A stretch of DNA of 64,000 bases from Myxococcus guangdongensis (GTDB lineage Bacteria; Myxococcota; Myxococcia; Myxococcales; Myxococcaceae): contig NZ_JAJVKW010000011.1 of NCBI RefSeq assembly GCF_024198255.1, positions 62,001 to 126,000 of the forward strand, in the 5' to 3' direction. How positions within the stretch are numbered: the stretch's first letter is position 1; every line of letters begins with the position of its first letter. Shown piece by piece: positions 1 to 64,000 of this stretch. Both the position numbers and the translations under genes were made by a program. The notes under the pieces were generated by a model that searched no databases, was not told the origin of the DNA, and saw only the letters and a program-made list of their open reading frames with translations.

Positions 1-1
1 T

Positions 2-124
2 CCCGCCGAGAAGCTGCGCGAGGACCCGGACGTGCAGGAGTTCTACCTGGGCTTCGGCCGCGAGGGGCAGCGCGGCTACCACGAGCTGAAGCGCTACCGC
101 CGCAAGCGTCGCTGGCTGTCGTGA
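2..124 (+). CDS. ABC transporter ATP-binding protein, C-terminal end (partial)
   Basis: Only the last 40 codons lie in the window; the reading frame is open from base 2 to the TGA at 122-124. The tail contains REDPDVQEFYLG, which resembles the C-terminal end of LivF/LivG-type ATPases (pattern L-R-x-D-P-x-V-x-x-x-Y-L-G), followed by a basic tail ending KRRWLS. It sits 18 bases upstream of a second ATPase of the same type and upstream of two LIV-type permeases, so it is probably the other ATPase of the same importer. The identification rests on this short tail and the context. Confidence 0.7.
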   Translation, partial: PAEKLREDPDVQEFYLGFGREGQRGYHELKRYRRKRRWLS

Positions 125-142
125 AACCGTGAAGGGTGAAGC

Positions 143-913
143 ATGGCATTGCTGGAGCTCGACGACGTGGGCCTGTCCTTCTCCGGGGTGCGAGCCCTGG
201 ATGGAGTCTCGTTCTGCATCGAGGCCGGCGCGCTGCACGCCGTGATTGGTCCCAACGGCGCGGGCAAGAGCAGCCTCTTCAACTGCGTCAGCGGCATCCA
301 CCGCCACATGGAGGGGCACGTGCGATTGGAGGGACAGGCGCTCACGGGCCTGGAGCCACCGGAGATTGCCCGTCGCGGCGTGTCGCGGATGTTCCAGAAC
401 CTGGCGCTCTTCGAGCACCTCACGGTGCTGGAGAACCTGCTGCTCGGCCGACATCCGAAGTACCGCACGGGGCTCTTGCGTCACCTGTTCTGGACGCGCG
501 GCGCGAGGCAGGAGGAAGTCCGTCATCGCGAGAAGGCCGAGGAGGTCATCAACTTCCTCTCGCTGGAGCACTACCGGTGGATGCCCGTGTCGGTGCTGCC
601 CTACGGCATCCGCAAGCGCGTGGAGCTGGGCCGCGCGCTGTGCATGGAGCCGAAGCTGCTGCTCCTGGACGAGCCCACCGCCGGGCTCAACCAGGAGGAG
701 ACCGAGGACATGGCCAACCACCTGCTCGACATCCGTCACGAGCTGGGGGTGACACAGGTGCTCATCGGCCACGAGCTGCGCTTCGTGATGGACCTGGCCA
801 CGCAGGTGACGGTGCTGGACCGCGGTCGCGTCATCGCGAACGGGCCGCCCTCGGCGCTGCGTGAGGACTCGCGCGTGCTCAGCGCCTATGTCGGCGGGGC
901 GGTGGCGGCATGA
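143..913 (+). CDS. LivG-type branched-chain amino acid ABC transporter ATPase
   Basis: This 256-residue cytoplasmic ATPase would power import through the permeases encoded just downstream. It shows a Walker A motif GPNGAGKS at residues 36-43, a Q-loop around FQN at 84-86, a LivG-style signature LPYGIRKRVELGRAL at about 152-166 in place of LSGGQ, and Walker B LLLLDEPTAGL at 172-182. The length matches the family (about 250-260). A ribosome-binding sequence (gtgaaggg) precedes the ATG. The stop overlaps the next start as ATGA at 910-913, which indicates translational coupling to the acyl-CoA synthetase gene. LIV-type importers near CoA ligases often carry aromatic or fatty acids, so the amino acid label is only a family name here. 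Confidence 0.93.
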   Translation: MALLELDDVGLSFSGVRALDGVSFCIEAGALHAVIGPNGAGKSSLFNCVSGIHRHMEGHVRLEGQALTGLEPPEIARRGVSRMFQNLALFEHLTVLENLLLGRHPKYRTGLLRHLFWTRGARQEEVRHREKAEEVINFLSLEHYRWMPVSVLPYGIRKRVELGRALCMEPKLLLLDEPTAGLNQEETEDMANHLLDIRHELGVTQVLIGHELRFVMDLATQVTVLDRGRVIANGPPSALREDSRVLSAYVGGAVAA

Positions 914-2730
914 GCACGGCGTTGCCGCTGAGCCTGCCGGGCCAGCTCTACCTGCGCGCGGAGCAACACCCGAACGCGGTGGCCATCCGAGAGAAGCGCC
1001 TGGGCCTCTGGCGGGAGCTGTCCTTCCAGGGCTACCTGGAGCGCGTCGGGTGGACGGCGAGGATGTTGTGGGAGCTGGGCGTGCGCGCCGGGGACTCGGT
1101 GGCCATCCTCAGCGACAACCGGCCCGAGTGGCTGTTCACGGACCTGGGCGCGCAGGTGGTCGGCGCGCGCGGCGTGGGCATCTACCAGACGAACCCCGCC
1201 GCGGACGTGGCGTACATCCTCAACGACGCGCGCTGTCGCGTCGTGCTCTGCGAGGACCAGGAGCAGTACGACAAGGTGGCCGCCGTCGCCGGCGAGACGC
1301 CCTCCGTCGAGCACGTGCTCGTCGTCGAGCCGAGGGGCCTGCGCGGCGTGGAGGACTCGCGGCTGCGCCTCTGGGAGCGCTTCCTGGAGGAAGGCCGCGC
1401 GCTGCTGGAGCGGGAGCCCGAGTGGCTGAAGGCCCAGCTCGCGGCGCGCAGTCCGGATGAGCCGGCGATGGTCATCTACACCTCGGGCACCACGGGTTCA
1501 CCGAAGGGCGCGCTCGTCTCCAGCCGCAACATGCTCGAGGGCTCGGCGACGTTCACCTCCCAGCTCGGGTTGGGACAGGAGGACAGCGTCGTCTCGTACC
1601 TGCCGCTGTGTCACGTCGCGGAGAAGCTGTTCAGCCTGCTGTTGCCCCTGGTCGTCGGGGGACAGGTCCACTTCGGTGAGGCGCTGGAGACGGTGCAGCA
1701 GGACGTGGCCGAGGTGTCCCCGACGGTGTTCCTGGGTGTGCCGCGCATCTGGGAGAAGATGCACGCGGTGGTGATGGTGAAGATGCGCGACGCCTCGTGG
1801 CTCAAGCGCACCTTGTTCGAGACCTTCACTCGCCTGGGCGCTGGGATTCGCGAGCGCGAGCGGACAGGACAGCGGCGCTGGTGGGACGCGCTCGTGTGGC
1901 GCGTGGGCGACTTGCTCGTCTACCGCCCGCTCCAGGAGCGACTGGGGCTGAGGCGTTGCCGCTTCCCCATCTCCGGCGCGGCGCCCATCTCCCCGGAGCT
2001 GCTCGCCTGGTACGACAGCGTGGGCGTCCGCATCTACGAGGGCTACGGGCAGACGGAGAGCGCGGGCACCAGCCACCTCAACATCCCGGGCGCGACGCGG
2101 CTGGGCACCGTGGGACGTCCGGTGCCCGGCGTGGAGTGCCGGCTGGACGAGGACGGCGAGGTGCTGGTGCGCGGCAGCAACGTGTTCCTCGGCTACCTCA
2201 ACAAGCCGGAGGCCACCGCGGAGGTGCGTGACGCGCAGGGCTGGCTGCGCACCGGAGACTTGGGCGAAATCGACGCGGACGGGTATCTGCGCATCACCGG
2301 CCGCAAGCGCGAAATCCTCATCACCTCCGGCGGGAAGAACCTGTCGCCCGAGCGCATCCAGAACGCGCTGAAGAACAGCCCGTACATCAAGGAAGCGGTG
2401 GCCATCGGGGACAGGCGGCCGTTCGTCACCGCGCTGGTGCAGGTGGACCCGGAGACGGTGGCGGACTGGGCGCTGCGCCGCAAGCTGGCCTTCACCTCAT
2501 ACACGGACCTCACGCAGCGGCCCGAGGTGCGCAAGCTCGTCGAGGAGGAGGTCACGCGCGCGAACGAGACGCTGGCGCGCGTGGAGCAGGTGCGGACGTT
2601 CCGACTGCTCGAGCGCGAGATGACGCAGGACGCGGGCGAGGTGACGGCGTCCCTCAAGGTGCGCCGCAAGGCGGTGCTCGAGCTGCACGCCAAGCTGGTG
2701 GACGAGATGTACGCGAGGACACGCGAATGA
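910..2730 (+). CDS. Long-chain fatty-acid--CoA ligase (AMP-binding)
   Basis: This 606-residue ANL-superfamily enzyme would convert a carboxylic acid to its acyl-CoA through an acyl-adenylate. The ATP/AMP-binding P-loop YTSGTTGSPKGA lies at about 190-201, the YEGYGQTES motif at about 377-385, and the hinge/C-terminal segments TGDLGEIDADGYL and GRKREILITSGGKN follow. The length and the final domain fit FadD15-like long-chain synthetases. It overlaps its upstream neighbour (ATGA at 910-913) and its downstream neighbour (ATGA at 2727-2730), so it lies inside the importer operon. That placement suggests the imported substrate is trapped as a CoA thioester on entry. The exact substrate cannot be read from sequence. 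Confidence 0.93.
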   Translation: MSTALPLSLPGQLYLRAEQHPNAVAIREKRLGLWRELSFQGYLERVGWTARMLWELGVRAGDSVAILSDNRPEWLFTDLGAQVVGARGVGIYQTNPAADVAYILNDARCRVVLCEDQEQYDKVAAVAGETPSVEHVLVVEPRGLRGVEDSRLRLWERFLEEGRALLEREPEWLKAQLAARSPDEPAMVIYTSGTTGSPKGALVSSRNMLEGSATFTSQLGLGQEDSVVSYLPLCHVAEKLFSLLLPLVVGGQVHFGEALETVQQDVAEVSPTVFLGVPRIWEKMHAVVMVKMRDASWLKRTLFETFTRLGAGIRERERTGQRRWWDALVWRVGDLLVYRPLQERLGLRRCRFPISGAAPISPELLAWYDSVGVRIYEGYGQTESAGTSHLNIPGATRLGTVGRPVPGVECRLDEDGEVLVRGSNVFLGYLNKPEATAEVRDAQGWLRTGDLGEIDADGYLRITGRKREILITSGGKNLSPERIQNALKNSPYIKEAVAIGDRRPFVTALVQVDPETVADWALRRKLAFTSYTDLTQRPEVRKLVEEEVTRANETLARVEQVRTFRLLEREMTQDAGEVTASLKVRRKAVLELHAKLVDEMYARTRE

Positions 2731-3620
2731 CGCAGCTTCTGCAGCTCGGCATCTCCGGACTGGCGCTCGGGGCGAGCTACGCGCTCATCGCCCTGGGCTT
2801 CTCCGTGGTGTATCGGGCCTCCCGACTCTTCAACTTCGCGCACGGCGAGCTGCTCGCGCTGGGTGCGTTCCTGATGACGGCGCTCGTGGAGGTGCTGCCC
2901 TGGTGGCTGGCGCTCACCGCGTCCGCGTGCCTCACCGGCGGACTGGCCGCGCTCCTGGAGCGCACGGTGCTGCGCCGCATGGTGGGGCGCCCTGTGTTCA
3001 CCACCATCATCCTGACGCTGTTCCTGGGGCTGCTGCTGCGCGCGGGCATCGTCATCGCGTTCGGCACGGACACGCGCGGCATGCCCACGCCGTGGGACGC
3101 GATGGCGGAGGTGCAGGTGGGCAACGCCACCGTGCTGCTGTCCTCACTCGTGTCACTGGGCGCGACGACGGTGGTGCTGGTGGGGATGCACGCGCTGGTG
3201 CAGCGAACCCCGCTGGGCGTGGCGATGCGCGCGGCGAGCGAGAACCAGGAGGTGGCGCTGGTGCTGGGGATTCCGGTGGGCCGGGTGCTCGGCTTCACGT
3301 GGTTCCTGGCGGGAGCGACGGCGGCGGTGGCGGGTGTGTTCCTGGGGATGTTCCCGCGCTCGGTGGATTCGAACCTGGGCTACGTGGCGTTGAGAGCGTT
3401 CCCCGCCATCATCGTCGGCGGGCTGGAGTCGGTGGTGGGCGCGGTGGTGGCCGCGTTCATGCTGGGGCTCTTGGAGGTGCTGTCCCAGGCGTATGTGAAT
3501 CCGCACCTGGGCGCCTTCGGGCACAACCTCCACGCCGTCTTCCCCTACGCCGCGATGATTCTGTTCCTGGTCTTGCGTCCGCGCGGGCTGTGGGGCGAGC
3601 ACGAGGTGCGCCGCGTCTGA
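2727..3620 (+). CDS. LivH-type ABC transporter permease
   Basis: A 297-residue polytopic inner-membrane protein with about eight hydrophobic segments and the LivH-style N-terminus (LGASYALIALGFSVVY, then LFNFAHGELLALGAF). The C-terminal region FPAIIVGGLESVVGAVVAAFMLG also matches this permease family. It starts inside the stop of the acyl-CoA synthetase (ATGA), showing tight coupling. It should form the transmembrane pathway with the LivM-type permease 21 bases downstream. No periplasmic binding protein gene is found in the visible part of the operon. Confidence 0.93.
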   Translation: MTQLLQLGISGLALGASYALIALGFSVVYRASRLFNFAHGELLALGAFLMTALVEVLPWWLALTASACLTGGLAALLERTVLRRMVGRPVFTTIILTLFLGLLLRAGIVIAFGTDTRGMPTPWDAMAEVQVGNATVLLSSLVSLGATTVVLVGMHALVQRTPLGVAMRAASENQEVALVLGIPVGRVLGFTWFLAGATAAVAGVFLGMFPRSVDSNLGYVALRAFPAIIVGGLESVVGAVVAAFMLGLLEVLSQAYVNPHLGAFGHNLHAVFPYAAMILFLVLRPRGLWGEHEVRRV

Positions 3621-3641
3621 CGACGCGCGCGAGACGACATC

Positions 3642-4730
3642 ATGCCAACGCGCCCCTTGGTGATTCGGTACGAGGACGACCTGAAGCTCTTTCCCGGCCT
3701 GTGGCAGCGGGCGGGGCTGCTGCTGACATGGGCCGTGGGGTTGAGCTACCCGTGGCTGGTGAGCACGCGGTGGCTCACGGTGGGCAACCTGGGATTGGTG
3801 GCCATCGTGGGCGCCGCGTCGCTGATGGTGCTCACGGGCTTCGCGGGACAGGTGAGCCTGGGGCACGCGGCGTTCCTGGCGCTGGGCGCGTACACGGCGG
3901 CGGTGCTCGGCACGAAGCTGGGGTGGCCGTTCTGGTTGGCGTTGCCGCTGGCGGGCTGCGTGTCCGCGCTCGTGGGCGTGGTGATTGGCGCGTTCGCGTT
4001 GCGGCTCAAGGGGCTGTACCTGGCCATCGTCACGCTGGGCCTGGTGTTCCTGACGCAGCACGTGTTGCTGGCGTATCCGGAGGTGACGAGCGGGCTGAGC
4101 GGGACGGCGGTGCCGATGTACTGGTGGTTCCGCGACGAGACAGGCGCGGCGGCGTCGATGAGCACCGCGTGGAGCGTGGGCGGCGTGCGCTTCGGCTTCG
4201 AGCGCAAGCTGTACTTCCTCTTCGCGGGGCTCGCCGCGTTCACGGTGTGGCTGACGAAGAACCTCCAGCGCTCGGACAGTGGCAGGGCGATGATGGCGGT
4301 GCGGGACCAGGACCTGGCGGCGGAGGTGCTGGGGGTGGGGACGACGCGGGCGAAGCTGCAGGCGTTCGGCGTGTCGTCGTTCCTGGCGGGCATCGCGGGG
4401 GCGATGTTCGCGTTCCAGCAGCAATACATCACGGTGGAGCCGCCGTTCGATTTGAACCTCTCCATTCAGTACATCGCGATGATTGTGCTGGGCGGGGTGG
4501 GCACGGTGTTCGGCGCCGTCAGCGGCGCGCTCGCGTTCACGTTCCTGAGCCCGTTGGCGGAGACGGTGGGCGGCGCGATTCCCTTCGTGAACCAGCTCAC
4601 GTCCGCGCAGCAGTCGACGGTGCTGCTGTCGCTGGTGGTGGTGTTGGTGCTGGTGCTCGAGCCCCTGGGGCTCTTCGGCGTGTGGCTGCGGGTCCGCCGG
4701 TACTTCCAGGCGTGGCCGTTCCGTTACTGA
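3642..4730 (+). CDS. LivM-type ABC transporter permease
   Basis: A 362-residue inner-membrane permease, the partner of the LivH-type protein upstream. The family segment LTGFAGQVSLGHAAFLALGAY lies at about 66-86 and AMIVLGGVGTVFGAVSGALAF at about 282-302, with long hydrophobic helices throughout. An N-terminal extension of about 40 residues precedes the first conserved helix, and a basic tail ends the protein. It is the last transporter gene of the operon; a channel-like outer-membrane protein follows after 42 bases. Confidence 0.93.
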   Translation: MPTRPLVIRYEDDLKLFPGLWQRAGLLLTWAVGLSYPWLVSTRWLTVGNLGLVAIVGAASLMVLTGFAGQVSLGHAAFLALGAYTAAVLGTKLGWPFWLALPLAGCVSALVGVVIGAFALRLKGLYLAIVTLGLVFLTQHVLLAYPEVTSGLSGTAVPMYWWFRDETGAAASMSTAWSVGGVRFGFERKLYFLFAGLAAFTVWLTKNLQRSDSGRAMMAVRDQDLAAEVLGVGTTRAKLQAFGVSSFLAGIAGAMFAFQQQYITVEPPFDLNLSIQYIAMIVLGGVGTVFGAVSGALAFTFLSPLAETVGGAIPFVNQLTSAQQSTVLLSLVVVLVLVLEPLGLFGVWLRVRRYFQAWPFRY

Positions 4731-4772
4731 CGCAAATCGTATCGAAGACGTTCCTCGAGGGAGGGAATCACC

Positions 4773-5690
4773 ATGAAGCGCATGCTGCTCAGTGTCCTGT
4801 TCGCAGTGCTGTTCTCGGCCACCGGGGCCCAGGCCCAGCAGGCGGACCTGCGTGACTACGAGGCGGGATTTTTCGTCCCGCACCGGGGCATCATCACCAA
4901 CATGTATCTGCGTCACGTCTCCGCGTCCGGCGAGCGTGACTTCTCACAACTCCAAGCGGCCTTCCGCGCCACGTACGTGCTCAAGTTCGGTGACCTGGTG
5001 GTGGTGCCGTTGGATTTGAGCCTGCCGGTAGTGGACGTGACGGTGTTCCAGGGAAACCCGGCGGCGCCCTCGGGGCCGAAGACGGCGCTGCGCGCCTCGG
5101 GCGTGGGGGATGTGACGTACATCCCGACCATTGGATATGGGTTGGTGCAGAACGCGGAGGACAACACGCACACGTGGTTCGCGCTCACGCCGTACGTCAC
5201 CGTGCCGGTGGGCAGCTATGACAGCAACCGGCTGGTGAACATCGGCGCGAACCGGTGGGTGGTGCGTCCGCAGCTGGTCGCGGGACAGCGCTTCAAGAAG
5301 ATCTTCACGGCGGAGCTGATGGGCAGCGTGGCGTTCCAGGGTGACAACGACGAGTTCCTGATTCCGAGCGCGGAGGGTGGCTCGAAGGTGGTGATGAGCC
5401 AGGCGCCATCGTTCGGCGGCATCTTCCATCTGGGCATGGACCTGTCCTCCACGTTCTTCACGGGCGCGGGCTACATCGTCGAGGCGTCGGGGAAGCGCAC
5501 CATCGACACGCCGGCGGGAGAGCTGGAGATCGCCAAGAGCACCACGGTGCAGTCGCTGCGGCTGACGATGGGCATCCGGCTGGAGAAGGCCTCCACGCTG
5601 ATGCTCCAGTTCCAGCCGGACGTCGCCGCGTCCGAGGGCGTGACGAAGAGCCAGTTCATCGGCGCTCGGTTCACGCACGTGTTCTTCTAG
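4773..5690 (+). CDS. Outer-membrane channel-like protein (phenol MetA-pathway family)
   Basis: A 305-residue exported protein. Residues 1-21 form a signal peptide ending in AQA, and the rest alternates polar and hydrophobic residues as in an outer-membrane beta barrel, ending in the aromatic residues HVFF. The layout (AGFFVPHRGI near the start, then TYVLKFGDLVVVPLDLSLPVV and GVGDVTYIPTIGY) resembles proteins annotated as the MetA pathway of phenol degradation or SphA-like transporters. A strong ribosome-binding site (gagggaggg) precedes the ATG. Placed after the importer and CoA ligase genes, it could admit the hydrophobic or aromatic substrate across the outer membrane. That role is inferred from context. 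Confidence 0.75.
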   Translation: MKRMLLSVLFAVLFSATGAQAQQADLRDYEAGFFVPHRGIITNMYLRHVSASGERDFSQLQAAFRATYVLKFGDLVVVPLDLSLPVVDVTVFQGNPAAPSGPKTALRASGVGDVTYIPTIGYGLVQNAEDNTHTWFALTPYVTVPVGSYDSNRLVNIGANRWVVRPQLVAGQRFKKIFTAELMGSVAFQGDNDEFLIPSAEGGSKVVMSQAPSFGGIFHLGMDLSSTFFTGAGYIVEASGKRTIDTPAGELEIAKSTTVQSLRLTMGIRLEKASTLMLQFQPDVAASEGVTKSQFIGARFTHVFF

Positions 5691-5709
5691 GGCGGGTGGG
5701 AATCAGTGT

Positions 5710-5744
5710 GGCACCAGTGGGCTCGATGCCTTGCCCCTGGTGCC
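5710..5744 (+). terminator. Hairpin at the end of the importer operon
   Basis: GGCACCAG at 5710-5717 pairs perfectly with CTGGTGCC at 5737-5744, and inner GGGC/GCCC bases can extend the stem. It begins 20 bases after the stop of the channel-like gene. No T-run follows, so it may slow or stabilise the transcript end rather than act as a classical intrinsic terminator. Confidence 0.5.
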
Positions 5745-5782
5745 CATACCGCCGGGCGGCATAGCGTCGGTCGTGGGACCCC

Positions 5783-6145
5783 ATGACGACCCAGTACCAG
5801 GAACTCCTCGACGAGCTCGGACGACGTCTCGAAGCCAGGGGCTTCCGCATCCTGAGACGAACCTATTTCGTTCCCTCAGGCATTCTCGTCACCACGCAGC
5901 CCAAACGTGCGGCATTCGAGACGGCATCAAGTGATAGCGAGTCCAATCCAGCCGACTTCTGGTACTTCGACAGGGCAGTCTATCTGCACCACCACAAGGG
6001 CCAGTGGGAGGCGCGGACTGGAAAACATGGCGGCCCCGATTGGGTGCGTCGCACGGAAACCCTTGATGCATTGGAGTCATGCGCGCTCGAGGCCCTGGGA
6101 GCCTCCAAGGTCCCCCCAGGGCCGGAATGGCACGTAGCCGACTGA
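5783..6145 (+). CDS. Hypothetical protein, 120 residues
   Basis: I do not recognise this protein. It has no signal peptide or membrane segment and looks soluble: an N-terminal helix rich in Leu and Arg (YQELLDELGRRLEARGFRIL), then a likely beta-rich middle with YFDRAVYLHHHKGQWEARTG, and an acidic C-terminus. The GC content is slightly lower than that of its neighbours and rarer codons such as tca, gat and agt are common, so recent acquisition is possible. It stands alone between the importer operon and the convergent alcohol dehydrogenase gene, whose end is only 8 bases away. The ATG at 5783 is chosen because the family length is unknown and it is the first start in the frame with a plausible spacing. 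Confidence 0.6.
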   Translation: MTTQYQELLDELGRRLEARGFRILRRTYFVPSGILVTTQPKRAAFETASSDSESNPADFWYFDRAVYLHHHKGQWEARTGKHGGPDWVRRTETLDALESCALEALGASKVPPGPEWHVAD

Positions 6146-6153
6146 GTGCCCCG

Positions 6154-7248
6154 TCAGAACAGGACCACGCCCCGGGCATTCACTCCGTTCTTCATGTCCG
6201 TGAAGGCCCGGTCGAGCTGGTCCAGCGTGTACGTCGTCGTCACCAACTCATCCAGCTTGAGCCTCTTCTGCTTGTAGAGGTCCAGCAGCCGAGGCATGTC
6301 GCGGTGCACGTCCGCCGTGCCGAACCAGGAGCCGAGCAGCCGCTTCTCGAACAGCGGTAGCACGAAGACGTTGAGGGAGATCTGCTCCTTCACGCTCCCC
6401 ACGCCGACGACGACGCACGTGCCCGCCTTGCGCGTGCACTGGTAGGCCTGCTCGATGGTCTCCTTGCGGCCCACCGCTTCGTACGCATAGTCCGCGCCTC
6501 GCCCTCGCGTCAGCTCGCGGATGCCCACCACCGGGTCCACGCTCGTCGCGTCGATGACGTCCGTCGCGCCGAACACCTTGGCGAACTCCAGCTTCTTCGG
6601 GTGCACGTCCACCGCGATGATTCGCTCGGCGCCGGCAATCACCGCACCCTGGATGATGTTCAACCCCACGCCGCCCGTGCCGAACACCGCCACCGTGGCC
6701 CCTGGCGGCATCTGCGCCGTGTTGAACACCGCCCCCACGCCCGTCGTCACCGCGCAGCCCACCAGCGCCGCCTTGTCGAGCGGCGCATCCTCGGGGAGCT
6801 TCACCGCCGCCCTCGCCGGCACCACCGCGTACTCCGACAGCGCTCCCAGCGCGGAGAACACGTTCAGCTCCCGCGAGTCCTTGCGCAGCCGCGTGCTCCC
6901 GTCCGGCATCCGGTTGCCCGCGTTGATGCGCTCGCCGAGCTCGCACAGGTTCGGCCGTTGGATGCGACAGAAGTAGCACTCGCCACACTGCGCCACCCAC
7001 GAGAGGACGACCTTGTCCCCCTTCCGCAGATGGGTGACCTCCTCCCCCACTTCCTCGACGATGCCCGCGCCCTCGTGCCCCAACACACAGGGCAGCTTCA
7101 TCTTCACCGTGCCGTTCACCACCGACAGGTCCGTGTGACAGACGCCACAGGCGACCATGCGGACGAGCACCTCGCGCGCCTGCGGCGGCTCGAAGCTCAC
7201 GTCGGTGACGGTCAGCACGTCCTTCTCGAAACACACCGCGGCCTTCAT
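6154..7248 (-). CDS. Zinc-dependent alcohol dehydrogenase (MDR superfamily)
   Basis: A 364-residue NAD-linked medium-chain dehydrogenase that oxidises a primary alcohol to an aldehyde. The catalytic zinc region CGVCHTDLSV begins at residue 34, with GHEGAGIVEEVG about 25 residues later. The four structural-zinc cysteines lie in CGECYFCRIQRPNLC, and the Rossmann motif is GTGGVGLNIIQGA. A CAGGAG ribosome-binding site lies 4 bases before the ATG. It is the last gene of a five-gene - strand operon (hydratase, hydroxyacyl-CoA dehydrogenase, thiolase, aldehyde dehydrogenase, this gene). In that setting it probably makes the substrate for the aldehyde dehydrogenase 33 bases upstream, for example by oxidising an omega-hydroxy acid. 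Confidence 0.92.
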   Translation of the reverse strand: MKAAVCFEKDVLTVTDVSFEPPQAREVLVRMVACGVCHTDLSVVNGTVKMKLPCVLGHEGAGIVEEVGEEVTHLRKGDKVVLSWVAQCGECYFCRIQRPNLCELGERINAGNRMPDGSTRLRKDSRELNVFSALGALSEYAVVPARAAVKLPEDAPLDKAALVGCAVTTGVGAVFNTAQMPPGATVAVFGTGGVGLNIIQGAVIAGAERIIAVDVHPKKLEFAKVFGATDVIDATSVDPVVGIRELTRGRGADYAYEAVGRKETIEQAYQCTRKAGTCVVVGVGSVKEQISLNVFVLPLFEKRLLGSWFGTADVHRDMPRLLDLYKQKRLKLDELVTTTYTLDQLDRAFTDMKNGVNARGVVLF

Positions 7249-7281
7249 GGGGACTCCTGACTCGGAAGAGAGGGGACTGCG

Positions 7282-8700
7282 TCAGAGCTGCATCGCCTTG
7301 AGTTCCTGGAACTCCTCCAGCCCGTAGCGGCCGAGCTCTCGACCGTTCCCGGACTGTCGGTAACCACCGAACGGCGCCAGCGGGTTGAAGCGCCCGCCAT
7401 TGATGTCCACCTGTCCGGTGCGCATCCGGCGCGCGATTCGCTTCGCGTGCTCCACGTCCTCCGACCAGACGCCGCCAGCCAGACCGTAGAGGGTGCTGTT
7501 CGCGATGCGGATCGCGTCGTCCTCGTCGTCGTACGGCAGGATGGCGAGCACGGGGCCGAAGATCTCCTCCTGCGCGATGGTCATCTGCGTGGTCACGCCC
7601 GCGAAGACCGTGGGCTTCACGTAGTAACCCTTCGGCAGGCCCTCGGGCTGCTCGGGGCCACCGGCGACGAGCTTCGCGCCCTCACGAATGCCCTGCTGGA
7701 TGTACTCACGCACGCGCGCACGCTGCGCCTCGGAGATGACGGGACCGAGCTTCGCCTCCCCCTTGAACGGGTCGCCCACGGTGAAGCTCGCGGCCACTTC
7801 CGCGGCGAGACGCGCCGCCTCCTCATGCAACGCCCGAGGCACCAACATGCGCGTGTGCGCCGTGCACGTCTGCCCCGAGTTGAGGAAGCAGTTGCCCACC
7901 GTCCGCTTCACCGCGTTCTTGAGGTTCGCGTCCGCGAGGATGATTGACGCGGACTTGCCCCCCAGCTCCAGCGACACGCGCTTCACCGTGGCCGCCGCCA
8001 GCTCCGACACCCGGCGCCCCGCTCTCGTCGAGCCCGTGAAGGACACCATGTCCACCTCGGGGTGGCGCACGAGCGCCTCGCCCACCACCGACCCCGTTCC
8101 GGACACGAGGTTGAAGACCCCAGGCGGCAACCCCGCCTCGTGGAGGATCTCCGCGAGCATGAACGCGTTGAGCGGCGCCACCTCGCTGGGCTTGAGGACC
8201 ACGGTGCAGCCCGCCGCCAGCGCCGGCGCCACCTTCGCGACAATCTGATGCAGCGGATAGTTCCACGGCGTGATGCAGGCGACGACGCCCACCGGCTCGC
8301 GCACCACCAGCGAGTTGCCCACCTGCTCCTCGAAGGCGTGTTCCTGGAGGAGCTGCACGTAGGTCCCTGTCACCGTGATGGGCGTGCCCACCTGGATGGC
8401 CTTCGACAACGCCAGGGGCATGCCCACCTCGCCCGTCATCGTCCTCGCGAGCGCATCCTGTCGCTCCGTCAGTCCCGCCTGGAGCCTCCGCAAGAACGCC
8501 GCCCGCTCCGGGACAGGCAGGGATGCCCATGCCTCGAAAGCCGCACGCGCCGCGCGCACCGCGCGGTCCACGTCTTCCGCCGTGCCCTCGGGAACACGCC
8601 CCATCACCTCTTCGGTGGAGGCGCTGAGCACGTCGATGTGCCCACCGCCTCGCGACGCCACCCACTCACCCTGGATGTAGAGCTTGTCGTAGACCTGCAT
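7282..8700 (-). CDS. Aldehyde dehydrogenase family protein
   Basis: A 472-residue NAD(P)-dependent aldehyde dehydrogenase converting an aldehyde to a carboxylic acid. The NAD-binding segment [10 protein letters not shown], the general-base motif [12 protein letters not shown], and the catalytic cysteine in [13 protein letters not shown] are all present, as is the C-terminal [22 protein letters not shown] motif (read in two parts: PFGGYRQSG and [11 protein letters not shown]). The length is typical. A GGGAG ribosome-binding site lies 6 bases before the ATG. It lies between the thiolase and alcohol dehydrogenase genes; with the latter it would form a two-step alcohol-to-acid module feeding beta-oxidation. 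Confidence 0.93.
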
Positions 8701-8732
8701 TCGATTCTCCCAACGTCAGAAGAGGAAGCCAC

Positions 8733-9929
8733 TCACACGCGCTCGAGGATCGCAGCGATGCCCTGCCCCACCCCGATGCACATGCTGACGAGCGCGTAGC
8801 GCCCACCGGAGACCTGGAGCTGCCGCGCCGCCGTCAGGGCCAGTCTCGCCCCCGACGCTCCCAGTGGATGCCCGACGGCGATGGCTCCACCGTTCGGGTT
8901 CACCCGACTGTCGTCATCGCCCAGCTCCAACAGCTTGAGGCAGCCGAGCACCTGCACGGCGAAGGCCTCGTTGATTTCGATGACATCCATGTCCGACAGC
9001 GCAAGCTGCGCGCGCTCCAGCGCCTTGCGCGCGGCCGGAACAGGCCCCAATCCCATGGTGCGCGGTGGAACCCCCGCGATGGCGGCCGAGACGATGCGCG
9101 CCAGCGGCTTGCACCCCACGGACTCGCCCACACAAATCGAGCCGACGAGCAGCGCCGCCGCGCCATCATTGATGCCCGAGGCGTTGCCCGCCGTGACGAC
9201 ACCGTCCGCGGCCAGCGGCTTGAGTGTGGATAACTTGTCGAGTGTCGTGTCCGGACGGGGATGCTCGTCGACCGTCACCGTGGTGATGACCCCCTTGCGC
9301 CCCGGCAGCTCCACGGGGACCAGCTCTCCCGTGAAGAAACCCCGAGCCCGAGCCGTCGCGAACTTCTGCTGCGAAGCCAGCGCGAACCGGTCGGAGGCCA
9401 CGCGACCGATGCCCAGGTCGCGCGCGATGTGGTCCGCCGTCTCCGGCATCGTGTCACCGCCGAAGCGAGCAACCACCCGGGGATTCGGGAACCTCGCGCC
9501 CATCGTCGTGTCGAACACCTGGGCGTCGCGGCTGAACGCCGATTCGGCCTTGGGCAACACGAAGGGCGCGCGGCTCATGCTCTCCACGCCTCCGGCGACG
9601 AAGAGCTCACCCTGCCCCGTCATGACCGCGCGCGCCGCATCCAGCACCGCCGCGAGACCGCTGCCGCACAGCCGGTTCACCGTCACACCGCCCACCTCGA
9701 TGGGCAGCCCCGCGAGCAGCGCGGCGTGGCGCGCCACGTTGCGGCTGTCCTCCCCCGCCTGGTTGGTGCAGCCGATGACGACGTCTTCGATGTCCCCCAG
9801 CTCGAAGGGCCCCCTCGTGAGCAGCGCGCGGATGACTCCCGAGAGCAGGTCATCGGGGCGAACAGGAGCCAGCGCCCCCGCGTGACGGCCGAACGGCGTG
9901 CGCAACCCATCGTAGATATAGGCGCTCAT
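8733..9929 (-). CDS. PaaJ/PcaF-like thiolase (3-oxoadipyl-CoA/acetyl-CoA acyltransferase)
   Basis: A 398-residue thiolase cleaving a 3-oxoacyl-CoA with CoA. The acyl-accepting cysteine lies in NRLCGSGLAAV (about residue 90). The GHPLGASGARL histidine and CIGVGQG cysteine motifs are at the C-terminus. The segments IRALLTRGPF, VIGCTNQAGEDSRNVAR and GGVESMSRAPFVLPKA look closer to PaaJ/PcaF (3-oxoadipyl-CoA thiolase) than to FadA. The start at 9929 is preferred over an upstream in-frame start because a clear GGAGAGG site lies 8 bases before this ATG and thiolases normally begin here. The gene starts 6 bases after the PaaH-like gene. Confidence 0.92.
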   Translation of the reverse strand: MSAYIYDGLRTPFGRHAGALAPVRPDDLLSGVIRALLTRGPFELGDIEDVVIGCTNQAGEDSRNVARHAALLAGLPIEVGGVTVNRLCGSGLAAVLDAARAVMTGQGELFVAGGVESMSRAPFVLPKAESAFSRDAQVFDTTMGARFPNPRVVARFGGDTMPETADHIARDLGIGRVASDRFALASQQKFATARARGFFTGELVPVELPGRKGVITTVTVDEHPRPDTTLDKLSTLKPLAADGVVTAGNASGINDGAAALLVGSICVGESVGCKPLARIVSAAIAGVPPRTMGLGPVPAARKALERAQLALSDMDVIEINEAFAVQVLGCLKLLELGDDDSRVNPNGGAIAVGHPLGASGARLALTAARQLQVSGGRYALVSMCIGVGQGIAAILERV

Positions 9930-9934
9930 GCGAA

Positions 9935-11458
9935 TCACCTCTCCGGCGTGAGGAGGGAGACACCGAGTCGGGCTCGGCGGGACAACCACGGGCTCGCGCG
10001 ATAGCGCGGGTCTCCAGAGGCCGAGTGGATGGCCTCCAGCACCTTCAACACGCGTCGCGGACCGAGCGCATCACCCCAGGCCAACGGTCCGCGCGGATAC
10101 CCCAGCCCGAGCGTCACCGCGGCATCGATGTCCTCCGGGCTCGCGATGCGCTGCTGCGCGATGTCGCACGCGATGTTCACCACCGTGGCGAGCACCCGCT
10201 GCGCGATGAAGCCCGTGCTGTCATGGATGCGCGCCACCGGCGTTCCGTCCGCCCCGAGCAGCGCGAGCGCCGAGTCCAGGAACGCGGGCCGCGTCACCGG
10301 CGTCGTCATCACCGTGCGCCGGCGCTCCGGACCGAACAACAGGTCCACCGCCACCGTGCGCTCGGGGTCCACTTCCAGAGCCAGTGCCGTGGTGGTGGCG
10401 TCCCGGCCCAACGGCGCGACGAGGCACAGCGACTCCGGCGCGGGATGCTCACCGTCGTCCGGGAACCAACCCGCCGCGCGCACCAGGGCCAGCAGCGCAT
10501 CGCGCCATGCGGGCTCATCGGCGGCCACCCACACCGGCCGCTGTTCTCCCTTCGGAAGCGCGGGCTCCGGCACGGCTCGAGGCCGTCCCCCCTCGTGGGA
10601 GTAGAAGCCCTGCCCGCTCTTGCGCCCGAGCAGTCCCGCGACGAGCCGCTGACGCAGCAGGTATGACGGACGGAAGCGCGGCTCCTGGTAGAACTGCTCG
10701 TACACGGACTCCATCACCGGGTGCGAGACATCCAGCCCCGTGAGGTCCAGCAGCTCGAACGGCCCCATCCGGAAACCCGCGGCGTCACGCAGCACGCGGT
10801 CAATCACCTCGAACGAGGCCACGCCTTCCTGGAGGATGCGCAGCGCCTCCGTGCCGAAGCCACGCCCCGCGTGGTTCACGATGAAGCCTGGAGTGTCCGC
10901 CGCGCGCACCGGCCGGTGGCCCAGCCGCCGCGCGAGCAGCACGAGCGCCTCGCCCACCCAGGGCTCCGTGCGCGCGCCCTCGATGACCTCCACCACCTTC
11001 ATCAACGGCACCGGGTTGAAGAAGTGGAAGCCACCGACGCGGCCCGGTCGCTCGCACGCCGAGGCGATGGCCGTCACCGAGAGCGACGAGGTGTTCGTGG
11101 CCAGCAGGCAGTCCGGCCCGACGATGCCCTCCAGGCGGATGAACAGTGCCTGCTTCGCACCGAGGTCCTCGACGATGGCCTCCACCACCACGTCACAGCC
11201 CGCGAGCGACGCTTCGTAGGCAACAGGTTCGAGCCGGGCTGTCGCCGCGCGCGCCTCCTCGGGCGACAGGCGGCCCTTCGTCACCAGCATCTCGAGCGTC
11301 GATGCAACCGATGCGCGGGCCTCCTCCGCGGCCTGGTGACGTGCATCGAACAGGCGGACGGTGATTCCCGCCTGCGCGGCGAGCTGAGCGATGCCTCGGC
11401 CCATGACGCCCGTTCCGACCAGTCCCAGCGTGAGCAAGGGTGATTGGACGTCGACCAT
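9935..11458 (-). CDS. PaaH-like 3-hydroxyacyl-CoA dehydrogenase
   Basis: A 507-residue NAD-dependent dehydrogenase oxidising a 3-hydroxyacyl-CoA. The Rossmann motif GLVGTGVMGRGIAQLAAQAG lies at residues 12-31, and NTSSLSVT and GFHFFNPVPLMKVVEVI (catalytic His in HFF) follow. There are two C-terminal 3HCDH domains: one around GFIVNHAGRGFGTEALRI, the second near the end around GFIAQRVLATVVNIACDIAQ. That duplicated layout and the length of about 500 are characteristic of PaaH (3-hydroxyadipyl-CoA dehydrogenase) rather than short HbdA enzymes. The upstream hydratase stop (11460-11462) is one base from this start codon. Confidence 0.92.
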   Translation of the reverse strand: MVDVQSPLLTLGLVGTGVMGRGIAQLAAQAGITVRLFDARHQAAEEARASVASTLEMLVTKGRLSPEEARAATARLEPVAYEASLAGCDVVVEAIVEDLGAKQALFIRLEGIVGPDCLLATNTSSLSVTAIASACERPGRVGGFHFFNPVPLMKVVEVIEGARTEPWVGEALVLLARRLGHRPVRAADTPGFIVNHAGRGFGTEALRILQEGVASFEVIDRVLRDAAGFRMGPFELLDLTGLDVSHPVMESVYEQFYQEPRFRPSYLLRQRLVAGLLGRKSGQGFYSHEGGRPRAVPEPALPKGEQRPVWVAADEPAWRDALLALVRAAGWFPDDGEHPAPESLCLVAPLGRDATTTALALEVDPERTVAVDLLFGPERRRTVMTTPVTRPAFLDSALALLGADGTPVARIHDSTGFIAQRVLATVVNIACDIAQQRIASPEDIDAAVTLGLGYPRGPLAWGDALGPRRVLKVLEAIHSASGDPRYRASPWLSRRARLGVSLLTPER

Positions 11459-11459
11459 G

Positions 11460-12230
11460 TCAGCGTCCCTCGAAGGCGGGCTTGCGCTTGTCCAGGAAGG
11501 CCCGCATGCCCTCCTTCTGGTCCCGCGTGGCGAAGAGAAGCTGGAAGGCCTTGCGCTCCAGGAGCAGCGCCTCCGCGAGGGACGCGTCCTGCCCCGCGAG
11601 GACCACCTCCTTTATCTGGCGCACGGCCAGGGGCGGCATGTACGCCACCTTCCGCGCGAGCGTGAGCGCCCGCTCCAACACCTCCGGGTCGGGGACCACC
11701 TCGGTGACCAGGCCCATGGCCTCCGCTTCCCGCGCCGTCATCGGCTCACCGGTGAGCAGCAGCCTCATCGCCTTGAACTTCCCCACCGCGCGCGTCAGCC
11801 GCTGCGTGCCTCCCGCCCCCGGCATGATGCCCACCCGAATCTCCGGCTGACCGAAGCTGGCGCTCTCACCCGCGACAATCATGTCCGCGTGCATCGCCAG
11901 CTCGCAGCCGCCTCCGAGCGCAAAGCCATTCACCGCGGCGACGACCGGCGCGGGGCACTCCGCCAGGGACTGCCAGAGCCGCTGGGTGTCTCGCAGCAAC
12001 AGGTCCACCGGCGTCGCGTCCACCAGGGCCCGCAGGTCCGCGCCCGCCGCGAAGAACTCCGGCCCACCCGTCAGCACGATGCAGCGCACCGCCGCGTCCG
12101 CGCCCAGCTCCCGGAAGGCCGCCGCCAATTCCTGGCGCAGCTCCAATCCCAATGCATTGCGAACCTCGGGACGATGCAGTCGCACCAAGGCGACGCCTTC
12201 CTCGGGCCTCTCGACGAGCACGTGGGACAT
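11460..12230 (-). CDS. PaaF-like enoyl-CoA hydratase
   Basis: A 256-residue crotonase-fold hydratase adding water to a 2-enoyl-CoA. The oxyanion-hole segment FFAAGADL lies at about 65-72. Two glutamates expected for hydratase activity are seen in GGGCELAMHAD and FGQPEIRVGIMPGAGGTQRL. The C-terminus KRKPAFEGR matches the PaaF type. It is the first gene of the - strand catabolic operon; its start is 17 bases from a set of three TTTCGC half-sites, the likely IclR operator. Confidence 0.92.
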   Translation of the reverse strand: MSHVLVERPEEGVALVRLHRPEVRNALGLELRQELAAAFRELGADAAVRCIVLTGGPEFFAAGADLRALVDATPVDLLLRDTQRLWQSLAECPAPVVAAVNGFALGGGCELAMHADMIVAGESASFGQPEIRVGIMPGAGGTQRLTRAVGKFKAMRLLLTGEPMTAREAEAMGLVTEVVPDPEVLERALTLARKVAYMPPLAVRQIKEVVLAGQDASLAEALLLERKAFQLLFATRDQKEGMRAFLDKRKPAFEGR

Positions 12231-12246
12231 GGTTGGATATTCCTTG

Positions 12247-12272
12247 TTTCGCTATGCGAAACTGAATTTCGC
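12247..12272. promoter_or_regulatory. Three-half-site inverted repeat, probable IclR-type operator
   Basis: TTTCGC at 12247-12252, GCGAAA at 12256-12261 and TTTCGC at 12267-12272 form two overlapping perfect inverted repeats (spacers TAT and CTGAA). The element lies between the divergent hydratase and iclR genes. Three-part operators are known for the IclR-family members PcaU and PobR. Binding of the adjacent regulator is an inference. Confidence 0.65.
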
Positions 12273-12277
12273 AGACC

Positions 12278-12306
12278 TTGACCCATTTGTACTGTCTGTT
12301 TATCGT
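12278..12306 (+). promoter_or_regulatory. Candidate sigma70-type promoter of iclR
   Basis: TTGACC at 12278-12283 and TATCGT at 12301-12306 are separated by exactly 17 bases, close to the -35/-10 consensus. They lie 30 bases before the iclR start codon and 6 bases after the last operator half-site, so a bound regulator would lie just upstream of the -35 box. Confidence 0.5.
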
Positions 12307-12336
12307 GATGGCAATCCCGCTCTTGTCAGGACTGTC

Positions 12337-13188
12337 ATGAGACGCTTCGCAGCCCCCTCATCTCCGCCCAGTGACGCCGGTGCCCCTTTCGTGGAGTCGC
12401 TGGAGCAGGTGAGCGAAGAGGAAGTGAAGGACCGTCAATTCGTGACGGCGCTCGCGCGTGGGTTGGAGATTTTGCGGGCCTTCACCCCGCAGCGCCCCAT
12501 GCTCGGCAACCAGGAGCTCGCGGCGAGCACGGGGCTGCCCAAGCCCACCATCTCGCGGTTGACGCATACGCTGACGCGGCTGGGGTACCTCACGTACTCG
12601 GAGCGGCTGGGCAAGTACCAGCTCGGCACGCGGGTGCTCGCGCTCGGCTTCGCGGCGCTCTCCAACATGGGCGTGCGCGACGTGGCCCGGCCACTGATGC
12701 AGGACCTGGCGGACTACGCGAACGTCCCGGTGTCGCTGGGCAGTCGGGACCGGCTCAACGTGGTGTACGTGGAGCACTGCCGCTCCACCGCGGCGGTGAC
12801 GCTGCGGCTGGACATCGGCTCTCGGCTCCCCCTGGCCACCACGGCGATGGGCCGGGCGCTGCTCGCCGCGCTCCCCGAGGGCGAGCGTCGCTACCTCATG
12901 GGCCACATCGCCAAGCGCGAGCCGGAGAAGTGGCCGCGCCTCCAGGCGAGCATCGAGCAAGCGCTGGAGGAGTACCGCACGCACGGCTTCACGCTCTCCG
13001 TCGGGGACTGGGACCGGGACGTCAACGCGGTGGGCGTGCCGTTCGTCGCGCCGGATGGCAGCGGGCTTCTGGCCTTCAACTGCGGCGGGCCGTCGTTCCT
13101 GCTGCCGCGTCAACGACTGCTGTTGGACATCGGTCCCCGACTGGTGAACCTGGTGCGCAACGTCGAGGCGGCGCTGCAGCGCCGCTGA
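12337..13188 (+). CDS. IclR-family transcriptional regulator
   Basis: A 283-residue regulator. After a flexible 30-residue N-terminus comes the winged helix (FVTALARGLEILRAF, then NQELAASTGLPKPTISRLTHTL as the recognition region), then an IclR effector domain with VYVEHCRS, LPLATTAMGRALLAA and the C-terminal GVPFVAPDG and LVNLVRNVE. The ATG at 12337 fits family length; the open frame runs further upstream but through the operator and promoter region. It is divergent from the beta-oxidation operon and followed after 11 bases by an acyl-CoA dehydrogenase gene. Such regulators often sense aromatic or dicarboxylic catabolites; the ligand here is unknown. Confidence 0.92.
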   Translation: MRRFAAPSSPPSDAGAPFVESLEQVSEEEVKDRQFVTALARGLEILRAFTPQRPMLGNQELAASTGLPKPTISRLTHTLTRLGYLTYSERLGKYQLGTRVLALGFAALSNMGVRDVARPLMQDLADYANVPVSLGSRDRLNVVYVEHCRSTAAVTLRLDIGSRLPLATTAMGRALLAALPEGERRYLMGHIAKREPEKWPRLQASIEQALEEYRTHGFTLSVGDWDRDVNAVGVPFVAPDGSGLLAFNCGGPSFLLPRQRLLLDIGPRLVNLVRNVEAALQRR

Positions 13189-13199
13189 CAAGGACCGCC

Positions 13200-14357
13200 A
13201 TGCGCACCGCCCGCGAGGACGAGACCCTGGAGCAGCTGCTCTCCATGCTGGAGCGCTTCGTGAAGGAGCGCCTGATTCCCAACGAGCACCGCGTGGCGGA
13301 CGAGGACGCCATCCCCCGGGACATCATCGAGGAGATGCGAGCCCTGGGCCTGTTCGGCCTGTCCACGCCGGTGGAGTTCGGCGGCGTCGGGTTGAACATG
13401 AGCCAGGAGGTGCAGGTGGCCTTCGTGCTCGGACAGACGTCGCCCGCCTTCCGCTCGCTCATCGGCACCAACAACGGCATCGGCTCGCAGGGCATCATCC
13501 TGGACGGCACCGAGGAACAGCGGAGCAAGTACCTCCCCCGGCTCGCTTCCGGCGAGATTGTCGGCGCGTTCGCCCTGACGGAGCCCAACGCGGGCTCGGA
13601 TGCATCCTCATTGAGGACCACGGCCCGGCGTGAGGGCGACGTGTACGTGCTCAACGGCACCAAGCGCTTCATCACCAACGCGCCCGAGGCGGGGCTGTTC
13701 ACGGTGATGGCGCGCACCAACCCGGACGAGAAGGGGGCCGCGGGCATCTCCGCGTTCCTGGTCGAGGCGGGCACCCCAGGGCTCGTCATCGGTCCGTCGG
13801 ACCGGAAGATGGGCCAGAAGGGGACGCACACCGCGGACGTGCTCTTCGAGGACTGTCGTGTCCCCGTGACGCAGTTGTTGGGCGGCGTGGAGGGGCAGGG
13901 CTTCAAGACGGCGATGAAGGTGCTGGACCGGGGCCGGCTCCACATCGCGGCGGTGTGCGTGGGAGTGGCCGAGAGGCTCATCCGCGAGAGCCTGCGCTAC
14001 GCCATGGAGCGCGAGCAGTTCGGCAAGCCCATCGCGGAGTTCCAGCTCATCCAGGCCATGCTGGCGGACAGTCGCATGGAGGCCTACGCGGCGCGCTGCA
14101 TGGTGCTGGACGCGGCCCGGCGTCGGGACGAGGGCCAGAACATCAGCACCGAGGCGTCCTGCTGCAAACTGTTCGCGAGCGAGATGGTGGGGCGCGTCGC
14201 GGACCGCGCGGTGCAGATTTTCGGAGGGGCGGGGTACATCGCGGACTACGGCATCGAGCGCTTCTACCGCGACGTGCGCCTGTTCCGCCTGTATGAGGGC
14301 ACCAGCCAGATTCAGCAGCTGGTCATCGCGCGAAATATGATGCGCGAGGCGAGCTGA
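13200..14357 (+). CDS. Acyl-CoA dehydrogenase
   Basis: A 385-residue FAD enzyme introducing the alpha-beta double bond into an acyl-CoA. The N-terminal helical domain is followed by the FAD-contact strands FALTEPNAGSDASSL and NGTKRFITNA. The C-terminal domain has GRLHIAA, YAMEREQFGKPIAEFQ, QIFGGAGYIADYGIERFYRD and the catalytic-base segment RLYEGTSQIQQ, in which the Glu of YEGTS is the expected base. An AAGGA site lies 6 bases before the ATG. It is co-directional with iclR (11-base gap) and supplies the step that would precede the PaaF-like hydratase encoded on the other strand. Confidence 0.93.
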   Translation: MRTAREDETLEQLLSMLERFVKERLIPNEHRVADEDAIPRDIIEEMRALGLFGLSTPVEFGGVGLNMSQEVQVAFVLGQTSPAFRSLIGTNNGIGSQGIILDGTEEQRSKYLPRLASGEIVGAFALTEPNAGSDASSLRTTARREGDVYVLNGTKRFITNAPEAGLFTVMARTNPDEKGAAGISAFLVEAGTPGLVIGPSDRKMGQKGTHTADVLFEDCRVPVTQLLGGVEGQGFKTAMKVLDRGRLHIAAVCVGVAERLIRESLRYAMEREQFGKPIAEFQLIQAMLADSRMEAYAARCMVLDAARRRDEGQNISTEASCCKLFASEMVGRVADRAVQIFGGAGYIADYGIERFYRDVRLFRLYEGTSQIQQLVIARNMMREAS

Positions 14358-14393
14358 GCCGTCCGTCGAGTGGCCTGGCCCCTGGGAGTTTGC

Positions 14394-15353
14394 ATGTCCG
14401 TGGCCATCGCAGTCCTCGTCGGCATCGTCGTCCTCGTGCTCGCCCTGCGGCAGTGGCTGCTCGTCCGCGAGTGCACGCCCTGCCCGAGCGAGGCCTTCGA
14501 CGGGCACATCCACCGGGTGGGCAAGGCGGTCATCGCGGAGCGGCGCTGTGAGAACCCGCGCGCCACCGTGCTGTGCATGCACGGCTTCGTGGCGGACATG
14601 CGCTACTTCACGCGCCACTACGAGGACCCGGGGCTGCAGCTCATCCTGGTGACGAGCTGCGACTACCACCTGCCCATCACGGGCCCTCGCGAAGTGTCCG
14701 CGTCCTGGGCCAAGGTGCCGAGCGCGCCGGAGGGTACGATTGCCCACGATGCCGCCGTGCTGGTGCAGGCACTGGAGCATCTGCCGAGGACGGACCACGT
14801 GCGCGTCCATGGGCACTCGCGTGGAGGCGCGGTGGTGCTGGAGGCGGCGAAGCTGCGGCCGGACCTGTTCGAGAAGGTGGAGGTGGTGCTGGAGGCGCCC
14901 GTGCTTCCGCGCGCCCGCGCGTACACGAGCTTGACGCGGGCGCAGCTCTGGCTGCTGCCGTTCTTCATCCCGCTGTGGCGCATGGCACCCATCGCGCGCC
15001 ACAACCGGGGGGCGTGGGGGCCGCTGGAGGATGCGCGTAAGCGCGAGCTCATCATGGCGTTCCCGTTCAATCCGAAGCGGGTGTCGACCATGCTGACCAA
15101 CCTGGTGGACCTGGCCCACTGGTTCCAGGAGCGCGATGAGTCGCTGTTCCGCAACGTGCGGCGCGGCACCGTGCTCGTCCCAGGGAAGGACCGGGTGCTG
15201 GACTCCAGGTCGATGTTGGAGAGCGCGCAGAAGGGCCGCCCGGAGCTCGACGTGGTGACGCTCGACGGGTGCAGCCACTTCGTGTTGTGGGATCGGCCTG
15301 ATGCGCTGCCCGCGCTGGAGCGGCTGCCGGAGCGCCCATCCGCGACGGCGTAA
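14394..15353 (+). CDS. Membrane-anchored alpha/beta hydrolase
   Basis: A 319-residue hydrolase. Residues 1-20 are a hydrophobic anchor (VAIAVLVGIVVLVLALRQW). The alpha/beta-hydrolase fold follows: LCMHGFVADMRYF carries the oxyanion-hole HG, VHGHSRGGAVVLEAA carries the nucleophile elbow G-H-S-R-G (Ser), and DGCSHFVLWDRPDA carries the late His. A PGKDRVLD segment probably carries the acid. The ATG at 14394 has a GGGAG site 6 bases upstream, better than the GTG 24 bases earlier. It lies 36 bases after the acyl-CoA dehydrogenase and could be in the same operon. Its end is 12 bases from the end of the convergent tRNA array. Substrate unknown. Confidence 0.8.
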   Translation: MSVAIAVLVGIVVLVLALRQWLLVRECTPCPSEAFDGHIHRVGKAVIAERRCENPRATVLCMHGFVADMRYFTRHYEDPGLQLILVTSCDYHLPITGPREVSASWAKVPSAPEGTIAHDAAVLVQALEHLPRTDHVRVHGHSRGGAVVLEAAKLRPDLFEKVEVVLEAPVLPRARAYTSLTRAQLWLLPFFIPLWRMAPIARHNRGAWGPLEDARKRELIMAFPFNPKRVSTMLTNLVDLAHWFQERDESLFRNVRRGTVLVPGKDRVLDSRSMLESAQKGRPELDVVTLDGCSHFVLWDRPDALPALERLPERPSATA

Positions 15354-15364
15354 GACTTCGGGAG

Positions 15365-15437
15365 TGCACGCCCCGGGAGTCGAACCCGGCCAAGTCGGTA
15401 TGTCGAACCGATGCCGTCGCCCGCTGGCTCGGCGTGC
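15365..15437 (-). tRNA. tRNA-Val(GAC)-like, atypical (G8, C33)
   Basis: Third tRNA of array 1. Hand fold: acceptor GCACGCC/GGCGTGC, 3-bp D stem GCC/GGC, anticodon stem TCGGT/ACCGA with loop UCGACAU (anticodon GAC, complement of 15402-15404), T arm CCGGG/CCCGG with loop UUCGACU, A73, no encoded CCA. The nearly universal U8 is G and U33 is C. All stems pair fully, so this is not a decayed relic, but normal decoding is doubtful. Confidence 0.7.
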
Positions 15438-15455
15438 ATGAAACAGATGAAACAG

Positions 15456-15530
15456 TGGCCCTGGCAGGAATCGAACCTGCGGCCTCTCGGTTCGCACCCG
15501 AGCGCTCTGAATCCGCTGAGCTACAGGACC
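15456..15530 (-). tRNA. tRNA-Arg(GCG), unusual anticodon
   Basis: Second tRNA of array 1. Acceptor GGTCCTG/CAGGGCC (one G-U), U8 present, D stem GCTC/GAGC, anticodon stem CTCGG/CCGAG with loop GUGCGAA, T arm GCAGG/CCTGC, A73, no CCA encoded. Anticodon GCG would read CGC/CGU arginine codons, which most bacteria read with an inosine-modified ACG anticodon. Position 32 is a purine, also uncommon. Confidence 0.8.
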
Positions 15531-15548
15531 TGAAGGTGTCGCGAAGAG

Positions 15549-15621
15549 TGCCCCGTACGGGAGTCGAACCCGTCTTCCCGCATAGAGAGTGCGGTGTCCT
15601 GCGCCAATAGACGAACGGGGC
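15549..15621 (-). tRNA. tRNA-Glu(CTC)-like
   Basis: First tRNA of array 1 in transcription order. Acceptor GCCCCGT/ACGGGGC, then a Glu-like 5' half (TTCGTCTA...GGACACCGC), anticodon stem CCGCA/TGCGG with loop CUCUCUA, T arm ACGGG/CCCGT, A73, no CCA. Anticodon CTC reads GAG. U33 is kept, but position 37 is U instead of the usual purine. Confidence 0.8.
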
Positions 15622-15640
15622 GGGAGCCCGGCCTCTGAAA

Positions 15641-15691
15641 CCACCCGGCCACGTCATCGAGACGTAGCCAGGAAGCTCAACGGCCGGGTGG
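15641..15691 (-). other. Hairpin spanning the end of micro-ORF 1
   Basis: On the - strand CCACCCGGCC (15691-15682) pairs perfectly with GGCCGGGTGG (15650-15641). A nested ACGTC/GACGT hairpin lies inside (15665-15651). The left arm covers the last codons (CCA CCC GGC) of micro-ORF 1 and the stop codon lies in the loop, so a translating ribosome would disrupt it. It precedes tRNA-Glu by about 20 bases. It could be an attenuator, terminator or processing site. Confidence 0.55.
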
Positions 15692-15832
15692 AGTGCTGCG
15701 GAAGGAAGCGATTCCCTCCAGCAGCTCGTCCTCGGAGTCGGTGTCCTGCTCGGTGTTCGCGAACAGCACGGCGATGCCGCGGACAGTGTCGTTCTTGCGC
15801 TTGAGATTCATCGGGCTCATCGGATTCACCAT
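15677..15832 (-). CDS. Micro-ORF 1 of the tRNA-array unit (about 51 residues)
   Basis: No known family was recognised. The protein begins MVNPMSPMNLKRKNDTVRGI and continues as an acidic tail (several Asp/Glu) ending TPPGR. It aligns codon for codon with micro-ORF 2 at 18107-18259: shared residues are N, SPMN, NDTV and GI. The start is uncertain. The codon aligned with the ATG of micro-ORF 2 is CTG at 15838, 8 bases after an AGGAG site; the ATG at 15832 or a GTG at 15844 are alternatives. It is followed by a hairpin and three tRNAs on the same strand. Conserved peptide sequence with matching gene order argues for a real gene; possible roles are leader peptide or modified-peptide precursor. Confidence 0.65.
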   Translation of the reverse strand: MVNPMSPMNLKRKNDTVRGIAVLFANTEQDTDSEDELLEGIASFRSTPPGR

Positions 15833-15846
15833 CGGCAGACTCACCG

Positions 15847-15891
15847 CTCCTTTCGCCAATGACAGACGCCGTCACCATTTCCGCCTGACAA
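15847..15891 (-). promoter_or_regulatory. Conserved promoter-like region upstream of micro-ORF 1
   Basis: The - strand reads TTGTCA (15891-15886), 17 bases, CGTCTG, then AGGAG (15851-15847). The same elements, with the same distance between TGTCAGG and AGGAG, occur before micro-ORF 2 (18312-18268). Intervening bases GGAAAT/TGAAAT are also shared. The conserved spacing suggests a common promoter; the -10 assignment is weak. Confidence 0.5.
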
Positions 15892-16027
15892 AGGCTCGTG
15901 TCACAGGTGCGAGCACGCGATGCGCGGCGGCCTGCGAGCTCTCTGGCGCCATCCCCTTCGCCCGGCTCCAAAGCCCGCGCGGAATGTGCCGCCCGGCACT
16001 ATCCTCCCTCCAGGAGGAGACCGAGAG

Positions 16028-16795
16028 ATGCTCGAGGGTGGATACACGGAGCTGGCACCGCCGGACTTCATGGCCGACCGGGTGGACGCCCTCTGGCGCT
16101 ACGTCACTCCGTCCATCGCCACTCCGGGCCTCCACCGCATCCTCCCTGATGGCTGCACGGACCTCATCGTGCGCTTCCCGGACGCGCACGCCCTGGGCCG
16201 TGGCGACGAGCCCCGCGTGACGGTGGTCGGCCCCATGGAGTCCTTCGCGCTGGTGAAGGAGACACCCGGCTCGGTGAGCCTCGGAATCCGGCTCAAGCCC
16301 GGCTGGGCGCTCGCGCTGCTCGGCGTGAGCCCTCGCGAGTTGTGCAACCTCAACGTCTCCGTGAAGGACTGCGCGCCGGCCCTCGTCGCCCTCCAGCAAC
16401 GCCTGTCCGCCTGCCGCTCCCTCGAGCACGCCCAGGCCCTGCTCCAACAGGAACTCCTGCGCCGCAATGCCTCGCCGCGGCACCTGCCGAAGGCCCGGAC
16501 CGCCCATGCGCTCCAGTGTCTCCAGGCCTCGGCGGGACAGGTGCGCATGTCCGCGCTGGCGCGCGAGCTGGGCATCAGCGAAAGAACCCTGCACCGCGAC
16601 ATCCTGGAGGAAGCAGGCACGGCGCCCAAGCTGCTCGCCCGCGTGCTGCGCTTCCAACGTGCGCTGGGGCAGCTTCGCGCGGGACATGCATCACTGAGCA
16701 CCGTGGCGCTCGACTGCGGCTACTCGGACCAGGCCCACTTCACCCGGGAGGTGCGAGAGCTGGCGGGAGTGTCTCCCACCGGCCTGCTGGAATGA
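16028..16795 (+). CDS. AraC-family transcriptional regulator
   Basis: A 255-residue regulator. The N-terminal half (LWRYVTPSIATPGLHRILPDG, then DLIVRF and VVGPMESFALV) resembles the cupin-like DUF6597 sensor domain. The C-terminal AraC HTH runs from about residue 160: MSALARELGISERTLHRDIL is the first HTH, and TVALDCGYSDQAHFTREVREL the second, with AGVSPTGLL at the end. The ATG at 16028 has a GGAGGAGA site 8 bases upstream; an open frame extends further but has no such site. It is divergent from micro-ORF 1 across about 195 bases, so it could control the adjacent tRNA unit, or the VOC gene downstream. Effector unknown. Confidence 0.88.
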   Translation: MLEGGYTELAPPDFMADRVDALWRYVTPSIATPGLHRILPDGCTDLIVRFPDAHALGRGDEPRVTVVGPMESFALVKETPGSVSLGIRLKPGWALALLGVSPRELCNLNVSVKDCAPALVALQQRLSACRSLEHAQALLQQELLRRNASPRHLPKARTAHALQCLQASAGQVRMSALARELGISERTLHRDILEEAGTAPKLLARVLRFQRALGQLRAGHASLSTVALDCGYSDQAHFTREVRELAGVSPTGLLE

Positions 16796-16882
16796 GCCGC
16801 GTCCGATTTCTTCAAGACACCCCCGCGGGGCCATGAGAGACCGCCTCCATCGGCGTCCTCACTCCCACCTCGGAGCCCCCCC

Positions 16883-17272
16883 ATGAAGCTCGGTTATGTC
16901 ATCCTCTACGTCCCGGACGTCCCCGCCACCCTCGATTTCTACGAGAAGGCCTTCGGCCTGAAGCGGCGCTTCCTCCACGAGAGCAACTCGTATGGCGAGA
17001 TGGAGACGGGCACCACCGCCCTGGCCTTCGCGTCGGAGGAGATGGCCAGCCTCAACGGGCTCACCGTGCGCTTCCACCGGCCGAAGGAGACTCCCGCCGC
17101 AGTGGAGGTGGCGCTCGTCACGCCCGATGTCGCGGGCGCCTACGAGCAGTCGGTGAAGGCAGGCGCAAGCCCCGTCCAGCCGCCCAAGCAGAAGCCCTGG
17201 GGACAATCGGTGGCCTACGTGCAGGACCTCAACGGCGTGCTGGTGGAGATCTGCTCCCCCATCTCCGCCTGA
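16883..17272 (+). CDS. VOC-family protein (glyoxalase/bleomycin resistance fold)
   Basis: A 129-residue single-domain protein with two beta-alpha-beta-beta-beta modules: KLGYVILYVPDVPATLDFYEKAFGL at the start (first module; segment given in part as VPATLDFYEKAFG), a central SNSYGEMETG, and a C-terminal AYVQDLNGVLVEICSPIS with the usual metal-ligand Glu. The family includes lyases, dioxygenases and antibiotic-binding proteins, so the reaction cannot be assigned. It follows the AraC regulator by 87 bases and probably shares its control. Its stop codon is 6 bases from the end of the convergent tRNA array 2. Confidence 0.85.
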   Translation: MKLGYVILYVPDVPATLDFYEKAFGLKRRFLHESNSYGEMETGTTALAFASEEMASLNGLTVRFHRPKETPAAVEVALVTPDVAGAYEQSVKAGASPVQPPKQKPWGQSVAYVQDLNGVLVEICSPISA

Positions 17273-17278
17273 GGTGAA

Positions 17279-17349
17279 TGGAACCGCCGGGAATCGAACC
17301 CGGACCGCTCGGATGCCGTCCGAGCATTCTCCCGTTGAACCACGGTCCC
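17279..17349 (-). tRNA. tRNA-Ala(GGC)-like with C33
   Basis: Eighth and last tRNA of array 2. Acceptor GGGACCG/CGGTTCC contains the G3-U70 pair that AlaRS recognises, with A73. U8 present, D stem GTTC/GAAT, anticodon stem CTCGG/CCGAG with loop ACGGCAU (anticodon GGC), T arm CCGGG/CCCGG, no CCA. Position 33 is C in place of the near-universal U. Confidence 0.75.
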
Positions 17350-17366
17350 TGAAGGGGTGCTGCCAG

Positions 17367-17437
17367 CGCTCCGACAGGGAATCGAACCCTGTTCACACGG
17401 TAGACGGCCGTGCTGCGATCCAATCGCATCCCGGAGC
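17367..17437 (-). tRNA. tRNA-Asp(GTC)-like with G8 and C33
   Basis: Seventh tRNA of array 2. Acceptor GCTCCGG/TCGGAGC, D stem TGCG/CGCA, anticodon stem CACGG/CCGTG with loop CCGUCUA (anticodon GTC), T arm CAGGG/CCCTG, discriminator G73 as expected for Asp, no CCA. G8, C33 and U37 are all non-standard. Confidence 0.7.
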
Positions 17438-17452
17438 ATGAAACACTGCACA

Positions 17453-17527
17453 TCTGGATGACAGGATTTGAACCTGCGGCCTCACGGATCCGAACCGTGC
17501 GCTCTGGCCAGACTGAGCTACATCCAG
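17453..17527 (-). tRNA. tRNA-Pro(CGG)
   Basis: Sixth tRNA of array 2. Acceptor CTGGATG/CATCCAG starts with the C1-G72 pair typical of Pro, with A73. U8, D stem GCTC/GAGC, anticodon stem CACGG/CCGTG with loop UUCGGAU (anticodon CGG), T arm GCAGG/CCTGT, no CCA. U33 is normal; position 37 is A where proline tRNAs normally carry a methylated G. Confidence 0.85.
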
Positions 17528-17551
17528 AAAACCACCACTGCCTGCTGCGAG

Positions 17552-17627
17552 TCGGGACGACTGGATTCGAACCAGCGACCTCGCGCACCCCAAGCGCGCG
17601 CTCTATTCCAAGCTGAGCTACGTCCCG
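17552..17627 (-). tRNA. tRNA-Pro(GGG)
   Basis: Fifth tRNA of array 2. Acceptor CGGGACG/CGTCCCG with C1-G72 and A73, U8, D stem GCTC/GAGC, anticodon stem CGCGC/GCGCG with loop UUGGGGU (anticodon GGG, U33, G37), T arm GCTGG/CCAGT, no CCA. This one looks fully canonical. Confidence 0.88.
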
Positions 17628-17637
17628 TGAAACACCA

Positions 17638-17711
17638 TGCCGCGAGCGGGAGTCGAACCCGCAACCTCTGCGTTCTGAGCGCAGCACCTCTACCAATTGG
17701 GCTACCGCGGC
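17638..17711 (-). tRNA. tRNA with Leu anticodon (CAG) on a class I body
   Basis: Fourth tRNA of array 2. Acceptor GCCGCGG/TCGCGGC, U8, weak D stem (GCCC/GAGG), anticodon stem CTGCG/CGCAG with loop CUCAGAA (U33, anticodon CAG), T arm GCGGG/CCCGC, A73, no CCA. The variable loop is only five bases (AGGTT), whereas bacterial tRNA-Leu has a long class II variable arm. Confidence 0.75.
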
Positions 17712-17743
17712 GTTTAAAACAGACAACAACAACAGTGATTGAA

Positions 17744-17815
17744 TGGAGCCGCCGGGGATTGAACCCGGGACCTCTCGGATGCGAACCGAGCGCTCTCCCG
17801 CTGAGCTACGACCCC
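17744..17815 (-). tRNA. tRNA-Ala(CGC)
   Basis: Third tRNA of array 2. Acceptor GGGGTCG/CGGCTCC with G3-U70 and A73 (Ala identity), U8, D stem GCTC/GAGC, anticodon stem CTCGG/CCGAG with loop UUCGCAU (U33, anticodon CGC), T arm CCGGG/CCCGG, no CCA. Canonical in shape; reads GCG. Confidence 0.87.
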
Positions 17816-17829
17816 AATGTGTTTCAAGA

Positions 17830-17901
17830 AGCAGCCTGCGGGAATCGAACCCGCGGGGTCCTGAGTGGCTCTCAGGTGCCTTTCCCCTCGGCCAAGGCTG
17901 C
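17830..17901 (-). tRNA. tRNA-Gly(GCC)-like with A33
   Basis: Second tRNA of array 2. Acceptor GCAGCCT/AGGCTGC with C2-G71 and U73 (Gly identity), U8, D stem GCC/GGC, anticodon stem CCTGA/TCAGG with loop GAGCCAC (anticodon GCC), T arm GCGGG/CCCGC, no CCA. Position 33 is A, and G32 can pair with C38, leaving a five-base loop. Confidence 0.72.
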
Positions 17902-17926
17902 GATGCGTCCCTGCGGTGTGTCGTGA

Positions 17927-17998
17927 AGCAGCCTGCGGGAGTCGAACCCGCGTGGTCCTGAGTGGCGCTCAGGTGCCTCGCCTCTCGGCCAAGGCTGC
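17927..17998 (-). tRNA. tRNA-Gly(GCC)-like with C33
   Basis: First tRNA of array 2 in transcription order and a near copy of the next one (same acceptor, D stem, anticodon stem and T stem). Loop GCGCCAC gives anticodon GCC with C33, and G32 can pair with C38. C2-G71 and U73 identity elements are kept, no CCA is encoded. Confidence 0.72.
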
Positions 17999-18031
17999 GT
18001 GTGCTGGGGGCGGGAAGCCCGAAACGTGAGA

Positions 18032-18065
18032 AGGGCCGGGTTCCCTCTGGAGGGAGCCCGGCCCT
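18032..18065 (-). other. Long hairpin between micro-ORF 2 and tRNA array 2
   Basis: GGGCCGGG (18064-18057 on the - strand) pairs with CCCGGCCC (18040-18033), and the stem continues inward through CTCCCT/AGGGAA to a two- to four-base loop, about 15 bp in all. TTCTC follows on the - strand. The next tRNA starts 34 bases later, leaving little room for a separate promoter. GGCCGGGCTCCC also occurs just before tRNA-Glu in unit 1. Confidence 0.6.
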
Positions 18066-18106
18066 GGTACCTTCAGCCACGTCCTCGAGGGAACGGGCCT
18101 GGGGTC

Positions 18107-18259
18107 TCAGGTTCCGGGCGGTCGACCGCCGGCGGCATCGCCCAGCAGGGCGGGAAGAGGAGCGGGACGTAGCGCGGCGGGCGCGAGCGCATCGATGCCG
18201 CTGACAGTGTCGTTCAGAATCTCGGGGTTCATCGGGCTCGTCAGGTTCGCCGTCGTCAT
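18107..18259 (-). CDS. Micro-ORF 2 of the tRNA-array unit (50 residues)
   Basis: No known family was recognised. The ATG has an AGGAG site 8 bases upstream. The N-terminal part MTTANLTSPMNPEILNDTV aligns residue for residue with micro-ORF 1 (shared N, SPMN, NDTV, GI). The C-terminal half is unlike it and is built almost only of Ala, Pro, Leu, Gly, Arg and Asp, ending GGRPPGT; both peptides end in a PPG-x motif. It is followed on the same strand by a hairpin and eight tRNAs. Ala, Pro, Leu, Gly and Asp are exactly the specificities of the array, which could mean a leader-peptide sensor or simply GC-driven composition. Confidence 0.68.
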   Translation of the reverse strand: MTTANLTSPMNPEILNDTVSGIDALAPAALRPAPLPALLGDAAGGRPPGT

Positions 18260-18267
18260 GGTCACCG

Positions 18268-18312
18268 CTCCTTTCAGCGAAAAGAGACGCGGGGATATTT
18301 CATCCCTGACAT
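18268..18312 (-). promoter_or_regulatory. Conserved promoter-like region upstream of micro-ORF 2
   Basis: The - strand reads ATGTCA (18312-18307), 17 bases, CGTCTC, then AGGAG (18272-18268). TGTCAGG and AGGAG are separated by the same number of bases as before micro-ORF 1. The sequence around the ribosome-binding site (GAAAGGAGCGGTGA) is identical in both units. Confidence 0.5.
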
Positions 18313-18484
18313 GCGAGTGATTTCAGTCCCGTCACGAGGGCGCCCCCATGCATCCACGAGGTGACACCCACCCCGGCACCAGGGCTGACCGCGCCCCCCG
18401 TTCGCGCTATGAGGCGGGTGGAAGCCCGCGTCGCAGCGCTCCCTGGCCGGGGGAGGCTCGGACGTCAGGCGAGATGGCCGCCGG

Positions 18485-19855
18485 ATGAAGACCACCCTCC
18501 CCCTCACCCTGGCCGCGGTGCTCGCCAGCGTCGGTTGCTCGGCGGACGACCAGGCGCCTCTGTGCACCGTGTCCCCCGCGACGGGGCTGTTCACCCGCGA
18601 CCCGGTGGTGGTCTCCCTGGGCACCGCCGTCTCACTGCGGATGGACGTCGCCACCCTGATGCTGGTCTGCGACGACGGCAGGCCCGCCCAGGCTCCCGAC
18701 ACCGCCACCGTCGAGGTCCTCGACCCGGAGAACCATCGTGTCCCCGCCGAGGTCTCCCTGGGGGACCTGGGCGGCGAGGCCACGGTGAGCTTCGCTCCCA
18801 CCACCGTGGGACGACACCATGTCCTGCTCTCATTCGCGCCCGTGGGTGGCGTGCGCCAGCTCGGCGTCCATGTGGCGAGCGCGTGGAGCGGAAGCCCCAC
18901 GCCCATCACCCTGCCACTGCCCAGGTGCGGTCAGCTGGACCGCACCACGCGGGGCCTGTGGCTGTGCGATGGCGTGGCGATGCGCGGCACCGAGGACCGC
19001 CCGCTGCGCCTGGGCACCGCCACCACCCCCGCCGACGTCTCCATCTCCGGCAACGTCGTCTGGGTGGTGGGAGACGGGCGCGTGCGTCGCTACGTGGACA
19101 CCGGCACCGAGTTGGAGCTCACGGACTCGCTGCTCACGGACGTGCCTGGCACCCAGCCCCTCCAGGGACGACTGGCGTCGGAGGACGAACTGGTGGTGCT
19201 CGACAGCGAACGACTCCATCGCTTCGTGCTCACCGACGCCGGGGTGCTCACCATGCCACCGTCCACACCTTGGAGGAAGCCAGGGGTGCAGGGGCGCTTC
19301 GGCAGGGCGCAGTCGACGGGGCTGCTCGTGCGTGCGTCGGCGCAGCGCGTCCTCGTCGTGTCGCTGACGGGCCCTGGTTCGCCCGACAGTCAGGCCTGCC
19401 CCTTCGAGCCCTCCGAGGAAGGAGTCCTCCTCCCGGTGACGGGCGAGCCCTGCGCGCCGCTGCGAGGCATCCCCGTGGGCCTGGAGGACGGCGCGCTGTG
19501 GACCCTGGTGGGCTCCGCCCAGCCCCTGTTCCCCGAACGGACGCTCTACCGATGGACGCTCGTGGGAGACCGGCTGACCCAGGACGGCGCGCTCGGCCTG
19601 GAGATGTCGCTGGGGGTCGTCGAAGGGTCCCTCCATCTGGGCCCCACCGTGCCCACCCTCTACTCCACCACCGGGGAAGCCCGCCTGTCCCAGCCCCGGC
19701 GCCTGAGCGGACAGCCCGTGCTCGGACTGGAGCTGTTGCCCACCCACTTCCCCCTCTCCGAGGGCTCTCGCGACACCTCCCCCCGCTTCCACTGGAGTGG
19801 CGATTCGCGTCCCCTCGGGGGTTTCACCACGCTCTACGAGCAGGCTCGACCCTGA
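18485..19855 (+). CDS. Hypothetical lipoprotein, 456 residues
   Basis: The protein begins with a short signal peptide and lipobox (LASVGC, Cys at 19), so it should be lipidated and anchored in the envelope. The first third contains a domain with immunoglobulin-like spacing (ATVEVLDPENHRVPAEVSLGD, ATVSFAPTTVGRHHVLLSF). The rest alternates short beta segments such as VSISGNVVWVVGDGRVRRY and VVLDSERLHRFVL, which suggests a beta-propeller. I do not recognise the family. It stands alone: the tRNA unit lies upstream on the other strand and mgtE follows after 180 bases with no feature I can name in the gap. Confidence 0.75.
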   Translation: MKTTLPLTLAAVLASVGCSADDQAPLCTVSPATGLFTRDPVVVSLGTAVSLRMDVATLMLVCDDGRPAQAPDTATVEVLDPENHRVPAEVSLGDLGGEATVSFAPTTVGRHHVLLSFAPVGGVRQLGVHVASAWSGSPTPITLPLPRCGQLDRTTRGLWLCDGVAMRGTEDRPLRLGTATTPADVSISGNVVWVVGDGRVRRYVDTGTELELTDSLLTDVPGTQPLQGRLASEDELVVLDSERLHRFVLTDAGVLTMPPSTPWRKPGVQGRFGRAQSTGLLVRASAQRVLVVSLTGPGSPDSQACPFEPSEEGVLLPVTGEPCAPLRGIPVGLEDGALWTLVGSAQPLFPERTLYRWTLVGDRLTQDGALGLEMSLGVVEGSLHLGPTVPTLYSTTGEARLSQPRRLSGQPVLGLELLPTHFPLSEGSRDTSPRFHWSGDSRPLGGFTTLYEQARP

Positions 19856-20034
19856 GAGGCCCTGACGAGCCCCCTTGGAGCCCACACGGGCGAGCTCCCC
19901 GCTCGGGGCCGGTGACGTCCGTGGAAAAAGCGCGCGGGGATGGTTGCCTGCCTCTCGCCGCGCTCGCCGTGCGGGTGTAGAGAGGCCGGCGCGTCGCGAC
20001 TGGCCGCGCGCGAACACCAGCCGAGGCGAGCCCC

Positions 20035-21366
20035 ATGATGGACAGCCCTCAGAGCGCTTCCCTCTCCGTGGAGGAGCTCCATGAGGTGTGGCCGGTGCTC
20101 TCCATCGACGAGCGCCTGGAGGGCTTCCGGCTCCTGCCGACATCGGTGGCGGACGACTTCTTCCTCGACCTGTCCGCGCGCGAACAAGGGGAGCTCATCA
20201 CCCACCTGCCCGCCAGCGAGCGGCGCACCTGGGTGCGGCTGCTGCCGCCGGACGACCTGGCGGACCTGGTGCAGGCGGTGGCGGTGGAGCCGGGGCAGGC
20301 GGACACCATCCTCGCGCAGTTGGACGACGCCAGCCGTCGCGAGGTCAACGTCCTGCTCGCCTACGCGGAGGACGACGCCGGTGGTCTGATGAACCCGCGC
20401 TTCGCGCGCGTGCGGCCGGAGATGACCATCGACGAGGCCATCGGATACCTGCGCAAGCAGGCGCGCGAGAAGGTGGAGACCGTCTACTACGCGTACGCGC
20501 TGGACGCCGAGCAGCGCCTGCAGGGCGTGCTGTCGCTGCGCCAGCTCTTCCAGGCCGCCAGCGACAAGAAGGTGGCGGACGTCATGCAGCACGACGTCGT
20601 CACGGTGTCGGAGAACACGGACCAGGAAGTGGTGAGCCAGCTGTTCACCGAGCACGGCTTCATGGCGCTGCCCGTGCTCGACGAGCAGAACCGGATGAAG
20701 GGCATCGTCACGGTGGACGACATCGTCGACGTCGTCCAGGAAGAGGCCACCGAGGACATCCAGAAGGTCGGCGGCATGGAGGCCCTGGAGGCCCCCTACT
20801 TCGAGGTGGGCTTCTTCGGGATGCTCAAGAAGCGCATCGGCTGGCTGCTGGTGCTCTTCCTCGGACAGATGCTCACCGCCACCGCCATGAGCAGCTTCGA
20901 GGGTGCCATCGAGCGCGCGGTGGTGCTCAGCCTCTTCGTGCCGCTCATCATCTCCTCCGGCGGCAACTCCGGCAGCCAGGCCTCCACGCTCATCATCCGC
21001 GCGCTCGCCCTGGGCGAGATGCGATTGAAGGACTGGTGGCGCGTGGCGCGGCGCGAGGTGCTGTCCGGGCTGGTGCTGGGGCTGGTGCTGGGCGCGGTGG
21101 GCCTGGGGCGCATCATCGTGTGGCAGGAGGTGTCCGGGGCGTATGGCGAGCACGCGTTCCTGCTGGGCTGCGCGGTGGCGCTGTCCGTGCTGGGCGTGGT
21201 GACCTTCGGCACGCTCGCGGGCTCCATGCTGCCGCTGGTGCTGCGCCGCTTCGGCTTCGACCCCGCGAGCGCCTCGGCGCCCTTCGTCGCCACGCTGGTG
21301 GACGTCAGCGGCGTCATCATCTACTTCACCGTCGCCAGCACCCTCCTGCGCGGTACGCTGCTCTGA
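20035..21366 (+). CDS. mgtE: Magnesium transporter MgtE
   Basis: A 443-residue inner-membrane Mg2+ channel. The layout is complete: a helical MgtE N-terminal domain (about 20-125, with LPASERRTWVRLLPPDDLADL), two CBS domains (about 135-250, with VADVMQHDVVTV and MKGIVTVDDIVDVV) that sense cytoplasmic Mg2+, a connecting helix, and five membrane segments (about 280-440). The conserved pore segment SSGGNSGSQASTLIIRALALG is present, with the sequence read here from 316 to 337. Two in-frame ATGs (20035, 20038) are possible starts. No Mg2+ riboswitch is visible upstream. Confidence 0.96.
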   Translation: MMDSPQSASLSVEELHEVWPVLSIDERLEGFRLLPTSVADDFFLDLSAREQGELITHLPASERRTWVRLLPPDDLADLVQAVAVEPGQADTILAQLDDASRREVNVLLAYAEDDAGGLMNPRFARVRPEMTIDEAIGYLRKQAREKVETVYYAYALDAEQRLQGVLSLRQLFQAASDKKVADVMQHDVVTVSENTDQEVVSQLFTEHGFMALPVLDEQNRMKGIVTVDDIVDVVQEEATEDIQKVGGMEALEAPYFEVGFFGMLKKRIGWLLVLFLGQMLTATAMSSFEGAIERAVVLSLFVPLIISSGGNSGSQASTLIIRALALGEMRLKDWWRVARREVLSGLVLGLVLGAVGLGRIIVWQEVSGAYGEHAFLLGCAVALSVLGVVTFGTLAGSMLPLVLRRFGFDPASASAPFVATLVDVSGVIIYFTVASTLLRGTLL

Positions 21367-21394
21367 ACGAGCCTGTTGCGACGGGAGCCTGGCC

Positions 21395-22318
21395 ATGATT
21401 CGCACCACCCCTCGGCGCACCCTCACCCTGGAGGCCCCCGAGTCCCCGGGCCTCCCCGCGCACGTCAGCGCCGCCAGCGGGCTGGTGCGCGTCGGAGACT
21501 GGCTGCACGTCGTCGCGGATGACTCGCTGCACCTGGCCACCTTCCCCGTGCACGGGGATGCACCGGGGCGGCTGTCGCGGCTGTTCGAGGGCGAGCTCCC
21601 GCTGGAGCCCGCGGCGCGCAAGGCGGCGAAGCCGGACCTGGAGGCGCTCTGTCTGCTGGGTCCACTCGCGGGCGCGCCTCAGGGGGCCCTGCTGGCGTTG
21701 CCCTCGGGCTCCACCTCGGCGCGCATGCGCGGGGTGCTGGTGATGCTGGGCGCGGATGGCTCGCTGACGGGCGAGGTCCGGACGGTGGACTGCTCGACGA
21801 TGTATCAGCAGCTCTCGCGCGAGCTCGGCTCGCTCAACATCGAGGGCGCGGCGGTGGTGGGTGGACGGGTGCGGTTGCTCCAGCGGGGCAACGGCGACGC
21901 GGGCGTGGATGCGCTGGTGGACCTGGACCGGGAGCGCGCGATGCGCGCCATCGAGGTGGGCGCGCTGGGTCCGGAAGTGGTGCGCACCACGCTGCGCTGG
22001 GAGCTGGGACGCGCGGGCGGCGTGCGACTGTCCTTCACGGACGCCTCGCCCCTGCCGGATGGGCGGATGGTCTTCACCGCGACGGCGGAGGCCTCGCGGG
22101 ATACCTATTCGGACGGCGCGGTGGCGGGCTCGGCGGTGGGACTGCTGGCGCCGGATGGGACGCCGCTGTTCCTGGACGTCGTCGACGCGAAGGTGAAGCT
22201 GGAGGGTGTGGACGCGCGCGTGGAGGGTGGACGCGTGCACCTGCTGCTGGTGGCGGACGCGGATGACCCGTCCGTGGCGGCGCCCCTGTTGGAAGCGGTG
22301 CTGGACGTCCCGGCGTAG
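21395..22318 (+). CDS. Conserved hypothetical protein, probable beta-propeller
   Basis: A 307-residue protein without a signal peptide. Repeated strand-turn-strand units such as SGLVRVGDWLHVVADDSLHL and GAAVVGGRVRLLQRGNGD, spaced by about 45-60 residues, suggest a propeller. Sequence features (LTLEAPESPGLPAHVSAASGL near the start, DLEALCLL after it) recall a myxobacterial family of unknown function (I believe DUF6929), but I cannot confirm that. It follows mgtE by 28 bases and may be co-transcribed. It ends 9 bases from the convergent TPR lipoprotein gene. Confidence 0.72.
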   Translation: MIRTTPRRTLTLEAPESPGLPAHVSAASGLVRVGDWLHVVADDSLHLATFPVHGDAPGRLSRLFEGELPLEPAARKAAKPDLEALCLLGPLAGAPQGALLALPSGSTSARMRGVLVMLGADGSLTGEVRTVDCSTMYQQLSRELGSLNIEGAAVVGGRVRLLQRGNGDAGVDALVDLDRERAMRAIEVGALGPEVVRTTLRWELGRAGGVRLSFTDASPLPDGRMVFTATAEASRDTYSDGAVAGSAVGLLAPDGTPLFLDVVDAKVKLEGVDARVEGGRVHLLLVADADDPSVAAPLLEAVLDVPA

Positions 22319-22327
22319 CAGCGCCGG

Positions 22328-23242
22328 TCAGTCGTGCTCGTGCGCGGCCTCTTCGGGCCTGCCACCCACGGCCTCGAGCGAGGAGCGCGGCGCGGGACGG
22401 GCGCGGTCGAACGCCACCTCACGCTGGCCCACGCCCTCGGCGGTGGTGTTGGCGATGCGCTTGCGGGCCCGCGCGATGTAGTCCTGCACCAGCGTGGGGT
22501 CCGGATGCGTCTTCAGCGTCTCCACCCACGTCTCGATGGCCTTCTCGTGCTCGCCGGCGTCCGAGCGCAGCTTGCCCATCTCGAACAGCGCGTGCGGGGA
22601 CAGCTCCGAGTCCGGGAAGCGCGTGCGCAGGTCCGCGAAGGCGCGCGAGGCCTCCTGTCGACGGCCCTCCATCATCGCGATGGCCTGGGCCTGGAGGAAC
22701 AGCGTGTCGTCCACGAAGGCGCTGGTGGCGAAGCGCTCGACGAGGCGGCGCGTCTCCAGTTCGCACTGCTGATAGTCACCCAGCTCGAAGTAGAGCTTGG
22801 CCACCTGGTAGTGCAGCTCGGCACCCTGCGGCGGGTTGCGCTGCAGCGCCGCGGTGAGCTGGTCGATGGCGCCGCGCAGGTCGCGGTAGTGCACGCGCAA
22901 CAGCTCCGCCAGGATGATGCGGGACTCGAGCGCCTCGGGGGATTCGGGGCACTGCTGGATGAGCTCGCGGTAGACGCCCACGGCCTCCTTCACCTTGCGC
23001 TGCTCCAGCCAGTAGACGTCCGCGGCGCCCTTCAGGGCGCGAGCGCGCAGGACGAGCGCCTCGGGGGTGCTGTCGTGGCGCAACATGTCGAAGGCCTTGC
23101 GGTACTCGACGAGGGCCTCGTCCGGTCGCTTCTCGAAGGTGGCGTCACGAGCGCGCTGCAGGTGGTCCACTGGCTTGTCGCGACACCCCACCCCCGCCAG
23201 GGCCAACACCACGAGCGACAGTCGCAGCCTCCGCACTAGCAC
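22328..23242 (-). CDS. TPR-repeat lipoprotein
   Basis: A 304-residue envelope protein. A signal peptide ends at the lipobox LAGVGC (Cys about 20). The remainder is a chain of helical hairpins: DHLQRARDATFEKRPDEALVEY, ALKGAADVYWLEQRKVKEAVGVY, LHYQVAKLYFELGDYQQCELE and ALFEMGKLRSDAGEHEKAIETW are each TPR-like, and the layout resembles YfiO/BamD or YbgF-type scaffolds. A GTG at 23242 overlaps the stop of the upstream small lipoprotein (GTGCTAG), and a GTG at 23236 is better spaced from GGAG; either fits. It probably acts as a protein-protein scaffold at the outer membrane; partner unknown. Confidence 0.82.
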   Translation of the reverse strand: MLVRRLRLSLVVLALAGVGCRDKPVDHLQRARDATFEKRPDEALVEYRKAFDMLRHDSTPEALVLRARALKGAADVYWLEQRKVKEAVGVYRELIQQCPESPEALESRIILAELLRVHYRDLRGAIDQLTAALQRNPPQGAELHYQVAKLYFELGDYQQCELETRRLVERFATSAFVDDTLFLQAQAIAMMEGRRQEASRAFADLRTRFPDSELSPHALFEMGKLRSDAGEHEKAIETWVETLKTHPDPTLVQDYIARARKRIANTTAEGVGQREVAFDRARPAPRSSLEAVGGRPEEAAHEHD

Positions 23243-23487
23243 TTCTCCGGGATGACGGTGACGCAGCGCGACTCATCGCAGCTCACGCACTCGGCGATGG
23301 GCGAGACGTCGGTGATGCACACATCGACACGGGAGGTCCGCGGACAGTCCTCGGAGGTGACACAGCGATAGACGCTCCCGTCATCACGGGTGACGTCCTG
23401 GGACGTCGAGCCACAGACCTCCAGGTCGTTGCATCCCAACAACCCCGCCCCAAGGGCGGCGAGGACCGTTTGCGCGGTGCGTGTCAC
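23236..23487 (-). CDS. Small cysteine-rich lipoprotein
   Basis: About 83 residues from the GTG at 23487, which gives a compact signal peptide (TRTAQTVLAALGAGLLGC) with lipobox LLGC; an open frame extends 12 codons further upstream. The mature part has nine further cysteines (for example EVCGSTSQ, YRCVTSEDCP, VDVCITD, ECVSCDESRC, PEKC), so it is likely disulfide-bonded. Its stop overlaps the start of the TPR lipoprotein, showing coupling. Function unknown. Confidence 0.65.
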   Translation of the reverse strand: MTRTAQTVLAALGAGLLGCNDLEVCGSTSQDVTRDDGSVYRCVTSEDCPRTSRVDVCITDVSPIAECVSCDESRCVTVIPEKC

Positions 23488-23642
23488 GGCGGCGGTTCTA
23501 CCTGGATTCGACCACGTCGTCACGGACCGGTGTGCCCGCCCGCCTGCCCAGCGGAAACCCTTGCGTCCGGAGGCACAGGGGGTGAAGTCTGGAAAGCGAG
23601 CGTGTCATGAAGTACCCGCCATGACGCCAGTCCTGACGCCTG

Positions 23643-24311
23643 TTGGCACTCCCGAAAGCGCGACACTTGGGCGAATTCGAGACGGCTTTGCATGTGGAAC
23701 CGGCGAGCAAAGGCAAACCGGGTGCGGACCGGGCGTGGGTGCTGACGCACGGTGCCGCGACGGTGCTGGTGGTCGCGGATGGCGCGGGTAACTCACATCG
23801 TGGCGCGGAGGCCGCGGAGGCGGTGCTCCGTGGCGTTCAGGAGGCCGTGGCGTCCGGGTCCGGACTCGAGGGCGCGGAGACATGGCGCGCTGTGCTGGAG
23901 CGGTGCGACGCGCGGCTCGTGTCCTCGGGGCAGGGAGGAGAGACCACCGCCGTGGTCGCCTGTGTCACCTCACGACGCGTGGTGGGCGCCAGCGTGGGGG
24001 ACTCGGAGTTGTGGCTGTTCCAGGGCGAGCGCTGTCACGCGCTCACGGCGCATCAACACCGCAAGCCCCTGCTCGGGAGCGGCGGCGCACGGCCCATCAT
24101 CTTCGAACACCTGTGGCGAGGCGGCACGCTCCTCGGCGCGTCAGATGGGTTGTTCAAGTACGTCGACCTGCGTCGCATCCAGGAGCACGTGGGCCTCGCC
24201 GACGTGCAGGCCGCGGCGCGCACGCTGGCCACGCTGCCTCGACTCGCGAGCGGCGTGCTCCCGGATGACGTGGGCCTCGTCCTGTGCCGACCGAGCGCCT
24301 CGCGTCCTTGA
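23643..24311 (+). CDS. PPM/PP2C-type serine/threonine phosphatase-like protein
   Basis: About 222 residues. The metal-binding motif VLVVADGAGNSHRGAEAAEA matches the PP2C D-G-x-G signature, ETTAVVACVTSRRVVGASVGDSELWLF (motif SVGDSELW) matches the central acidic motif, and LLGASDGLF plus PDDVGLVLC match the C-terminal metal-binding Asp motifs. It lacks a membrane anchor or extra domain. The start is uncertain: the frame opens with TTG at 23643, and a GTG at 23691 is possible; neither has a strong ribosome-binding site. It is followed after 24 bases by a NADAR gene, possibly in the same transcript. Confidence 0.8.
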   Translation: MALPKARHLGEFETALHVEPASKGKPGADRAWVLTHGAATVLVVADGAGNSHRGAEAAEAVLRGVQEAVASGSGLEGAETWRAVLERCDARLVSSGQGGETTAVVACVTSRRVVGASVGDSELWLFQGERCHALTAHQHRKPLLGSGGARPIIFEHLWRGGTLLGASDGLFKYVDLRRIQEHVGLADVQAAARTLATLPRLASGVLPDDVGLVLCRPSASRP

Positions 24312-24335
24312 GGCGCTGGCACCCGAGGGACTCAC

Positions 24336-24779
24336 ATGAGCGACGTCATCCGTTTCTACAGCGTCACCGACGCGCATGGCTGGTGCTCGAACTTCGCGCC
24401 CTATCCCATCAAGTTGGGCGGAAGGACGTGGCCCACCAGCGAGCACTACTTCCAGGCACGGAAGTTCGAGTTCCCCGAGGACCAGGAGGCCCTCCGTCAG
24501 GCGCGCACGCCCATGCTCGCCGCGCGCATGGGTCGAGACCGCAAGCGAAAGCTCCGTCGGGACTGGGAGTCCATCAAGGTCTCCGTCATGCGCGAGGCCG
24601 TGCGCGCCAAGTTCACCCAGCACGAGGACCTGACCCGACTGCTCTTGGAGACAGGCGACGCACGGCTCGTCGAGCACACGGACCAGGATGACTTCTGGGG
24701 TGACGGCGGAGACGGTCGCGGGAAGAACATGCTCGGCCGCATCCTCATGGAGATTCGACAGGAGCTCCGCGCGCGGTAG
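24336..24779 (+). CDS. NADAR-family (YbiA-like) protein
   Basis: A 147-residue single-domain protein. Segments IRFYSVTDAHGWCSNFAPYPI, WPTSEHYFQARKF, ARTPMLAARMGRD, VMREAVRAKFTQH and DDFWGDGGDGRGKNMLGRILM cover the family motifs, including the SEHYFQA box and the W-G-D...G-x-N-x-L-G box. Family members hydrolyse N-glycosidic bonds of riboflavin intermediates (YbiA) or remove ADP-ribose from modified guanine in toxin or phage-defence settings. It lies between a PPM-type phosphatase and a hydrolase lipoprotein, so no specific partner is evident. Confidence 0.93.
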   Translation: MSDVIRFYSVTDAHGWCSNFAPYPIKLGGRTWPTSEHYFQARKFEFPEDQEALRQARTPMLAARMGRDRKRKLRRDWESIKVSVMREAVRAKFTQHEDLTRLLLETGDARLVEHTDQDDFWGDGGDGRGKNMLGRILMEIRQELRAR

Positions 24780-24915
24780 CCCATCCCCGTCCCGCGCCGC
24801 TCATCCCCGGGACGAACCGCTCATGGAGTCTCCGGAGCGAGCACGATTCCTGGGCGTACCTTCCTCCTCGTCCGACACCGCGCGTCCCGCGGCGTCCTTC
24901 ACCCGAGGAAGGTCC

Positions 24916-25830
24916 ATGCGTCCCACGCCACTCTTGACCGCGCTCTGCACCCTCTGCCTGCTCGTCGGCTGCGCCACCACCTCCAGCCCCACCACCACCG
25001 CCGCGGCCACCAGCGCGCCCGCCGCCCCGGCCGCCTTCCAGGTGAAGCGCTCCGGCAAGGGACGCCCCGTCCTGTTCATCCCCGGCCTCGCCTCGTCCGG
25101 CGCGGTGTGGGACGAGACGGTGGCCCACCTGAAGGGCGGCTACGACAGCCACGTCTTCACGCTCGCCGGGTTCGCCGGTCAGCCCGCTGTCCCCGCGCCC
25201 TTCTTCGCCACCATGCGCACGGCGCTCATCGAGTACATCCGCGAGCATAAGCTCGAGAAGCCCATCATCGTCGGACACAGCCTGGGCGGCGTGCTGGCGC
25301 TCTCGCTGGCCGCGGAGGCACCCGAGCTGGTGGGCGGCCTCTTCATCGTGGACAGCGTGCCCTTCCTGCCCGCGCTCATGTACCCGGGCGCCACCGTCGA
25401 GACCGCCCGTCCGTTCGCCGAGCAGGGCCGCGCCCACGTGCGTCAGCAGAATCTGGAGCAGCGCACCCAGGCGTCGCGACAGGCGATGCGCATCTACGCC
25501 ACCGACGAGGCCCGGCGTGAGGTCGGCGTCCGCTGGGGCATCGACTCCGACCCGGAGACCATCGCGCAGGCCATGTACGAGATGTCCACCACCGACCTGC
25601 GCCCGGAGCTGCCTCGCATCACCGCGCCCACCTTCGTGTTCGGCTCGTGGGCCGCGCTCAAGGGCAGCGTCCCTCGCGAGAACATCGAGGCGCTCTATCG
25701 CGGCCAGTATCAGGGCCTGTCCACCGCGCGTCTCGTCATGCACGACACGGCCCGGCACTTCATCATGTGGGATGACCCCGAGGGCTTCTTCACCACACTC
25801 GACGGCTTCCTGAACGAGCACGCCCGCTGA
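24916..25830 (+). CDS. Alpha/beta hydrolase lipoprotein
   Basis: About 304 residues from the ATG at 24916, which has an AGGAAGG site. Signal peptide and lipobox LLVGC (Cys about 17) are followed by a Ser/Thr/Ala-rich linker. The alpha/beta-hydrolase fold has FIPGLASSGAVW (oxyanion hole), IVGHSLGGVLALSLA (nucleophile Ser in G-H-S-L-G), a helical cap, and HDTARHFIMWDDPEGF with the catalytic His. It is probably exposed on the envelope as an esterase-like enzyme. It starts after a weak GTCCCG/CGGGAC hairpin at about 24788-24812. Confidence 0.85.
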   Translation: MRPTPLLTALCTLCLLVGCATTSSPTTTAAATSAPAAPAAFQVKRSGKGRPVLFIPGLASSGAVWDETVAHLKGGYDSHVFTLAGFAGQPAVPAPFFATMRTALIEYIREHKLEKPIIVGHSLGGVLALSLAAEAPELVGGLFIVDSVPFLPALMYPGATVETARPFAEQGRAHVRQQNLEQRTQASRQAMRIYATDEARREVGVRWGIDSDPETIAQAMYEMSTTDLRPELPRITAPTFVFGSWAALKGSVPRENIEALYRGQYQGLSTARLVMHDTARHFIMWDDPEGFFTTLDGFLNEHAR

Positions 25831-25876
25831 CGGGCATGGAATCCCAGCGCTGAAGCGTGATGGACTCGAGGTCTTC

Positions 25877-26965
25877 ATGACGGCAGGAGCACGCATGTCA
25901 TCCCGACGCGCCCGGGTGTACGCCGCCTGCCAGGTGGGCGGCTGGGGACTGTATGGCCTCATCAATGCCGTGCTGTCCGTGCTGTCCGTCGTGATGATGC
26001 AGCAGCCCGACGAGCAGTTCGCGCGAAGGATGTTCTGGCTCGTCGCGATGAGCCTCTCGGGCATGGTCATCACGCACGTCGCCCGCGGTCGGCTCGGCTT
26101 CCGGGAGTGGGCCCGGCTGTCCCTGTCACGCCTCGCGCCCCGCGTGCTGCTCGTCTGTCTGGCGATGGGGGCCACCCAGTCCGTGGTGGCCCACGTCCTG
26201 TCCCGCTTCGTGTTCCGCATCCAGGGGTTCGAGGACTTCTCGCTCACCCGCATCATCTTCGGCGGCGCCTTCTGGTCCGTGGTCATGATGATGTGGCTGC
26301 TGACGTACTTCGCGGTCCACTTCGTGGAACGGGCGCGCACCGCGGAGCACGAGCGACTGCAGCAACAAATCGCCTCGCAGACCTCCGAGCTGCGCTTCCT
26401 CAAGGCCCAGCTCCAGCCGCACTTCCTCTTCAACTGTCTCAACAGCGTCCGGGCCCTCATCGTCGAGGACCCCACCCGCGCCCAGCAGGCGGTGACCCAC
26501 CTGTCCTCGCTGCTGCGCTACGCGCTCGCCTCGAAGGACGCGGAGACGGTGCCGCTCGGGCGGGAGCTCCAGGTGGTGCGTGACTACCTGAGCCTGGAGG
26601 CCATCCGCCTGGAAGAGCGGCTCCGCGTGCGCGAGGACGTGTCACCCGAGGCGCTCGCCGTGCCCGTCCCCGCGATGCTGGTGCAGACGCTGGTGGAGAA
26701 CGCCATCAAGCATGGCATCGCTCCCTCTCCCGAGGGCGGCGCGGTGACGGTGCAGGCCCACGTGCGCGAGGGCTCGCTCCTCCTGGAAGTCGCCAACACC
26801 CCCGCGCCCGTCGGCACGCCTCCCGCGCCCCACTCCGGCGGCGTGGGACTCCACAACGCGAGCGAGCGGCTGCGGCTGCTGTGTGGCACCACCGCGTCGC
26901 TCCAGCTGGACCAGACCGGGTCCACCCTCACCACCGCGCGCGTCCGCATCCCCCTGCCCTCATGA
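25877..26965 (+). CDS. LytS/YehU-type sensor histidine kinase
   Basis: A 362-residue membrane kinase. Four hydrophobic segments occupy about 15-150 (GGWGLYGLINAVLSVLSVV, LVAMSLSGMVITHV, LLVCLAMGATQSVVAHVL, GGAFWSVVMMMWLLTYFAV). The His_kinase box LQPHFLFNCLNSVRALI places the phospho-accepting His at 182. An N-box LVENAIKHGI and G-box GGVGLHNASERL follow in the ATPase domain. Its stop overlaps the start of the LytTR response regulator (ATGA at 26962-26965), so the two form a two-component pair. The start may be 25877 or the ATG at 25895. Confidence 0.93.
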   Translation: MTAGARMSSRRARVYAACQVGGWGLYGLINAVLSVLSVVMMQQPDEQFARRMFWLVAMSLSGMVITHVARGRLGFREWARLSLSRLAPRVLLVCLAMGATQSVVAHVLSRFVFRIQGFEDFSLTRIIFGGAFWSVVMMMWLLTYFAVHFVERARTAEHERLQQQIASQTSELRFLKAQLQPHFLFNCLNSVRALIVEDPTRAQQAVTHLSSLLRYALASKDAETVPLGRELQVVRDYLSLEAIRLEERLRVREDVSPEALAVPVPAMLVQTLVENAIKHGIAPSPEGGAVTVQAHVREGSLLLEVANTPAPVGTPPAPHSGGVGLHNASERLRLLCGTTASLQLDQTGSTLTTARVRIPLPS

Positions 26966-27684
26966 GAGTCCTCATCGTCGATGACGAACGCCTGGCCCGC
27001 GCGGAGCTGCGCCGACTGCTCGCCGCGTTCCCCGATGTCGAAGTGGTGGGCGAGGCCACCCATGTCGACGACGCCTGCCGTCAGGTGGAGGCACAGGAGC
27101 CGGACCTGCTCCTGCTCGACATCCAGATGCCGGGAGGCAGCGGCTTCGATGTGCTCGCCCGGCTCGACGAGCCTCCGGACGTCATCTTCACCACCGCGTT
27201 CGACGCGCACGCCGTGCGCGCCTTCTCCGTCAACGCGCTCGACTATCTGCTCAAGCCCATCGAAGCAGAGCGGCTCGCCGAGGCGCTGGAGCGGGTCCGT
27301 CAGCGCCGTGGACCGACGGAGCGCGCGTCAGAGCCGACGCGGGCCTCGGGTGCGCCGCTGGAGCGCGTCTTCGTGAAGGAGGGCGAGCGCTGCTGGCTGG
27401 TGCAGCTCGCGCAGGTGCCGCTCATCACGTCCGAGGGCAACTATTCACGACTGCACCTGGCGGGACATCAGCCGCTGCTGCTGCGCTCGCTGAGCTACCT
27501 GGAGGAGAAGCTGGACCCCTCGCGTTTCTTCCGCGCGAGTCGACAGCACCTCATCAACCTGGACTTCGTCGAGACCTTGGAGCCGGGCCCCGGCGGCACG
27601 CTGGTGGCGCGCCTGCGCCAAGGCCCGGAGGTGGAGATGTCACGCCGTCAGTCCCAGCGCTTCCGCGAGCGCATGAGCCTGTGA
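26962..27684 (+). CDS. LytTR-family response regulator
   Basis: A 240-residue regulator, partner of the upstream LytS-like kinase. The receiver domain (1-120) has VDDERLARAELRRLL at the N-terminus, the phospho-acceptor Asp53 in LLLLDIQMPGGSGFDV, and the KPIEAERLAEAL lysine motif. The LytTR DNA-binding domain (about 135-240) has SEGNYSRLHL, LLRSLSYLEEKLDPSRFFRASRQHLINL (read as RSLSYLEEKL then FFRASRQHLINL) and ends MSRRQSQRFRERMSL. The ATG at 26962 overlaps the kinase stop. Confidence 0.95.
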   Translation: MRVLIVDDERLARAELRRLLAAFPDVEVVGEATHVDDACRQVEAQEPDLLLLDIQMPGGSGFDVLARLDEPPDVIFTTAFDAHAVRAFSVNALDYLLKPIEAERLAEALERVRQRRGPTERASEPTRASGAPLERVFVKEGERCWLVQLAQVPLITSEGNYSRLHLAGHQPLLLRSLSYLEEKLDPSRFFRASRQHLINLDFVETLEPGPGGTLVARLRQGPEVEMSRRQSQRFRERMSL

Positions 27685-27691
27685 GCGGGCG

Positions 27692-28072
27692 TCAGTTGGC
27701 GCCATGCTGGGACTTGGATGACTTGCCGGAGGTGAGCACCGGGTCCACCGCCGCCACGCTGCTGCGTCGGTGCGTCTGGCGCACGCGCTCCTCCATCTTC
27801 TCGTAGTGCTTCATGCGCGCCAGGATGTGCGGTTCCGACGTCTGGCAGTGCAGCTGCGTCACCTCCTGGTGACGGCGTCCCAGCTCCTGCCACGTCTGGA
27901 GCATGGCCTGGTTGCCGAGCAGTCGCTCCTCGACACTGTCCAGCACCGCGTCCAGCTCCTCGGCCTCCGCCTCCAGCACCGCGAGCCGCTCCCGAGATTC
28001 TTCAGACGGCGTCGAGCACCCCGTCGTCATCACGAGGCCCACCACCACCGACAGCCCGAGCCACCTCTGCAT
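27692..28072 (-). CDS. Small coiled-coil lipoprotein
   Basis: About 126 residues. The signal peptide ends at lipobox MTTGC (Cys about 18). Residues 20-80 form a heptad-rich helix (RERLAVLEAEAEELDAVLDSV, then ERLLGNQAMLQTWQELGRRH), followed by a polar tail. The family is unknown; the shape suggests a structural or periplasmic spacer protein. A GGAGG site lies 10 bases before the ATG. It is convergent with the LytTR regulator gene. Confidence 0.7.
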   Translation of the reverse strand: MQRWLGLSVVVGLVMTTGCSTPSEESRERLAVLEAEAEELDAVLDSVEERLLGNQAMLQTWQELGRRHQEVTQLHCQTSEPHILARMKHYEKMEERVRQTHRRSSVAAVDPVLTSGKSSKSQHGAN

Positions 28073-28250
28073 CCCCACATCGCCTCCCACGTGTCTCGCG
28101 CCGGCCAGCGGCCTCATGTGCGAAGCCCAAGGTAGGGAGGGCCCCATGACGCGACAACCCGTGCGGGCAAGCGGCCCCCGCGACTTTTCAGGAGCCGACG
28201 ATTCGCCGCACCCAGGCGCGGATTGGTGGAATTCGCGGGACGGACAGGTG

Positions 28251-28754
28251 CTACGAGCGGTGGCGGAGGATGAACTCGCACACCTCGCGCGCGGCCCCGA
28301 AGCCCGCGGGCTTCTGCGCGACGTAGTGCACCTGCGCGCGGACCTCGTCGGGGGCCTCGGGCGGCGCGGAGGAGAAGCCCACCGCCTTGAGCAGCGGCAG
28401 GTCCACCACCTCGTCCCCCATGTAGCCACACCGGTCCGCGGAGACGTTCAGCAGGGCGAGCAGCTTCTCGAAGTGCGCCACCTTGTCCTGACTGCCGAAG
28501 TGCACGTGCTTGAGGCCCAGCGACTGCATCCGCATCTGCGCGGACAGGCTGTCGCCGCCGGAGATGGCGGCCACCTCGATGCCCACCTCCTGCAGGCGCT
28601 TGATGCCCATGCCGTCACGCACGCTGTACATCTGCGTCCAGCCGGAGTTCGGCACCCAGAAGATGCGCCCGTCCGTGAGCGTCCCGTCGATGTCGAAAAT
28701 CATCACCGACAGACGCGACACGCGCGCCTTGAGCGATTCCAGGTCCTGATTCAT
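28251..28754 (-). CDS. KdsC-like HAD phosphatase (KDO 8-phosphate phosphatase family)
   Basis: A 167-residue HAD-superfamily enzyme of the cap-less C0 type. The nucleophile loop IFDIDGTLTDGRIF is at about 19-32, AISGGDS carries motif II, KVAHFEKLLALL carries the motif III lysine region, and YMGDEVVDLPLLKAVGFS carries motif IV. This layout is characteristic of KdsC, which removes phosphate from KDO 8-phosphate in lipopolysaccharide core synthesis. It starts 10 bases after the stop of the upstream MXAN_5187-like gene on the same strand. Confidence 0.88.
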   Translation of the reverse strand: MNQDLESLKARVSRLSVMIFDIDGTLTDGRIFWVPNSGWTQMYSVRDGMGIKRLQEVGIEVAAISGGDSLSAQMRMQSLGLKHVHFGSQDKVAHFEKLLALLNVSADRCGYMGDEVVDLPLLKAVGFSSAPPEAPDEVRAQVHYVAQKPAGFGAAREVCEFILRHRS

Positions 28755-28764
28755 CCGCGGCGCC

Positions 28765-29949
28765 CTACTTCGGCACGGCCTTGAGCGAGGCCTTGCCGTC
28801 CTTGATGACGACCTTGAACTCCACCGCCTTGGCGTTGTGCTGCTTGAGCAGCTCCGGCACCTGCTTGCGCAGTGTGGCGGCCACCGACTCGTAGGACATC
28901 TTCGAGGTGTCCTCCTGGCAGCGCCGCTTCGCGGTGACGTACGCGTCGTACACGGCGCGCAGCTTGTCGTCCGACATGCCGCCGCCTCCCGCCGCCGCCG
29001 GAGGCTTGGGCGCCGCCGAGGCCACGGGAGCCGCGGGCCTGGGCGCCGCGACGGGCGCCGCCGTGGGACGAGCCACGGGCGCGGGTGTCGCCGCGGGCTT
29101 CGCGGCCATGCCTGGAGGAACCGCGGCCGTGCCTCGCGCCGGCGTGCCTCCGAGCGGTGAGGTCACCGTGGCCGTGCCTCGCGCCGGCGTGCCCCCGAGC
29201 GGTGACGTCACCGTGGGCAGGCCTCTCGCGGGCGTCCCCGTCAGCGGCGCCACGGCGGGCGTCAGCGGCGCCACGGCGGGCGTCAGCGGCGCGATGCCGG
29301 GGATTCCTCCGCGCGACACGGCGGGAGCCGCCACCGGCGCCACGCTCGGCGCCGTCGAGGCGCTGGCCACCGCGGGCGTGCCTCGGAAGGGCGTGCCTCC
29401 GGAGGCGGGCGTGGAGGCGGCCGCGGCCGCGGCGGCGATGGCCGCGGCCAGGGGCGGCTCGTTGACGGGACGGGGGCGGAGCACCTCCTCCACCTCCTCG
29501 AAGTCCATGTCGGAGATGTCCTCCGTCAACTCGACGACGCCCTTCTTCGGGTCCTTGTTCGTCGAGTTTCCACGAACCTCCGCGCGACGCCGCGCCTTGA
29601 ACAAGTCTCGCTTGTACGTGCCCGCTTCGATTTCCTGCAGCGTGCGCATCCACAGCCGCTCGTACGTGAGGAACTTGCTGTGGATGCTGGCCACGCGGAA
29701 CTTGGCCGCGGTGCTGCGGATGAACGACGTCTTCAGCTTGTTCACCCGCTTCTTGTAGTCCTCGTGGGCGCGCGTGGGCGGGTTGCGCTCGGCGCCCAGG
29801 AAGTACTGCTCGAAGAGGTTGCGCAGCGCGGCCAGCTCCGCCTCCAGCGCCTCGCACTCATGAAGGACGGCCTCGCTGGAGCTGGTGTCCGCCGGGGCCT
29901 TCGCGGCGGGGGACTTTGCGGCGGACTGTCGGGCGTCGGGGGGCGGCAT
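28765..29949 (-). CDS. Conserved myxobacterial protein with Pro/Ala-rich repeat linker
   Basis: A 394-residue protein resembling the M. xanthus MXAN_5187 family, whose function is not known to me. The N-terminal globular part (about 25-150) is charged and helical (HECEALEAELAALRNLFEQY, YKKRVNKLKTSFIRSTAAKF, RVASIHSKFLTYERLWMRTL). A Pro/Ala/Thr-rich linker with tandem repeats (about 170-310) follows. The C-terminal domain (about 315-394) has DDKLRAVYDAYVTAKRRCQ, SYESVAATLRKQVPELL and EFKVVIKDGKASLKAVPK. Such a linker between two domains suggests a flexible adaptor protein. Confidence 0.75.
   Translation of the reverse strand: MPPPDARQSAAKSPAAKAPADTSSSEAVLHECEALEAELAALRNLFEQYFLGAERNPPTRAHEDYKKRVNKLKTSFIRSTAAKFRVASIHSKFLTYERLWMRTLQEIEAGTYKRDLFKARRRAEVRGNSTNKDPKKGVVELTEDISDMDFEEVEEVLRPRPVNEPPLAAAIAAAAAAASTPASGGTPFRGTPAVASASTAPSVAPVAAPAVSRGGIPGIAPLTPAVAPLTPAVAPLTGTPARGLPTVTSPLGGTPARGTATVTSPLGGTPARGTAAVPPGMAAKPAATPAPVARPTAAPVAAPRPAAPVASAAPKPPAAAGGGGMSDDKLRAVYDAYVTAKRRCQEDTSKMSYESVAATLRKQVPELLKQHNAKAVEFKVVIKDGKASLKAVPK
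29126..29290. repeat. Imperfect 45-bp tandem repeats in the MXAN_5187-like gene
   Basis: Units start near 29126, 29171 and 29216, each about 45 bases, followed by shorter 24-base units around 29240-29290. On the coding strand they give linker units such as GGTPARGTATVTSPL. The repeats keep the frame, so the linker length could vary between strains. Confidence 0.7.
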
Positions 29950-29990
29950 GACGCCTCAGAGTGTCCCCAACCCGCGTCCGGGGATCAACC

Positions 29991-31298
29991 TCACGCCGCC
30001 GACGGTGTCGGCCCGGCCTCGCCCGCCACCTCGCCCGCCCCTCGCCGACCCCTCTGGTAGAGCAGCGTCGCCCCGAGGGCGAACATGCACAGGGAGATGG
30101 ACTGGCTGGTCGAAATGTTGAACCAGGCCTCCAGCGGCACCGCGTCCGCCAGCCCATACGCCCCCAAGGACTGGAGCAGGCCGTGCAGCGTCCCGCGCTC
30201 CACGTCCCCTCGGAACAGCTCCACCGTGGTGCGCAGCACCGCGTAGGCCATCAGCCACAGCGCGAAGATGTGCCCATGGAAGCGGCGGAAGCGGCGGGCG
30301 TACAGCAGCACCACGAAGAGCCCGAGCTGCCCCAGGGACTCGAAGAGCTGGGTGGGGTAGACGCCCAGGGTGTGTCCGTGCTGGGCCACCCAGTCGGAGA
30401 TGCGCACGGCGTCCGGCGCGGCCTGGTGCAGAACCTGACCTGTCGCCTCCACGACGAAGCGCGTGTCGTCGAGCTGGGAGGTGTATGCGAGGCTGGAGGC
30501 ATTGCCCACCTGGCCGAACAGGTCCTGCGCCAGGCCCGAGCCAGGGAAGTGCACCGCCGTCGCGGACTGGGCCGGCGCCACGTCGCCCCAGCAGCAGCCC
30601 GCGCTGAAGCAGCCCAGCCGCCCCAGGCACTGCCCCAGTGACACCGTGGGGATGCACACGTCCGCCAGCCGCAGGAAGTCCATGCCGTGGGCACGCGCGA
30701 AGAACCACGCCGCCACCGCCGCGCCGATGAGCCCCCCGTAGAAGACGAGCCCGCCGCCCAGCGACAACGCCTGCGTCCAGTCGCGCGAGTAGTCCTTCCA
30801 GTTGACGAGCACGAAGAGCAGCCGGCTGCCGCCAATGCCGCCGATGAGCACCCAGAAGGCCAGGTCCATCACCTGCTCGCGCTTCTTCGGCCCCTCCACG
30901 TCCACCCACTGGCCATCGACGAGCTCGACCTTGCGCCACTCGTCCCGCGCCAGCCGGCCGGCCACCATCACCGCCGTCATGAAGCCCGTGGCGAGCAGCA
31001 CGCCGTAGGTGTGCAGGGGGATGCCCTCGCCCTTGCCGCCGGGGAAGGCGCCCTCGGGCAGCGCGTACTTGAGGCCGAACCACGCCAGCCCCGCACCCGC
31101 GAGGCCGAAGCCCGCCGCGCGCAGGAGCCGGTCCCCGAGCACCACCGCCTTGCGCGTGCGCGTCTTCGGGTCCAGTTCCCCCACCGCGCCGCGCCACCCG
31201 TTGAAGGCGATGTAGCCCACCGTGCCCACGGCGAGGGCGTACAGCAGCAACTGCGCCCACAGGCTGGAGAAGGTGAAGCGCAAGAGGACGGGGAGCAT
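29991..31298 (-). CDS. lgt: Prolipoprotein diacylglyceryl transferase (Lgt), extended form
   Basis: An inner-membrane enzyme of 435 residues that transfers diacylglycerol to the lipobox cysteine of prolipoproteins, the first step of lipoprotein maturation. Seven or more membrane segments are seen, with HTYGVLLATGF near the start, GGSRLLFVLVNW, GGLVFYGGLIGA, and the signature region DVCIPTVSLGQCLGRLGCFSAGCCWG. PTQLFESLGQLGLF and FHGHIFALWLMAYAVLRTTVELFRGD follow (the latter given as HIFALWLMAYAVLR and TTVELFRGD). The enzyme is longer than the typical 260-300 residues because of an N-terminal extension with two helices and an inserted loop. It lies beside two lspA genes. Confidence 0.93.
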   Translation of the reverse strand: MLPVLLRFTFSSLWAQLLLYALAVGTVGYIAFNGWRGAVGELDPKTRTRKAVVLGDRLLRAAGFGLAGAGLAWFGLKYALPEGAFPGGKGEGIPLHTYGVLLATGFMTAVMVAGRLARDEWRKVELVDGQWVDVEGPKKREQVMDLAFWVLIGGIGGSRLLFVLVNWKDYSRDWTQALSLGGGLVFYGGLIGAAVAAWFFARAHGMDFLRLADVCIPTVSLGQCLGRLGCFSAGCCWGDVAPAQSATAVHFPGSGLAQDLFGQVGNASSLAYTSQLDDTRFVVEATGQVLHQAAPDAVRISDWVAQHGHTLGVYPTQLFESLGQLGLFVVLLYARRFRRFHGHIFALWLMAYAVLRTTVELFRGDVERGTLHGLLQSLGAYGLADAVPLEAWFNISTSQSISLCMFALGATLLYQRGRRGAGEVAGEAGPTPSAA

Positions 31299-31414
31299 GG
31301 AGACCTGCCGACGGACGAGAGGGGCGGCGCGCGCGGGAGGCTCTCCGCGCCACGCGTCGGAGCAAGGCGGGGAGCACGCCAGCCCGCTCGGGCGGCCCTC
31401 CGGCGAGGTGTCGC

Positions 31415-32026
31415 TCAGGCGGCCTTGGTGGGCGCCGGTGCGGGCTTCTCCTTGCGCACGAACGCGTCCACCAGCAGCAGGCCCACGCCCACGCAGATGG
31501 CCGCGTCCGCGATGTTGAAGGACGGCCACGCCGCCTTGTCGAACCAGTGGGCCTCCAGGAAGTCGATGACGAAGCCCCGGGCCAACCGGTCGATGTAGTT
31601 GCCCAGCGCGCCGCCCAGCACGAGCGGCAGGCCCCACAGCGCCCACTTCTCCTCCGGGTCCGTGCCGGACAGCTTGCGGAAGTAGAAGACGATGAGGACC
31701 ACCGCGCCCAGGCTCACCACGTGGAAGAGCGGGCCGCGCTGCTCGGGCGGGAGGTTGCGGAACAAGCCCCACGCCGCGCCCGGATTCTCCGCGTAGCGCA
31801 GGCGGAAGAAGGACTCCGCCACCTCGATGCTGCGGCGGGAGCGGTAGTGCAGCCCGTCGAAGCCCCGCTCGGGCGGCTCGCTGAACATGGCGCCCAGGCG
31901 TCCGCCCAGCGTCTCCTGCCCCTGCATCTGGGAGGTCAGCTCACGGACGACGAGATACTTCGTCCACTGGTCCAGGGCGATGACGCCCAGGGTGACGGCG
32001 AGGAGGATGACGTATTTGCGAGGCAC
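31415..32026 (-). CDS. lspA: Lipoprotein signal peptidase LspA (copy 1)
   Basis: About 203 residues from the GTG at 32026, chosen because PRKYVILLAVTLGVIALDQWTKYLV is the usual N-terminus (membrane segment 1, DQxTK motif); an open frame extends 10 codons further. It has four membrane segments. The catalytic aspartates lie in GGALGNYIDRL and FNIADAAICVG, and RYAENPGAAWGLF is the substrate-pocket motif. It cleaves the signal peptide of diacylglyceryl prolipoproteins after Lgt. The globomycin and myxovirescin (TA) target family is LspA. Confidence 0.95.
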   Translation of the reverse strand: MPRKYVILLAVTLGVIALDQWTKYLVVRELTSQMQGQETLGGRLGAMFSEPPERGFDGLHYRSRRSIEVAESFFRLRYAENPGAAWGLFRNLPPEQRGPLFHVVSLGAVVLIVFYFRKLSGTDPEEKWALWGLPLVLGGALGNYIDRLARGFVIDFLEAHWFDKAAWPSFNIADAAICVGVGLLLVDAFVRKEKPAPAPTKAA

Positions 32027-32059
32027 GGGCCTGGGCTTACACCACCCAGCCCCCACCCG

Positions 32060-32686
32060 TCACGGATTGGGGCTCTGGGCGAGCGGCGCCGGAACGGCCT
32101 CCGGGCGGCGCACCTTCAGCGAGTCCAGCAGCATGAAGGCCACGCCCACACAGATGGCCGCGTCCGCGACGTTGAAGGTGGGCCAGCGCATGCCTGGCTG
32201 GTTGCGCCAATGCCAGTCGATGAAGTCGATGACGTAGCCGCGAATCAGCCGGTCCAGGAAGTTGCCCAGCGCGCCGCCGGTGATGAGCGCCAGCGCCAGA
32301 CGCGCCAGCTGCTGCTCCACGGGGGTGCGGCGGTACATCAGGAAGATGAAGGCCAGCGCCGCCACGCTCACCACGTGGAAGAACGTGCGCCGCACGCTGT
32401 CGGGCAGGTTCGCGAACATGCCCCACGCCGCGCCCGGGTTCTCCACGTAGCGGAAGTGCCAGTAGTCCTCGATGAAGCGATGCGGCCGCAGCACGCTGCG
32501 CTCGCCGTCCTCACGGGGCGGGTCGTTGTCGAGGTTGTGGATGGTGAAGTAGCCCGTCACCCGGGCCATCCCCTCGCGCCCGTCCAGGGCATCCGTCAAC
32601 CGGGACACAGCCAGATACTTGGTCACATGGTCCGCGACGAGGACCGTGGTGGCCACGAGAATGAGGAGGCGGAGGGAGGCTTTCAT
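32060..32686 (-). CDS. lspA: Lipoprotein signal peptidase LspA (copy 2)
   Basis: A 208-residue paralogue from the ATG at 32686 (the open frame extends 37 codons further but no other start fits the family). The first helix ends in ADHVTKYLAVSRL, so the usual DxxTK pocket motif reads DHVTK here. Catalytic aspartates lie in GGALGNFLDRL and FNVADAAICVG, and RYVENPGAAWGMF matches the pocket motif. It lies 33 bases upstream of copy 1 on the same strand. In M. xanthus extra lspA copies are linked to myxovirescin resistance, so this duplication may be functional. Confidence 0.95.
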   Translation of the reverse strand: MKASLRLLILVATTVLVADHVTKYLAVSRLTDALDGREGMARVTGYFTIHNLDNDPPREDGERSVLRPHRFIEDYWHFRYVENPGAAWGMFANLPDSVRRTFFHVVSVAALAFIFLMYRRTPVEQQLARLALALITGGALGNFLDRLIRGYVIDFIDWHWRNQPGMRWPTFNVADAAICVGVAFMLLDSLKVRRPEAVPAPLAQSPNP

Positions 32687-32806
32687 GACGCGTCCCAATC
32701 CCTTAACCCGCCCCCCGGAGCCCTGACAACCCAGAGGGCCGACCGCCCCCCGGCGGGCCGCATGCTCTGTTTCCCGGACATCGCTCGTTTGGGGCATGGT
32801 GTGGAC

Positions 32807-33184
32807 ATGCCGCCTGTTGAGCCCGACGTGAATCCTTCAGTCTCCGACACGCCCCCACCCACAACGACTTCCACGGCGAAGGCCGGGAAGCCCTCGTTGA
32901 TGGCGCGCTTCAAGACGCTGATGCTGGAGTACGGCCCGCTGGCGCTGGTGACGAACTACGTCATCTTCGGCCTGGTGCTGGTGGGCTTCTATGCAGCCAT
33001 CCGGCTGGGCTTCCAGCCATCCGGCGCGGGCGAGCAGGCGGGCACGTGGGCGGCGGCCTACGCGGCGTCGCAGGTGGTGAAGCCCCTGCGGCTGGCGGCG
33101 GTGTTCGTGCTCACGCCGCTCATCGCGCGAATCCCGCCGGTGGCGCGCTTCATCGAGCGCAACAAGCACAAGTGGAACTTCTGA
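32807..33184 (+). CDS. DUF1279 membrane protein
   Basis: A 125-residue protein with a disordered N-terminus rich in Pro/Thr/Ser, then the DUF1279 (FAM210-like) domain: LMARFKTLMLEYGPLALVTNYVIFG, with one helix LVLVGFYAAIRLGF and a second region AAVFVLTPLIARIPPVARFI. Homologous eukaryotic proteins are mitochondrial inner-membrane proteins; the bacterial role is unknown. It is the only + strand gene between the lspA pair and the next - strand gene. The ATG at 32807 has a weak ribosome-binding site. Confidence 0.8.
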   Translation: MPPVEPDVNPSVSDTPPPTTTSTAKAGKPSLMARFKTLMLEYGPLALVTNYVIFGLVLVGFYAAIRLGFQPSGAGEQAGTWAAAYAASQVVKPLRLAAVFVLTPLIARIPPVARFIERNKHKWNF

Positions 33185-33236
33185 GCGGAGCACGCGGCGC
33201 CCCCTCTCGGAGCCGCCGCGCGCCCGCCGCATCCGC

Positions 33237-34835
33237 CTAGAAGGCGGGGACGCGGAAGTCCTTGATGACGCCCATGTGCTGCATGCTGGGAGCGCCGCTG
33301 TCGTTGGCCTGCGCCGGGGCGATGTCCGACAGCGGGGTGTAGACGCGGCTGTCGAGCACGAGGCCGTTGGGGAACGAGTTGGAGCCGATGACCGTGGGCG
33401 TGCGGTACTGGTTCAGGTCCTGGTCGACCAGGACGTGGTCATAGGGCTTCGCGCGGCTGGCGTTGGTGCCGGTCTTGCCGTTCTTGTCGGCCGGGTACGG
33501 AGCCGCGGTGACGACCACGTTCCTGAAGGTGGTGAAGCAGCTCTCGGAGACGCTGTCCGTGTTGAGGTCACCACCGATGACCAGGTAGTCGCGCTCCGGG
33601 ACCTTGTTGCGGATCTCCGCGACGAGCGCGTTCGCCTCGGCGTTGCGCGCGCCGGCGCTGCGGGTCAGCAGGTGCACGCTGACGACCCACAAGTCGGTGG
33701 GGCCGGGGATGTCGATGCGCGCCCACGCGAAGTCGCGGTTGCCGACCTCCGGGTCCTTCCACTCGCCCGACTCGATGATGGGCCAGCGGCTGATGACGCC
33801 GTTCGGAATCTGCGCGCCCGTCTCACGGTAGTAGTGGAAGCCCGGGCCCACCTGGTTCACCAGCGAGGTGATGTCCGCCACGGAGTCCGTGCGGTAGTTG
33901 AACTCCTGGATGAGCACGACGTCGGGGTCCACGCCCTGCATCAGGCGGATGCCGTGGCCCGGGTCGTAGTCCTGGCCGTTCCCGCTCGACAGGTTCGCCG
34001 CCATGATGCGGATGTTCGTGTAGGCGCCCGGCCCGGGACCACCGTCCGTCGGCGTTCCGGCGTCCGTCGACGAGCCCGCGTCCGGCGTGCCCGCGTCCAC
34101 CGGGGAACCCGCGTCCGGCGTGCCCGCGTCGATGGGCGTGCCAGCATCGGTGCCTGCATCGATGGGTGAACCCGCGTCGATCGCCGTGCCCGCGTCAATC
34201 GCCGTGCCCGCGTCGTCCACGGTGCCAGGACCGGCGTCCACGGGCGTGCCCGCGTCAATCGTCGTGCCCGCGTCATCCACGATGACAGGCCCACCCGCGT
34301 CGACCGTCGTGCCCGCGTCAATCGTCGTGCCCGCGTCGACCGTCGTGCCCGCGTCCTCCACGGTGACAGGCCCGCCCGCGTCGACCGTCGTGCCCGCGTC
34401 GGTCTCGGTGTTCGACCCGGCGTCCTCGAGCGACCCGCCATCGTCGGCCTGCGAGCCACCATCCGCGTCCTCGCCCGCATCACCCGCATCGCCCGCGTCC
34501 GGAGTGGTGGCCTCGCACACCTCGGTCGGCAGACAGAAGGTGGCGTCACCGCCCTCACCCGCCTCGCCCGTGGGGCAGCACGCCGCCTCGGCCTGGCCAC
34601 AGGCGCCCTGCGCGTCACACGGCCGGACACAGATGGAGCGGTCGTAGAACGGGACGTAGCGGCACGCCTCGCCGGTGCCACAGCCGCCGCCGTCCTGCTG
34701 GGGGTTGCACTCGGCCCACATCACGCCGCCGTCCGGCAACGGGAGCGGTGTCTTCGGATCCGAATCACCACACGCCAGAGCGAAAACCGTGAGCGAGACC
34801 ACCGCGCACGCCAGATAGGAAAGGGTCTTCTTCAT
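33237..34835 (-). CDS. Secreted lipoprotein with endonuclease/exonuclease/phosphatase domain
   Basis: A 532-residue envelope protein from the ATG at 34835. Signal peptide and lipobox VFALAC (Cys about 22). A cysteine-rich module follows (about 50-105: GGCGTGEACRYVPF, ICVRPCDAQGACG). Then about 150 residues of Asp-Ala-Gly repeats form a flexible linker. The C-terminal 270 residues carry the EEP metallophosphoesterase fold: IRIMAANLSSGN, DVVLIQEFNYRT (metal Glu), VVSVHLLTRSA, VIGGDLNTDS and AKPYDHVLVD with the catalytic His. It may cleave nucleic acid or phosphoesters outside the cell. Stand-alone gene. Confidence 0.85.
   Translation of the reverse strand: MKKTLSYLACAVVSLTVFALACGDSDPKTPLPLPDGGVMWAECNPQQDGGGCGTGEACRYVPFYDRSICVRPCDAQGACGQAEAACCPTGEAGEGGDATFCLPTEVCEATTPDAGDAGDAGEDADGGSQADDGGSLEDAGSNTETDAGTTVDAGGPVTVEDAGTTVDAGTTIDAGTTVDAGGPVIVDDAGTTIDAGTPVDAGPGTVDDAGTAIDAGTAIDAGSPIDAGTDAGTPIDAGTPDAGSPVDAGTPDAGSSTDAGTPTDGGPGPGAYTNIRIMAANLSSGNGQDYDPGHGIRLMQGVDPDVVLIQEFNYRTDSVADITSLVNQVGPGFHYYRETGAQIPNGVISRWPIIESGEWKDPEVGNRDFAWARIDIPGPTDLWVVSVHLLTRSAGARNAEANALVAEIRNKVPERDYLVIGGDLNTDSVSESCFTTFRNVVVTAAPYPADKNGKTGTNASRAKPYDHVLVDQDLNQYRTPTVIGSNSFPNGLVLDSRVYTPLSDIAPAQANDSGAPSMQHMGVIKDFRVPAF
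34078..34410. repeat. Asp-Ala-Gly linker repeats
   Basis: Dozens of 9- to 18-base units (GCCCGCGTC on the + strand, read as D-A-G on the - strand) encode the linker between the Cys-rich and EEP domains. Such DAG repeats are common linkers in myxobacterial lipoproteins. Confidence 0.8.
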
Positions 34836-35046
34836 TCGCTCTGCCTGCTTCCGTGGAGACGATTCGAGAGGTGACTTCGTCGGCGACGACGGCCCGACGG
34901 GGCGGGGAGTATAGAAGCGCCTCAGGCCCGCAGTCCCGCTACGTACCGCCAAATCGTACATTTACAGCGGTGAAAATCGCGTGACGGAGGTCGTCTCACG
35001 GGCCTGGGTCCGTGTCCTCCTCGTCACGCAACCGGGAGCAACGACC

Positions 35047-35757
35047 ATGGTGACGGTCCAACTGCATGGAAGGCTGAACGACTTCGTCGCGCCGGAGAAG
35101 CGGGGCACGCAGCTGCAGGTGACACCCCAGGGCTCGCCCTCGCTCAAGGACCTCATCGAGTCACTCGGTCCACCCCATCCCGAGCTGGACCGGGTGCTCG
35201 TCAACGGCGCGCCAGTGGCGCTCACGCGCCGGGTGACGGCCGGGGACCATATCGAGGCCTTCCCGGCGCTCGGGCACGTCGAGGGGATGCCGCGCTTCGT
35301 GCTCGATGTGGGGCTGGGGCGGCTGTCGGGCTTCCTGCGGATGCTCGGCTTCGACACCCTGTGGCGCAACGACTTCGACGACCCCGAGCTGGCGCGAATC
35401 TCGAGCACCGAGGAGCGCGTCCTGCTGACGCGGGACATCGGCGTGCTCAAGCGGGGTGAGGTGGTCCTCGGCTACTTCCCCCGCGCCACGGACCCCGCCG
35501 AGCAGCTGGTCGAGGTGGTGCGACGCTATGGGCTCGGCTCCCGGATGAAGCCGTTTTCCCGGTGCATCGCCTGCAACGCGCTCCTGAGTCCCGCCGAACC
35601 CCACGAGGTGACCAATCGCGTCCCCCCGGACGTAGCGCGGCGGCACACCCACTTCCAGCAGTGTGGGGACTGTCGCCGCGTGTTCTGGCCCGGCACACAC
35701 CAGGAGCGCATGCGGTTGTTGATCGACCGGCTCCGCGCTCTGGAGTTCGAGGGCTGA
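35047..35757 (+). CDS. Mut7-C RNase-fold protein with N-terminal ubiquitin-like domain
   Basis: A 236-residue cytoplasmic protein. The N-terminal 80 residues are ThiS/MoaD-like (TVQLHGRLNDFV, LKDLIESLGPPHPELDRVLVNG). The C-terminal Mut7-C domain starts FVLDVGLGRLSGFLRMLGFDT and has Asp residues in WRNDFDDPELARI, LLTRDIGVLKRG, and a zinc ribbon CIACNALLSP...CGDCRRVFWPG. The domain is related to PIN-type nucleases, so an RNase activity is possible but unproved. A GGGAG site lies 7 bases before the ATG. It precedes the pilin operon but is separated by the sigma54 promoter. Confidence 0.87.
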   Translation: MVTVQLHGRLNDFVAPEKRGTQLQVTPQGSPSLKDLIESLGPPHPELDRVLVNGAPVALTRRVTAGDHIEAFPALGHVEGMPRFVLDVGLGRLSGFLRMLGFDTLWRNDFDDPELARISSTEERVLLTRDIGVLKRGEVVLGYFPRATDPAEQLVEVVRRYGLGSRMKPFSRCIACNALLSPAEPHEVTNRVPPDVARRHTHFQQCGDCRRVFWPGTHQERMRLLIDRLRALEFEG

Positions 35758-35876
35758 AGCCCGCACCCCGCAAAGAGTCGCACCTCGCACTTTTTGCGAG
35801 GTCATCAATGACCCGCGACTCGAGGGTGAAAGCCCGCACCGGAACGATTTCAGTGGGTTGCGGGTATGCCCCTGCG

Positions 35877-35891
35877 GGCACGTGAGTTGCT
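35877..35891 (+). promoter_or_regulatory. Candidate sigma54 promoter of the minor pilin operon
   Basis: GGCACG at 35877-35882, four bases, TTGCT at 35887-35891: the -24 GG and -12 GC are 12 bases apart as in the sigma54 consensus TGGCACG-N4-TTGCW. The first T is G. The start codon of the PilX-like gene is 58 bases downstream of the -12 element. A perfect CCTCGCA/TGCGAGG hairpin lies further upstream at about 35785-35803. Confidence 0.7.
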
Positions 35892-35948
35892 GAGTTCGCG
35901 ACACTTCCAGCCTTCCCCGCACCGGGGGAGCGCAGAGGAGCCGCGACG

Positions 35949-36692
35949 ATGACGCACCGAGACCTGGCCCGAACCCGAGCGAATGGAGGCTTCACGCTGC
36001 TCGTCGCGCTGGGCGTCGTGCTCGTGGTGACGATGGCGGTGATGCTGAGCTACCGGGTGGTGGGCCGCGAGGCGGACACCCAGGCGGACGCGCGCCGGCA
36101 GAAGGAGGCGTTCTTCGCCGCGGAGGCGGGGCTGGCCGAGGGTCGCGAGGCCATCCGGCTGCGCACGGGAATCACCGAAGAGACCTATGCGAACACCCTG
36201 ACGACGATCATCAACTCGGGCGCCGAGGTGACGGAGCTGGGTCTCGCGGGCGCCAATCCTCCCTGGTACGAGTTGCTGCCCGCGGGCCCCGGTGATCCGT
36301 GGAACTACCTGCGGCTGACGCCGGGCGACATGCCCGCCCACGAGAAGCAGGGCGCGGATGGCGTCGCCTACGAGGACTACCCGGAGCAGAACAACGTCCG
36401 CTACCGCGTGTTCGTTCGCGACGACGTGGACTCCGACCCCGGAGCCGTCCCCAACACCGACACCAACGGGCTCATCTGGGTGGCCGCGGTGGGCGAGGTG
36501 CTGAACCGCGACGGCCGGCCCACGCGCGCCGTCGTCCAGGCGCTCATCGCCAACCAGACGGGCGCGGTGGCCTACGGCCCCGGCTGCAACATGGCCGGCT
36601 GCGGGGCTGACAACAACTACAACAATTCACGGGAGCAGAACGCGCCCGACGTCTCGCAGATGGAATCGCTCCCCAACAACACGCCTCCCTGA
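35949..36692 (+). CDS. pilX: PilX-like minor pilin
   Basis: A 247-residue type IV pilus minor pilin. The prepilin-type N-terminus RANGGFTLLVALGVVLVVTMAVMLSY has a Gly before the Phe that PilD would cut and methylate, but the usual Glu5 after cleavage is replaced (FTLLV), as in many PilX proteins. FFAAEAGLAEGREAIRL is the PilX family motif after the helix. The C-terminus has two cysteines in GCNMAGCG. First gene of a six-gene operon with tfcP, pilY1, pilV, pilW and fimU homologues, forming the pilus tip/priming complex. Confidence 0.9.
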   Translation: MTHRDLARTRANGGFTLLVALGVVLVVTMAVMLSYRVVGREADTQADARRQKEAFFAAEAGLAEGREAIRLRTGITEETYANTLTTIINSGAEVTELGLAGANPPWYELLPAGPGDPWNYLRLTPGDMPAHEKQGADGVAYEDYPEQNNVRYRVFVRDDVDSDPGAVPNTDTNGLIWVAAVGEVLNRDGRPTRAVVQALIANQTGAVAYGPGCNMAGCGADNNYNNSREQNAPDVSQMESLPNNTPP

Positions 36693-36721
36693 CGAACTCC
36701 TCGCCGTCCCGCGAGTCATCC

Positions 36722-37198
36722 ATGAAACGCCATTTCCTCCTCGGGTTGTTGCTCCTGCCAGGATTCGCCACGGCGACTCCCGAAGGAGAGCGCACCTTCC
36801 AGAAGGCCTGTGTCAGCTGCCACACCCTCACGCCGCAGCCCTCGGCCGCGACCCTCAAGAAAGCGGGCGGCGAGCGCATGAAGCAGCAGCCGCGTCCCGC
36901 GGGTGAGAAGCGGGTGGAGCTCACCAGCAAGGTGCGCCAGACGCCCAGCGCGGAGCTGCGCACCTGGATTACCAACCCCCATCGCGTCAAGGACAACACC
37001 CGCTGCGACACGCGGGGGATGTCTCCGACGGAGCTGGACGCCCTGCTGGCCTACCTCAAGACCAGCTCCCGTCCACCCTCGCCGCCTCCCGAAGTGCGGC
37101 TGCGCGAGCAGCTCCAGAAGGACCTCGAGACGCGCCGCGCGCAGCAGCGGACCGACGGCATCCAGACCTACAAGCCGGCCCAAGGGAAGTCCCGATGA
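36722..37198 (+). CDS. tfcP: TfcP-like cytochrome c
   Basis: A 158-residue periplasmic cytochrome c. Residues 1-19 are a signal peptide. One heme-binding motif CVSCH is at 30-34. In ordinary class I cytochromes a distal Met lies in the MP..G[LM]S segment; here the aligned segment is RCDTRGMSPTELDALLAYLK, with Cys95 in that place. A charged C-terminal tail of about 45 residues follows (about 114-158). M. xanthus TfcP, in the same gene context, is described as a non-canonical cytochrome c supporting type IV pilus motility. The gene starts 30 bases after pilX and overlaps pilY1 (ATGA at 37195-37198). Confidence 0.88.
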   Translation: MKRHFLLGLLLLPGFATATPEGERTFQKACVSCHTLTPQPSAATLKKAGGERMKQQPRPAGEKRVELTSKVRQTPSAELRTWITNPHRVKDNTRCDTRGMSPTELDALLAYLKTSSRPPSPPPEVRLREQLQKDLETRRAQQRTDGIQTYKPAQGKSR

Positions 37199-40100
37199 AA
37201 GCCCTCCACCGAGCACTCTCGACGCTCCTCCTGCTGGCCACGCCCGCCGCGCTCGCCGATGACGGCCTGGCCCAGCTCTGCAAGGACAGCCTGTCGCAGG
37301 ACAAGCAGCCCGGCTTCGGCAACGCCGAAAACGACCTGGGCCAGATGACCTTCCCCAAGGAGCTGAAGCTCATCCCCTCCGGCCGCAGCGGCGACGCCGA
37401 CATCCAGTTGCTGCCACCCGAGAAGCTCAATCCCGAGCGTATCATCTTCCCGTACGACCAGCGCGTCACCATCAGCTACGTGTTCGAGTCCGCAGGCGCC
37501 TCGCACGCGCTGGGCTACATGTATCTGGACCAGGCCGCCAAGTACGTGAACGCGGCGGGTGACCTGGTCGACACGAACGGCAACGGCGTCCTCGACCTGC
37601 ACGAGGACCTCTTCAACATCGCGCCGCAGTCGGGCGCCAAGGCGCGTCCCTTCATCGGAGACCCGGCCGACCGCCGCTGCGCCAGCATGGTCTTCACCTC
37701 GGACGGAGAGACGTATACCGAGCCAGCCATCTCGATGAAGGCGAGCTGCGCGAAGACCTATCGGCGCGTCACCGGAAACAACGGCCTCGCGGATGCCCGT
37801 CCGGGTCTCGGCTCTACGCACATCGACACGGACATCGTCGGTACGTCCCAGAGCAGCGGCACCGCCGCCGCCAACGACTACTCCGACAACGGCTTGTTCC
37901 CGCGCATCCCCAACCTGCTGGAGCCCGCCGACGACAAGAACGGCCAGAAGGGCATCGGGCAGATGGTGTTCCTGCTCGCCGATGACGACAGCGACGGCAC
38001 CACCTTCCTCAGCATGACCCCGGTGAAGGACGCCACCACCGATAACGATGCCGTCCCAGACTACAACGTCAGCCGGTATGACAACCGGGGCGTGCCGCTG
38101 CCCGCGCCGGACCCCGCGGACAAGATCGACCTCGGCGACCGCACGGTGGACCTGGGCACCATCCAGGGCAACCGGGAGATCGTCTTCTTCCTCATCGTCT
38201 ACTACAACTCCAGCCACGGCCCGAACGAGGGCACCGTCTATCCGTGCTTGAAGCAGGACAGCGCCGGCAAGTGCCAGCTGCACCTGCAGACGCCCATCAA
38301 CGTGTTCTTCTCCAAGTCCGCGTGGAACCTGGACCAGAACATGTCGGGCGGCCCCGTCGTGGCCGAGCGCAACATCGGCTGCCCCTACGAGGAAAGCTGC
38401 AGCGCCGACGACCCCCAGGGTTCGGCTTCCAACCAGTGCGTCGTGGCCGGCACCAACAACACCAGGCTGTGCGGCTGGCTCGACACCGACACGCTCTACC
38501 GGCTGAGGACCGAGGCGACGTACGGCAACCTGGTCATGCCCAAGGAGCGCGCGAAGATCGACCGGCCCGGCGGCATGCGCAACGCCATGCCACACGTCAT
38601 CGTGGGCGCGCCGTCCACGGACCCCTTCCGCTGGATTCTCGGCTTCGAGGACATCCCGGGAGGTGGTGACCGCGACTTCAACGACGTGGTGTTCGTCATC
38701 AACAAGACCAACGGCGGCAGCTTCCGCTCCGCGAGCCTGTCGAACGACATCGACATGAGCGACGCGGAGGACTTCGTCATCACCAAGGTGCGCTTCACGC
38801 GCTTCGACGACGTCGCGCCCGCCCCCGCGCACATGTGCTCGACCCCGCCCTGCTGGACCGAGGAGACCCCCGGTGCCTGCTCGGTGCCGGGTCGCGCGCC
38901 GCCGACCATCACCTACTCGGTGGCGGTGGACTGCCACACCTACGAGTTCGAGGGCGGCGTGTACGTGAAGAAGCCCAACCCCAACCGCACCTGGATTCCA
39001 GTGCGCTTCGACACGGGCAACCCGAACGTGCGGGAGCTGGACCTCCTGGAGATGGGCTTCACCGGCTCGCAGCTGTGCTGGAAGGTGGAGATGACCAGCC
39101 CGGACGACCGCTGCGTCCCCGTGGTCGACAACGTCAACGTGGGCTACCAGGCCGTGCGCTCGGGCAGCTACTCCCGCTCGTCGCCCTCCACGGTGGGCAA
39201 CGCCCTCCTCTGGGGTGTGAACGAGACCCCCGGCAGCGCCTGGGGCAAGAACTGGCCCGGCGTGGGCATGCCCGAGGCCTCCACCCGGCTGTACGACGGG
39301 CGCAAGGACTACGCGCTGCGAGGCCGGCTGTACTTCCGCTCGCTCTATGACCCCGAGAACACGAACCTGACCAATGTCGTCGAGCGCTGGGATGGTGGCC
39401 GGGTGATGGCCATGACCCTGCGCACCGAGGATCCGCTCAACCGCACCATCTACACGATGAAGCCGGACCAGAGCCGCATCACGCTCAACGACGACATGAA
39501 CAACGCTGACAGCGTCGCGTTCCCGGACTCGCTCTGCAACCTGCTCGATTCCGGCAAGAAGATCTTCGACATGAACAGCGACGGCAAGTGCGGCACGCCC
39601 ACCATGGGTCCCGGCGCGAGAATCACCGAGGGCTTCAACGACCGGAACGTCTTCCGGGAGTGGCTCTACGGCTGGGAGGACCACCAGCTGCCCGGGGCGA
39701 CGAACGTGAAGCGCCCGTGGGCCATGGGCGGCATCAACATGTCCACCGTGGCCGTGGCGGTCCCGCCCTACCTCGACAACTGGGCGATGAACGCCCTGCC
39801 GGCCGAGCGCGACACCTACCGCCGCAACTTCATGTCCAAGCTCTCCAAGCGTCCGACGGTCGCCTACGTGGGCACGATGACGGGCGTGCTGCACGCCTTC
39901 GACTCGGGCGCCTTCCGGCTGGATGGCAAGGACGACTGCTCCGGCGACATCATGCTGCGCGGCTACTTCCTCCACTCGGGCTCCAGCTGCGTCACGCCCA
40001 TCGCGCCGCGGCAGTACGGCACGGGCAACGAGCTGTTCGCGTACATGCCCGGCGGGCTGCTGAAGGACTACGTCTACCACTACGTGAAGTACGCGGGCTC

Positions 40101-41445
40101 GGGGACCAAGCCCAAGCCGACGATGGATGCCTCGCCCACGCTGGCCAACGTGGACTTCGGTGGGCTCGGCGAGGCGTGGACGCCCGCCACGGCCGTGACG
40201 GCGCTGCAGCGGCCGCTGAAGGGGGCCCGGACGACGCTCGTTTCGGCGACGGGCAAGGGCAGCCCCATCATCTTCGCGCTCGACGTCACCCACCCCAGCA
40301 CGGACCTGGCTTCGACGCGGGCCGACTACCCGATGCCGCTGTGGGAGTACAACCTGAAGAACGACGCCCTGCTGGACGCGTTCACGGACGAGGCCGATGA
40401 CGACGATGACGTGCTGCTGCCGGACCAGACCGGCTCGCGTCACCCGGCGTCCGTCACGCGCATCCAGTGGGGCGCCAGCGACACGACCGGCACCTGGGCG
40501 GCCGTCGTCGGCACGGACTTCAAGCCCACGACCGGGCGTGCCGGCACGCTCTACCTGCTGGACATGAAGACGGGCAAGCCGCTGCAGCGGGGCACCGGCA
40601 AGGGCGCCCACGCGGGCGTCATCACGCTCGACGAGGACGCCGGCATCGCCGGTGCGAGCGCCATGCTGGACCTCAACCGCGATGGTCACTACGACGTCAT
40701 GTACGTGCCCACCACGGCCGGCAGCGTCTACCGCATCAACCTGGACTCGGTGGACTCGACCCGGACGTTCGGCCGGCAGGTGCGGACCTGCCGCGTGGCG
40801 AGCGCTCCGGTGGCCGCCTCGACGCATGTGGACGCGGCCTCGAACCCGGCGGGGACCGCCCACTACCAGCAGATCCACTCCAACATCGCGGTGAAGGTGC
40901 TGCGCGACACGTCCAAGCCCGTGGTGCGCATCTACTTCGGCACGGGTGACAACCCGGACGAGATTGGCGATGGCCCTCCGAACAAGGAGAACTACCGCTA
41001 CCACCTGATGGCCTTCGAGGACCCGAACCCGGACGGCTCCAAGCCCTGCGCGCTGCTCGACCCCTTGTGGGTGCAGCCGCTCGACCCGGGCCAGGCGGTG
41101 TGGGGTGGCGTGTCGCTCAGCGGAGACAAGGTGTTCACGACCACCGCCGTGGGCGCGGCCGCGGACGTCTGCAACCTGAGCGAGACCACGAGCGGCCGGT
41201 TCTACACGGCGACCCAGTCGCCGGATGGGGGTGGCAAGACCACGATGACGAGTTCCGTCCTGGTGGGCCACGGCACCAGCGCGCCGGTGGTGCACGACGA
41301 GCACGTCTTCATCCTTCCCGCCACGGGGCAGCCCTTGCTGGTGGGTGAGAAGAACAAGTGGAACAATGGGGCGGCGAACTCGGGAGAGACCCGCTCGCGA
41401 GTGCTCATCTACGACCCGATTCCGGACGGGAGACTGCCTCGATGA
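37195..41445 (+). CDS. pilY1: PilY1-like pilus tip adhesin
   Basis: A 1416-residue secreted protein with a signal peptide (1-20). The N-terminal 700 residues include a DUF4114-like segment LGFEDIPGGGDRDFNDVVFVI (about 482-502) and many cysteines. The C-terminal half is the PilY1 beta-propeller: RPTVAYVGTMTGVLHAFDSG, YGTGNELFAYMPGGLLK, and further blades. An EF-hand-like calcium site DLNRDGHYD lies at 1159-1167, where P. aeruginosa PilY1 has its regulatory Ca2+ site. It caps the pilus with the minor pilins and mediates adhesion. Its stop overlaps pilV (ATGA). Confidence 0.93.
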   Translation: MKALHRALSTLLLLATPAALADDGLAQLCKDSLSQDKQPGFGNAENDLGQMTFPKELKLIPSGRSGDADIQLLPPEKLNPERIIFPYDQRVTISYVFESAGASHALGYMYLDQAAKYVNAAGDLVDTNGNGVLDLHEDLFNIAPQSGAKARPFIGDPADRRCASMVFTSDGETYTEPAISMKASCAKTYRRVTGNNGLADARPGLGSTHIDTDIVGTSQSSGTAAANDYSDNGLFPRIPNLLEPADDKNGQKGIGQMVFLLADDDSDGTTFLSMTPVKDATTDNDAVPDYNVSRYDNRGVPLPAPDPADKIDLGDRTVDLGTIQGNREIVFFLIVYYNSSHGPNEGTVYPCLKQDSAGKCQLHLQTPINVFFSKSAWNLDQNMSGGPVVAERNIGCPYEESCSADDPQGSASNQCVVAGTNNTRLCGWLDTDTLYRLRTEATYGNLVMPKERAKIDRPGGMRNAMPHVIVGAPSTDPFRWILGFEDIPGGGDRDFNDVVFVINKTNGGSFRSASLSNDIDMSDAEDFVITKVRFTRFDDVAPAPAHMCSTPPCWTEETPGACSVPGRAPPTITYSVAVDCHTYEFEGGVYVKKPNPNRTWIPVRFDTGNPNVRELDLLEMGFTGSQLCWKVEMTSPDDRCVPVVDNVNVGYQAVRSGSYSRSSPSTVGNALLWGVNETPGSAWGKNWPGVGMPEASTRLYDGRKDYALRGRLYFRSLYDPENTNLTNVVERWDGGRVMAMTLRTEDPLNRTIYTMKPDQSRITLNDDMNNADSVAFPDSLCNLLDSGKKIFDMNSDGKCGTPTMGPGARITEGFNDRNVFREWLYGWEDHQLPGATNVKRPWAMGGINMSTVAVAVPPYLDNWAMNALPAERDTYRRNFMSKLSKRPTVAYVGTMTGVLHAFDSGAFRLDGKDDCSGDIMLRGYFLHSGSSCVTPIAPRQYGTGNELFAYMPGGLLKDYVYHYVKYAGSGTKPKPTMDASPTLANVDFGGLGEAWTPATAVTALQRPLKGARTTLVSATGKGSPIIFALDVTHPSTDLASTRADYPMPLWEYNLKNDALLDAFTDEADDDDDVLLPDQTGSRHPASVTRIQWGASDTTGTWAAVVGTDFKPTTGRAGTLYLLDMKTGKPLQRGTGKGAHAGVITLDEDAGIAGASAMLDLNRDGHYDVMYVPTTAGSVYRINLDSVDSTRTFGRQVRTCRVASAPVAASTHVDAASNPAGTAHYQQIHSNIAVKVLRDTSKPVVRIYFGTGDNPDEIGDGPPNKENYRYHLMAFEDPNPDGSKPCALLDPLWVQPLDPGQAVWGGVSLSGDKVFTTTAVGAAADVCNLSETTSGRFYTATQSPDGGGKTTMTSSVLVGHGTSAPVVHDEHVFILPATGQPLLVGEKNKWNNGAANSGETRSRVLIYDPIPDGRLPR

Positions 41446-41969
41446 AGTCGTCGCGGTTGCAGACCTCCAGGGGCGTCACGCTCCTGGAGGTGTTGGCCAC
41501 CATGGCCGTGATGCTCGTGGGCATCGCGGCGGTGATGATGCTGGTGACGCAGATCAGCGCGTCCAACCGCCGCACCCTCACCGCCACGCAGGCCCAGCTC
41601 ATCGCCGAGCGCACGCTCGAGAGCATCACGTCCGAGGGCTGCACGGCCTCGCCGCCCTGCTCCAACCTTGCCCCCTGGGACAATCGGCGCACCCAGGTGT
41701 GGCAGACCGCGGCCGGAGAGCTGCGGACTGTCGCGCCCCCCGCGGGCATGGTCGCGCGTGAGTATGAAGTGGCGGTGGACATCGACAGTCCCAGCGTGGG
41801 CCTCACGGGCTCCATCGAGAATGGCGCGGTGGGGCTGCCGGCCATCGACCGGCAGTTGGGCGGAGGACTGCCCGGGAACGTGGCCAACGTCCGCGTTTCG
41901 GTGAGTTGGACGGAGCGGGGCCGGCAGGGCCGCCAGGTGGTGGTGATGCAGACACGGATGGCGCCATGA
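41442..41969 (+). CDS. pilV: PilV-like minor pilin
   Basis: A 175-residue minor pilin. The prepilin leader (SSRLQTSRG) precedes VTLLEVLATMAVMLVGIAAVMML, with Gly before the cleavage point and Glu5 present. ASNRRTLTATQAQLIAERTLES is the extended helix, followed by a small globular head with two cysteines (SEGCTASPPCSN). The start at 41442 overlaps the pilY1 stop, and its stop overlaps pilW. Family-level assignment to PilV comes from length, motif and gene order. Confidence 0.88.
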   Translation: MKSSRLQTSRGVTLLEVLATMAVMLVGIAAVMMLVTQISASNRRTLTATQAQLIAERTLESITSEGCTASPPCSNLAPWDNRRTQVWQTAAGELRTVAPPAGMVAREYEVAVDIDSPSVGLTGSIENGAVGLPAIDRQLGGGLPGNVANVRVSVSWTERGRQGRQVVVMQTRMAP

Positions 41970-43177
41970 GGAAGACCCTTCGTCACAGGGGCGGCTTCAC
42001 GCTGCTGGAGGTGATGATCGCCAGCGCGCTGGGGATCGTCGTGCTCGGCATCGGGTTGGTGGCGGGCATGCAAGTGCAGCGTCGCGCCCTCACCGAGGAA
42101 CAGACGATGGTGGCGCAGGTGACGGGGCGGGCGGTGAAGGACCTGCTCACCCTGGACGTGCAGCGCGCGGGAATCGGCATGGGCAACTCGCCCATCCAGT
42201 TCTCCGAGGGCGACCAGCGCTACGCCATCCAGAGCTGGACCGGACTGGACATGACGACGGCCACTGCGCCGTTCGTGGCGGACGCGACCTTCGCGCTGCC
42301 TCCCGCGGGCACGCCCTACGCGGATATGACGTCGGACGTGTTGCAGCTGTACTGGGGTGATCCTCGGACGATGGTGTCGCTGGAGCGATGCAACGCATTC
42401 GCAGCCCCCGGCAGACCCGTCATCGAGTCCGTCAAGTTGGGAAACATCCTGTGCGCCGCTCCCGCCCCCCACACACTCCTGCAGCCCGCCTCGGGGCAGC
42501 CGACCCCTGCGCTCGTCGCGAACCCGACCGCAGGCGCGCTCGCCTGCCACTTCCGGGTGACCAACGTCCGCGCCAGTGATGCCGTCATCGAGGGCACCCC
42601 AGGGCGTGGCTCTGTCGCAACCACCAGCGGGCCCTGCGCGAGTGATGTGGGAATGTTCACCAATCGTGGGTGGAACATCATGCGCACCGTCAGCGCGGCG
42701 TATCGCGTGAACTGGCGGGGCGGAAACCCGGCGCTGGAGTATCTGGCCCCCGGCGCGGCCAACTGGGCCGTGGTGAGCCGGGACGTGGAGCGGATGACGG
42801 TTCGCTTCGCCGTCATCGACCTGACCCAGCCAGCCCTCGCCTATCGTTGGTTCCCGGAGGGAGTGACTCGTCCAGCCATCGACCAGTGCACGACTGGCAA
42901 TGCGGAATGCGCGGTGAACTTGGTGACGCCCACCGAGGCACCGCCCTCAAACGAAACCGACCTGCGCAACCTGCTGCGCCGACGGATTCGTGAGGTGGAG
43001 ATCGAACTGGTCATCCGGACGCCGCGCTCGGACCGGCTGGTGGTGGACCCGGCGAAGATCAACATCCCAGACGAGGACGGCTTCCCCCAGGACGGCTTCA
43101 GGCGCCGGACCTATACCCTCCGGGTGTCTCCCCGGAACTTCGTGTCGGCGGGCCTGCAGCCCGCTCCGGGGCCTTGA
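41966..43177 (+). CDS. pilW: PilW-like minor pilin
   Basis: A 403-residue minor pilin. The prepilin motif GGFTLLEVMIASALGIVVLGIGLV has the conserved Gly and Glu5; the helix continues QVQRRALTEEQTMVAQVTGRAVKDLL. The remaining 350 residues form a large head, longer than most minor pilins but usual for PilW. DIQRAGIGMG-like segment DVQRAGIGMGNSPIQF is a PilW family feature. It overlaps pilV at its start (ATGA) and is followed 2 bases later by the FimU-like gene. Confidence 0.9.
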   Translation: MRKTLRHRGGFTLLEVMIASALGIVVLGIGLVAGMQVQRRALTEEQTMVAQVTGRAVKDLLTLDVQRAGIGMGNSPIQFSEGDQRYAIQSWTGLDMTTATAPFVADATFALPPAGTPYADMTSDVLQLYWGDPRTMVSLERCNAFAAPGRPVIESVKLGNILCAAPAPHTLLQPASGQPTPALVANPTAGALACHFRVTNVRASDAVIEGTPGRGSVATTSGPCASDVGMFTNRGWNIMRTVSAAYRVNWRGGNPALEYLAPGAANWAVVSRDVERMTVRFAVIDLTQPALAYRWFPEGVTRPAIDQCTTGNAECAVNLVTPTEAPPSNETDLRNLLRRRIREVEIELVIRTPRSDRLVVDPAKINIPDEDGFPQDGFRRRTYTLRVSPRNFVSAGLQPAPGP

Positions 43178-43179
43178 GG

Positions 43180-43842
43180 ATGATGCGCACGCGAGGAATG
43201 ACGCTGTTGGAGTTGATGATCGCCATCGCCATCGTCGGGATGATGGTGACCCTGGCGGTGGTGGGCATCACCAAGCCGTTGGATGGTCAGCGCGAGGCGA
43301 CCGCGACACGCGAGCTGTGGTCGTCGGCGCTGCGCGCGCGTCAGCGGGCCATCGCCACCAACCAGCCCGTCCGCATCGTTGTGGAGAACAACGTGGAGAT
43401 GCTGGATGGGACGCGCAAGCGGGTGGCGCGGTGGGAGCGGCTGACGTGTGACAACGACTTCGACAACAACACCTGCCCCAGGGACACCTGCACCGGCACC
43501 ACGTGCCGCGCCAGCCCGGAGTGCTGTTCCGAGACGGGCCCGGACGTCGTCATCCCGGACTCCATGAACGCCATGCCGGTCCATGGGCTCTGCTTCCTGC
43601 CGGGCTCGGGCCGTGCCGTCAGCAACCTGACCTGCATGCGCGGTCAGCTCGACAACATCGCGGCGCTCACCGCCGCGGCCCCGGGCAACCTCCAGCTCAA
43701 CTTCTCGGAGAAGTCGGGCCGTCCGCGCAGCCTGCTGATGGTGGAGCCGCTCACGGGCCTGGCGTCCCTGCTGGACTGTGACTCGGTCCGGGCGACCCAG
43801 GCCCCTGTCGCCGAGTGCACGCCCACGCCTCCGCCTCCGTAG
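43180..43842 (+). CDS. fimU: FimU/GspH-like minor pilin
   Basis: A 220-residue pseudopilin. MMRTRGMTLLELMIAIAIVG has the prepilin cleavage site (Gly before Met) and Glu5. SSALRARQRAIATNQPVRIVV is the FimU/GspH motif after the helix, and the domain contains six cysteines in CDNDFDNNTCPRDTCTGTTC and nearby (CRASPECC), suggesting disulfides. The ATG at 43180 has a GAGG just upstream and is two bases after the pilW stop (a second ATG follows at 43183). It is the last gene of the pilin operon, followed by a terminator. Confidence 0.88.
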   Translation: MMRTRGMTLLELMIAIAIVGMMVTLAVVGITKPLDGQREATATRELWSSALRARQRAIATNQPVRIVVENNVEMLDGTRKRVARWERLTCDNDFDNNTCPRDTCTGTTCRASPECCSETGPDVVIPDSMNAMPVHGLCFLPGSGRAVSNLTCMRGQLDNIAALTAAAPGNLQLNFSEKSGRPRSLLMVEPLTGLASLLDCDSVRATQAPVAECTPTPPPP

Positions 43843-43870
43843 GCGCTCGGCACACCGAATCGAAACATCC

Positions 43871-43908
43871 GGGTCCGCGTCTCCTCATGGAACGCGGGCC
43901 CGTTTCAT
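43871..43908 (+). terminator. Intrinsic terminator of the pilin operon
   Basis: GGGTCCGCGT (43871-43880) pairs with ACGCGGGCCC (43892-43901), a 10-bp stem with one G-U pair, followed by GTTTCATT. It lies 29 bases after the fimU-like stop. Confidence 0.65.
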
Positions 43909-43923
43909 TCCAGCGCGCCCCGA

Positions 43924-43956
43924 GCCCGCGCCGTCGTCTCGAGGACGGACGCGGGC
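43924..43956 (-). terminator. Terminator-like hairpin after ileS
   Basis: GCCCGCG (43924-43930) and CGCGGGC (43950-43956) form the outer stem, and CCGTC/GACGG extends it inward with one bulged base. It lies 10 bases past the ileS stop on the - strand. No clear T-run follows. Confidence 0.5.
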
Positions 43957-43966
43957 CCACGGGCAC

Positions 43967-46867
<2,901 letters not shown>

Positions 46868-46902
46868 GTCGACAGCGCCCGTAACACGCTCGGTGCAAGG
46901 CT

Positions 46903-47598
46903 TCAATCACCGGCCGGCTTCGGCGCCTCCTCGGGCGCGACACCCCGTCGCACGACGACGACGGACACCTTGCCCTCCTTGGCGGGATTGACCCGGACGT
47001 GCAGCTCGTCCTGCGACGAGCGGAAGAGCATCGGCTCCACCTCCTCGAAGCCCGCCTGCGCCAGCTCGTTGCGGTAGTAGACCTCCACGTCCAACGCCCT
47101 GGCGCTCACCGAGTAGACGAGCGTGCGCGCCCCCTCCATCTCCGACTGCATCAGCCCCGAGCCCCCCGGGTACACCGGGGCCACGTTGGACTGGACGCGC
47201 GGCGCCTTGGACAAGTCCGCCTGCCCCAGGAACACCGTCGTCGTGCCGTCCGGGTTGGGCTGCACGATGGCCGTGTATGAGATGAACTCGCGCGTATCGA
47301 TGGCGGTGATCATCGGCTCGCGGAGCAGCTGCGGCTGACGCGAGGCCGGGGGCACGTGCAGCCCCCAGACGAGGAAGCGGTCCACGAGCGAGCGCAGGAT
47401 GACCTCCGGCCGCTCCTTGCTGCGCACCGCCGTCATCTTCACGGGGATGCCGCTGGCGAGCACCGGCGCGGAGACGTCCACCACGCCCACCACGCCCGGC
47501 ACCTCCCACTTGAAGGGCGTGCGCTGCGCGGCCGCGACACCGGACGCCAGCACCACTCCCAACACCGCGCATCGAAGCCAGCTCTTCGCGTGTGTCAT
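46903..47598 (-). CDS. Secreted hypothetical protein, 231 residues
   Basis: From the ATG at 47598: signal peptide (1-22, ending VAAAQ), then a soluble two-part domain. Segments EVPGVVGVVDVSAPVLASGIP, VDRFLVWGLHVPP and TREFISYTAIVQPNPDGTTTV alternate strands and helices. I do not recognise the family. It lies between a Cys-rich small protein and ileS on the - strand and could belong to the Tad-like operon. The tail is acidic and Pro-rich (EEAPKPAGD). Confidence 0.7.
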   Translation of the reverse strand: MTHAKSWLRCAVLGVVLASGVAAAQRTPFKWEVPGVVGVVDVSAPVLASGIPVKMTAVRSKERPEVILRSLVDRFLVWGLHVPPASRQPQLLREPMITAIDTREFISYTAIVQPNPDGTTTVFLGQADLSKAPRVQSNVAPVYPGGSGLMQSEMEGARTLVYSVSARALDVEVYYRNELAQAGFEEVEPMLFRSSQDELHVRVNPAKEGKVSVVVVRRGVAPEEAPKPAGD

Positions 47599-47615
47599 CA
47601 CTCGCTCCGCCGCGA

Positions 47616-47927
47616 CTAGCGCACGCGCCCGCTCTTGCCCTTGCGCGGCGTCTCGATGCCCTCCGGGTCCACGCAGCGCTCCGAGCACTCGGAGAACTTC
47701 TTCTCCTGCTTCTCCTGACAGCGCGCCATGCAGGACTGGAAGGGCCCGGGCCGGGTCGGGTCGCTCGAGGGCGAGGGACACTTGTCGATGCACGAGCGCA
47801 TCATCTCGTCCGCCTTGGTGGTGCAAGCGGAGCTGCACTGATTGCCATCCGCCCGCGCCGCGCCGGCCGTCAGCACGGCGACGAGGACGAAGGCACCACG
47901 GGTCCAAGAGAGGAGTCCTCGCGTCAT
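47616..47927 (-). CDS. Small secreted cysteine-rich protein
   Basis: About 103 residues from the ATG at 47927, with a signal peptide (1-24, ending ARA). The mature part carries eight cysteines in regular pairs (QCSSACTTKAD, RSCIDKCPSPSS, FQSCMARCQEKQ, SECSERCVDPEG), each spaced by three residues (C-x3-C), which suggests a helical disulfide-linked fold. The start lies one base after the stop of the TadE-like gene. Function unknown. Confidence 0.7.
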   Translation of the reverse strand: MTRGLLSWTRGAFVLVAVLTAGAARADGNQCSSACTTKADEMMRSCIDKCPSPSSDPTRPGPFQSCMARCQEKQEKKFSECSERCVDPEGIETPRKGKSGRVR

Positions 47928-47928
47928 C

Positions 47929-48960
47929 TCAATCACAATCCCTTCCGAGGAAGCAGGCGCCGTTGCCGAAGCGCTGCGCGTGCGCCAGGCTGTACGGGAA
48001 CGTCGTGAGCCCGATGTAGGAGCCGGGCGAGGTGGGCCAGAGGCGGGAGATGGGGTCCATGGGCGGGGGCGTCTGGACGAAGTTGATGACGTCCTCACCC
48101 GCGGCGCTCATCCAGAAGGTGTGCTCCTTCATGCCCAGGCCCACCATGGCGAGCGCCGTCATCGGCAGCGGGTTCCAGAACAGCGTGGCCTCCGCCAGGT
48201 TGCTCGCCGACGCCTGGATGGGCAGCGTCGTGGGCGCGTAGGTGGACCACGCCGCCGCGTGGAAGGGCACGTTGGTGCAGGGGATGAGCTGGTCCTGCAT
48301 GAGGATGTTGCACGTGGCGGACTCCAGCGCCCCGGCCAGCCCCCAGTCGTCCACGAGCATGGAGAAGCGGCCCTGGCACGCGCCGCCCACCGCGCGCCCC
48401 ACCGCGCAGACCTGGAGATTGGCGAGCGAGTCGTCCATGTTCTGCTTCTGGTAGAGCGCGCCGTCATCGGGCCCATCCAGGAACGAGCGCGGGAAGCGCC
48501 ACGCGCTCAACGTGGCCGAAGCACTGCACGAGGTGCCGCCGTTGTCCCGGTAGACCAGGCGCGTGGCGATGGCGCCCGCCCAGCCCACGCCCACGCCCAT
48601 GTCGCAGCCCACCCGCATGTTGGTGCCCCGGGTGAAGGCCATGGTGACGCGGCCCCCGCCCGGCGTGTTGGACAGGCCCTTGAAGTCCGAGTAGCGCTCC
48701 TGCGCGCTCGCGGCGGCGTCCCGCATGGAGCTGCCGGCCTGGTTGTACGTGACGGGGATGTTGTGCATCTGCCCGTGCGTGCCATCCCACAGCGCGGAGA
48801 CCGCGGCCTCCTGCACCTTCAGCGACAGGAAGCCCACCTCCGCGAAGTGGATGCCGAAGGCGACGATGGTGACGAACAACGTGACGCCGATGGCGGCCTC
48901 CAGCAGGGCCTGCCCCCGGGGCGCGCGGTTCCTCGTGCGACGTGCGAGACGAGCGTTCAT
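47929..48960 (-). CDS. TadE-like membrane-anchored protein
   Basis: A 343-residue protein from the ATG at 48960. The N-terminus RGQALLEAAIGVTLFVTIVAFGIHF is the TadE-type motif: a short basic leader, Gly-Gln-Ala...Glu and a hydrophobic helix. The rest is an extracytoplasmic domain with several cysteines. It overlaps the upstream TadG-like gene (ATGA at 48957-48960). TadE/TadG-type proteins are pseudopilins or surface proteins of tight-adherence secretion systems; no TadA ATPase or TadB/C genes lie in this window. Confidence 0.82.
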   Translation of the reverse strand: MNARLARRTRNRAPRGQALLEAAIGVTLFVTIVAFGIHFAEVGFLSLKVQEAAVSALWDGTHGQMHNIPVTYNQAGSSMRDAAASAQERYSDFKGLSNTPGGGRVTMAFTRGTNMRVGCDMGVGVGWAGAIATRLVYRDNGGTSCSASATLSAWRFPRSFLDGPDDGALYQKQNMDDSLANLQVCAVGRAVGGACQGRFSMLVDDWGLAGALESATCNILMQDQLIPCTNVPFHAAAWSTYAPTTLPIQASASNLAEATLFWNPLPMTALAMVGLGMKEHTFWMSAAGEDVINFVQTPPPMDPISRLWPTSPGSYIGLTTFPYSLAHAQRFGNGACFLGRDCD

Positions 48961-50612
48961 CGCTGGAGCCCCTTGAAGCCCGCGTTGCGCAGCTCGCGGA
49001 AGGTCTGTGCGGCGACCGGAGCGCTCAAATCGAGCGTCCTGATGGCATCCCCCACCCCGTCCTCTTCCACATCCACAGCGACGAGCGTGGCGCGCCAGTA
49101 GGGGTTGAGCAGGTTGGGGGGCTCGCTCCAGTGGTGGAAGCCCAGGCTCTGCCCGCGGTGGTAGTAGGCGATGCCCGTGGACAACGCCGTCTGCGTGTTG
49201 TTGGGCGTGCCGTCCGCCAGGTTGAAGCTGCGGGCGTCGTACACGTTGCCCCCGCCGCCGGACTCGAAGCGGTAGCGGAAGGACAAGTCCCACGGGTCCA
49301 GCCTGCGCGCCATCAGGTCGCGCTGCACGACGGCGAAGTTCTTCGGCTGCCCGTAGTTGTTGTCGTCGTCGTTGATGCGCACGAGGTTGTAGTCGAGGAA
49401 CGGCGGCCAGATGCCCGGGCACGACGAGGGCCCGCCCAGACACGGCACCAGCATGTGGTTGAACGGTCCTCCCGGATCACGTCCTCCCGTCCAGGTGTGC
49501 TCGGGGCGGGGCATGATGCCGCCGGACGTCACCAGCGAAGCCTTGGTGGACTGCACCCCCGCGACGCTCGCGGGACAAGCCACCGGGTTTCCACCGTGCA
49601 GCAGGTGGTCGTACATCCAACCGATGCGGCCCGTGTCGTCGCCCGTGAGCGCCGGCGCATAGGGAGGCAGGAGCGGCATCTTCCGGCCCGGCTTGCCGAA
49701 GTACGTGGTGCCGTTGGTGTCCGGCATCACCACCACCTCGTCGGGGAACCAGATGACGAAGTCCAGGTTGGCCTGGTGCGCGGTGTAGTCGCCCAGCCGC
49801 CACTGCCGGTGGGTGACGAAGTGGAAGCCCCGGCTGCCCATGGCCGCGTTGACGGCGTGCGCGACGGTGAGCGGCAAATCACAGACGGCGCCATCGCCCG
49901 TGCAGGCGATGCCACCCGAGAGCTCGTTCTCGTTGACGCTGCCCACGTCCGGCACGCGCCAGGCGGCGTCCTGCGGGTTGCGTCCGCGCCCCACCACGTT
50001 GCCGAGGATGCGGTTGGCGAAGGCCTGGTCGTCCACCGCGTCGCGCAGCTCCTGGTAGTTCTGCTGCTGGGCCGCGTAGAAGACGCCCTGGGCAATCTGG
50101 TGCGACAGCATCTGCAGGTTGACCATGGGCTCCATGGACTGGAACACGGCCTCCACGCGGGTCTGCTCCATGCGCAGCTGCATCTGGAGCATGCTCAGGT
50201 CCGACACGCCCTTCCTGCCGCAGCGGCACTTCTGTCGACACCAGGAGCTCTTGGGCGCGCAGGGACAGCCCGTCGCCTGGGCCAGCTGGTAGGGCTTCTT
50301 GCCGATGCCGAAGCCCGTGTTCGCGGCGTTGAGCTGCGCGCGGTAGAGGCTGGCCCAGCTCACCAGGCTGGTGGCGCCCGCCTGCGCCACCGCGTGGCCA
50401 ATCTGCGCGCGGTTGATGACCGCGATGTTGTTGAAGGTGCGCGCGGTGGCCACGGCGTTGGAGTACGCGGCCGCGTCCGACACCGTCTGCAGCTCGATGC
50501 GCTCGCGCACCTTCATGGAGAAGGAGAGCGTCAGGCTCACCATCAGCACCATGAGCAGCGTGCCCAGCACGAACAGCACCATCGTCTGACCACGGAAGTG
50601 GGCGCGTGTCAT
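48957..50612 (-). CDS. TadG-like membrane-anchored protein
   Basis: A 551-residue protein from the ATG at 50612 (overlapping the upstream stop as ATGA). N-terminus FRGQTMVLFVLGTLLMVLMVSL is a TadE/G-type anchor, then MKVRERIELQTVSDAAAYSNAVATARTFN, the motif typical of TadG-like proteins (read as MKVRERIELQTVSDAAAY then SNAVATARTFN). A CxCxPKSSWCRQKCRCG stretch (positions about 137-155) has clustered cysteines. The remaining domain is extracytoplasmic and of unknown fold. It is the middle member of three Tad-like genes. Confidence 0.8.
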   Translation of the reverse strand: MTRAHFRGQTMVLFVLGTLLMVLMVSLTLSFSMKVRERIELQTVSDAAAYSNAVATARTFNNIAVINRAQIGHAVAQAGATSLVSWASLYRAQLNAANTGFGIGKKPYQLAQATGCPCAPKSSWCRQKCRCGRKGVSDLSMLQMQLRMEQTRVEAVFQSMEPMVNLQMLSHQIAQGVFYAAQQQNYQELRDAVDDQAFANRILGNVVGRGRNPQDAAWRVPDVGSVNENELSGGIACTGDGAVCDLPLTVAHAVNAAMGSRGFHFVTHRQWRLGDYTAHQANLDFVIWFPDEVVVMPDTNGTTYFGKPGRKMPLLPPYAPALTGDDTGRIGWMYDHLLHGGNPVACPASVAGVQSTKASLVTSGGIMPRPEHTWTGGRDPGGPFNHMLVPCLGGPSSCPGIWPPFLDYNLVRINDDDNNYGQPKNFAVVQRDLMARRLDPWDLSFRYRFESGGGGNVYDARSFNLADGTPNNTQTALSTGIAYYHRGQSLGFHHWSEPPNLLNPYWRATLVAVDVEEDGVGDAIRTLDLSAPVAAQTFRELRNAGFKGLQR

Positions 50613-51391
50613 CGGGGGCAATCCATGGTGGCGAAGTGGCGCCGCTTGGCGGGCGTCAGCATCCGCATGGTGAAGCTGGTCTCGATGGGGAACACGTACT
50701 CCTGGCGGGCCACGCGCGCGGCCAGCTCCGAGCGCACGTCCGCGGCCAGCTGGATGGGCGAGGTGAACTCACCCTGGTTCCAATTCGCGTTCGCCTCCGC
50801 GGGCATCAGCGGGTTGGCCGCCGTGTAGTCCTCGATGCCCGCCTGCGCCATGAACATGCGCGACATCACCCAGTTCGCGAACGGGATGCGCATCGGGTAC
50901 CAGAAGACCATCTGGACCTCCAGGCGCCGCAGGTGCCCCGGGTCGTCGAACGCGCGGTCCTGCGGCCCGTCGATGCCGCCCCCCACCAGCGCGCGGTTGA
51001 TCCACACGATGCTGCCGCGGTGCACGCCGTCCAGGCCGCTGCGGTAGCGGTTGCCTCGCCGCGCCGCGAAGGCCGCCGCCAGCCGCGCCGGCGCGCCGCC
51101 GCCTCCGCCATGCCGCACCTCGTCCGTCGCGCTCGACAGACCCAGGAACGAATGGAACGAGGGGATCAACGCGAGGATGGCCGCGTGCGTCATCCGCTCG
51201 CATTCGCCATGCGCGATGCTGCCCGCACGGGTGGCCTGAAACGCCGCGTAGTGCGCCAACACGCGCGCCTGCAGCATCAGGAATAACTGCAGCGTGCCCA
51301 GCAACAAGAACACGACCAATGGAAGCGTGAGGGCCGCCTCCACCATCGCCTGTCCTGACTGGCCACCATTCCCTCGGGGGTAGGAATTCAT
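50609..51391 (-). CDS. TadE-like membrane-anchored protein
   Basis: A 260-residue protein from the ATG at 51391. The segment GQSGQAMVEAALTLPLVVFLLLGTLQLFLM (given as GQAMVEAALTLPLVVFLLLG and TLQLFLM) is a TadE-type anchor with Glu after GQAM. The extracytoplasmic part has YPMRIPFANWVMSRMFMAQAG. It is the first of three Tad-like genes and is preceded by 153 bases containing direct repeats; the FHA-sigma54 activator gene lies upstream on the same strand. Confidence 0.8.
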   Translation of the reverse strand: MNSYPRGNGGQSGQAMVEAALTLPLVVFLLLGTLQLFLMLQARVLAHYAAFQATRAGSIAHGECERMTHAAILALIPSFHSFLGLSSATDEVRHGGGGGAPARLAAAFAARRGNRYRSGLDGVHRGSIVWINRALVGGGIDGPQDRAFDDPGHLRRLEVQMVFWYPMRIPFANWVMSRMFMAQAGIEDYTAANPLMPAEANANWNQGEFTSPIQLAADVRSELAARVARQEYVFPIETSFTMRMLTPAKRRHFATMDCPR

Positions 51392-51457
51392 GGCAGCACG
51401 CAGTTTCCCGGGAGATCTCCCCGGGAGGACATACGTCAACTTGCCCGTGGGGGCCGG

Positions 51458-51509
51458 ATGTCTGTCAGTGGGCGCTACAGACTGAGCACGTCATGTCTCA
51501 TGTCTGTCA
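51458..51509. repeat. Direct repeats upstream of the Tad-like genes
   Basis: ATGTCTGTCA occurs at 51458-51467 and again at 51500-51509, and a related ATGTCTCA lies just before the second copy. Together they give CATGT...ACATG symmetry. The spacing of 42 bases equals four helical turns, as in paired enhancer sites. They lie 67-118 bases upstream of the first Tad-like start codon. A regulator for them is inferred only from position. Confidence 0.4.
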
Positions 51510-51544
51510 CATGCACTGAGGGGCGGGTGAAAACACCCCCAGGG

Positions 51545-52978
51545 TCAGCGCGGCTTCATGCCCTTGGTGTCGAGCTGATACTTCTTCACCAGCCGCTCGA
51601 TGGACTTCCTGTGCAGGCCGCTCTCGCGCGCGGCCCGGGAGAGGTTCCCCTCGCAGCGCGTCAACACGCTGGTGACGTACTCGCGCTCGAAGTTCTCCAG
51701 CAGCTGCTCCTTGGCGTCCTTGAAGGACAGGTGCTCGTTGAACGGCAGCGGCCCTTCCCGCGCCTGACCCCGCACCCGCGGAGGAAGGCTCACTGGCTGT
51801 ATTTCTTCACCCTCGCTGAACGTCAATACATGCGACAGGACGTTCATGAGCTCGCGGACGTTGCCGGGCCAGGGGTAGGCCATGAGCAGGCCCATGGCCT
51901 CGGCGGAGAAGCGCTTCTTGCCGTGCTTCTGGACGACGTCGGGCGCGGCGAGGGCCTCCTTGACGATGAGGGGGATGTCGTCGCGGCGCTGGCGCAGCGG
52001 GGGCAGCTGGATGGTGATGACGGAGAGGCGGAAGTACAGGTCCTCGCGGAAGTTGCCGGCCTGTATCTCCTTCATGAGGTCGCGGTTGGTGGCGGCGATG
52101 ACGCGGCAGCTCACCTCGATGACGTCGTTGCCGCCCACGCGGCGCACCTCGTGGTTCTCCAGCACGCGCAAGAGCTTGGGCTGAAGGTCCAGGCGCAATT
52201 CGCCCAGCTCGTCCAGGAAGATGGTGCCGCCGTGCGCGCGCTCGAACGCGCCGGGCCTTCCGCTCACCGCGCCGGTGAAGGCGCCCTTCTCGTGACCGAA
52301 CAGCTCGCTCTCGATGAGGTTGGGGGGAATCGCGCCGCAGTCGAGCACCTCCATGGGGGACTTGTTGCGGCCCGACAGCTCGTGGATGGCGCGGGCGACC
52401 AGTTCCTTGCCGGTGCCCGTCTCGCCCTGGATGATGACGGACACGTCGAGCGGGGCGATCTTCTTGATGAGCCCGAATATCTGGCGCATCTTCATGCTCT
52501 GGCCGACCATGCCGCACAGCTCACCGTCGCGGTCCGGCTCGACGGTGACCTCCTCATCGAGCGGCGCGAAGGTGAGCACCGACGAGCCCGCGCGAATCTG
52601 CGAGCCCGGTGACAGGTAGGCGCGCTCGATTCTGCGCCCGTCCAGGAACGTGCCGTTGGTGGAGCCCAGGTCCACGAGCAGGTAGCCGCGCTCGGTGAAC
52701 TGGATTTCGAAGTGGTGACGGCTGGCGGTGCGGTCCTCCACCAGAATCAGGTCGTTGCCCGGGTGCGCGCCGCAGCGCAGCCGCTCCTTGTCGCTCACCA
52801 CCGAGCGGCCCGTGTCCGGCCCGGCGGTCACCGCCAGCCGGCACTTGTGGAGCTTCACCGTGGTGCGCGGGTCCACCACGAGCGTCTCTCCCAACAACGG
52901 GGAGTGGGCGAGGTCTAACCCGGCGGCATCTCCGGGGCTGGTGTGGATGTCGTCGGGATGCGGATCTGTCGCGCTCAT
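51545..52978 (-). CDS. Sigma54-dependent activator with FHA domain
   Basis: A 477-residue regulator. The FHA domain (about 45-140) has [25 protein letters not shown] (given as [10 protein letters not shown]) and [14 protein letters not shown], typical of phosphothreonine-binding domains. The AAA+ domain (about 155-390) has [13 protein letters not shown] (Walker A), [16 protein letters not shown] (with the GAFTGA sigma54-contact loop) and [12 protein letters not shown] (Walker B). A Fis-type HTH at the C-terminus ([20 protein letters not shown]) binds enhancers. FHA replaces a receiver domain, suggesting input from a Ser/Thr kinase. It may control the Tad-like genes just downstream on the same strand. 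Confidence 0.95.
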
Positions 52979-53057
52979 CTGTCACGGGAGGATAGCAAAC
53001 GCGCCCCCCGCAGCCGCCTGTGTCCTCGGGTACGTGCTACGCTCGATTGCTCCGCCC

Positions 53058-54059
53058 ATGTCTCCCCGAAAAATCCAGCAGAAGAAGGCCCCGGCCATGC
53101 CTGGGTCCAAGGCACCCGAGCATCCCGCGCCGCGTCGAGTCCGCGTGAAGAAGACGGTGGCCATCCTGTCCCGGAAGCGTTCGCTGTACTCCACCCGACG
53201 TCTGGTGGCGGCCATCCGGGAGCGGGGACACCGCCCGCTGGTGCTGGACACGTTGCGTTGCTGCCTGCTGCTCGCGCAGGGCACGCCGCGCATGACGTAC
53301 CGCGGTGTGGAGATGCGCGGCGTGGACGTGGTGGTGCCGCGCATCGGCGCGTCCATCACCGCCTACGGGCTGGCGGTGGTGAACCACTTCGAGATGATGG
53401 GGGTGCCGGTGCTCAACCCGCAGACCTCCATCGCGCGCAGCCGGGACAAGCTGCGCGCGCTGCAGTTCCTGTCGCGTTCCGGACTGGACATCCCGCGCAC
53501 GGTGATGGCGCACGACCGCAGCAACGTGCGCAAGCTGGTGGAGGAGGTGGGTGGGCTGCCCGTCATCATCAAGCTCATCAAGGGCACCCAGGGCGTGGGC
53601 GTGATGATTGCGCACACGTTGCCGGAGGTGCAGACCATCCTGGATACGTTCTGGGAGCTGGGGCAGGAAATCGTGCTCCAGGAGTTCGTCGCGGAGAGCG
53701 AGGGCCGGGACGTGCGGGCCCTGGTGGTGGGCCAGCGCGTGGTGGGGGCGATGCGGCGGCGCGCGAAGAAGGGCGAGTTCCGCTCCAACATCCACCGCGG
53801 CGGCGAGGGGCAGGCAATCGAGCTTCCGGCGGCATACACGGAAGCGGCCGTGCGGGCCGCGAGCATCATCGGCCTGGAGGTGGCGGGCGTGGACATGCTG
53901 GAGGGCCACGCCGGACCGCGGCTGATGGAGATCAACTCCAGCCCCGGTTTCGAAGGGTTGGAGAAGGCGACGGGCCGCGACATCGCGGGAGAAATCATCG
54001 AGCACGCGCTGACTTACGCGGCGGCGAAGTCGGGTGTCCTGCGGATGACCGGCGAGTAG
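53058..54059 (+). CDS. rimK: RimK-like ATP-grasp ligase
   Basis: A 333-residue ATP-grasp enzyme. KKTVAILSRKRSLYSTRRLVAAIRERGH starts the N-terminal domain (given in part as VAILSRKRSLYSTRRLV). The ATP-binding core has VIIKLIKGTQGVGVMIA, EFVAESEGRDVRALVVG and the metal/substrate segment LMEINSSPGFEGLEKATG. RimK adds glutamates to the C-terminus of ribosomal protein S6; paralogues ligate amino acids to other acceptors. The start is uncertain: the ATG at 53058 is the first in frame, and the ATG at 53097 has an AAGG site. It is divergent from the FHA activator gene. Confidence 0.9.
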   Translation: MSPRKIQQKKAPAMPGSKAPEHPAPRRVRVKKTVAILSRKRSLYSTRRLVAAIRERGHRPLVLDTLRCCLLLAQGTPRMTYRGVEMRGVDVVVPRIGASITAYGLAVVNHFEMMGVPVLNPQTSIARSRDKLRALQFLSRSGLDIPRTVMAHDRSNVRKLVEEVGGLPVIIKLIKGTQGVGVMIAHTLPEVQTILDTFWELGQEIVLQEFVAESEGRDVRALVVGQRVVGAMRRRAKKGEFRSNIHRGGEGQAIELPAAYTEAAVRAASIIGLEVAGVDMLEGHAGPRLMEINSSPGFEGLEKATGRDIAGEIIEHALTYAAAKSGVLRMTGE

Positions 54060-54221
54060 TGGACGCGGGTGTTCGAGACTGCTCGCATGCCCTGAAGCAG
54101 GCGAGCAGCCGGGGCCGCAGGTACCTTGCATGCTCCACAGGAACACAGGAATGCCTTCACGGCCCGGTTGTCATGGGGAGTTGGCAGCGGCGCGGCGTGG
54201 CCTCTAATCTGGCGGCCCCCC

Positions 54222-54893
54222 ATGAAAACGCTGCACAAGCCGCTGCAGGTTACCGTCTACCAGGACGTGCTCTGTGCCTGGTGCTATCTCGCCGACCTGC
54301 GCCTGGATGTATTGCGCCAGGAGTTTGGCGACGCCGTCCGCTGGAGCGTGAGGCCCTATCCTCTGCGCGTTCACGACGTGCTTCCCACGGAGCGCGAGAA
54401 GCGCGGGCTCGTGGAAGAAGTGCAGCGTGCGCAGCGAGAGTCGGACCTGACCGCGCCACTGCTCTCCACGGACCTGTGGCTGGGCGGAGACCCGCCGCGC
54501 AGCAGCGTGCCGGCGCTGGCGGCGCTGGAGGCCGCGCGGCTGCAGGGACCGAACGCGCGGATGTTCCTCGCGCGGGCGATGCAGCGCGCGGCGCTGGAGC
54601 AGGGCGTCAACGTGTCGCGGCCGGACGTGGTGTTCGAGCTGGCGTCGCGCGTGGGCCTGGCGATGAACGAGTTCTCCGCCGCCTTCCGCTCCGAGGAGAC
54701 GCGCCGGCTCATCCTGGATGAGCACCGCGACGCGGCCGGGCGCGGAGTGCGCGGCGTGCCCACGCTGGTCATCGGCGGACGCTGGATGTTGTGCGGACTG
54801 CGCGAGCTGTCCGAGTACCGCGAGCACATCCTGGCCTGCATGGGCCGGGTGGCCGTGCCGCGCTCGGGCTCTTCCGAGCGCCTGGTGCACTGA
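54222..54893 (+). CDS. DsbA-family (FrnE-like) thioredoxin-fold protein
   Basis: A 223-residue protein with a CAWC active-site motif (VYQDVLCAWCYLADLRL, about 11-27) and the cis-proline loop GVPTLVIGGRWML near the C-terminus, which defines a thioredoxin fold with a helical insert. No signal peptide is seen, so it is probably cytoplasmic, like FrnE-type oxidoreductases. The ATG at 54222 is preferred; the open frame extends 32 codons upstream without a better start. It follows rimK by 162 bases. Confidence 0.88.
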   Translation: MKTLHKPLQVTVYQDVLCAWCYLADLRLDVLRQEFGDAVRWSVRPYPLRVHDVLPTEREKRGLVEEVQRAQRESDLTAPLLSTDLWLGGDPPRSSVPALAALEAARLQGPNARMFLARAMQRAALEQGVNVSRPDVVFELASRVGLAMNEFSAAFRSEETRRLILDEHRDAAGRGVRGVPTLVIGGRWMLCGLRELSEYREHILACMGRVAVPRSGSSERLVH

Positions 54894-54957
54894 AGGACGA
54901 CGCCGTCACCGGGGCCCGCCGTACCGCGCGGGCCCCGTGGGCTTCAAGTCCTCCGAC

Positions 54958-55950
54958 TCAGCCGAAGCGCTCCTGGCGTCCGCCGCGGCTGATGGCCAGG
55001 TAGAGGCCGGCGAGCAGCAGCTGGAAGAGGCCCATGGCGGGCAGCGCGGGCAGACAGCACAGGATGAAGCCCAACCCCACGATGAAGCCGCCCAGCATCA
55101 GGACGCCGAGGATGGAGAGCCGGAAGCCCTTCGCGTGGGTGTAGGCCAGGCGCATGGTCTCGAGCGCGGTGGGGTTCTCCTGGTCCGCCAGCGCGGGCTG
55201 GACGAGGACCAACGGGAGCATCAGCCACATGCCCGGGCCCAGGTAGAGCACCGCGGACACGAGCGCCATCATGCCGATGATGCCGGGCGACATGCCGCGC
55301 ATCGCGCCTTCGAACTCGTAGAGGGAGTTCAGCTCGGACAGCGAGACGCCCGTGCCGACGACGAAGATGGCCACCACGATGCCGAACCCGACGAGCAGCA
55401 GCGGCAGCACCAGCGCGAACGTCAGCAGCATCGTGAGCAGGTAGGTGCCCAGCTTGGAGAACTGGGAGAACACGCGCGACAGGTCCGCGCGCTGCCCCTG
55501 GAGCACGTCCATGGCCATGCGCAGGAAGCCCAGCGTCACCGCGCCCTGAATCACCCACGTGAGCGCGACGCCCACCAGCGTGGTCATGACCATGGCGACC
55601 ACGCTGTCGGTGGCGGCGCCGATGAACGAGAACATCTGGGACAGGAGGTTGCCGCCCATGGAGGCGGCGAAGACGAGCAGCGCGCCGACGCTGAGCATCA
55701 CCCACTCGCGCTTGAACGCGTCCAGGCACACGTCGAACAGACGGCTGAAGGACCAGTTGTCCCGGTCCAACGGGAAGTCCCGGCCCAGGCCCTCGCGGGC
55801 GCGACAGGGAGGACAGTGCGACTGCGTGCCGCGCTCGCTGCACGTGTCACACATGAAGTTGCCGCAGCGCGTACAGGTCCGCTGCGCGAAGTCATCCGGG
55901 TGCAGCGGGCACGTCGCCCCCCTCGCCCTTCCGTAATCCGAATCCGACAT
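54958..55950 (-). CDS. Membrane protein with N-terminal zinc-binding B-box-like motif
   Basis: A 330-residue protein from the ATG at 55950. The N-terminus has paired cysteines and histidines (CPLHPDDFAQRTCTRCGNFMC, then CSERGTQSHCPPC) typical of a small zinc-binding module. Six or so membrane segments follow from about residue 85 (VMLSVGALLVFAASMGGNLL, FIGAATDSVVAMVMTTLVGV, TLGFLRMAMDVL, LLTMLLTFALVLPLLLVGFG, and a C-terminal pair). Similar zinc-ribbon membrane proteins are common in myxobacteria; function unknown. Confidence 0.75.
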   Translation of the reverse strand: MSDSDYGRARGATCPLHPDDFAQRTCTRCGNFMCDTCSERGTQSHCPPCRAREGLGRDFPLDRDNWSFSRLFDVCLDAFKREWVMLSVGALLVFAASMGGNLLSQMFSFIGAATDSVVAMVMTTLVGVALTWVIQGAVTLGFLRMAMDVLQGQRADLSRVFSQFSKLGTYLLTMLLTFALVLPLLLVGFGIVVAIFVVGTGVSLSELNSLYEFEGAMRGMSPGIIGMMALVSAVLYLGPGMWLMLPLVLVQPALADQENPTALETMRLAYTHAKGFRLSILGVLMLGGFIVGLGFILCCLPALPAMGLFQLLLAGLYLAISRGGRQERFG

Positions 55951-56191
55951 GAGTGCCCTGCTCCTCGCGCGACGGGTCCGGATCACCCCGGCTCTCTCGA
56001 CTCGCGCCGTCCTTCACTGAAGGACCTACACCAGCCAGCCCTGTGTTCACCAGGGCACAGGGGCGCTTAAGCAGGAGGCGGGCGGGCAGCAAGCGCGGGG
56101 GCGTGAATTTTCTCGGGGCCTGCCCGTCTGGAATTCCGTGGTCGCGAAGGGGGACTGGCTGCAGAGGCCCTTCGCGCGGGAGACTCGTCAC

Positions 56192-57511
56192 ATGCGCCGA
56201 TTGCTCGCACTCGCCATCCCCCTGGCCCTGATGATGGGAACGGGTTGCTACGCCCACTATCACGGCCCCGCCGCGCGCCGCAGCGTGGTGGTGGAGTACA
56301 GCTACTCGGGCTACCACCCCGTTCCGGATGATGACGGTGGCGGCTGGTGCCCTTACGACCACGTGCACTCGCACGGCTACCGCCCGTCGACGACGTATTA
56401 CACGTACGCCGACGACGTGTACTCCTACCGAGGCCCTTCGGTGGTCTGGTACTGGGACTTCCACGTCGACCCGCTGGGCGTCGCGTGCCACAACCATGGG
56501 CGGCACTCGCACGACTACTACCCCTCGTCGGGTCGGGCGTACCGCTGGGAGCGCAACCGCGGCTACGTGTACGACCGGACCCACGCGGCCTCCGCGGTCT
56601 ACAGCTACACGCGGCCCGGCTCGCGGCCGACGACGACGCGCAACTACACGCCTCGCGACAATGACCGTCCGCCTCCGGGTGGCACGGGCTGGGGCACGCA
56701 GCCTCCTCGCGGCGGCTCGCGCTACAACGACAACAACAACGGCGGGGGCTGGGGCAACAGCGGCGGCGGCAACAACAACGGCGGGGGCTACGGGCGGGAC
56801 AACAACGGTGGCTCGCGTCCGGGACGGGGCCAGGGCCGGGACCGCGATGATGACCGTGGCAACAACGGCGGCGGCTGGGGCAACAGCGGCGGTGGCTACG
56901 GGAACAACGGCGGCGGCACGCCTCCGAGCGGCGGCAACTCCGGCGGTGGCTACGGGAACAACGGCGGCGGCACGCCTCCGAGCGGCGGCAACTCCGGCGG
57001 TGGCTACGGGAACAACGGCGGCGGCACGCCTCCGAGCGGTGGCAACTCCGGCGGCGGCTACGGGAACAGCGGTGGTGGCACGCCTCCGAGCGGTGGCAAC
57101 TCCGGCGGTGGCTATGGTCGTGGCAGCCGCGACAACGACCGGGACGATGACCGCGACAACGACCGTGGGAACAGCGGCGGGCGTGGGAACAGCAGCGGTG
57201 GTTGGAGCACCGGTGGTGGGCGCGGCAGCAGCGGCTCGAGCAGCGGGAGCAGCAACAGCGGCTCGAGCAGCGGGAGCAGCGGCAGCAGCGGTGGTGGATG
57301 GAGCACCGGTGGTGGGCGCGGCAGCAGCGGCTCGAGCAGCGGGAGCAGCAACAGCGGCGGGAGCAGTGGCGGCGGCTGGAACACCGGTGGCGGGCGTGGC
57401 AGCAGCGGCTCGAGCAGCGGTGGCGGCCGGAGCTCTGGCGGTGGTTCCTCGGCGCCGAGTGGCCGCTCCGGCTCCTCTGGCTCCAAGAGCAGCGGTGGCG
57501 GCTGGCGCTGA
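56192..57511 (+). CDS. Gly/Asn/Ser-rich repeat lipoprotein
   Basis: A 439-residue protein from the ATG at 56192. Signal peptide with lipobox MMGTGC (Cys about 19). Residues 20-150 form a Tyr/His-rich domain (YAHYHGPAARRSVVVEYSY, VSHGYRP-like HSHGYRPSTTYYTYADDVYS) with many His and Tyr. From about 155 the sequence is low complexity: Gly/Asn-rich 18-residue repeats (GGGYGNNGGGTPPSGGNS) then Ser/Gly repeats (GSSSGSSNSGSSSGS). Such tails are flexible and may bind cell-wall or extracellular material. No known family. Confidence 0.72.
   Translation: MRRLLALAIPLALMMGTGCYAHYHGPAARRSVVVEYSYSGYHPVPDDDGGGWCPYDHVHSHGYRPSTTYYTYADDVYSYRGPSVVWYWDFHVDPLGVACHNHGRHSHDYYPSSGRAYRWERNRGYVYDRTHAASAVYSYTRPGSRPTTTRNYTPRDNDRPPPGGTGWGTQPPRGGSRYNDNNNGGGWGNSGGGNNNGGGYGRDNNGGSRPGRGQGRDRDDDRGNNGGGWGNSGGGYGNNGGGTPPSGGNSGGGYGNNGGGTPPSGGNSGGGYGNNGGGTPPSGGNSGGGYGNSGGGTPPSGGNSGGGYGRGSRDNDRDDDRDNDRGNSGGRGNSSGGWSTGGGRGSSGSSSGSSNSGSSSGSSGSSGGGWSTGGGRGSSGSSSGSSNSGGSSGGGWNTGGGRGSSGSSSGGGRSSGGGSSAPSGRSGSSGSKSSGGGWR
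56888..57115. repeat. 54-bp tandem repeat inside the Gly-rich lipoprotein gene
   Basis: Four complete 54-base units start at 56888, 56942, 56996 and 57050 with a partial fifth at 57104; each encodes 18 residues (GGGYGNNGGGTPPSGGNS). Units are nearly identical, so copy number may vary between strains. Confidence 0.85.
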
Positions 57512-57521
57512 TTCATCGGGC

Positions 57522-57752
57522 GCGAGCGCGCCTCGGAGTTGATGGACCTGGCGGCGGGTGCTGGCTCACCGGCCGCGAGCGCCTCGGAGTCGCAGGACCT
57601 GGCGGCTGACATCGACTCACCGGCCGCGAGCGCCTCGGAGTCGCAGGACCTGGCGGCTGACATCGACTCACCGGCCGCGAGCGCCTCGGAGTCGCAGGAC
57701 CTGGCGGCTGACACCGACTCACCGGCCGCGAGCGCCTCGGAGTTGATGGATT
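57522..57752. repeat. 51-bp direct repeats between the lipoprotein gene and its terminator
   Basis: Near-perfect 51-base units start at 57575, 57626, 57677 and 57728; an imperfect copy begins near 57522. They lie after the stop codon of the Gly-rich lipoprotein and before the terminator at 57756, so they would be in the 3' end of the transcript. A + strand frame through them codes 17-residue units, but it starts and ends without convincing signals, so coding is doubtful. The rest of the 57512-57900 gap holds the terminator and nothing else I can name. Confidence 0.75.
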
Positions 57753-57755
57753 CAG

Positions 57756-57814
57756 GACACCGGGCCACGTCCCTCGTCCCTCTCGGACGGGTGGGCGGCC
57801 CGGTGTCTGCTTTT
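57756..57814 (+). terminator. Strong intrinsic terminator after the Gly-rich lipoprotein gene
   Basis: GACACCGGGCC (57756-57766) pairs perfectly with GGCCCGGTGTC (57797-57807), followed by TGCTTTT. It lies after the 51-bp repeats and before the next lipoprotein gene. Confidence 0.8.
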
Positions 57815-57900
57815 CAGGGTGGGGGCGAGTCGTCGAACAGGGGACGGAGAGCTCGGCGGTGGATTGCCGTGCGAAGAGGGCATGGAAATGTTGGCGAGCG

Positions 57901-58770
57901 ATGAAGCGCCCTTTCCTTCTGACTTCTTGTGTACTGCTCGGGCTCGCGTCGTCCGCTTGTGGCTCTGGGGGCCCTGCCCCTGACCCAGGCTTCCAGACCG
58001 AGGATGCCGAGTCGGTGGACCTGGACAACCTCCGCATCCGCGTCAGCGGACGCGCGCGGGTCCTCCCCGAGGCCGAGCGATGGCTCGCCGCCCAGGGACA
58101 ACCCACGCCCACGTTGGGCGGAGTCCCCATCGCCATCCAGGAGCCGCTCCGGGTGGCGGTGAATGACGACAACCCCACGTTCGGCACCGGCACGGTGGAG
58201 GGCGATGGCGCCTTCGCCGTGGAGGACGTCCCGGTTCGTGAAGTGCACCAAGGACTGGCGACGAGCCTGGAGGGCGCGGGGCTGGTGCGCACGCTCACGC
58301 CCGTCTACGACAGCGTCTTCACGGGAGCACGACCCCGCACGGACGTCATCGAGGCGAGCGTGTGGGCCCTGCCCGAGCCGTTCCACGACGCGCTGGGCAC
58401 GGCCTTCGGTGAGCCCCTCCTGCGCGGGCTGACCAGTGACCGCGCCCGCACGTTGCGCGACGCGGGCTTCGTGCTGGGACGCGTCGTCGATGCGAGCGGG
58501 CAACCTCGCGCGGGCGTGCGCGTGGTGCCGGACCGGAGCGAGCTGGCCGAGCGCATCTTCTACCCGTCCGCGGACTTCAACAGCGTCGACCAGGTGGGCA
58601 CGTCGTCGGATGGATTGTTCATCTACGTCCACACCGGCCTGGACGCGGAGACGTTCCGACTCGGCGTGGAGGGTGACGACACGTACGTGGCTCGCAACGC
58701 ATCCGTCGCGCCCGGGTGGGGGTACGTGCTCAACGTCTACCCTGGCATCTACGCGCCCGCCGCGCCCTGA
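57901..58770 (+). CDS. Hypothetical lipoprotein, 289 residues
   Basis: From the ATG at 57901: signal peptide with lipobox LASSAC (Cys about 18), then a mostly beta soluble part with a carboxypeptidase-regulatory-like segment (VLGRVVDASGQPRAGVRVVP, about 207-226; TSSDGLFIYVHTGLDAETFRL after it), typical of extracellular carbohydrate- or peptide-binding modules. The first half (LGGVPIAIQEPLRVAVND, TGTVEGDGAFAVEDVPV) looks like a second module. Function unknown. Gene flanked by a strong terminator upstream; a 210-base gap with nothing recognisable separates it from the histidine kinase. Confidence 0.72.
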   Translation: MKRPFLLTSCVLLGLASSACGSGGPAPDPGFQTEDAESVDLDNLRIRVSGRARVLPEAERWLAAQGQPTPTLGGVPIAIQEPLRVAVNDDNPTFGTGTVEGDGAFAVEDVPVREVHQGLATSLEGAGLVRTLTPVYDSVFTGARPRTDVIEASVWALPEPFHDALGTAFGEPLLRGLTSDRARTLRDAGFVLGRVVDASGQPRAGVRVVPDRSELAERIFYPSADFNSVDQVGTSSDGLFIYVHTGLDAETFRLGVEGDDTYVARNASVAPGWGYVLNVYPGIYAPAAP

Positions 58771-58980
58771 CCGAGGGCACGTGCCTTGCGCACGACAGCG
58801 CTCGTGCACGGTGGCTCGGGCAGCCGAGCGTCCACCCTGCCCCGCCGTGCGACGCGGGGCTCTGACGCGATGTGCATCCATCTCCCGGACAGGTGCGTGA
58901 GGAACGAGTCGGCGGACCGACGCGTGTGACGTCATCGTCCACGCCTACCGCCACATCCGCGCGGCCCGGGGGGGGCGCCG

Positions 58981-61374
58981 ATGCATCCGAATGGCGGGGG
59001 CCAGACCCGCAACCAGGGCATGGCCCACGCACTCGCCTGGGTCGCCGCGATGGTCGTCCTCCTGTTGGGGCTCGCCACCCTCACCGGCTGGCTGCTCTCG
59101 TCGCGCCCCCTCTGGCCCGAGGGCATCAGCAGGACCGTCACGGCCCCTCGCACCTGCGTCGCCCTGGTGCTCGGCGGCCTGGCCCTGGCGCTCCGGCTGC
59201 CTGCCCGCCCCTCCCTGGCGCATCGGAGACTGTCCACGCTCTGCGCCGCCGGCATGTGGCTCATCGGCTTCGTCAGCGTCGCGCAGGACGTGATGCCTCC
59301 CATGGGCCCCCTGGACGCGTTCTTCACCCGGGCGTCCGGCGTCCTCGACCTGCGCATCCGCCCCTCTCCCCTCACCGCCCCGTGCCTGCTCCTGCTGGGC
59401 ACCGCGATGCTCCTCCCCGAGCGCGAGGGACCTCGACTGTCGTGGAACGACGCGCTCGTGATGGCGGCCGTGCTGGTCGCGCTGCTGGGCTTCAATGGCC
59501 TGCTGCTCGGGCCGCTGGTCGGCGAAGCCGGAGAGACCTTCCCCGCCCACCGCACCATGGGCCTCTACACCTCCATCGCCGTGCTGCTCCTGGGCGTGGG
59601 CGTGCCCTGCTCACGGCCCGAGCGAGGGCTGGCGGAGCGGCTCACCCGGGACACCTTCGGCGGCTTCCTCGCACGGAGGATGGTGCCCCTGGCCTTGCTC
59701 GGCCCCACCCTGCTGGGCGCGTGCCTGGCCCTGCTCCATCTGGCGGGACTGCTCGGACGCGAAGCGAAGCTCCCCCTCTTCGCCACGCTCCTCAGCGCGG
59801 GCGGCGCGGTGCTCGTGCTGCTGGTGGCGCGCGCGCTGGAGATGCTCGAGGCGGGACAACGCCGCGCCACCGCCGCGCTGGCCGCCTCCGAGGCGCGCTA
59901 CCGCGGCCTGCTGGAGACCACCCCCGAGCCCCTGCTCATGGTCGACGCGAGCGGGCGGATGCGCTTCGTCAACGCGGAGGCGGAGCGCGTGTTCGGCCAC
60001 CCCCGCGAATCCCTGCTCGGACACGAAGTCGACGTGCTCGTGCCCGAGGGGCTCTTCAGCGGCCAACGCCTGGACGGGGACTCCACCGCGCGCGCCCTGC
60101 GTGGACGACGCGCGGATGGCACGCCGGTGGCGCTGGAAGCACGGTTTCGCAACGTGCACGGGCCTGAAGGACCCAGTCTGCTCGTCGTCCTGCGCGACGT
60201 CACCGAGCGCGAGCAGGCCACCGCCCGACTCCAGGCCGCACACGAAGAGGCGGAGGTGCAGCGGGGGCTCGTGCAAGCCGTGCTCAACCACGCCCCCGTG
60301 GGCGTGTTCTTCACGGACCCGACCCGGGACTCGCTGCTGATGGCCAACCCCTTCGCGCAGACGATGCTCGGCCCGCTGCCGGAGCACCCGCGGCGAGGCA
60401 CCTACCTGGACCGGCTGAGACATCCCGACGGAAGCCCGCTCACGATGGAGGACCTGCCCTCCACTCGCGCCACCCGGACAGGCGAGGTCGTGGGCCCCGA
60501 GGAGCTGCTCATCACGCGACCCGATGGTGTGGCCACCCCCGTGCTCATCACCGCGGCGCCGGTGTTCGGCCCTCAGGGAGAGCCGCGCGGCGTGGTCGTC
60601 ACCGGTCAGGACCTCACCACCCGGCACGAGCTGGAGCGCCTGCGCGAGGAGTACGTGAGCCTCATCTCGCATGACCTGCGCAATCCCCTGCAGGGCATCA
60701 CGCTGCGCGCCAGCCTGCTCGCCCACGCGCTGAAGGAGCGCGGCATGTCGCGCGAGGAGTCCCTCACGCAGGCCATCCTCCACAACGTCGAGTGGATGAA
60801 GTCCATGATTGAAGAGCTGCTCGAGGGCTCGCGACTGGAGTCCCGCCGCGTGGAGCTGCGACGCGAGCCGACCGACGTGGCGCGCTTCCTCGACGGCGTG
60901 CTCGAACGCGACGTCCCGCCGGACCTGCGCGAGCGCTTCCTCCTGGAGGTCGCCGCGCCCGTGCCCCTCGCGTGGGTGGACACCGCGCGACTGGAGCGGG
61001 TGCTCACCAACCTGCTGGGCAACGCCGCCAAGTACAGCCCCGCCGGGCGCCCCATCCACGTGCGCGTGTCCACCTCACCGGAGGACCACGTCGTGGTGGC
61101 GGTGCGAGACGAAGGCCCGGGCCTGGCGCGCGAGGACGCCGAGCACGTCTTCGACAAGTACTACCGCACCCGTCAGGGCAGCGCGTCCGACACGCAGGGC
61201 CTGGGGCTGGGCCTCTACATCAGCCGGCTCATCATCGAAGCCCACGGCGGCCGCATCTGGGTGGAGAGCGAGCCGGGCCAGGGCTCCACCTTCTGCATCA
61301 GCCTGCCCACCACACCCCAGGGCCCCGAGCCCCATCCCCCCGAGGAGGGCGTGGGACCCAAGGGCCTGGAGTGA
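58981..61374 (+). CDS. Membrane sensor histidine kinase with PAS domains
   Basis: A 797-residue sensor kinase. The N-terminal 300 residues hold about eight hydrophobic segments (for example LAWVAAMVVLLLGLATLTGWLL, VMAAVLVALLGFNGLLLGPLV, LALLGPTLLGACLALLHLAGLL). Two PAS domains follow: about 305-415 (ARYRGLLETTPEPLLMVDASG, LLVVLRDVTERE) and about 425-545 (LVQAVLNHAPVGVFFTDPTR). The HisKA motif LISHDLRNPLQG places the phospho-His at 564. The ATPase domain has LLGNAAKYSPAG (N box), VRDEGPGL and DTQGLGLGLYISRLI (G boxes). It is orphan, with no response regulator adjacent. Confidence 0.92.
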   Translation: MHPNGGGQTRNQGMAHALAWVAAMVVLLLGLATLTGWLLSSRPLWPEGISRTVTAPRTCVALVLGGLALALRLPARPSLAHRRLSTLCAAGMWLIGFVSVAQDVMPPMGPLDAFFTRASGVLDLRIRPSPLTAPCLLLLGTAMLLPEREGPRLSWNDALVMAAVLVALLGFNGLLLGPLVGEAGETFPAHRTMGLYTSIAVLLLGVGVPCSRPERGLAERLTRDTFGGFLARRMVPLALLGPTLLGACLALLHLAGLLGREAKLPLFATLLSAGGAVLVLLVARALEMLEAGQRRATAALAASEARYRGLLETTPEPLLMVDASGRMRFVNAEAERVFGHPRESLLGHEVDVLVPEGLFSGQRLDGDSTARALRGRRADGTPVALEARFRNVHGPEGPSLLVVLRDVTEREQATARLQAAHEEAEVQRGLVQAVLNHAPVGVFFTDPTRDSLLMANPFAQTMLGPLPEHPRRGTYLDRLRHPDGSPLTMEDLPSTRATRTGEVVGPEELLITRPDGVATPVLITAAPVFGPQGEPRGVVVTGQDLTTRHELERLREEYVSLISHDLRNPLQGITLRASLLAHALKERGMSREESLTQAILHNVEWMKSMIEELLEGSRLESRRVELRREPTDVARFLDGVLERDVPPDLRERFLLEVAAPVPLAWVDTARLERVLTNLLGNAAKYSPAGRPIHVRVSTSPEDHVVVAVRDEGPGLAREDAEHVFDKYYRTRQGSASDTQGLGLGLYISRLIIEAHGGRIWVESEPGQGSTFCISLPTTPQGPEPHPPEEGVGPKGLE

Positions 61375-61377
61375 GCA

Positions 61378-62478
<1,101 letters not shown>

Positions 62479-62485
62479 CCTCACG

Positions 62486-64000
62486 TCACCGCACCCGGAT
62501 GGCGTCCGCCATGACGACGTAGCCCTCGGTGGCCCAGCGGCTCAGCTGCACCGTGTTCCAGCCCGCGTTGAACGAGTACGTGCCCAGCGTGTTCCACGCC
62601 GCGCCGCCGGCCTGCTGGTTCGCCGTCACCGTGGCCTTGCCGCCCGCGTGGTTGATGATGAAGGGCGCTGCCGGGGAGCGGTTGGTGCCCGCCACCCACC
62701 ACGCGTCGATGGTCTTCGTGCCGGCCGAGGCCAGGTAGAAGTTGAACACCACGGGCTCCGAGATGGGCTGCGTGGAGGCGAAGTAGTAGCCGCTGCCGTA
62801 GTAGCCGGCGCTGGTGCCGGACGACCACGTGGCGGGCACGTCCGCGCGCGCCTTCGTCGTGTCGTTGTTGGCGTTGTGGCTGTCCACGACGATGGTGCCC
62901 GTGGGCGTGCCGCCGTCACCGCAGTGGCTCTTGATCTTGCTGATGTAGCTGCTCCACGGCCAGTTCGGACCCGGGTCCGTGCGGGACGCGGGCTGGAGCT
63001 TGCCGTGCGCGACGATGTGGTAGCTGTCGCGGACGATGCCCTGGTCGGTGGAGATGTTGCAGGACAGCTTCGCGGAGGCGTCGATCTGCCCGGCCGGGAA
63101 GGACGTCTGGCTGGCGAAGCCGCCGTGCTCGATGCCCACCGAGAAGTGGTTCACCGACGTGCCCTGCAGACCGCAGTCCACCTTGCCGTTGAGGTTGCAG
63201 TCGTAGGACGCCCCCACGTGCCAGGCGCGGGCCGACTCGCGCACCAGCTGCGAAATCTCGCTGCCGCTCTCGTTGACCACGTAGTGCGCGGACACGCCCG
63301 CCGCGGAGTTCGTCAGCCAGCCCCAGCACCCGGCGTAGCCGCCCTCGCAGGTGTGGATGATGATCATCGACACGTTGGTGCCGGCCGGCCGCGCGTTGAA
63401 GTTGGGCGACTCGCGCCAGATGGAGCCCGAGTAGTCCGGGCCCGCCGCCATCGCCTGCATCTTCGGCAGCGCGAACTTCGCCTCCACCCGCGCGCCCTCG
63501 AGCGACACGGCCACCTTGCCCTCGGGCGTGAAGGCGCCCGCGCCGTCGCGCAGCGTGGCGTACACCTCGTTGTGGACGTAGTACGCCTGCACGTCCGGGT
63601 CGCTGATGTCCGTCAGCGCCACCGCCGCCGGAGCCCACGCGCCCAGGTCCTTCCGGTCGATGCCCGCCTCGGTGGCGTGCTGGGACAACAGCGCCGCGCC
63701 CGCGCGAAGGTTCGCCAGCGGCTCGCCGCGCACCTGGTCTTCCGTCACCCCAGCCAGCGCCGCGCCCCGGGTGACCTTGTCACCGCGCAGGGCCAGGAGG
63801 CCAAACGCCGCGGGACGGCCCTCGAACTCCTCCTCGCCCTTCACGTGCTCCCAGCGCGTCTCCGTGTAGGAGATGGCCTTGAGCAGGCTCACCGGGACGT
63901 CGAACTCACGGGCCGCCTGGGCGAACAGCGCGTCCAGCTCGCTCGGCGTGCGGCGCGCCTGGTCCGCGATGGCGCGGGCCGCGTCGTCCGCCGCGCCCGA
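62486..64000 (-). CDS. N-acetylmuramoyl-L-alanine amidase with golvesin-like C-terminal domain (partial)
   Basis: The frame is open to the window edge, so the N-terminus lies outside; the visible part has 504 residues. A first region ([27 protein letters not shown], given as [20 protein letters not shown]) resembles a lytic-transglycosylase-type helical domain. The amidase_2 domain follows: [15 protein letters not shown] carries the zinc His, [13 protein letters not shown] the second region, and [20 protein letters not shown] the last catalytic segment. The C-terminal 130 residues ([20 protein letters not shown], then [19 protein letters not shown] and [10 protein letters not shown]) match the golvesin/Xly CBD-like domain. 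It would cut the amide bond between the glycan and the stem peptide. Confidence 0.9.

Follow-up and report, generated by a model that had tools for sequence, protein, structure and literature searches.

A tRNA-Leu(CAG) of class I build within a supernumerary tRNA array of Myxococcus guangdongensis and its relatives

Introduction

On a plasmid of Anabaena sp. PCC 7120 lies a long tRNA operon (trn) with 26 genes, which TrcR is described as repressing and translation stress as inducing (PMC10272220). In the tRNA array units carried by mycobacteria and by their phages, the most widespread gene is reported to encode an HNH endonuclease, though it is not universal (PMC5966550, PMC12803027). Long tRNA arrays, the HNH genes within them, and a tRNA-Leu(TAG) with a short variable loop from a mycobacterial cluster are already known from these reports and from PMC6582537. 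The locus analyzed here lies in a stretch of 64,000 nucleotides from Myxococcus guangdongensis (the window), where 11 tRNA genes of a supernumerary split array form a first block of 8 and a second block of 3.

A long variable arm is normal in bacterial tRNA-Leu, an unpaired position 13-22 is counted as a leucine feature, and the tyrosine synthetase needs the arm of its own tRNA. By definition, a class II tRNA has a variable region of 10 nucleotides or more (PMC7609411). Leucine identity in E. coli is attributed to A73, A15-U48, G18G19, A20a, and contacts between the D and T loops, and leucyl-tRNA synthetase (LeuRS) of the E. coli type is stated to require A73 and the corner formed by the D and T loops, and neither the anticodon nor the long arm (PMC9976931). 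The same review names C2-G71 as a negative element against SerRS and arm size as the major serine element. It also takes the opposite view to class I tRNA-Leu being a general class. Within an incomplete coverage of the literature, no paper was found that describes class I tRNA-Leu as one general class or addresses its breadth, and none that links the term tRNA array with Myxococcus.

Structure of the tRNA-Leu(CAG)

ARAGORN calls the minus strand of 17638-17711 as tRNA-Leu(cag), and the gene scores 61.4 bits with RF00005, for which the cut-off is 29. Read in the tRNA sense, the acceptor strands are GCCGCGG and UCGCGGC, the T loop is UUCGACU, and the anticodon loop, CUCAGAA, contains U33; the 74 bases of the gene do not encode the CCA end. 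With 5 nucleotides, the variable region is shorter than that of a class II tRNA. A preceding sequence-only reading had described the anticodon CAG, U33, A73, and a five-base variable loop, all of which are borne out by the sequence itself, ARAGORN, and RF00005.

The same reading noted a weak D stem, and the Rfam alignment agrees, with three pairs (G10-U25, C11-G24, and C12-G23) and C13/A22 as the sole non-standard pair. Among the 79 unique class I tRNA-Leu sequences of the family (46 with CAG, 23 with GAG, and 10 with CAA), the equivalents of these three pairs are formed in 78, 79, and 79, and position 13-22 is C/A in every one. In a control register, with the 3′ side of the D stem slid by one base, two of the four pairs fall to 0/79. 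Among the matches listed, 61 of 63 viral class II tRNA-Leu likewise have no pair at position 13-22. Since the pairs are kept throughout the family and the same position is open in viral class II tRNA-Leu, the weak D stem is a leucine trait; decay of the stem was considered and rejected, as an unpaired 13-22 is usual for tRNA-Leu.

The anticodon-stem pairs 27-43, 28-42, 29-41, and 30-40 are formed in all 79 family sequences with two to four pair types each, and the stems of the family are maintained by double changes. An unconstrained energy fold of the tRNA does not give a cloverleaf and is no stabler than shuffled sequences (z −0.99), so the structural case rests on conservation. A comparison of conservation between the tRNA and its flanks was set aside, as the pattern that selected its rows lies within the tRNA, and parts of neighboring tRNAs fall into the flanks.

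Leucine identity features

Six leucine features were scored: A73, A15-U48, GGxA in the D loop, unpaired 13-22, U54/A58, and U55C56. The tRNA at 17638-17711 has all six, together with C2-G71. The complete set occurs in 79/79 family class I tRNA-Leu and 5/5 class II tRNA-Leu, and in 3 of the 346 non-Leu class I tRNAs at those loci. A15-U48 is found in all 79 family members and, among the matches listed, in 152/154 other bacterial and 209/223 viral class I tRNA-Leu, with G15-C48 in 4 of the viral ones.

Isotype scoring, which the sequence-only reading had proposed, was carried out with a home-made classifier that is weak on other isotypes as well (right for Ala in 6/45 and Tyr in 1/14) and too weak to decide, and it came out divided. 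With class II tRNA-Leu as the only leucine training, 27/79 family class I tRNA-Leu are called Leu, and the window tRNA is ranked as Arg, Asp, and then Leu. Restricted to the D domain and base 73, the classifier puts Leu first for 4/79 and outside the top six for the window tRNA. Once trained on viral class I tRNA-Leu, the classifier calls all 79 Leu. Class I tRNA-Leu is thus a coherent family. Given the outcome of training on class II tRNA-Leu, an origin of this family from class II by simple loss of the arm cannot be asserted. In some viral members, from the 157 of at least 237 loci sampled, the D arm resembles that of class II, a hint that there may have been more than one origin.

The array in the window and in the genome

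Membership of the tRNA-Leu(CAG) in an array was not part of the sequence-only reading. Its parts and its neighbors are listed in Table 1. Between the two blocks (15920-17272) lie genes for an AraC-type regulator (HTH_18, DUF6597) and a glyoxalase-like protein; AraC-type-like and glyoxalase-like proteins are present at 6 and 5 of 20 array loci compared. A scan for promoters and terminators found no promoter-like site and no terminator.

Table 1. Features of the tRNA-Leu(CAG) gene and of the array tRNA genes in the window
Feature	Position	Strand	Evidence
Class I tRNA-Leu(CAG)	17638..17711	-	ARAGORN; RF00005 61.4 bits; 6/6 leucine features
Anticodon CAG	17675..17677	-	Sequence reading; ARAGORN position 35
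Variable loop of 5 nt, AGGUU, last base U48 pairing with A15	17663..17667	-	Sequence reading
D arm (3 pairs; no pair at C13/A22), its loop containing A14, A15, G18, G19, A20a	17686..17702	-	
Discriminator A73	17638..17638	-	Sequence; A73 in 79/79 family class I tRNA-Leu
tRNA-Gly(gcc), C33 in place of U33	17927..17998	-	ARAGORN; loop by eye
tRNA-Gly(gcc), A33 in place of U33	17830..17901	-	ARAGORN; loop by eye
tRNA-Ala(cgc), G3-U70 retained	17743..17816	-	ARAGORN; pair by eye
tRNA-Pro(ggg)	17551..17627	-	ARAGORN
tRNA-Pro(cgg)	17452..17528	-	ARAGORN
tRNA-Asp(gtc), C33	17366..17437	-	ARAGORN; loop by eye
tRNA-Ala(ggc), C33, G3-U70 retained	17279..17349	-	ARAGORN; rest by eye
tRNA-Glu(ctc), second block	15548..15621	-	ARAGORN
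tRNA-Arg(gcg), second block	15455..15530	-	ARAGORN
tRNA-Val(gac), second block, C33	15364..15437	-	ARAGORN; loop by eye

The genome of 11.2 Mb has five class II tRNA-Leu genes (TAA, CAG, GAG, TAG, and CAA; 82-88 nt as called). Beside the housekeeping tRNAs stands a second, divergent tRNA set, comprising the 11 in the window and others on contigs 2 and 15, among them class I Leu(gag) and Leu(caa). This set is redundant with the housekeeping tRNAs, the five tRNA-Leu included. A search for LeuRS gives one match over the curated cut-off (1012 bits) and ten more rows, all of them partial, that stay below it. In this genome, the Lys and Asn tRNAs of the array are each present at two places about 9 kb apart (G000:C2:4027-4192 and 12992-13158), as would result from the insertion or duplication of a segment.

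The array in related genomes

Of the 96 family genomes, 58 have a BLAST match to the window tRNA at E<=0.001. The matches in G066, G069, and G113 are short and weak, which leaves 55 genomes with at least 64 of the 74 bases matched: 27/27 in the window's genus, 6/6 in g8, 16/16 in g31, 2/4 in g32, 3/7 in g33, and 1/1 in g34. A lone or chance tRNA at this position was rejected on the strength of these relatives. In G083 (g31), where the match spans 64 bases, there is no Leu call by ARAGORN at the site (L138). Cognate anticodons are retained over the six genera. In G015, a GAG-type Leu body carries a CAG anticodon, an anticodon swap that stays within leucine.

Four genomes of genera g33 and g34 have a single array, with 24-27 tRNAs that cover 18-20 amino acids. 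In the window's genus the array is split, and its part B holds 20 tRNAs in G002, 19 in G009, and 4 in G017. Set against a size of at least 20 clustered genes, the window has 8 + 3, and the relatives have 24-27 (four genomes), 20 (G002), and 19 (G009). In the stretches fetched from g31, Leu(cag) has one or two array tRNAs alongside. Being absent or reduced in part of the family, the array is dispensable.

Across 13 array loci of 8 genomes, 210 of 221 anticodons start with G or C, and the set exactly matches 29 of the 31 NNC/NNG sense codons, TCG and ACC being the ones missing; a Ser(cga) is present in G011. C33 is frequent in family array loci, in counts that take in a few housekeeping tRNAs: 22/24 for Leu(gag), 14/16 for Asp, 22/26 for Gly(gcc) (plus 2 with A33), and 9/15 for Val(cac). 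Leu(cag) keeps U33 in 46 of 47 family cases. The frequency of C33 in several members means that decoding by the array may be relaxed.

An HNH gene of about 180 amino acids (PF14279) follows the Leu tRNAs of part B, outside the window. ORF clustering places it at 9/11 part-B loci, the remaining two being stretches of other places, and tblastn finds it at 29 loci of 19 family genomes, the window genome included. It was not found by tblastn in the L068 stretch of G025 or in the g32 stretches fetched. Weaker relatives of the HNH gene occur at 12/118 bacterial loci among the matches listed, and at 3/33, 8/120, and 8/157 viral loci.

Several array members are peculiar in other respects. By eye, the array tRNA-Trp, -Cys, and -Met have very short D loops (L059, L062, and L068; array B of G013, G014, and G025), which is unusual for bacterial elongator tRNAs; their anticodons and discriminator bases look cognate. 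One body among the array tRNAs has the anticodon CAT (Met) in two genomes, G005 and G006 (L060, L065), and CTT (Lys) in G023 (L064), an apparent anticodon shift. A protein of ThiF/E1-like appearance, judged by eye, lies near array B at four loci (L080 9565-10146, L094, L095, and L109).

Class I tRNA-Leu beyond the family

The D-arm pattern combined with the anticodon CAG is found in 33 viral and at least 118 bacterial stretches. Of the latter, 80 were sorted by title into 49 Actinomycetes, 14 Planctomycetes, 10 Myxococcota, 3 Bacteroidota, 2 Elusimicrobia, 1 Ruminococcus, and 1 Chthoniobacterales. Because CAG is built into this pattern, the leucine share of such scans proves nothing, and scans free of the anticodon or anchored on tRNA-Asn and tRNA-His were therefore made.

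In the anticodon-free scan of the D arm, all 122 carriers among the matches listed have Leu anticodons (TAA 47, TAG 39, CAA 22, GAG 7, AAG 5, and CAG 2), out of 985 class I tRNAs at those loci. A further 90 class I tRNA-Leu were found as neighbors, without the motif; 88 of them could be parsed, and among these matches listed A73 is present in 88 and 13-22 is paired in 7.

A viral sample not chosen on leucine was drawn from at least 237 loci with tRNA-Asn and tRNA-His patterns, of which 157 loci are a subset; it gives 1428 unique parsed tRNAs, with 3 of 1508 tRNA calls unparsable and dropped. Among the matches listed, class I and class II forms number 40 vs 63 for Leu, 3 vs 77 for Ser, and 1 vs 42 for Tyr. 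Two of the three short Ser rows resemble, by eye, misread bodies of the His pattern and were kept in the count. The class I share is thus 40/103 for Leu against 4/123 for Ser and Tyr together (Fisher p ~5e-12; among the matches listed). Loss of the arm far more often in Leu than in Ser and Tyr is what would be expected if LeuRS dispenses with the arm, and retention of the arm in Ser fits its size as the major serine element, both as described in PMC9976931. All six leucine features are present in 33/40 class I and 57/63 class II viral tRNA-Leu and in 12/1162 non-Leu class I tRNAs, again among the matches listed.

Phage tRNA-Leu of class I length are also annotated as such, with 75 nt in Streptomyces phage CeilingFan and 74 nt in Mycobacterium phage Finemlucis (lengths from annotation). 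The stretches fetched from Caulobacter phage CcrRogue and phage DSS3_MAL1 contain solely Leu of 82-88 nt. A phage BLAST with the window tRNA matches 41 records, most of them under features annotated as other isotypes, in a search that is not isotype-specific. The corresponding plasmid search gives two weak records, and the phage and plasmid matches are tRNA-sized only.

Charging and function

The tRNA at 17638-17711 is probably a leucine tRNA of class I build that belongs to a supernumerary array, is charged by LeuRS, and reads CUG as leucine. The array is of a kind found on mobile elements and is now chromosomal in Myxococcus and its relatives, with a split in the window genome. Once transcribed, the tRNA would be completed by the host CCA-adding enzyme, host LeuRS would attach leucine to it, and CUG would be decoded as leucine. 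The arm could be lost with no change of identity because, for LeuRS of the E. coli type, A73 and the D/T-loop corner are required, and not the anticodon or the long arm. By analogy, the array is most likely an auxiliary set, either silent until translation is impaired, as in Anabaena, or resistant to anticodon nucleases, as proposed for phage tRNAs; in either form it may serve as a back-up under impaired translation or after damage to housekeeping tRNAs.

The strongest competitor, itself improbable, is that a mobile tRNA array has left this tRNA behind as a relic, silent or decaying, with no part in translation. Redundancy with five housekeeping tRNA-Leu would fit a relic, as would the 38 of 96 family genomes with no match at E<=0.001, the shrinkage of the array to four tRNAs in array B of G017 and to a few near Leu in the g31 stretches, the C33 of several members, and the empty promoter scan. 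A decaying gene is at odds with six leucine features in 79 of 79 family sequences, with stems maintained through double changes, and with cognate anticodons retained over six genera.

It is highly improbable that the second tRNA set supplies amino acids to a non-ribosomal enzyme or acts as regulatory RNA. Such a role would suit the presence of C33 or A33 in several members, and also the very short D loops seen by eye in some Trp, Cys, and Met members whose acceptor-end features, also by eye, are kept. Anticodons, however, are cognate even in Leu, whose synthetase is described as ignoring them (PMC9976931), and 29 of the 31 NNC/NNG sense codons have a matching tRNA in the set, which together indicate a role in decoding. 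Among seven proteins scanned near the arrays, no tRNA-using enzyme was found.

The sequence-only reading had left open whether LeuRS or another synthetase charges the tRNA, or whether it has no use in translation. Charging by another enzyme, with CUG partly misread, is the least probable reading, and misreading of CUG is unlikely: the class I body and the placing of Arg and Asp just above Leu by a classifier trained on class II tRNA-Leu speak for it, the weak classifier being its sole positive support, and they are opposed by the 6/6 leucine features, the link of the D arm to Leu anticodons in 122 of 122 carriers among the matches listed, the 79/79 Leu calls after training on class I tRNA-Leu from elsewhere, and the G015 anticodon swap that remains within leucine. 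Of the options, charging by LeuRS, for which one match lies over the cut-off, is thus favored by sequence comparison.

A wider reading is offered tentatively, as a possibility that may well prove wrong: class I tRNA-Leu could be a widespread and largely overlooked kind of bacterial-type tRNA on phages and mobile arrays, in which loss of the arm is selected because host nucleases, or other enzymes that recognize the long arm, then miss the tRNA, leaving charging by LeuRS intact, and which Ser and Tyr are barred from by synthetases that need the arm.

Class I forms make up 40 of the 103 viral tRNA-Leu among the matches listed and occur in bacteria of several phyla too. If they are charged as proposed, the experiment of deleting the arm in front of LeuRS has been run many times by nature, and annotation that distrusts short-armed tRNA-Leu needs correction. 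In the myxobacterial array, a second tRNA set stands on the chromosome, with roughly one tRNA for each NNC/NNG codon, and its role as back-up or in tRNA damage is directly testable.

Comparison with known systems

Animal mitochondrial tRNA-Leu resembles the window tRNA in having no long arm, and there A73 and A14 are reported to specify leucine (PMC9976931); it differs in being organellar and charged by a mitochondrial LeuRS, according to the same review. Phage tRNAs with altered anticodon loops are likewise extra and diverged from those of the host, and are proposed to survive host anticodon nucleases (PMC10264068). That proposal concerns the anticodon loops of phage tRNAs, whereas the present case is one of a lost long arm and a chromosomal bacterial array.

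With the trn operon of Anabaena (PMC10272220), the myxobacterial array shares a supernumerary set for most amino acids beside a full housekeeping set. It also shares an HNH gene, which in Anabaena is described as being under the same repressor as trn. The Anabaena operon lies on a plasmid and is governed by TrcR, whereas the myxobacterial array is chromosomal. The array units of mycobacteria and phages (PMC5966550, PMC12803027) are alike in their clustered tRNAs (20 or more there), their redundancy with the host set, and their embedded HNH endonuclease gene. Those units are reported from mycobacterial plasmids, phages, and chromosomes, whereas the present array is chromosomal over six myxobacterial genera and split in the window genome. 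The closest counterpart of the tRNA itself is the tRNA-Leu(TAG) of a cluster in the Mycobacterium mucogenicum clade, which is also borne on an array and has a short variable loop (PMC6582537). It is presented as an example from one clade rather than as a class, with the anticodon TAG, whereas the anticodon of the tRNA described here is CAG.
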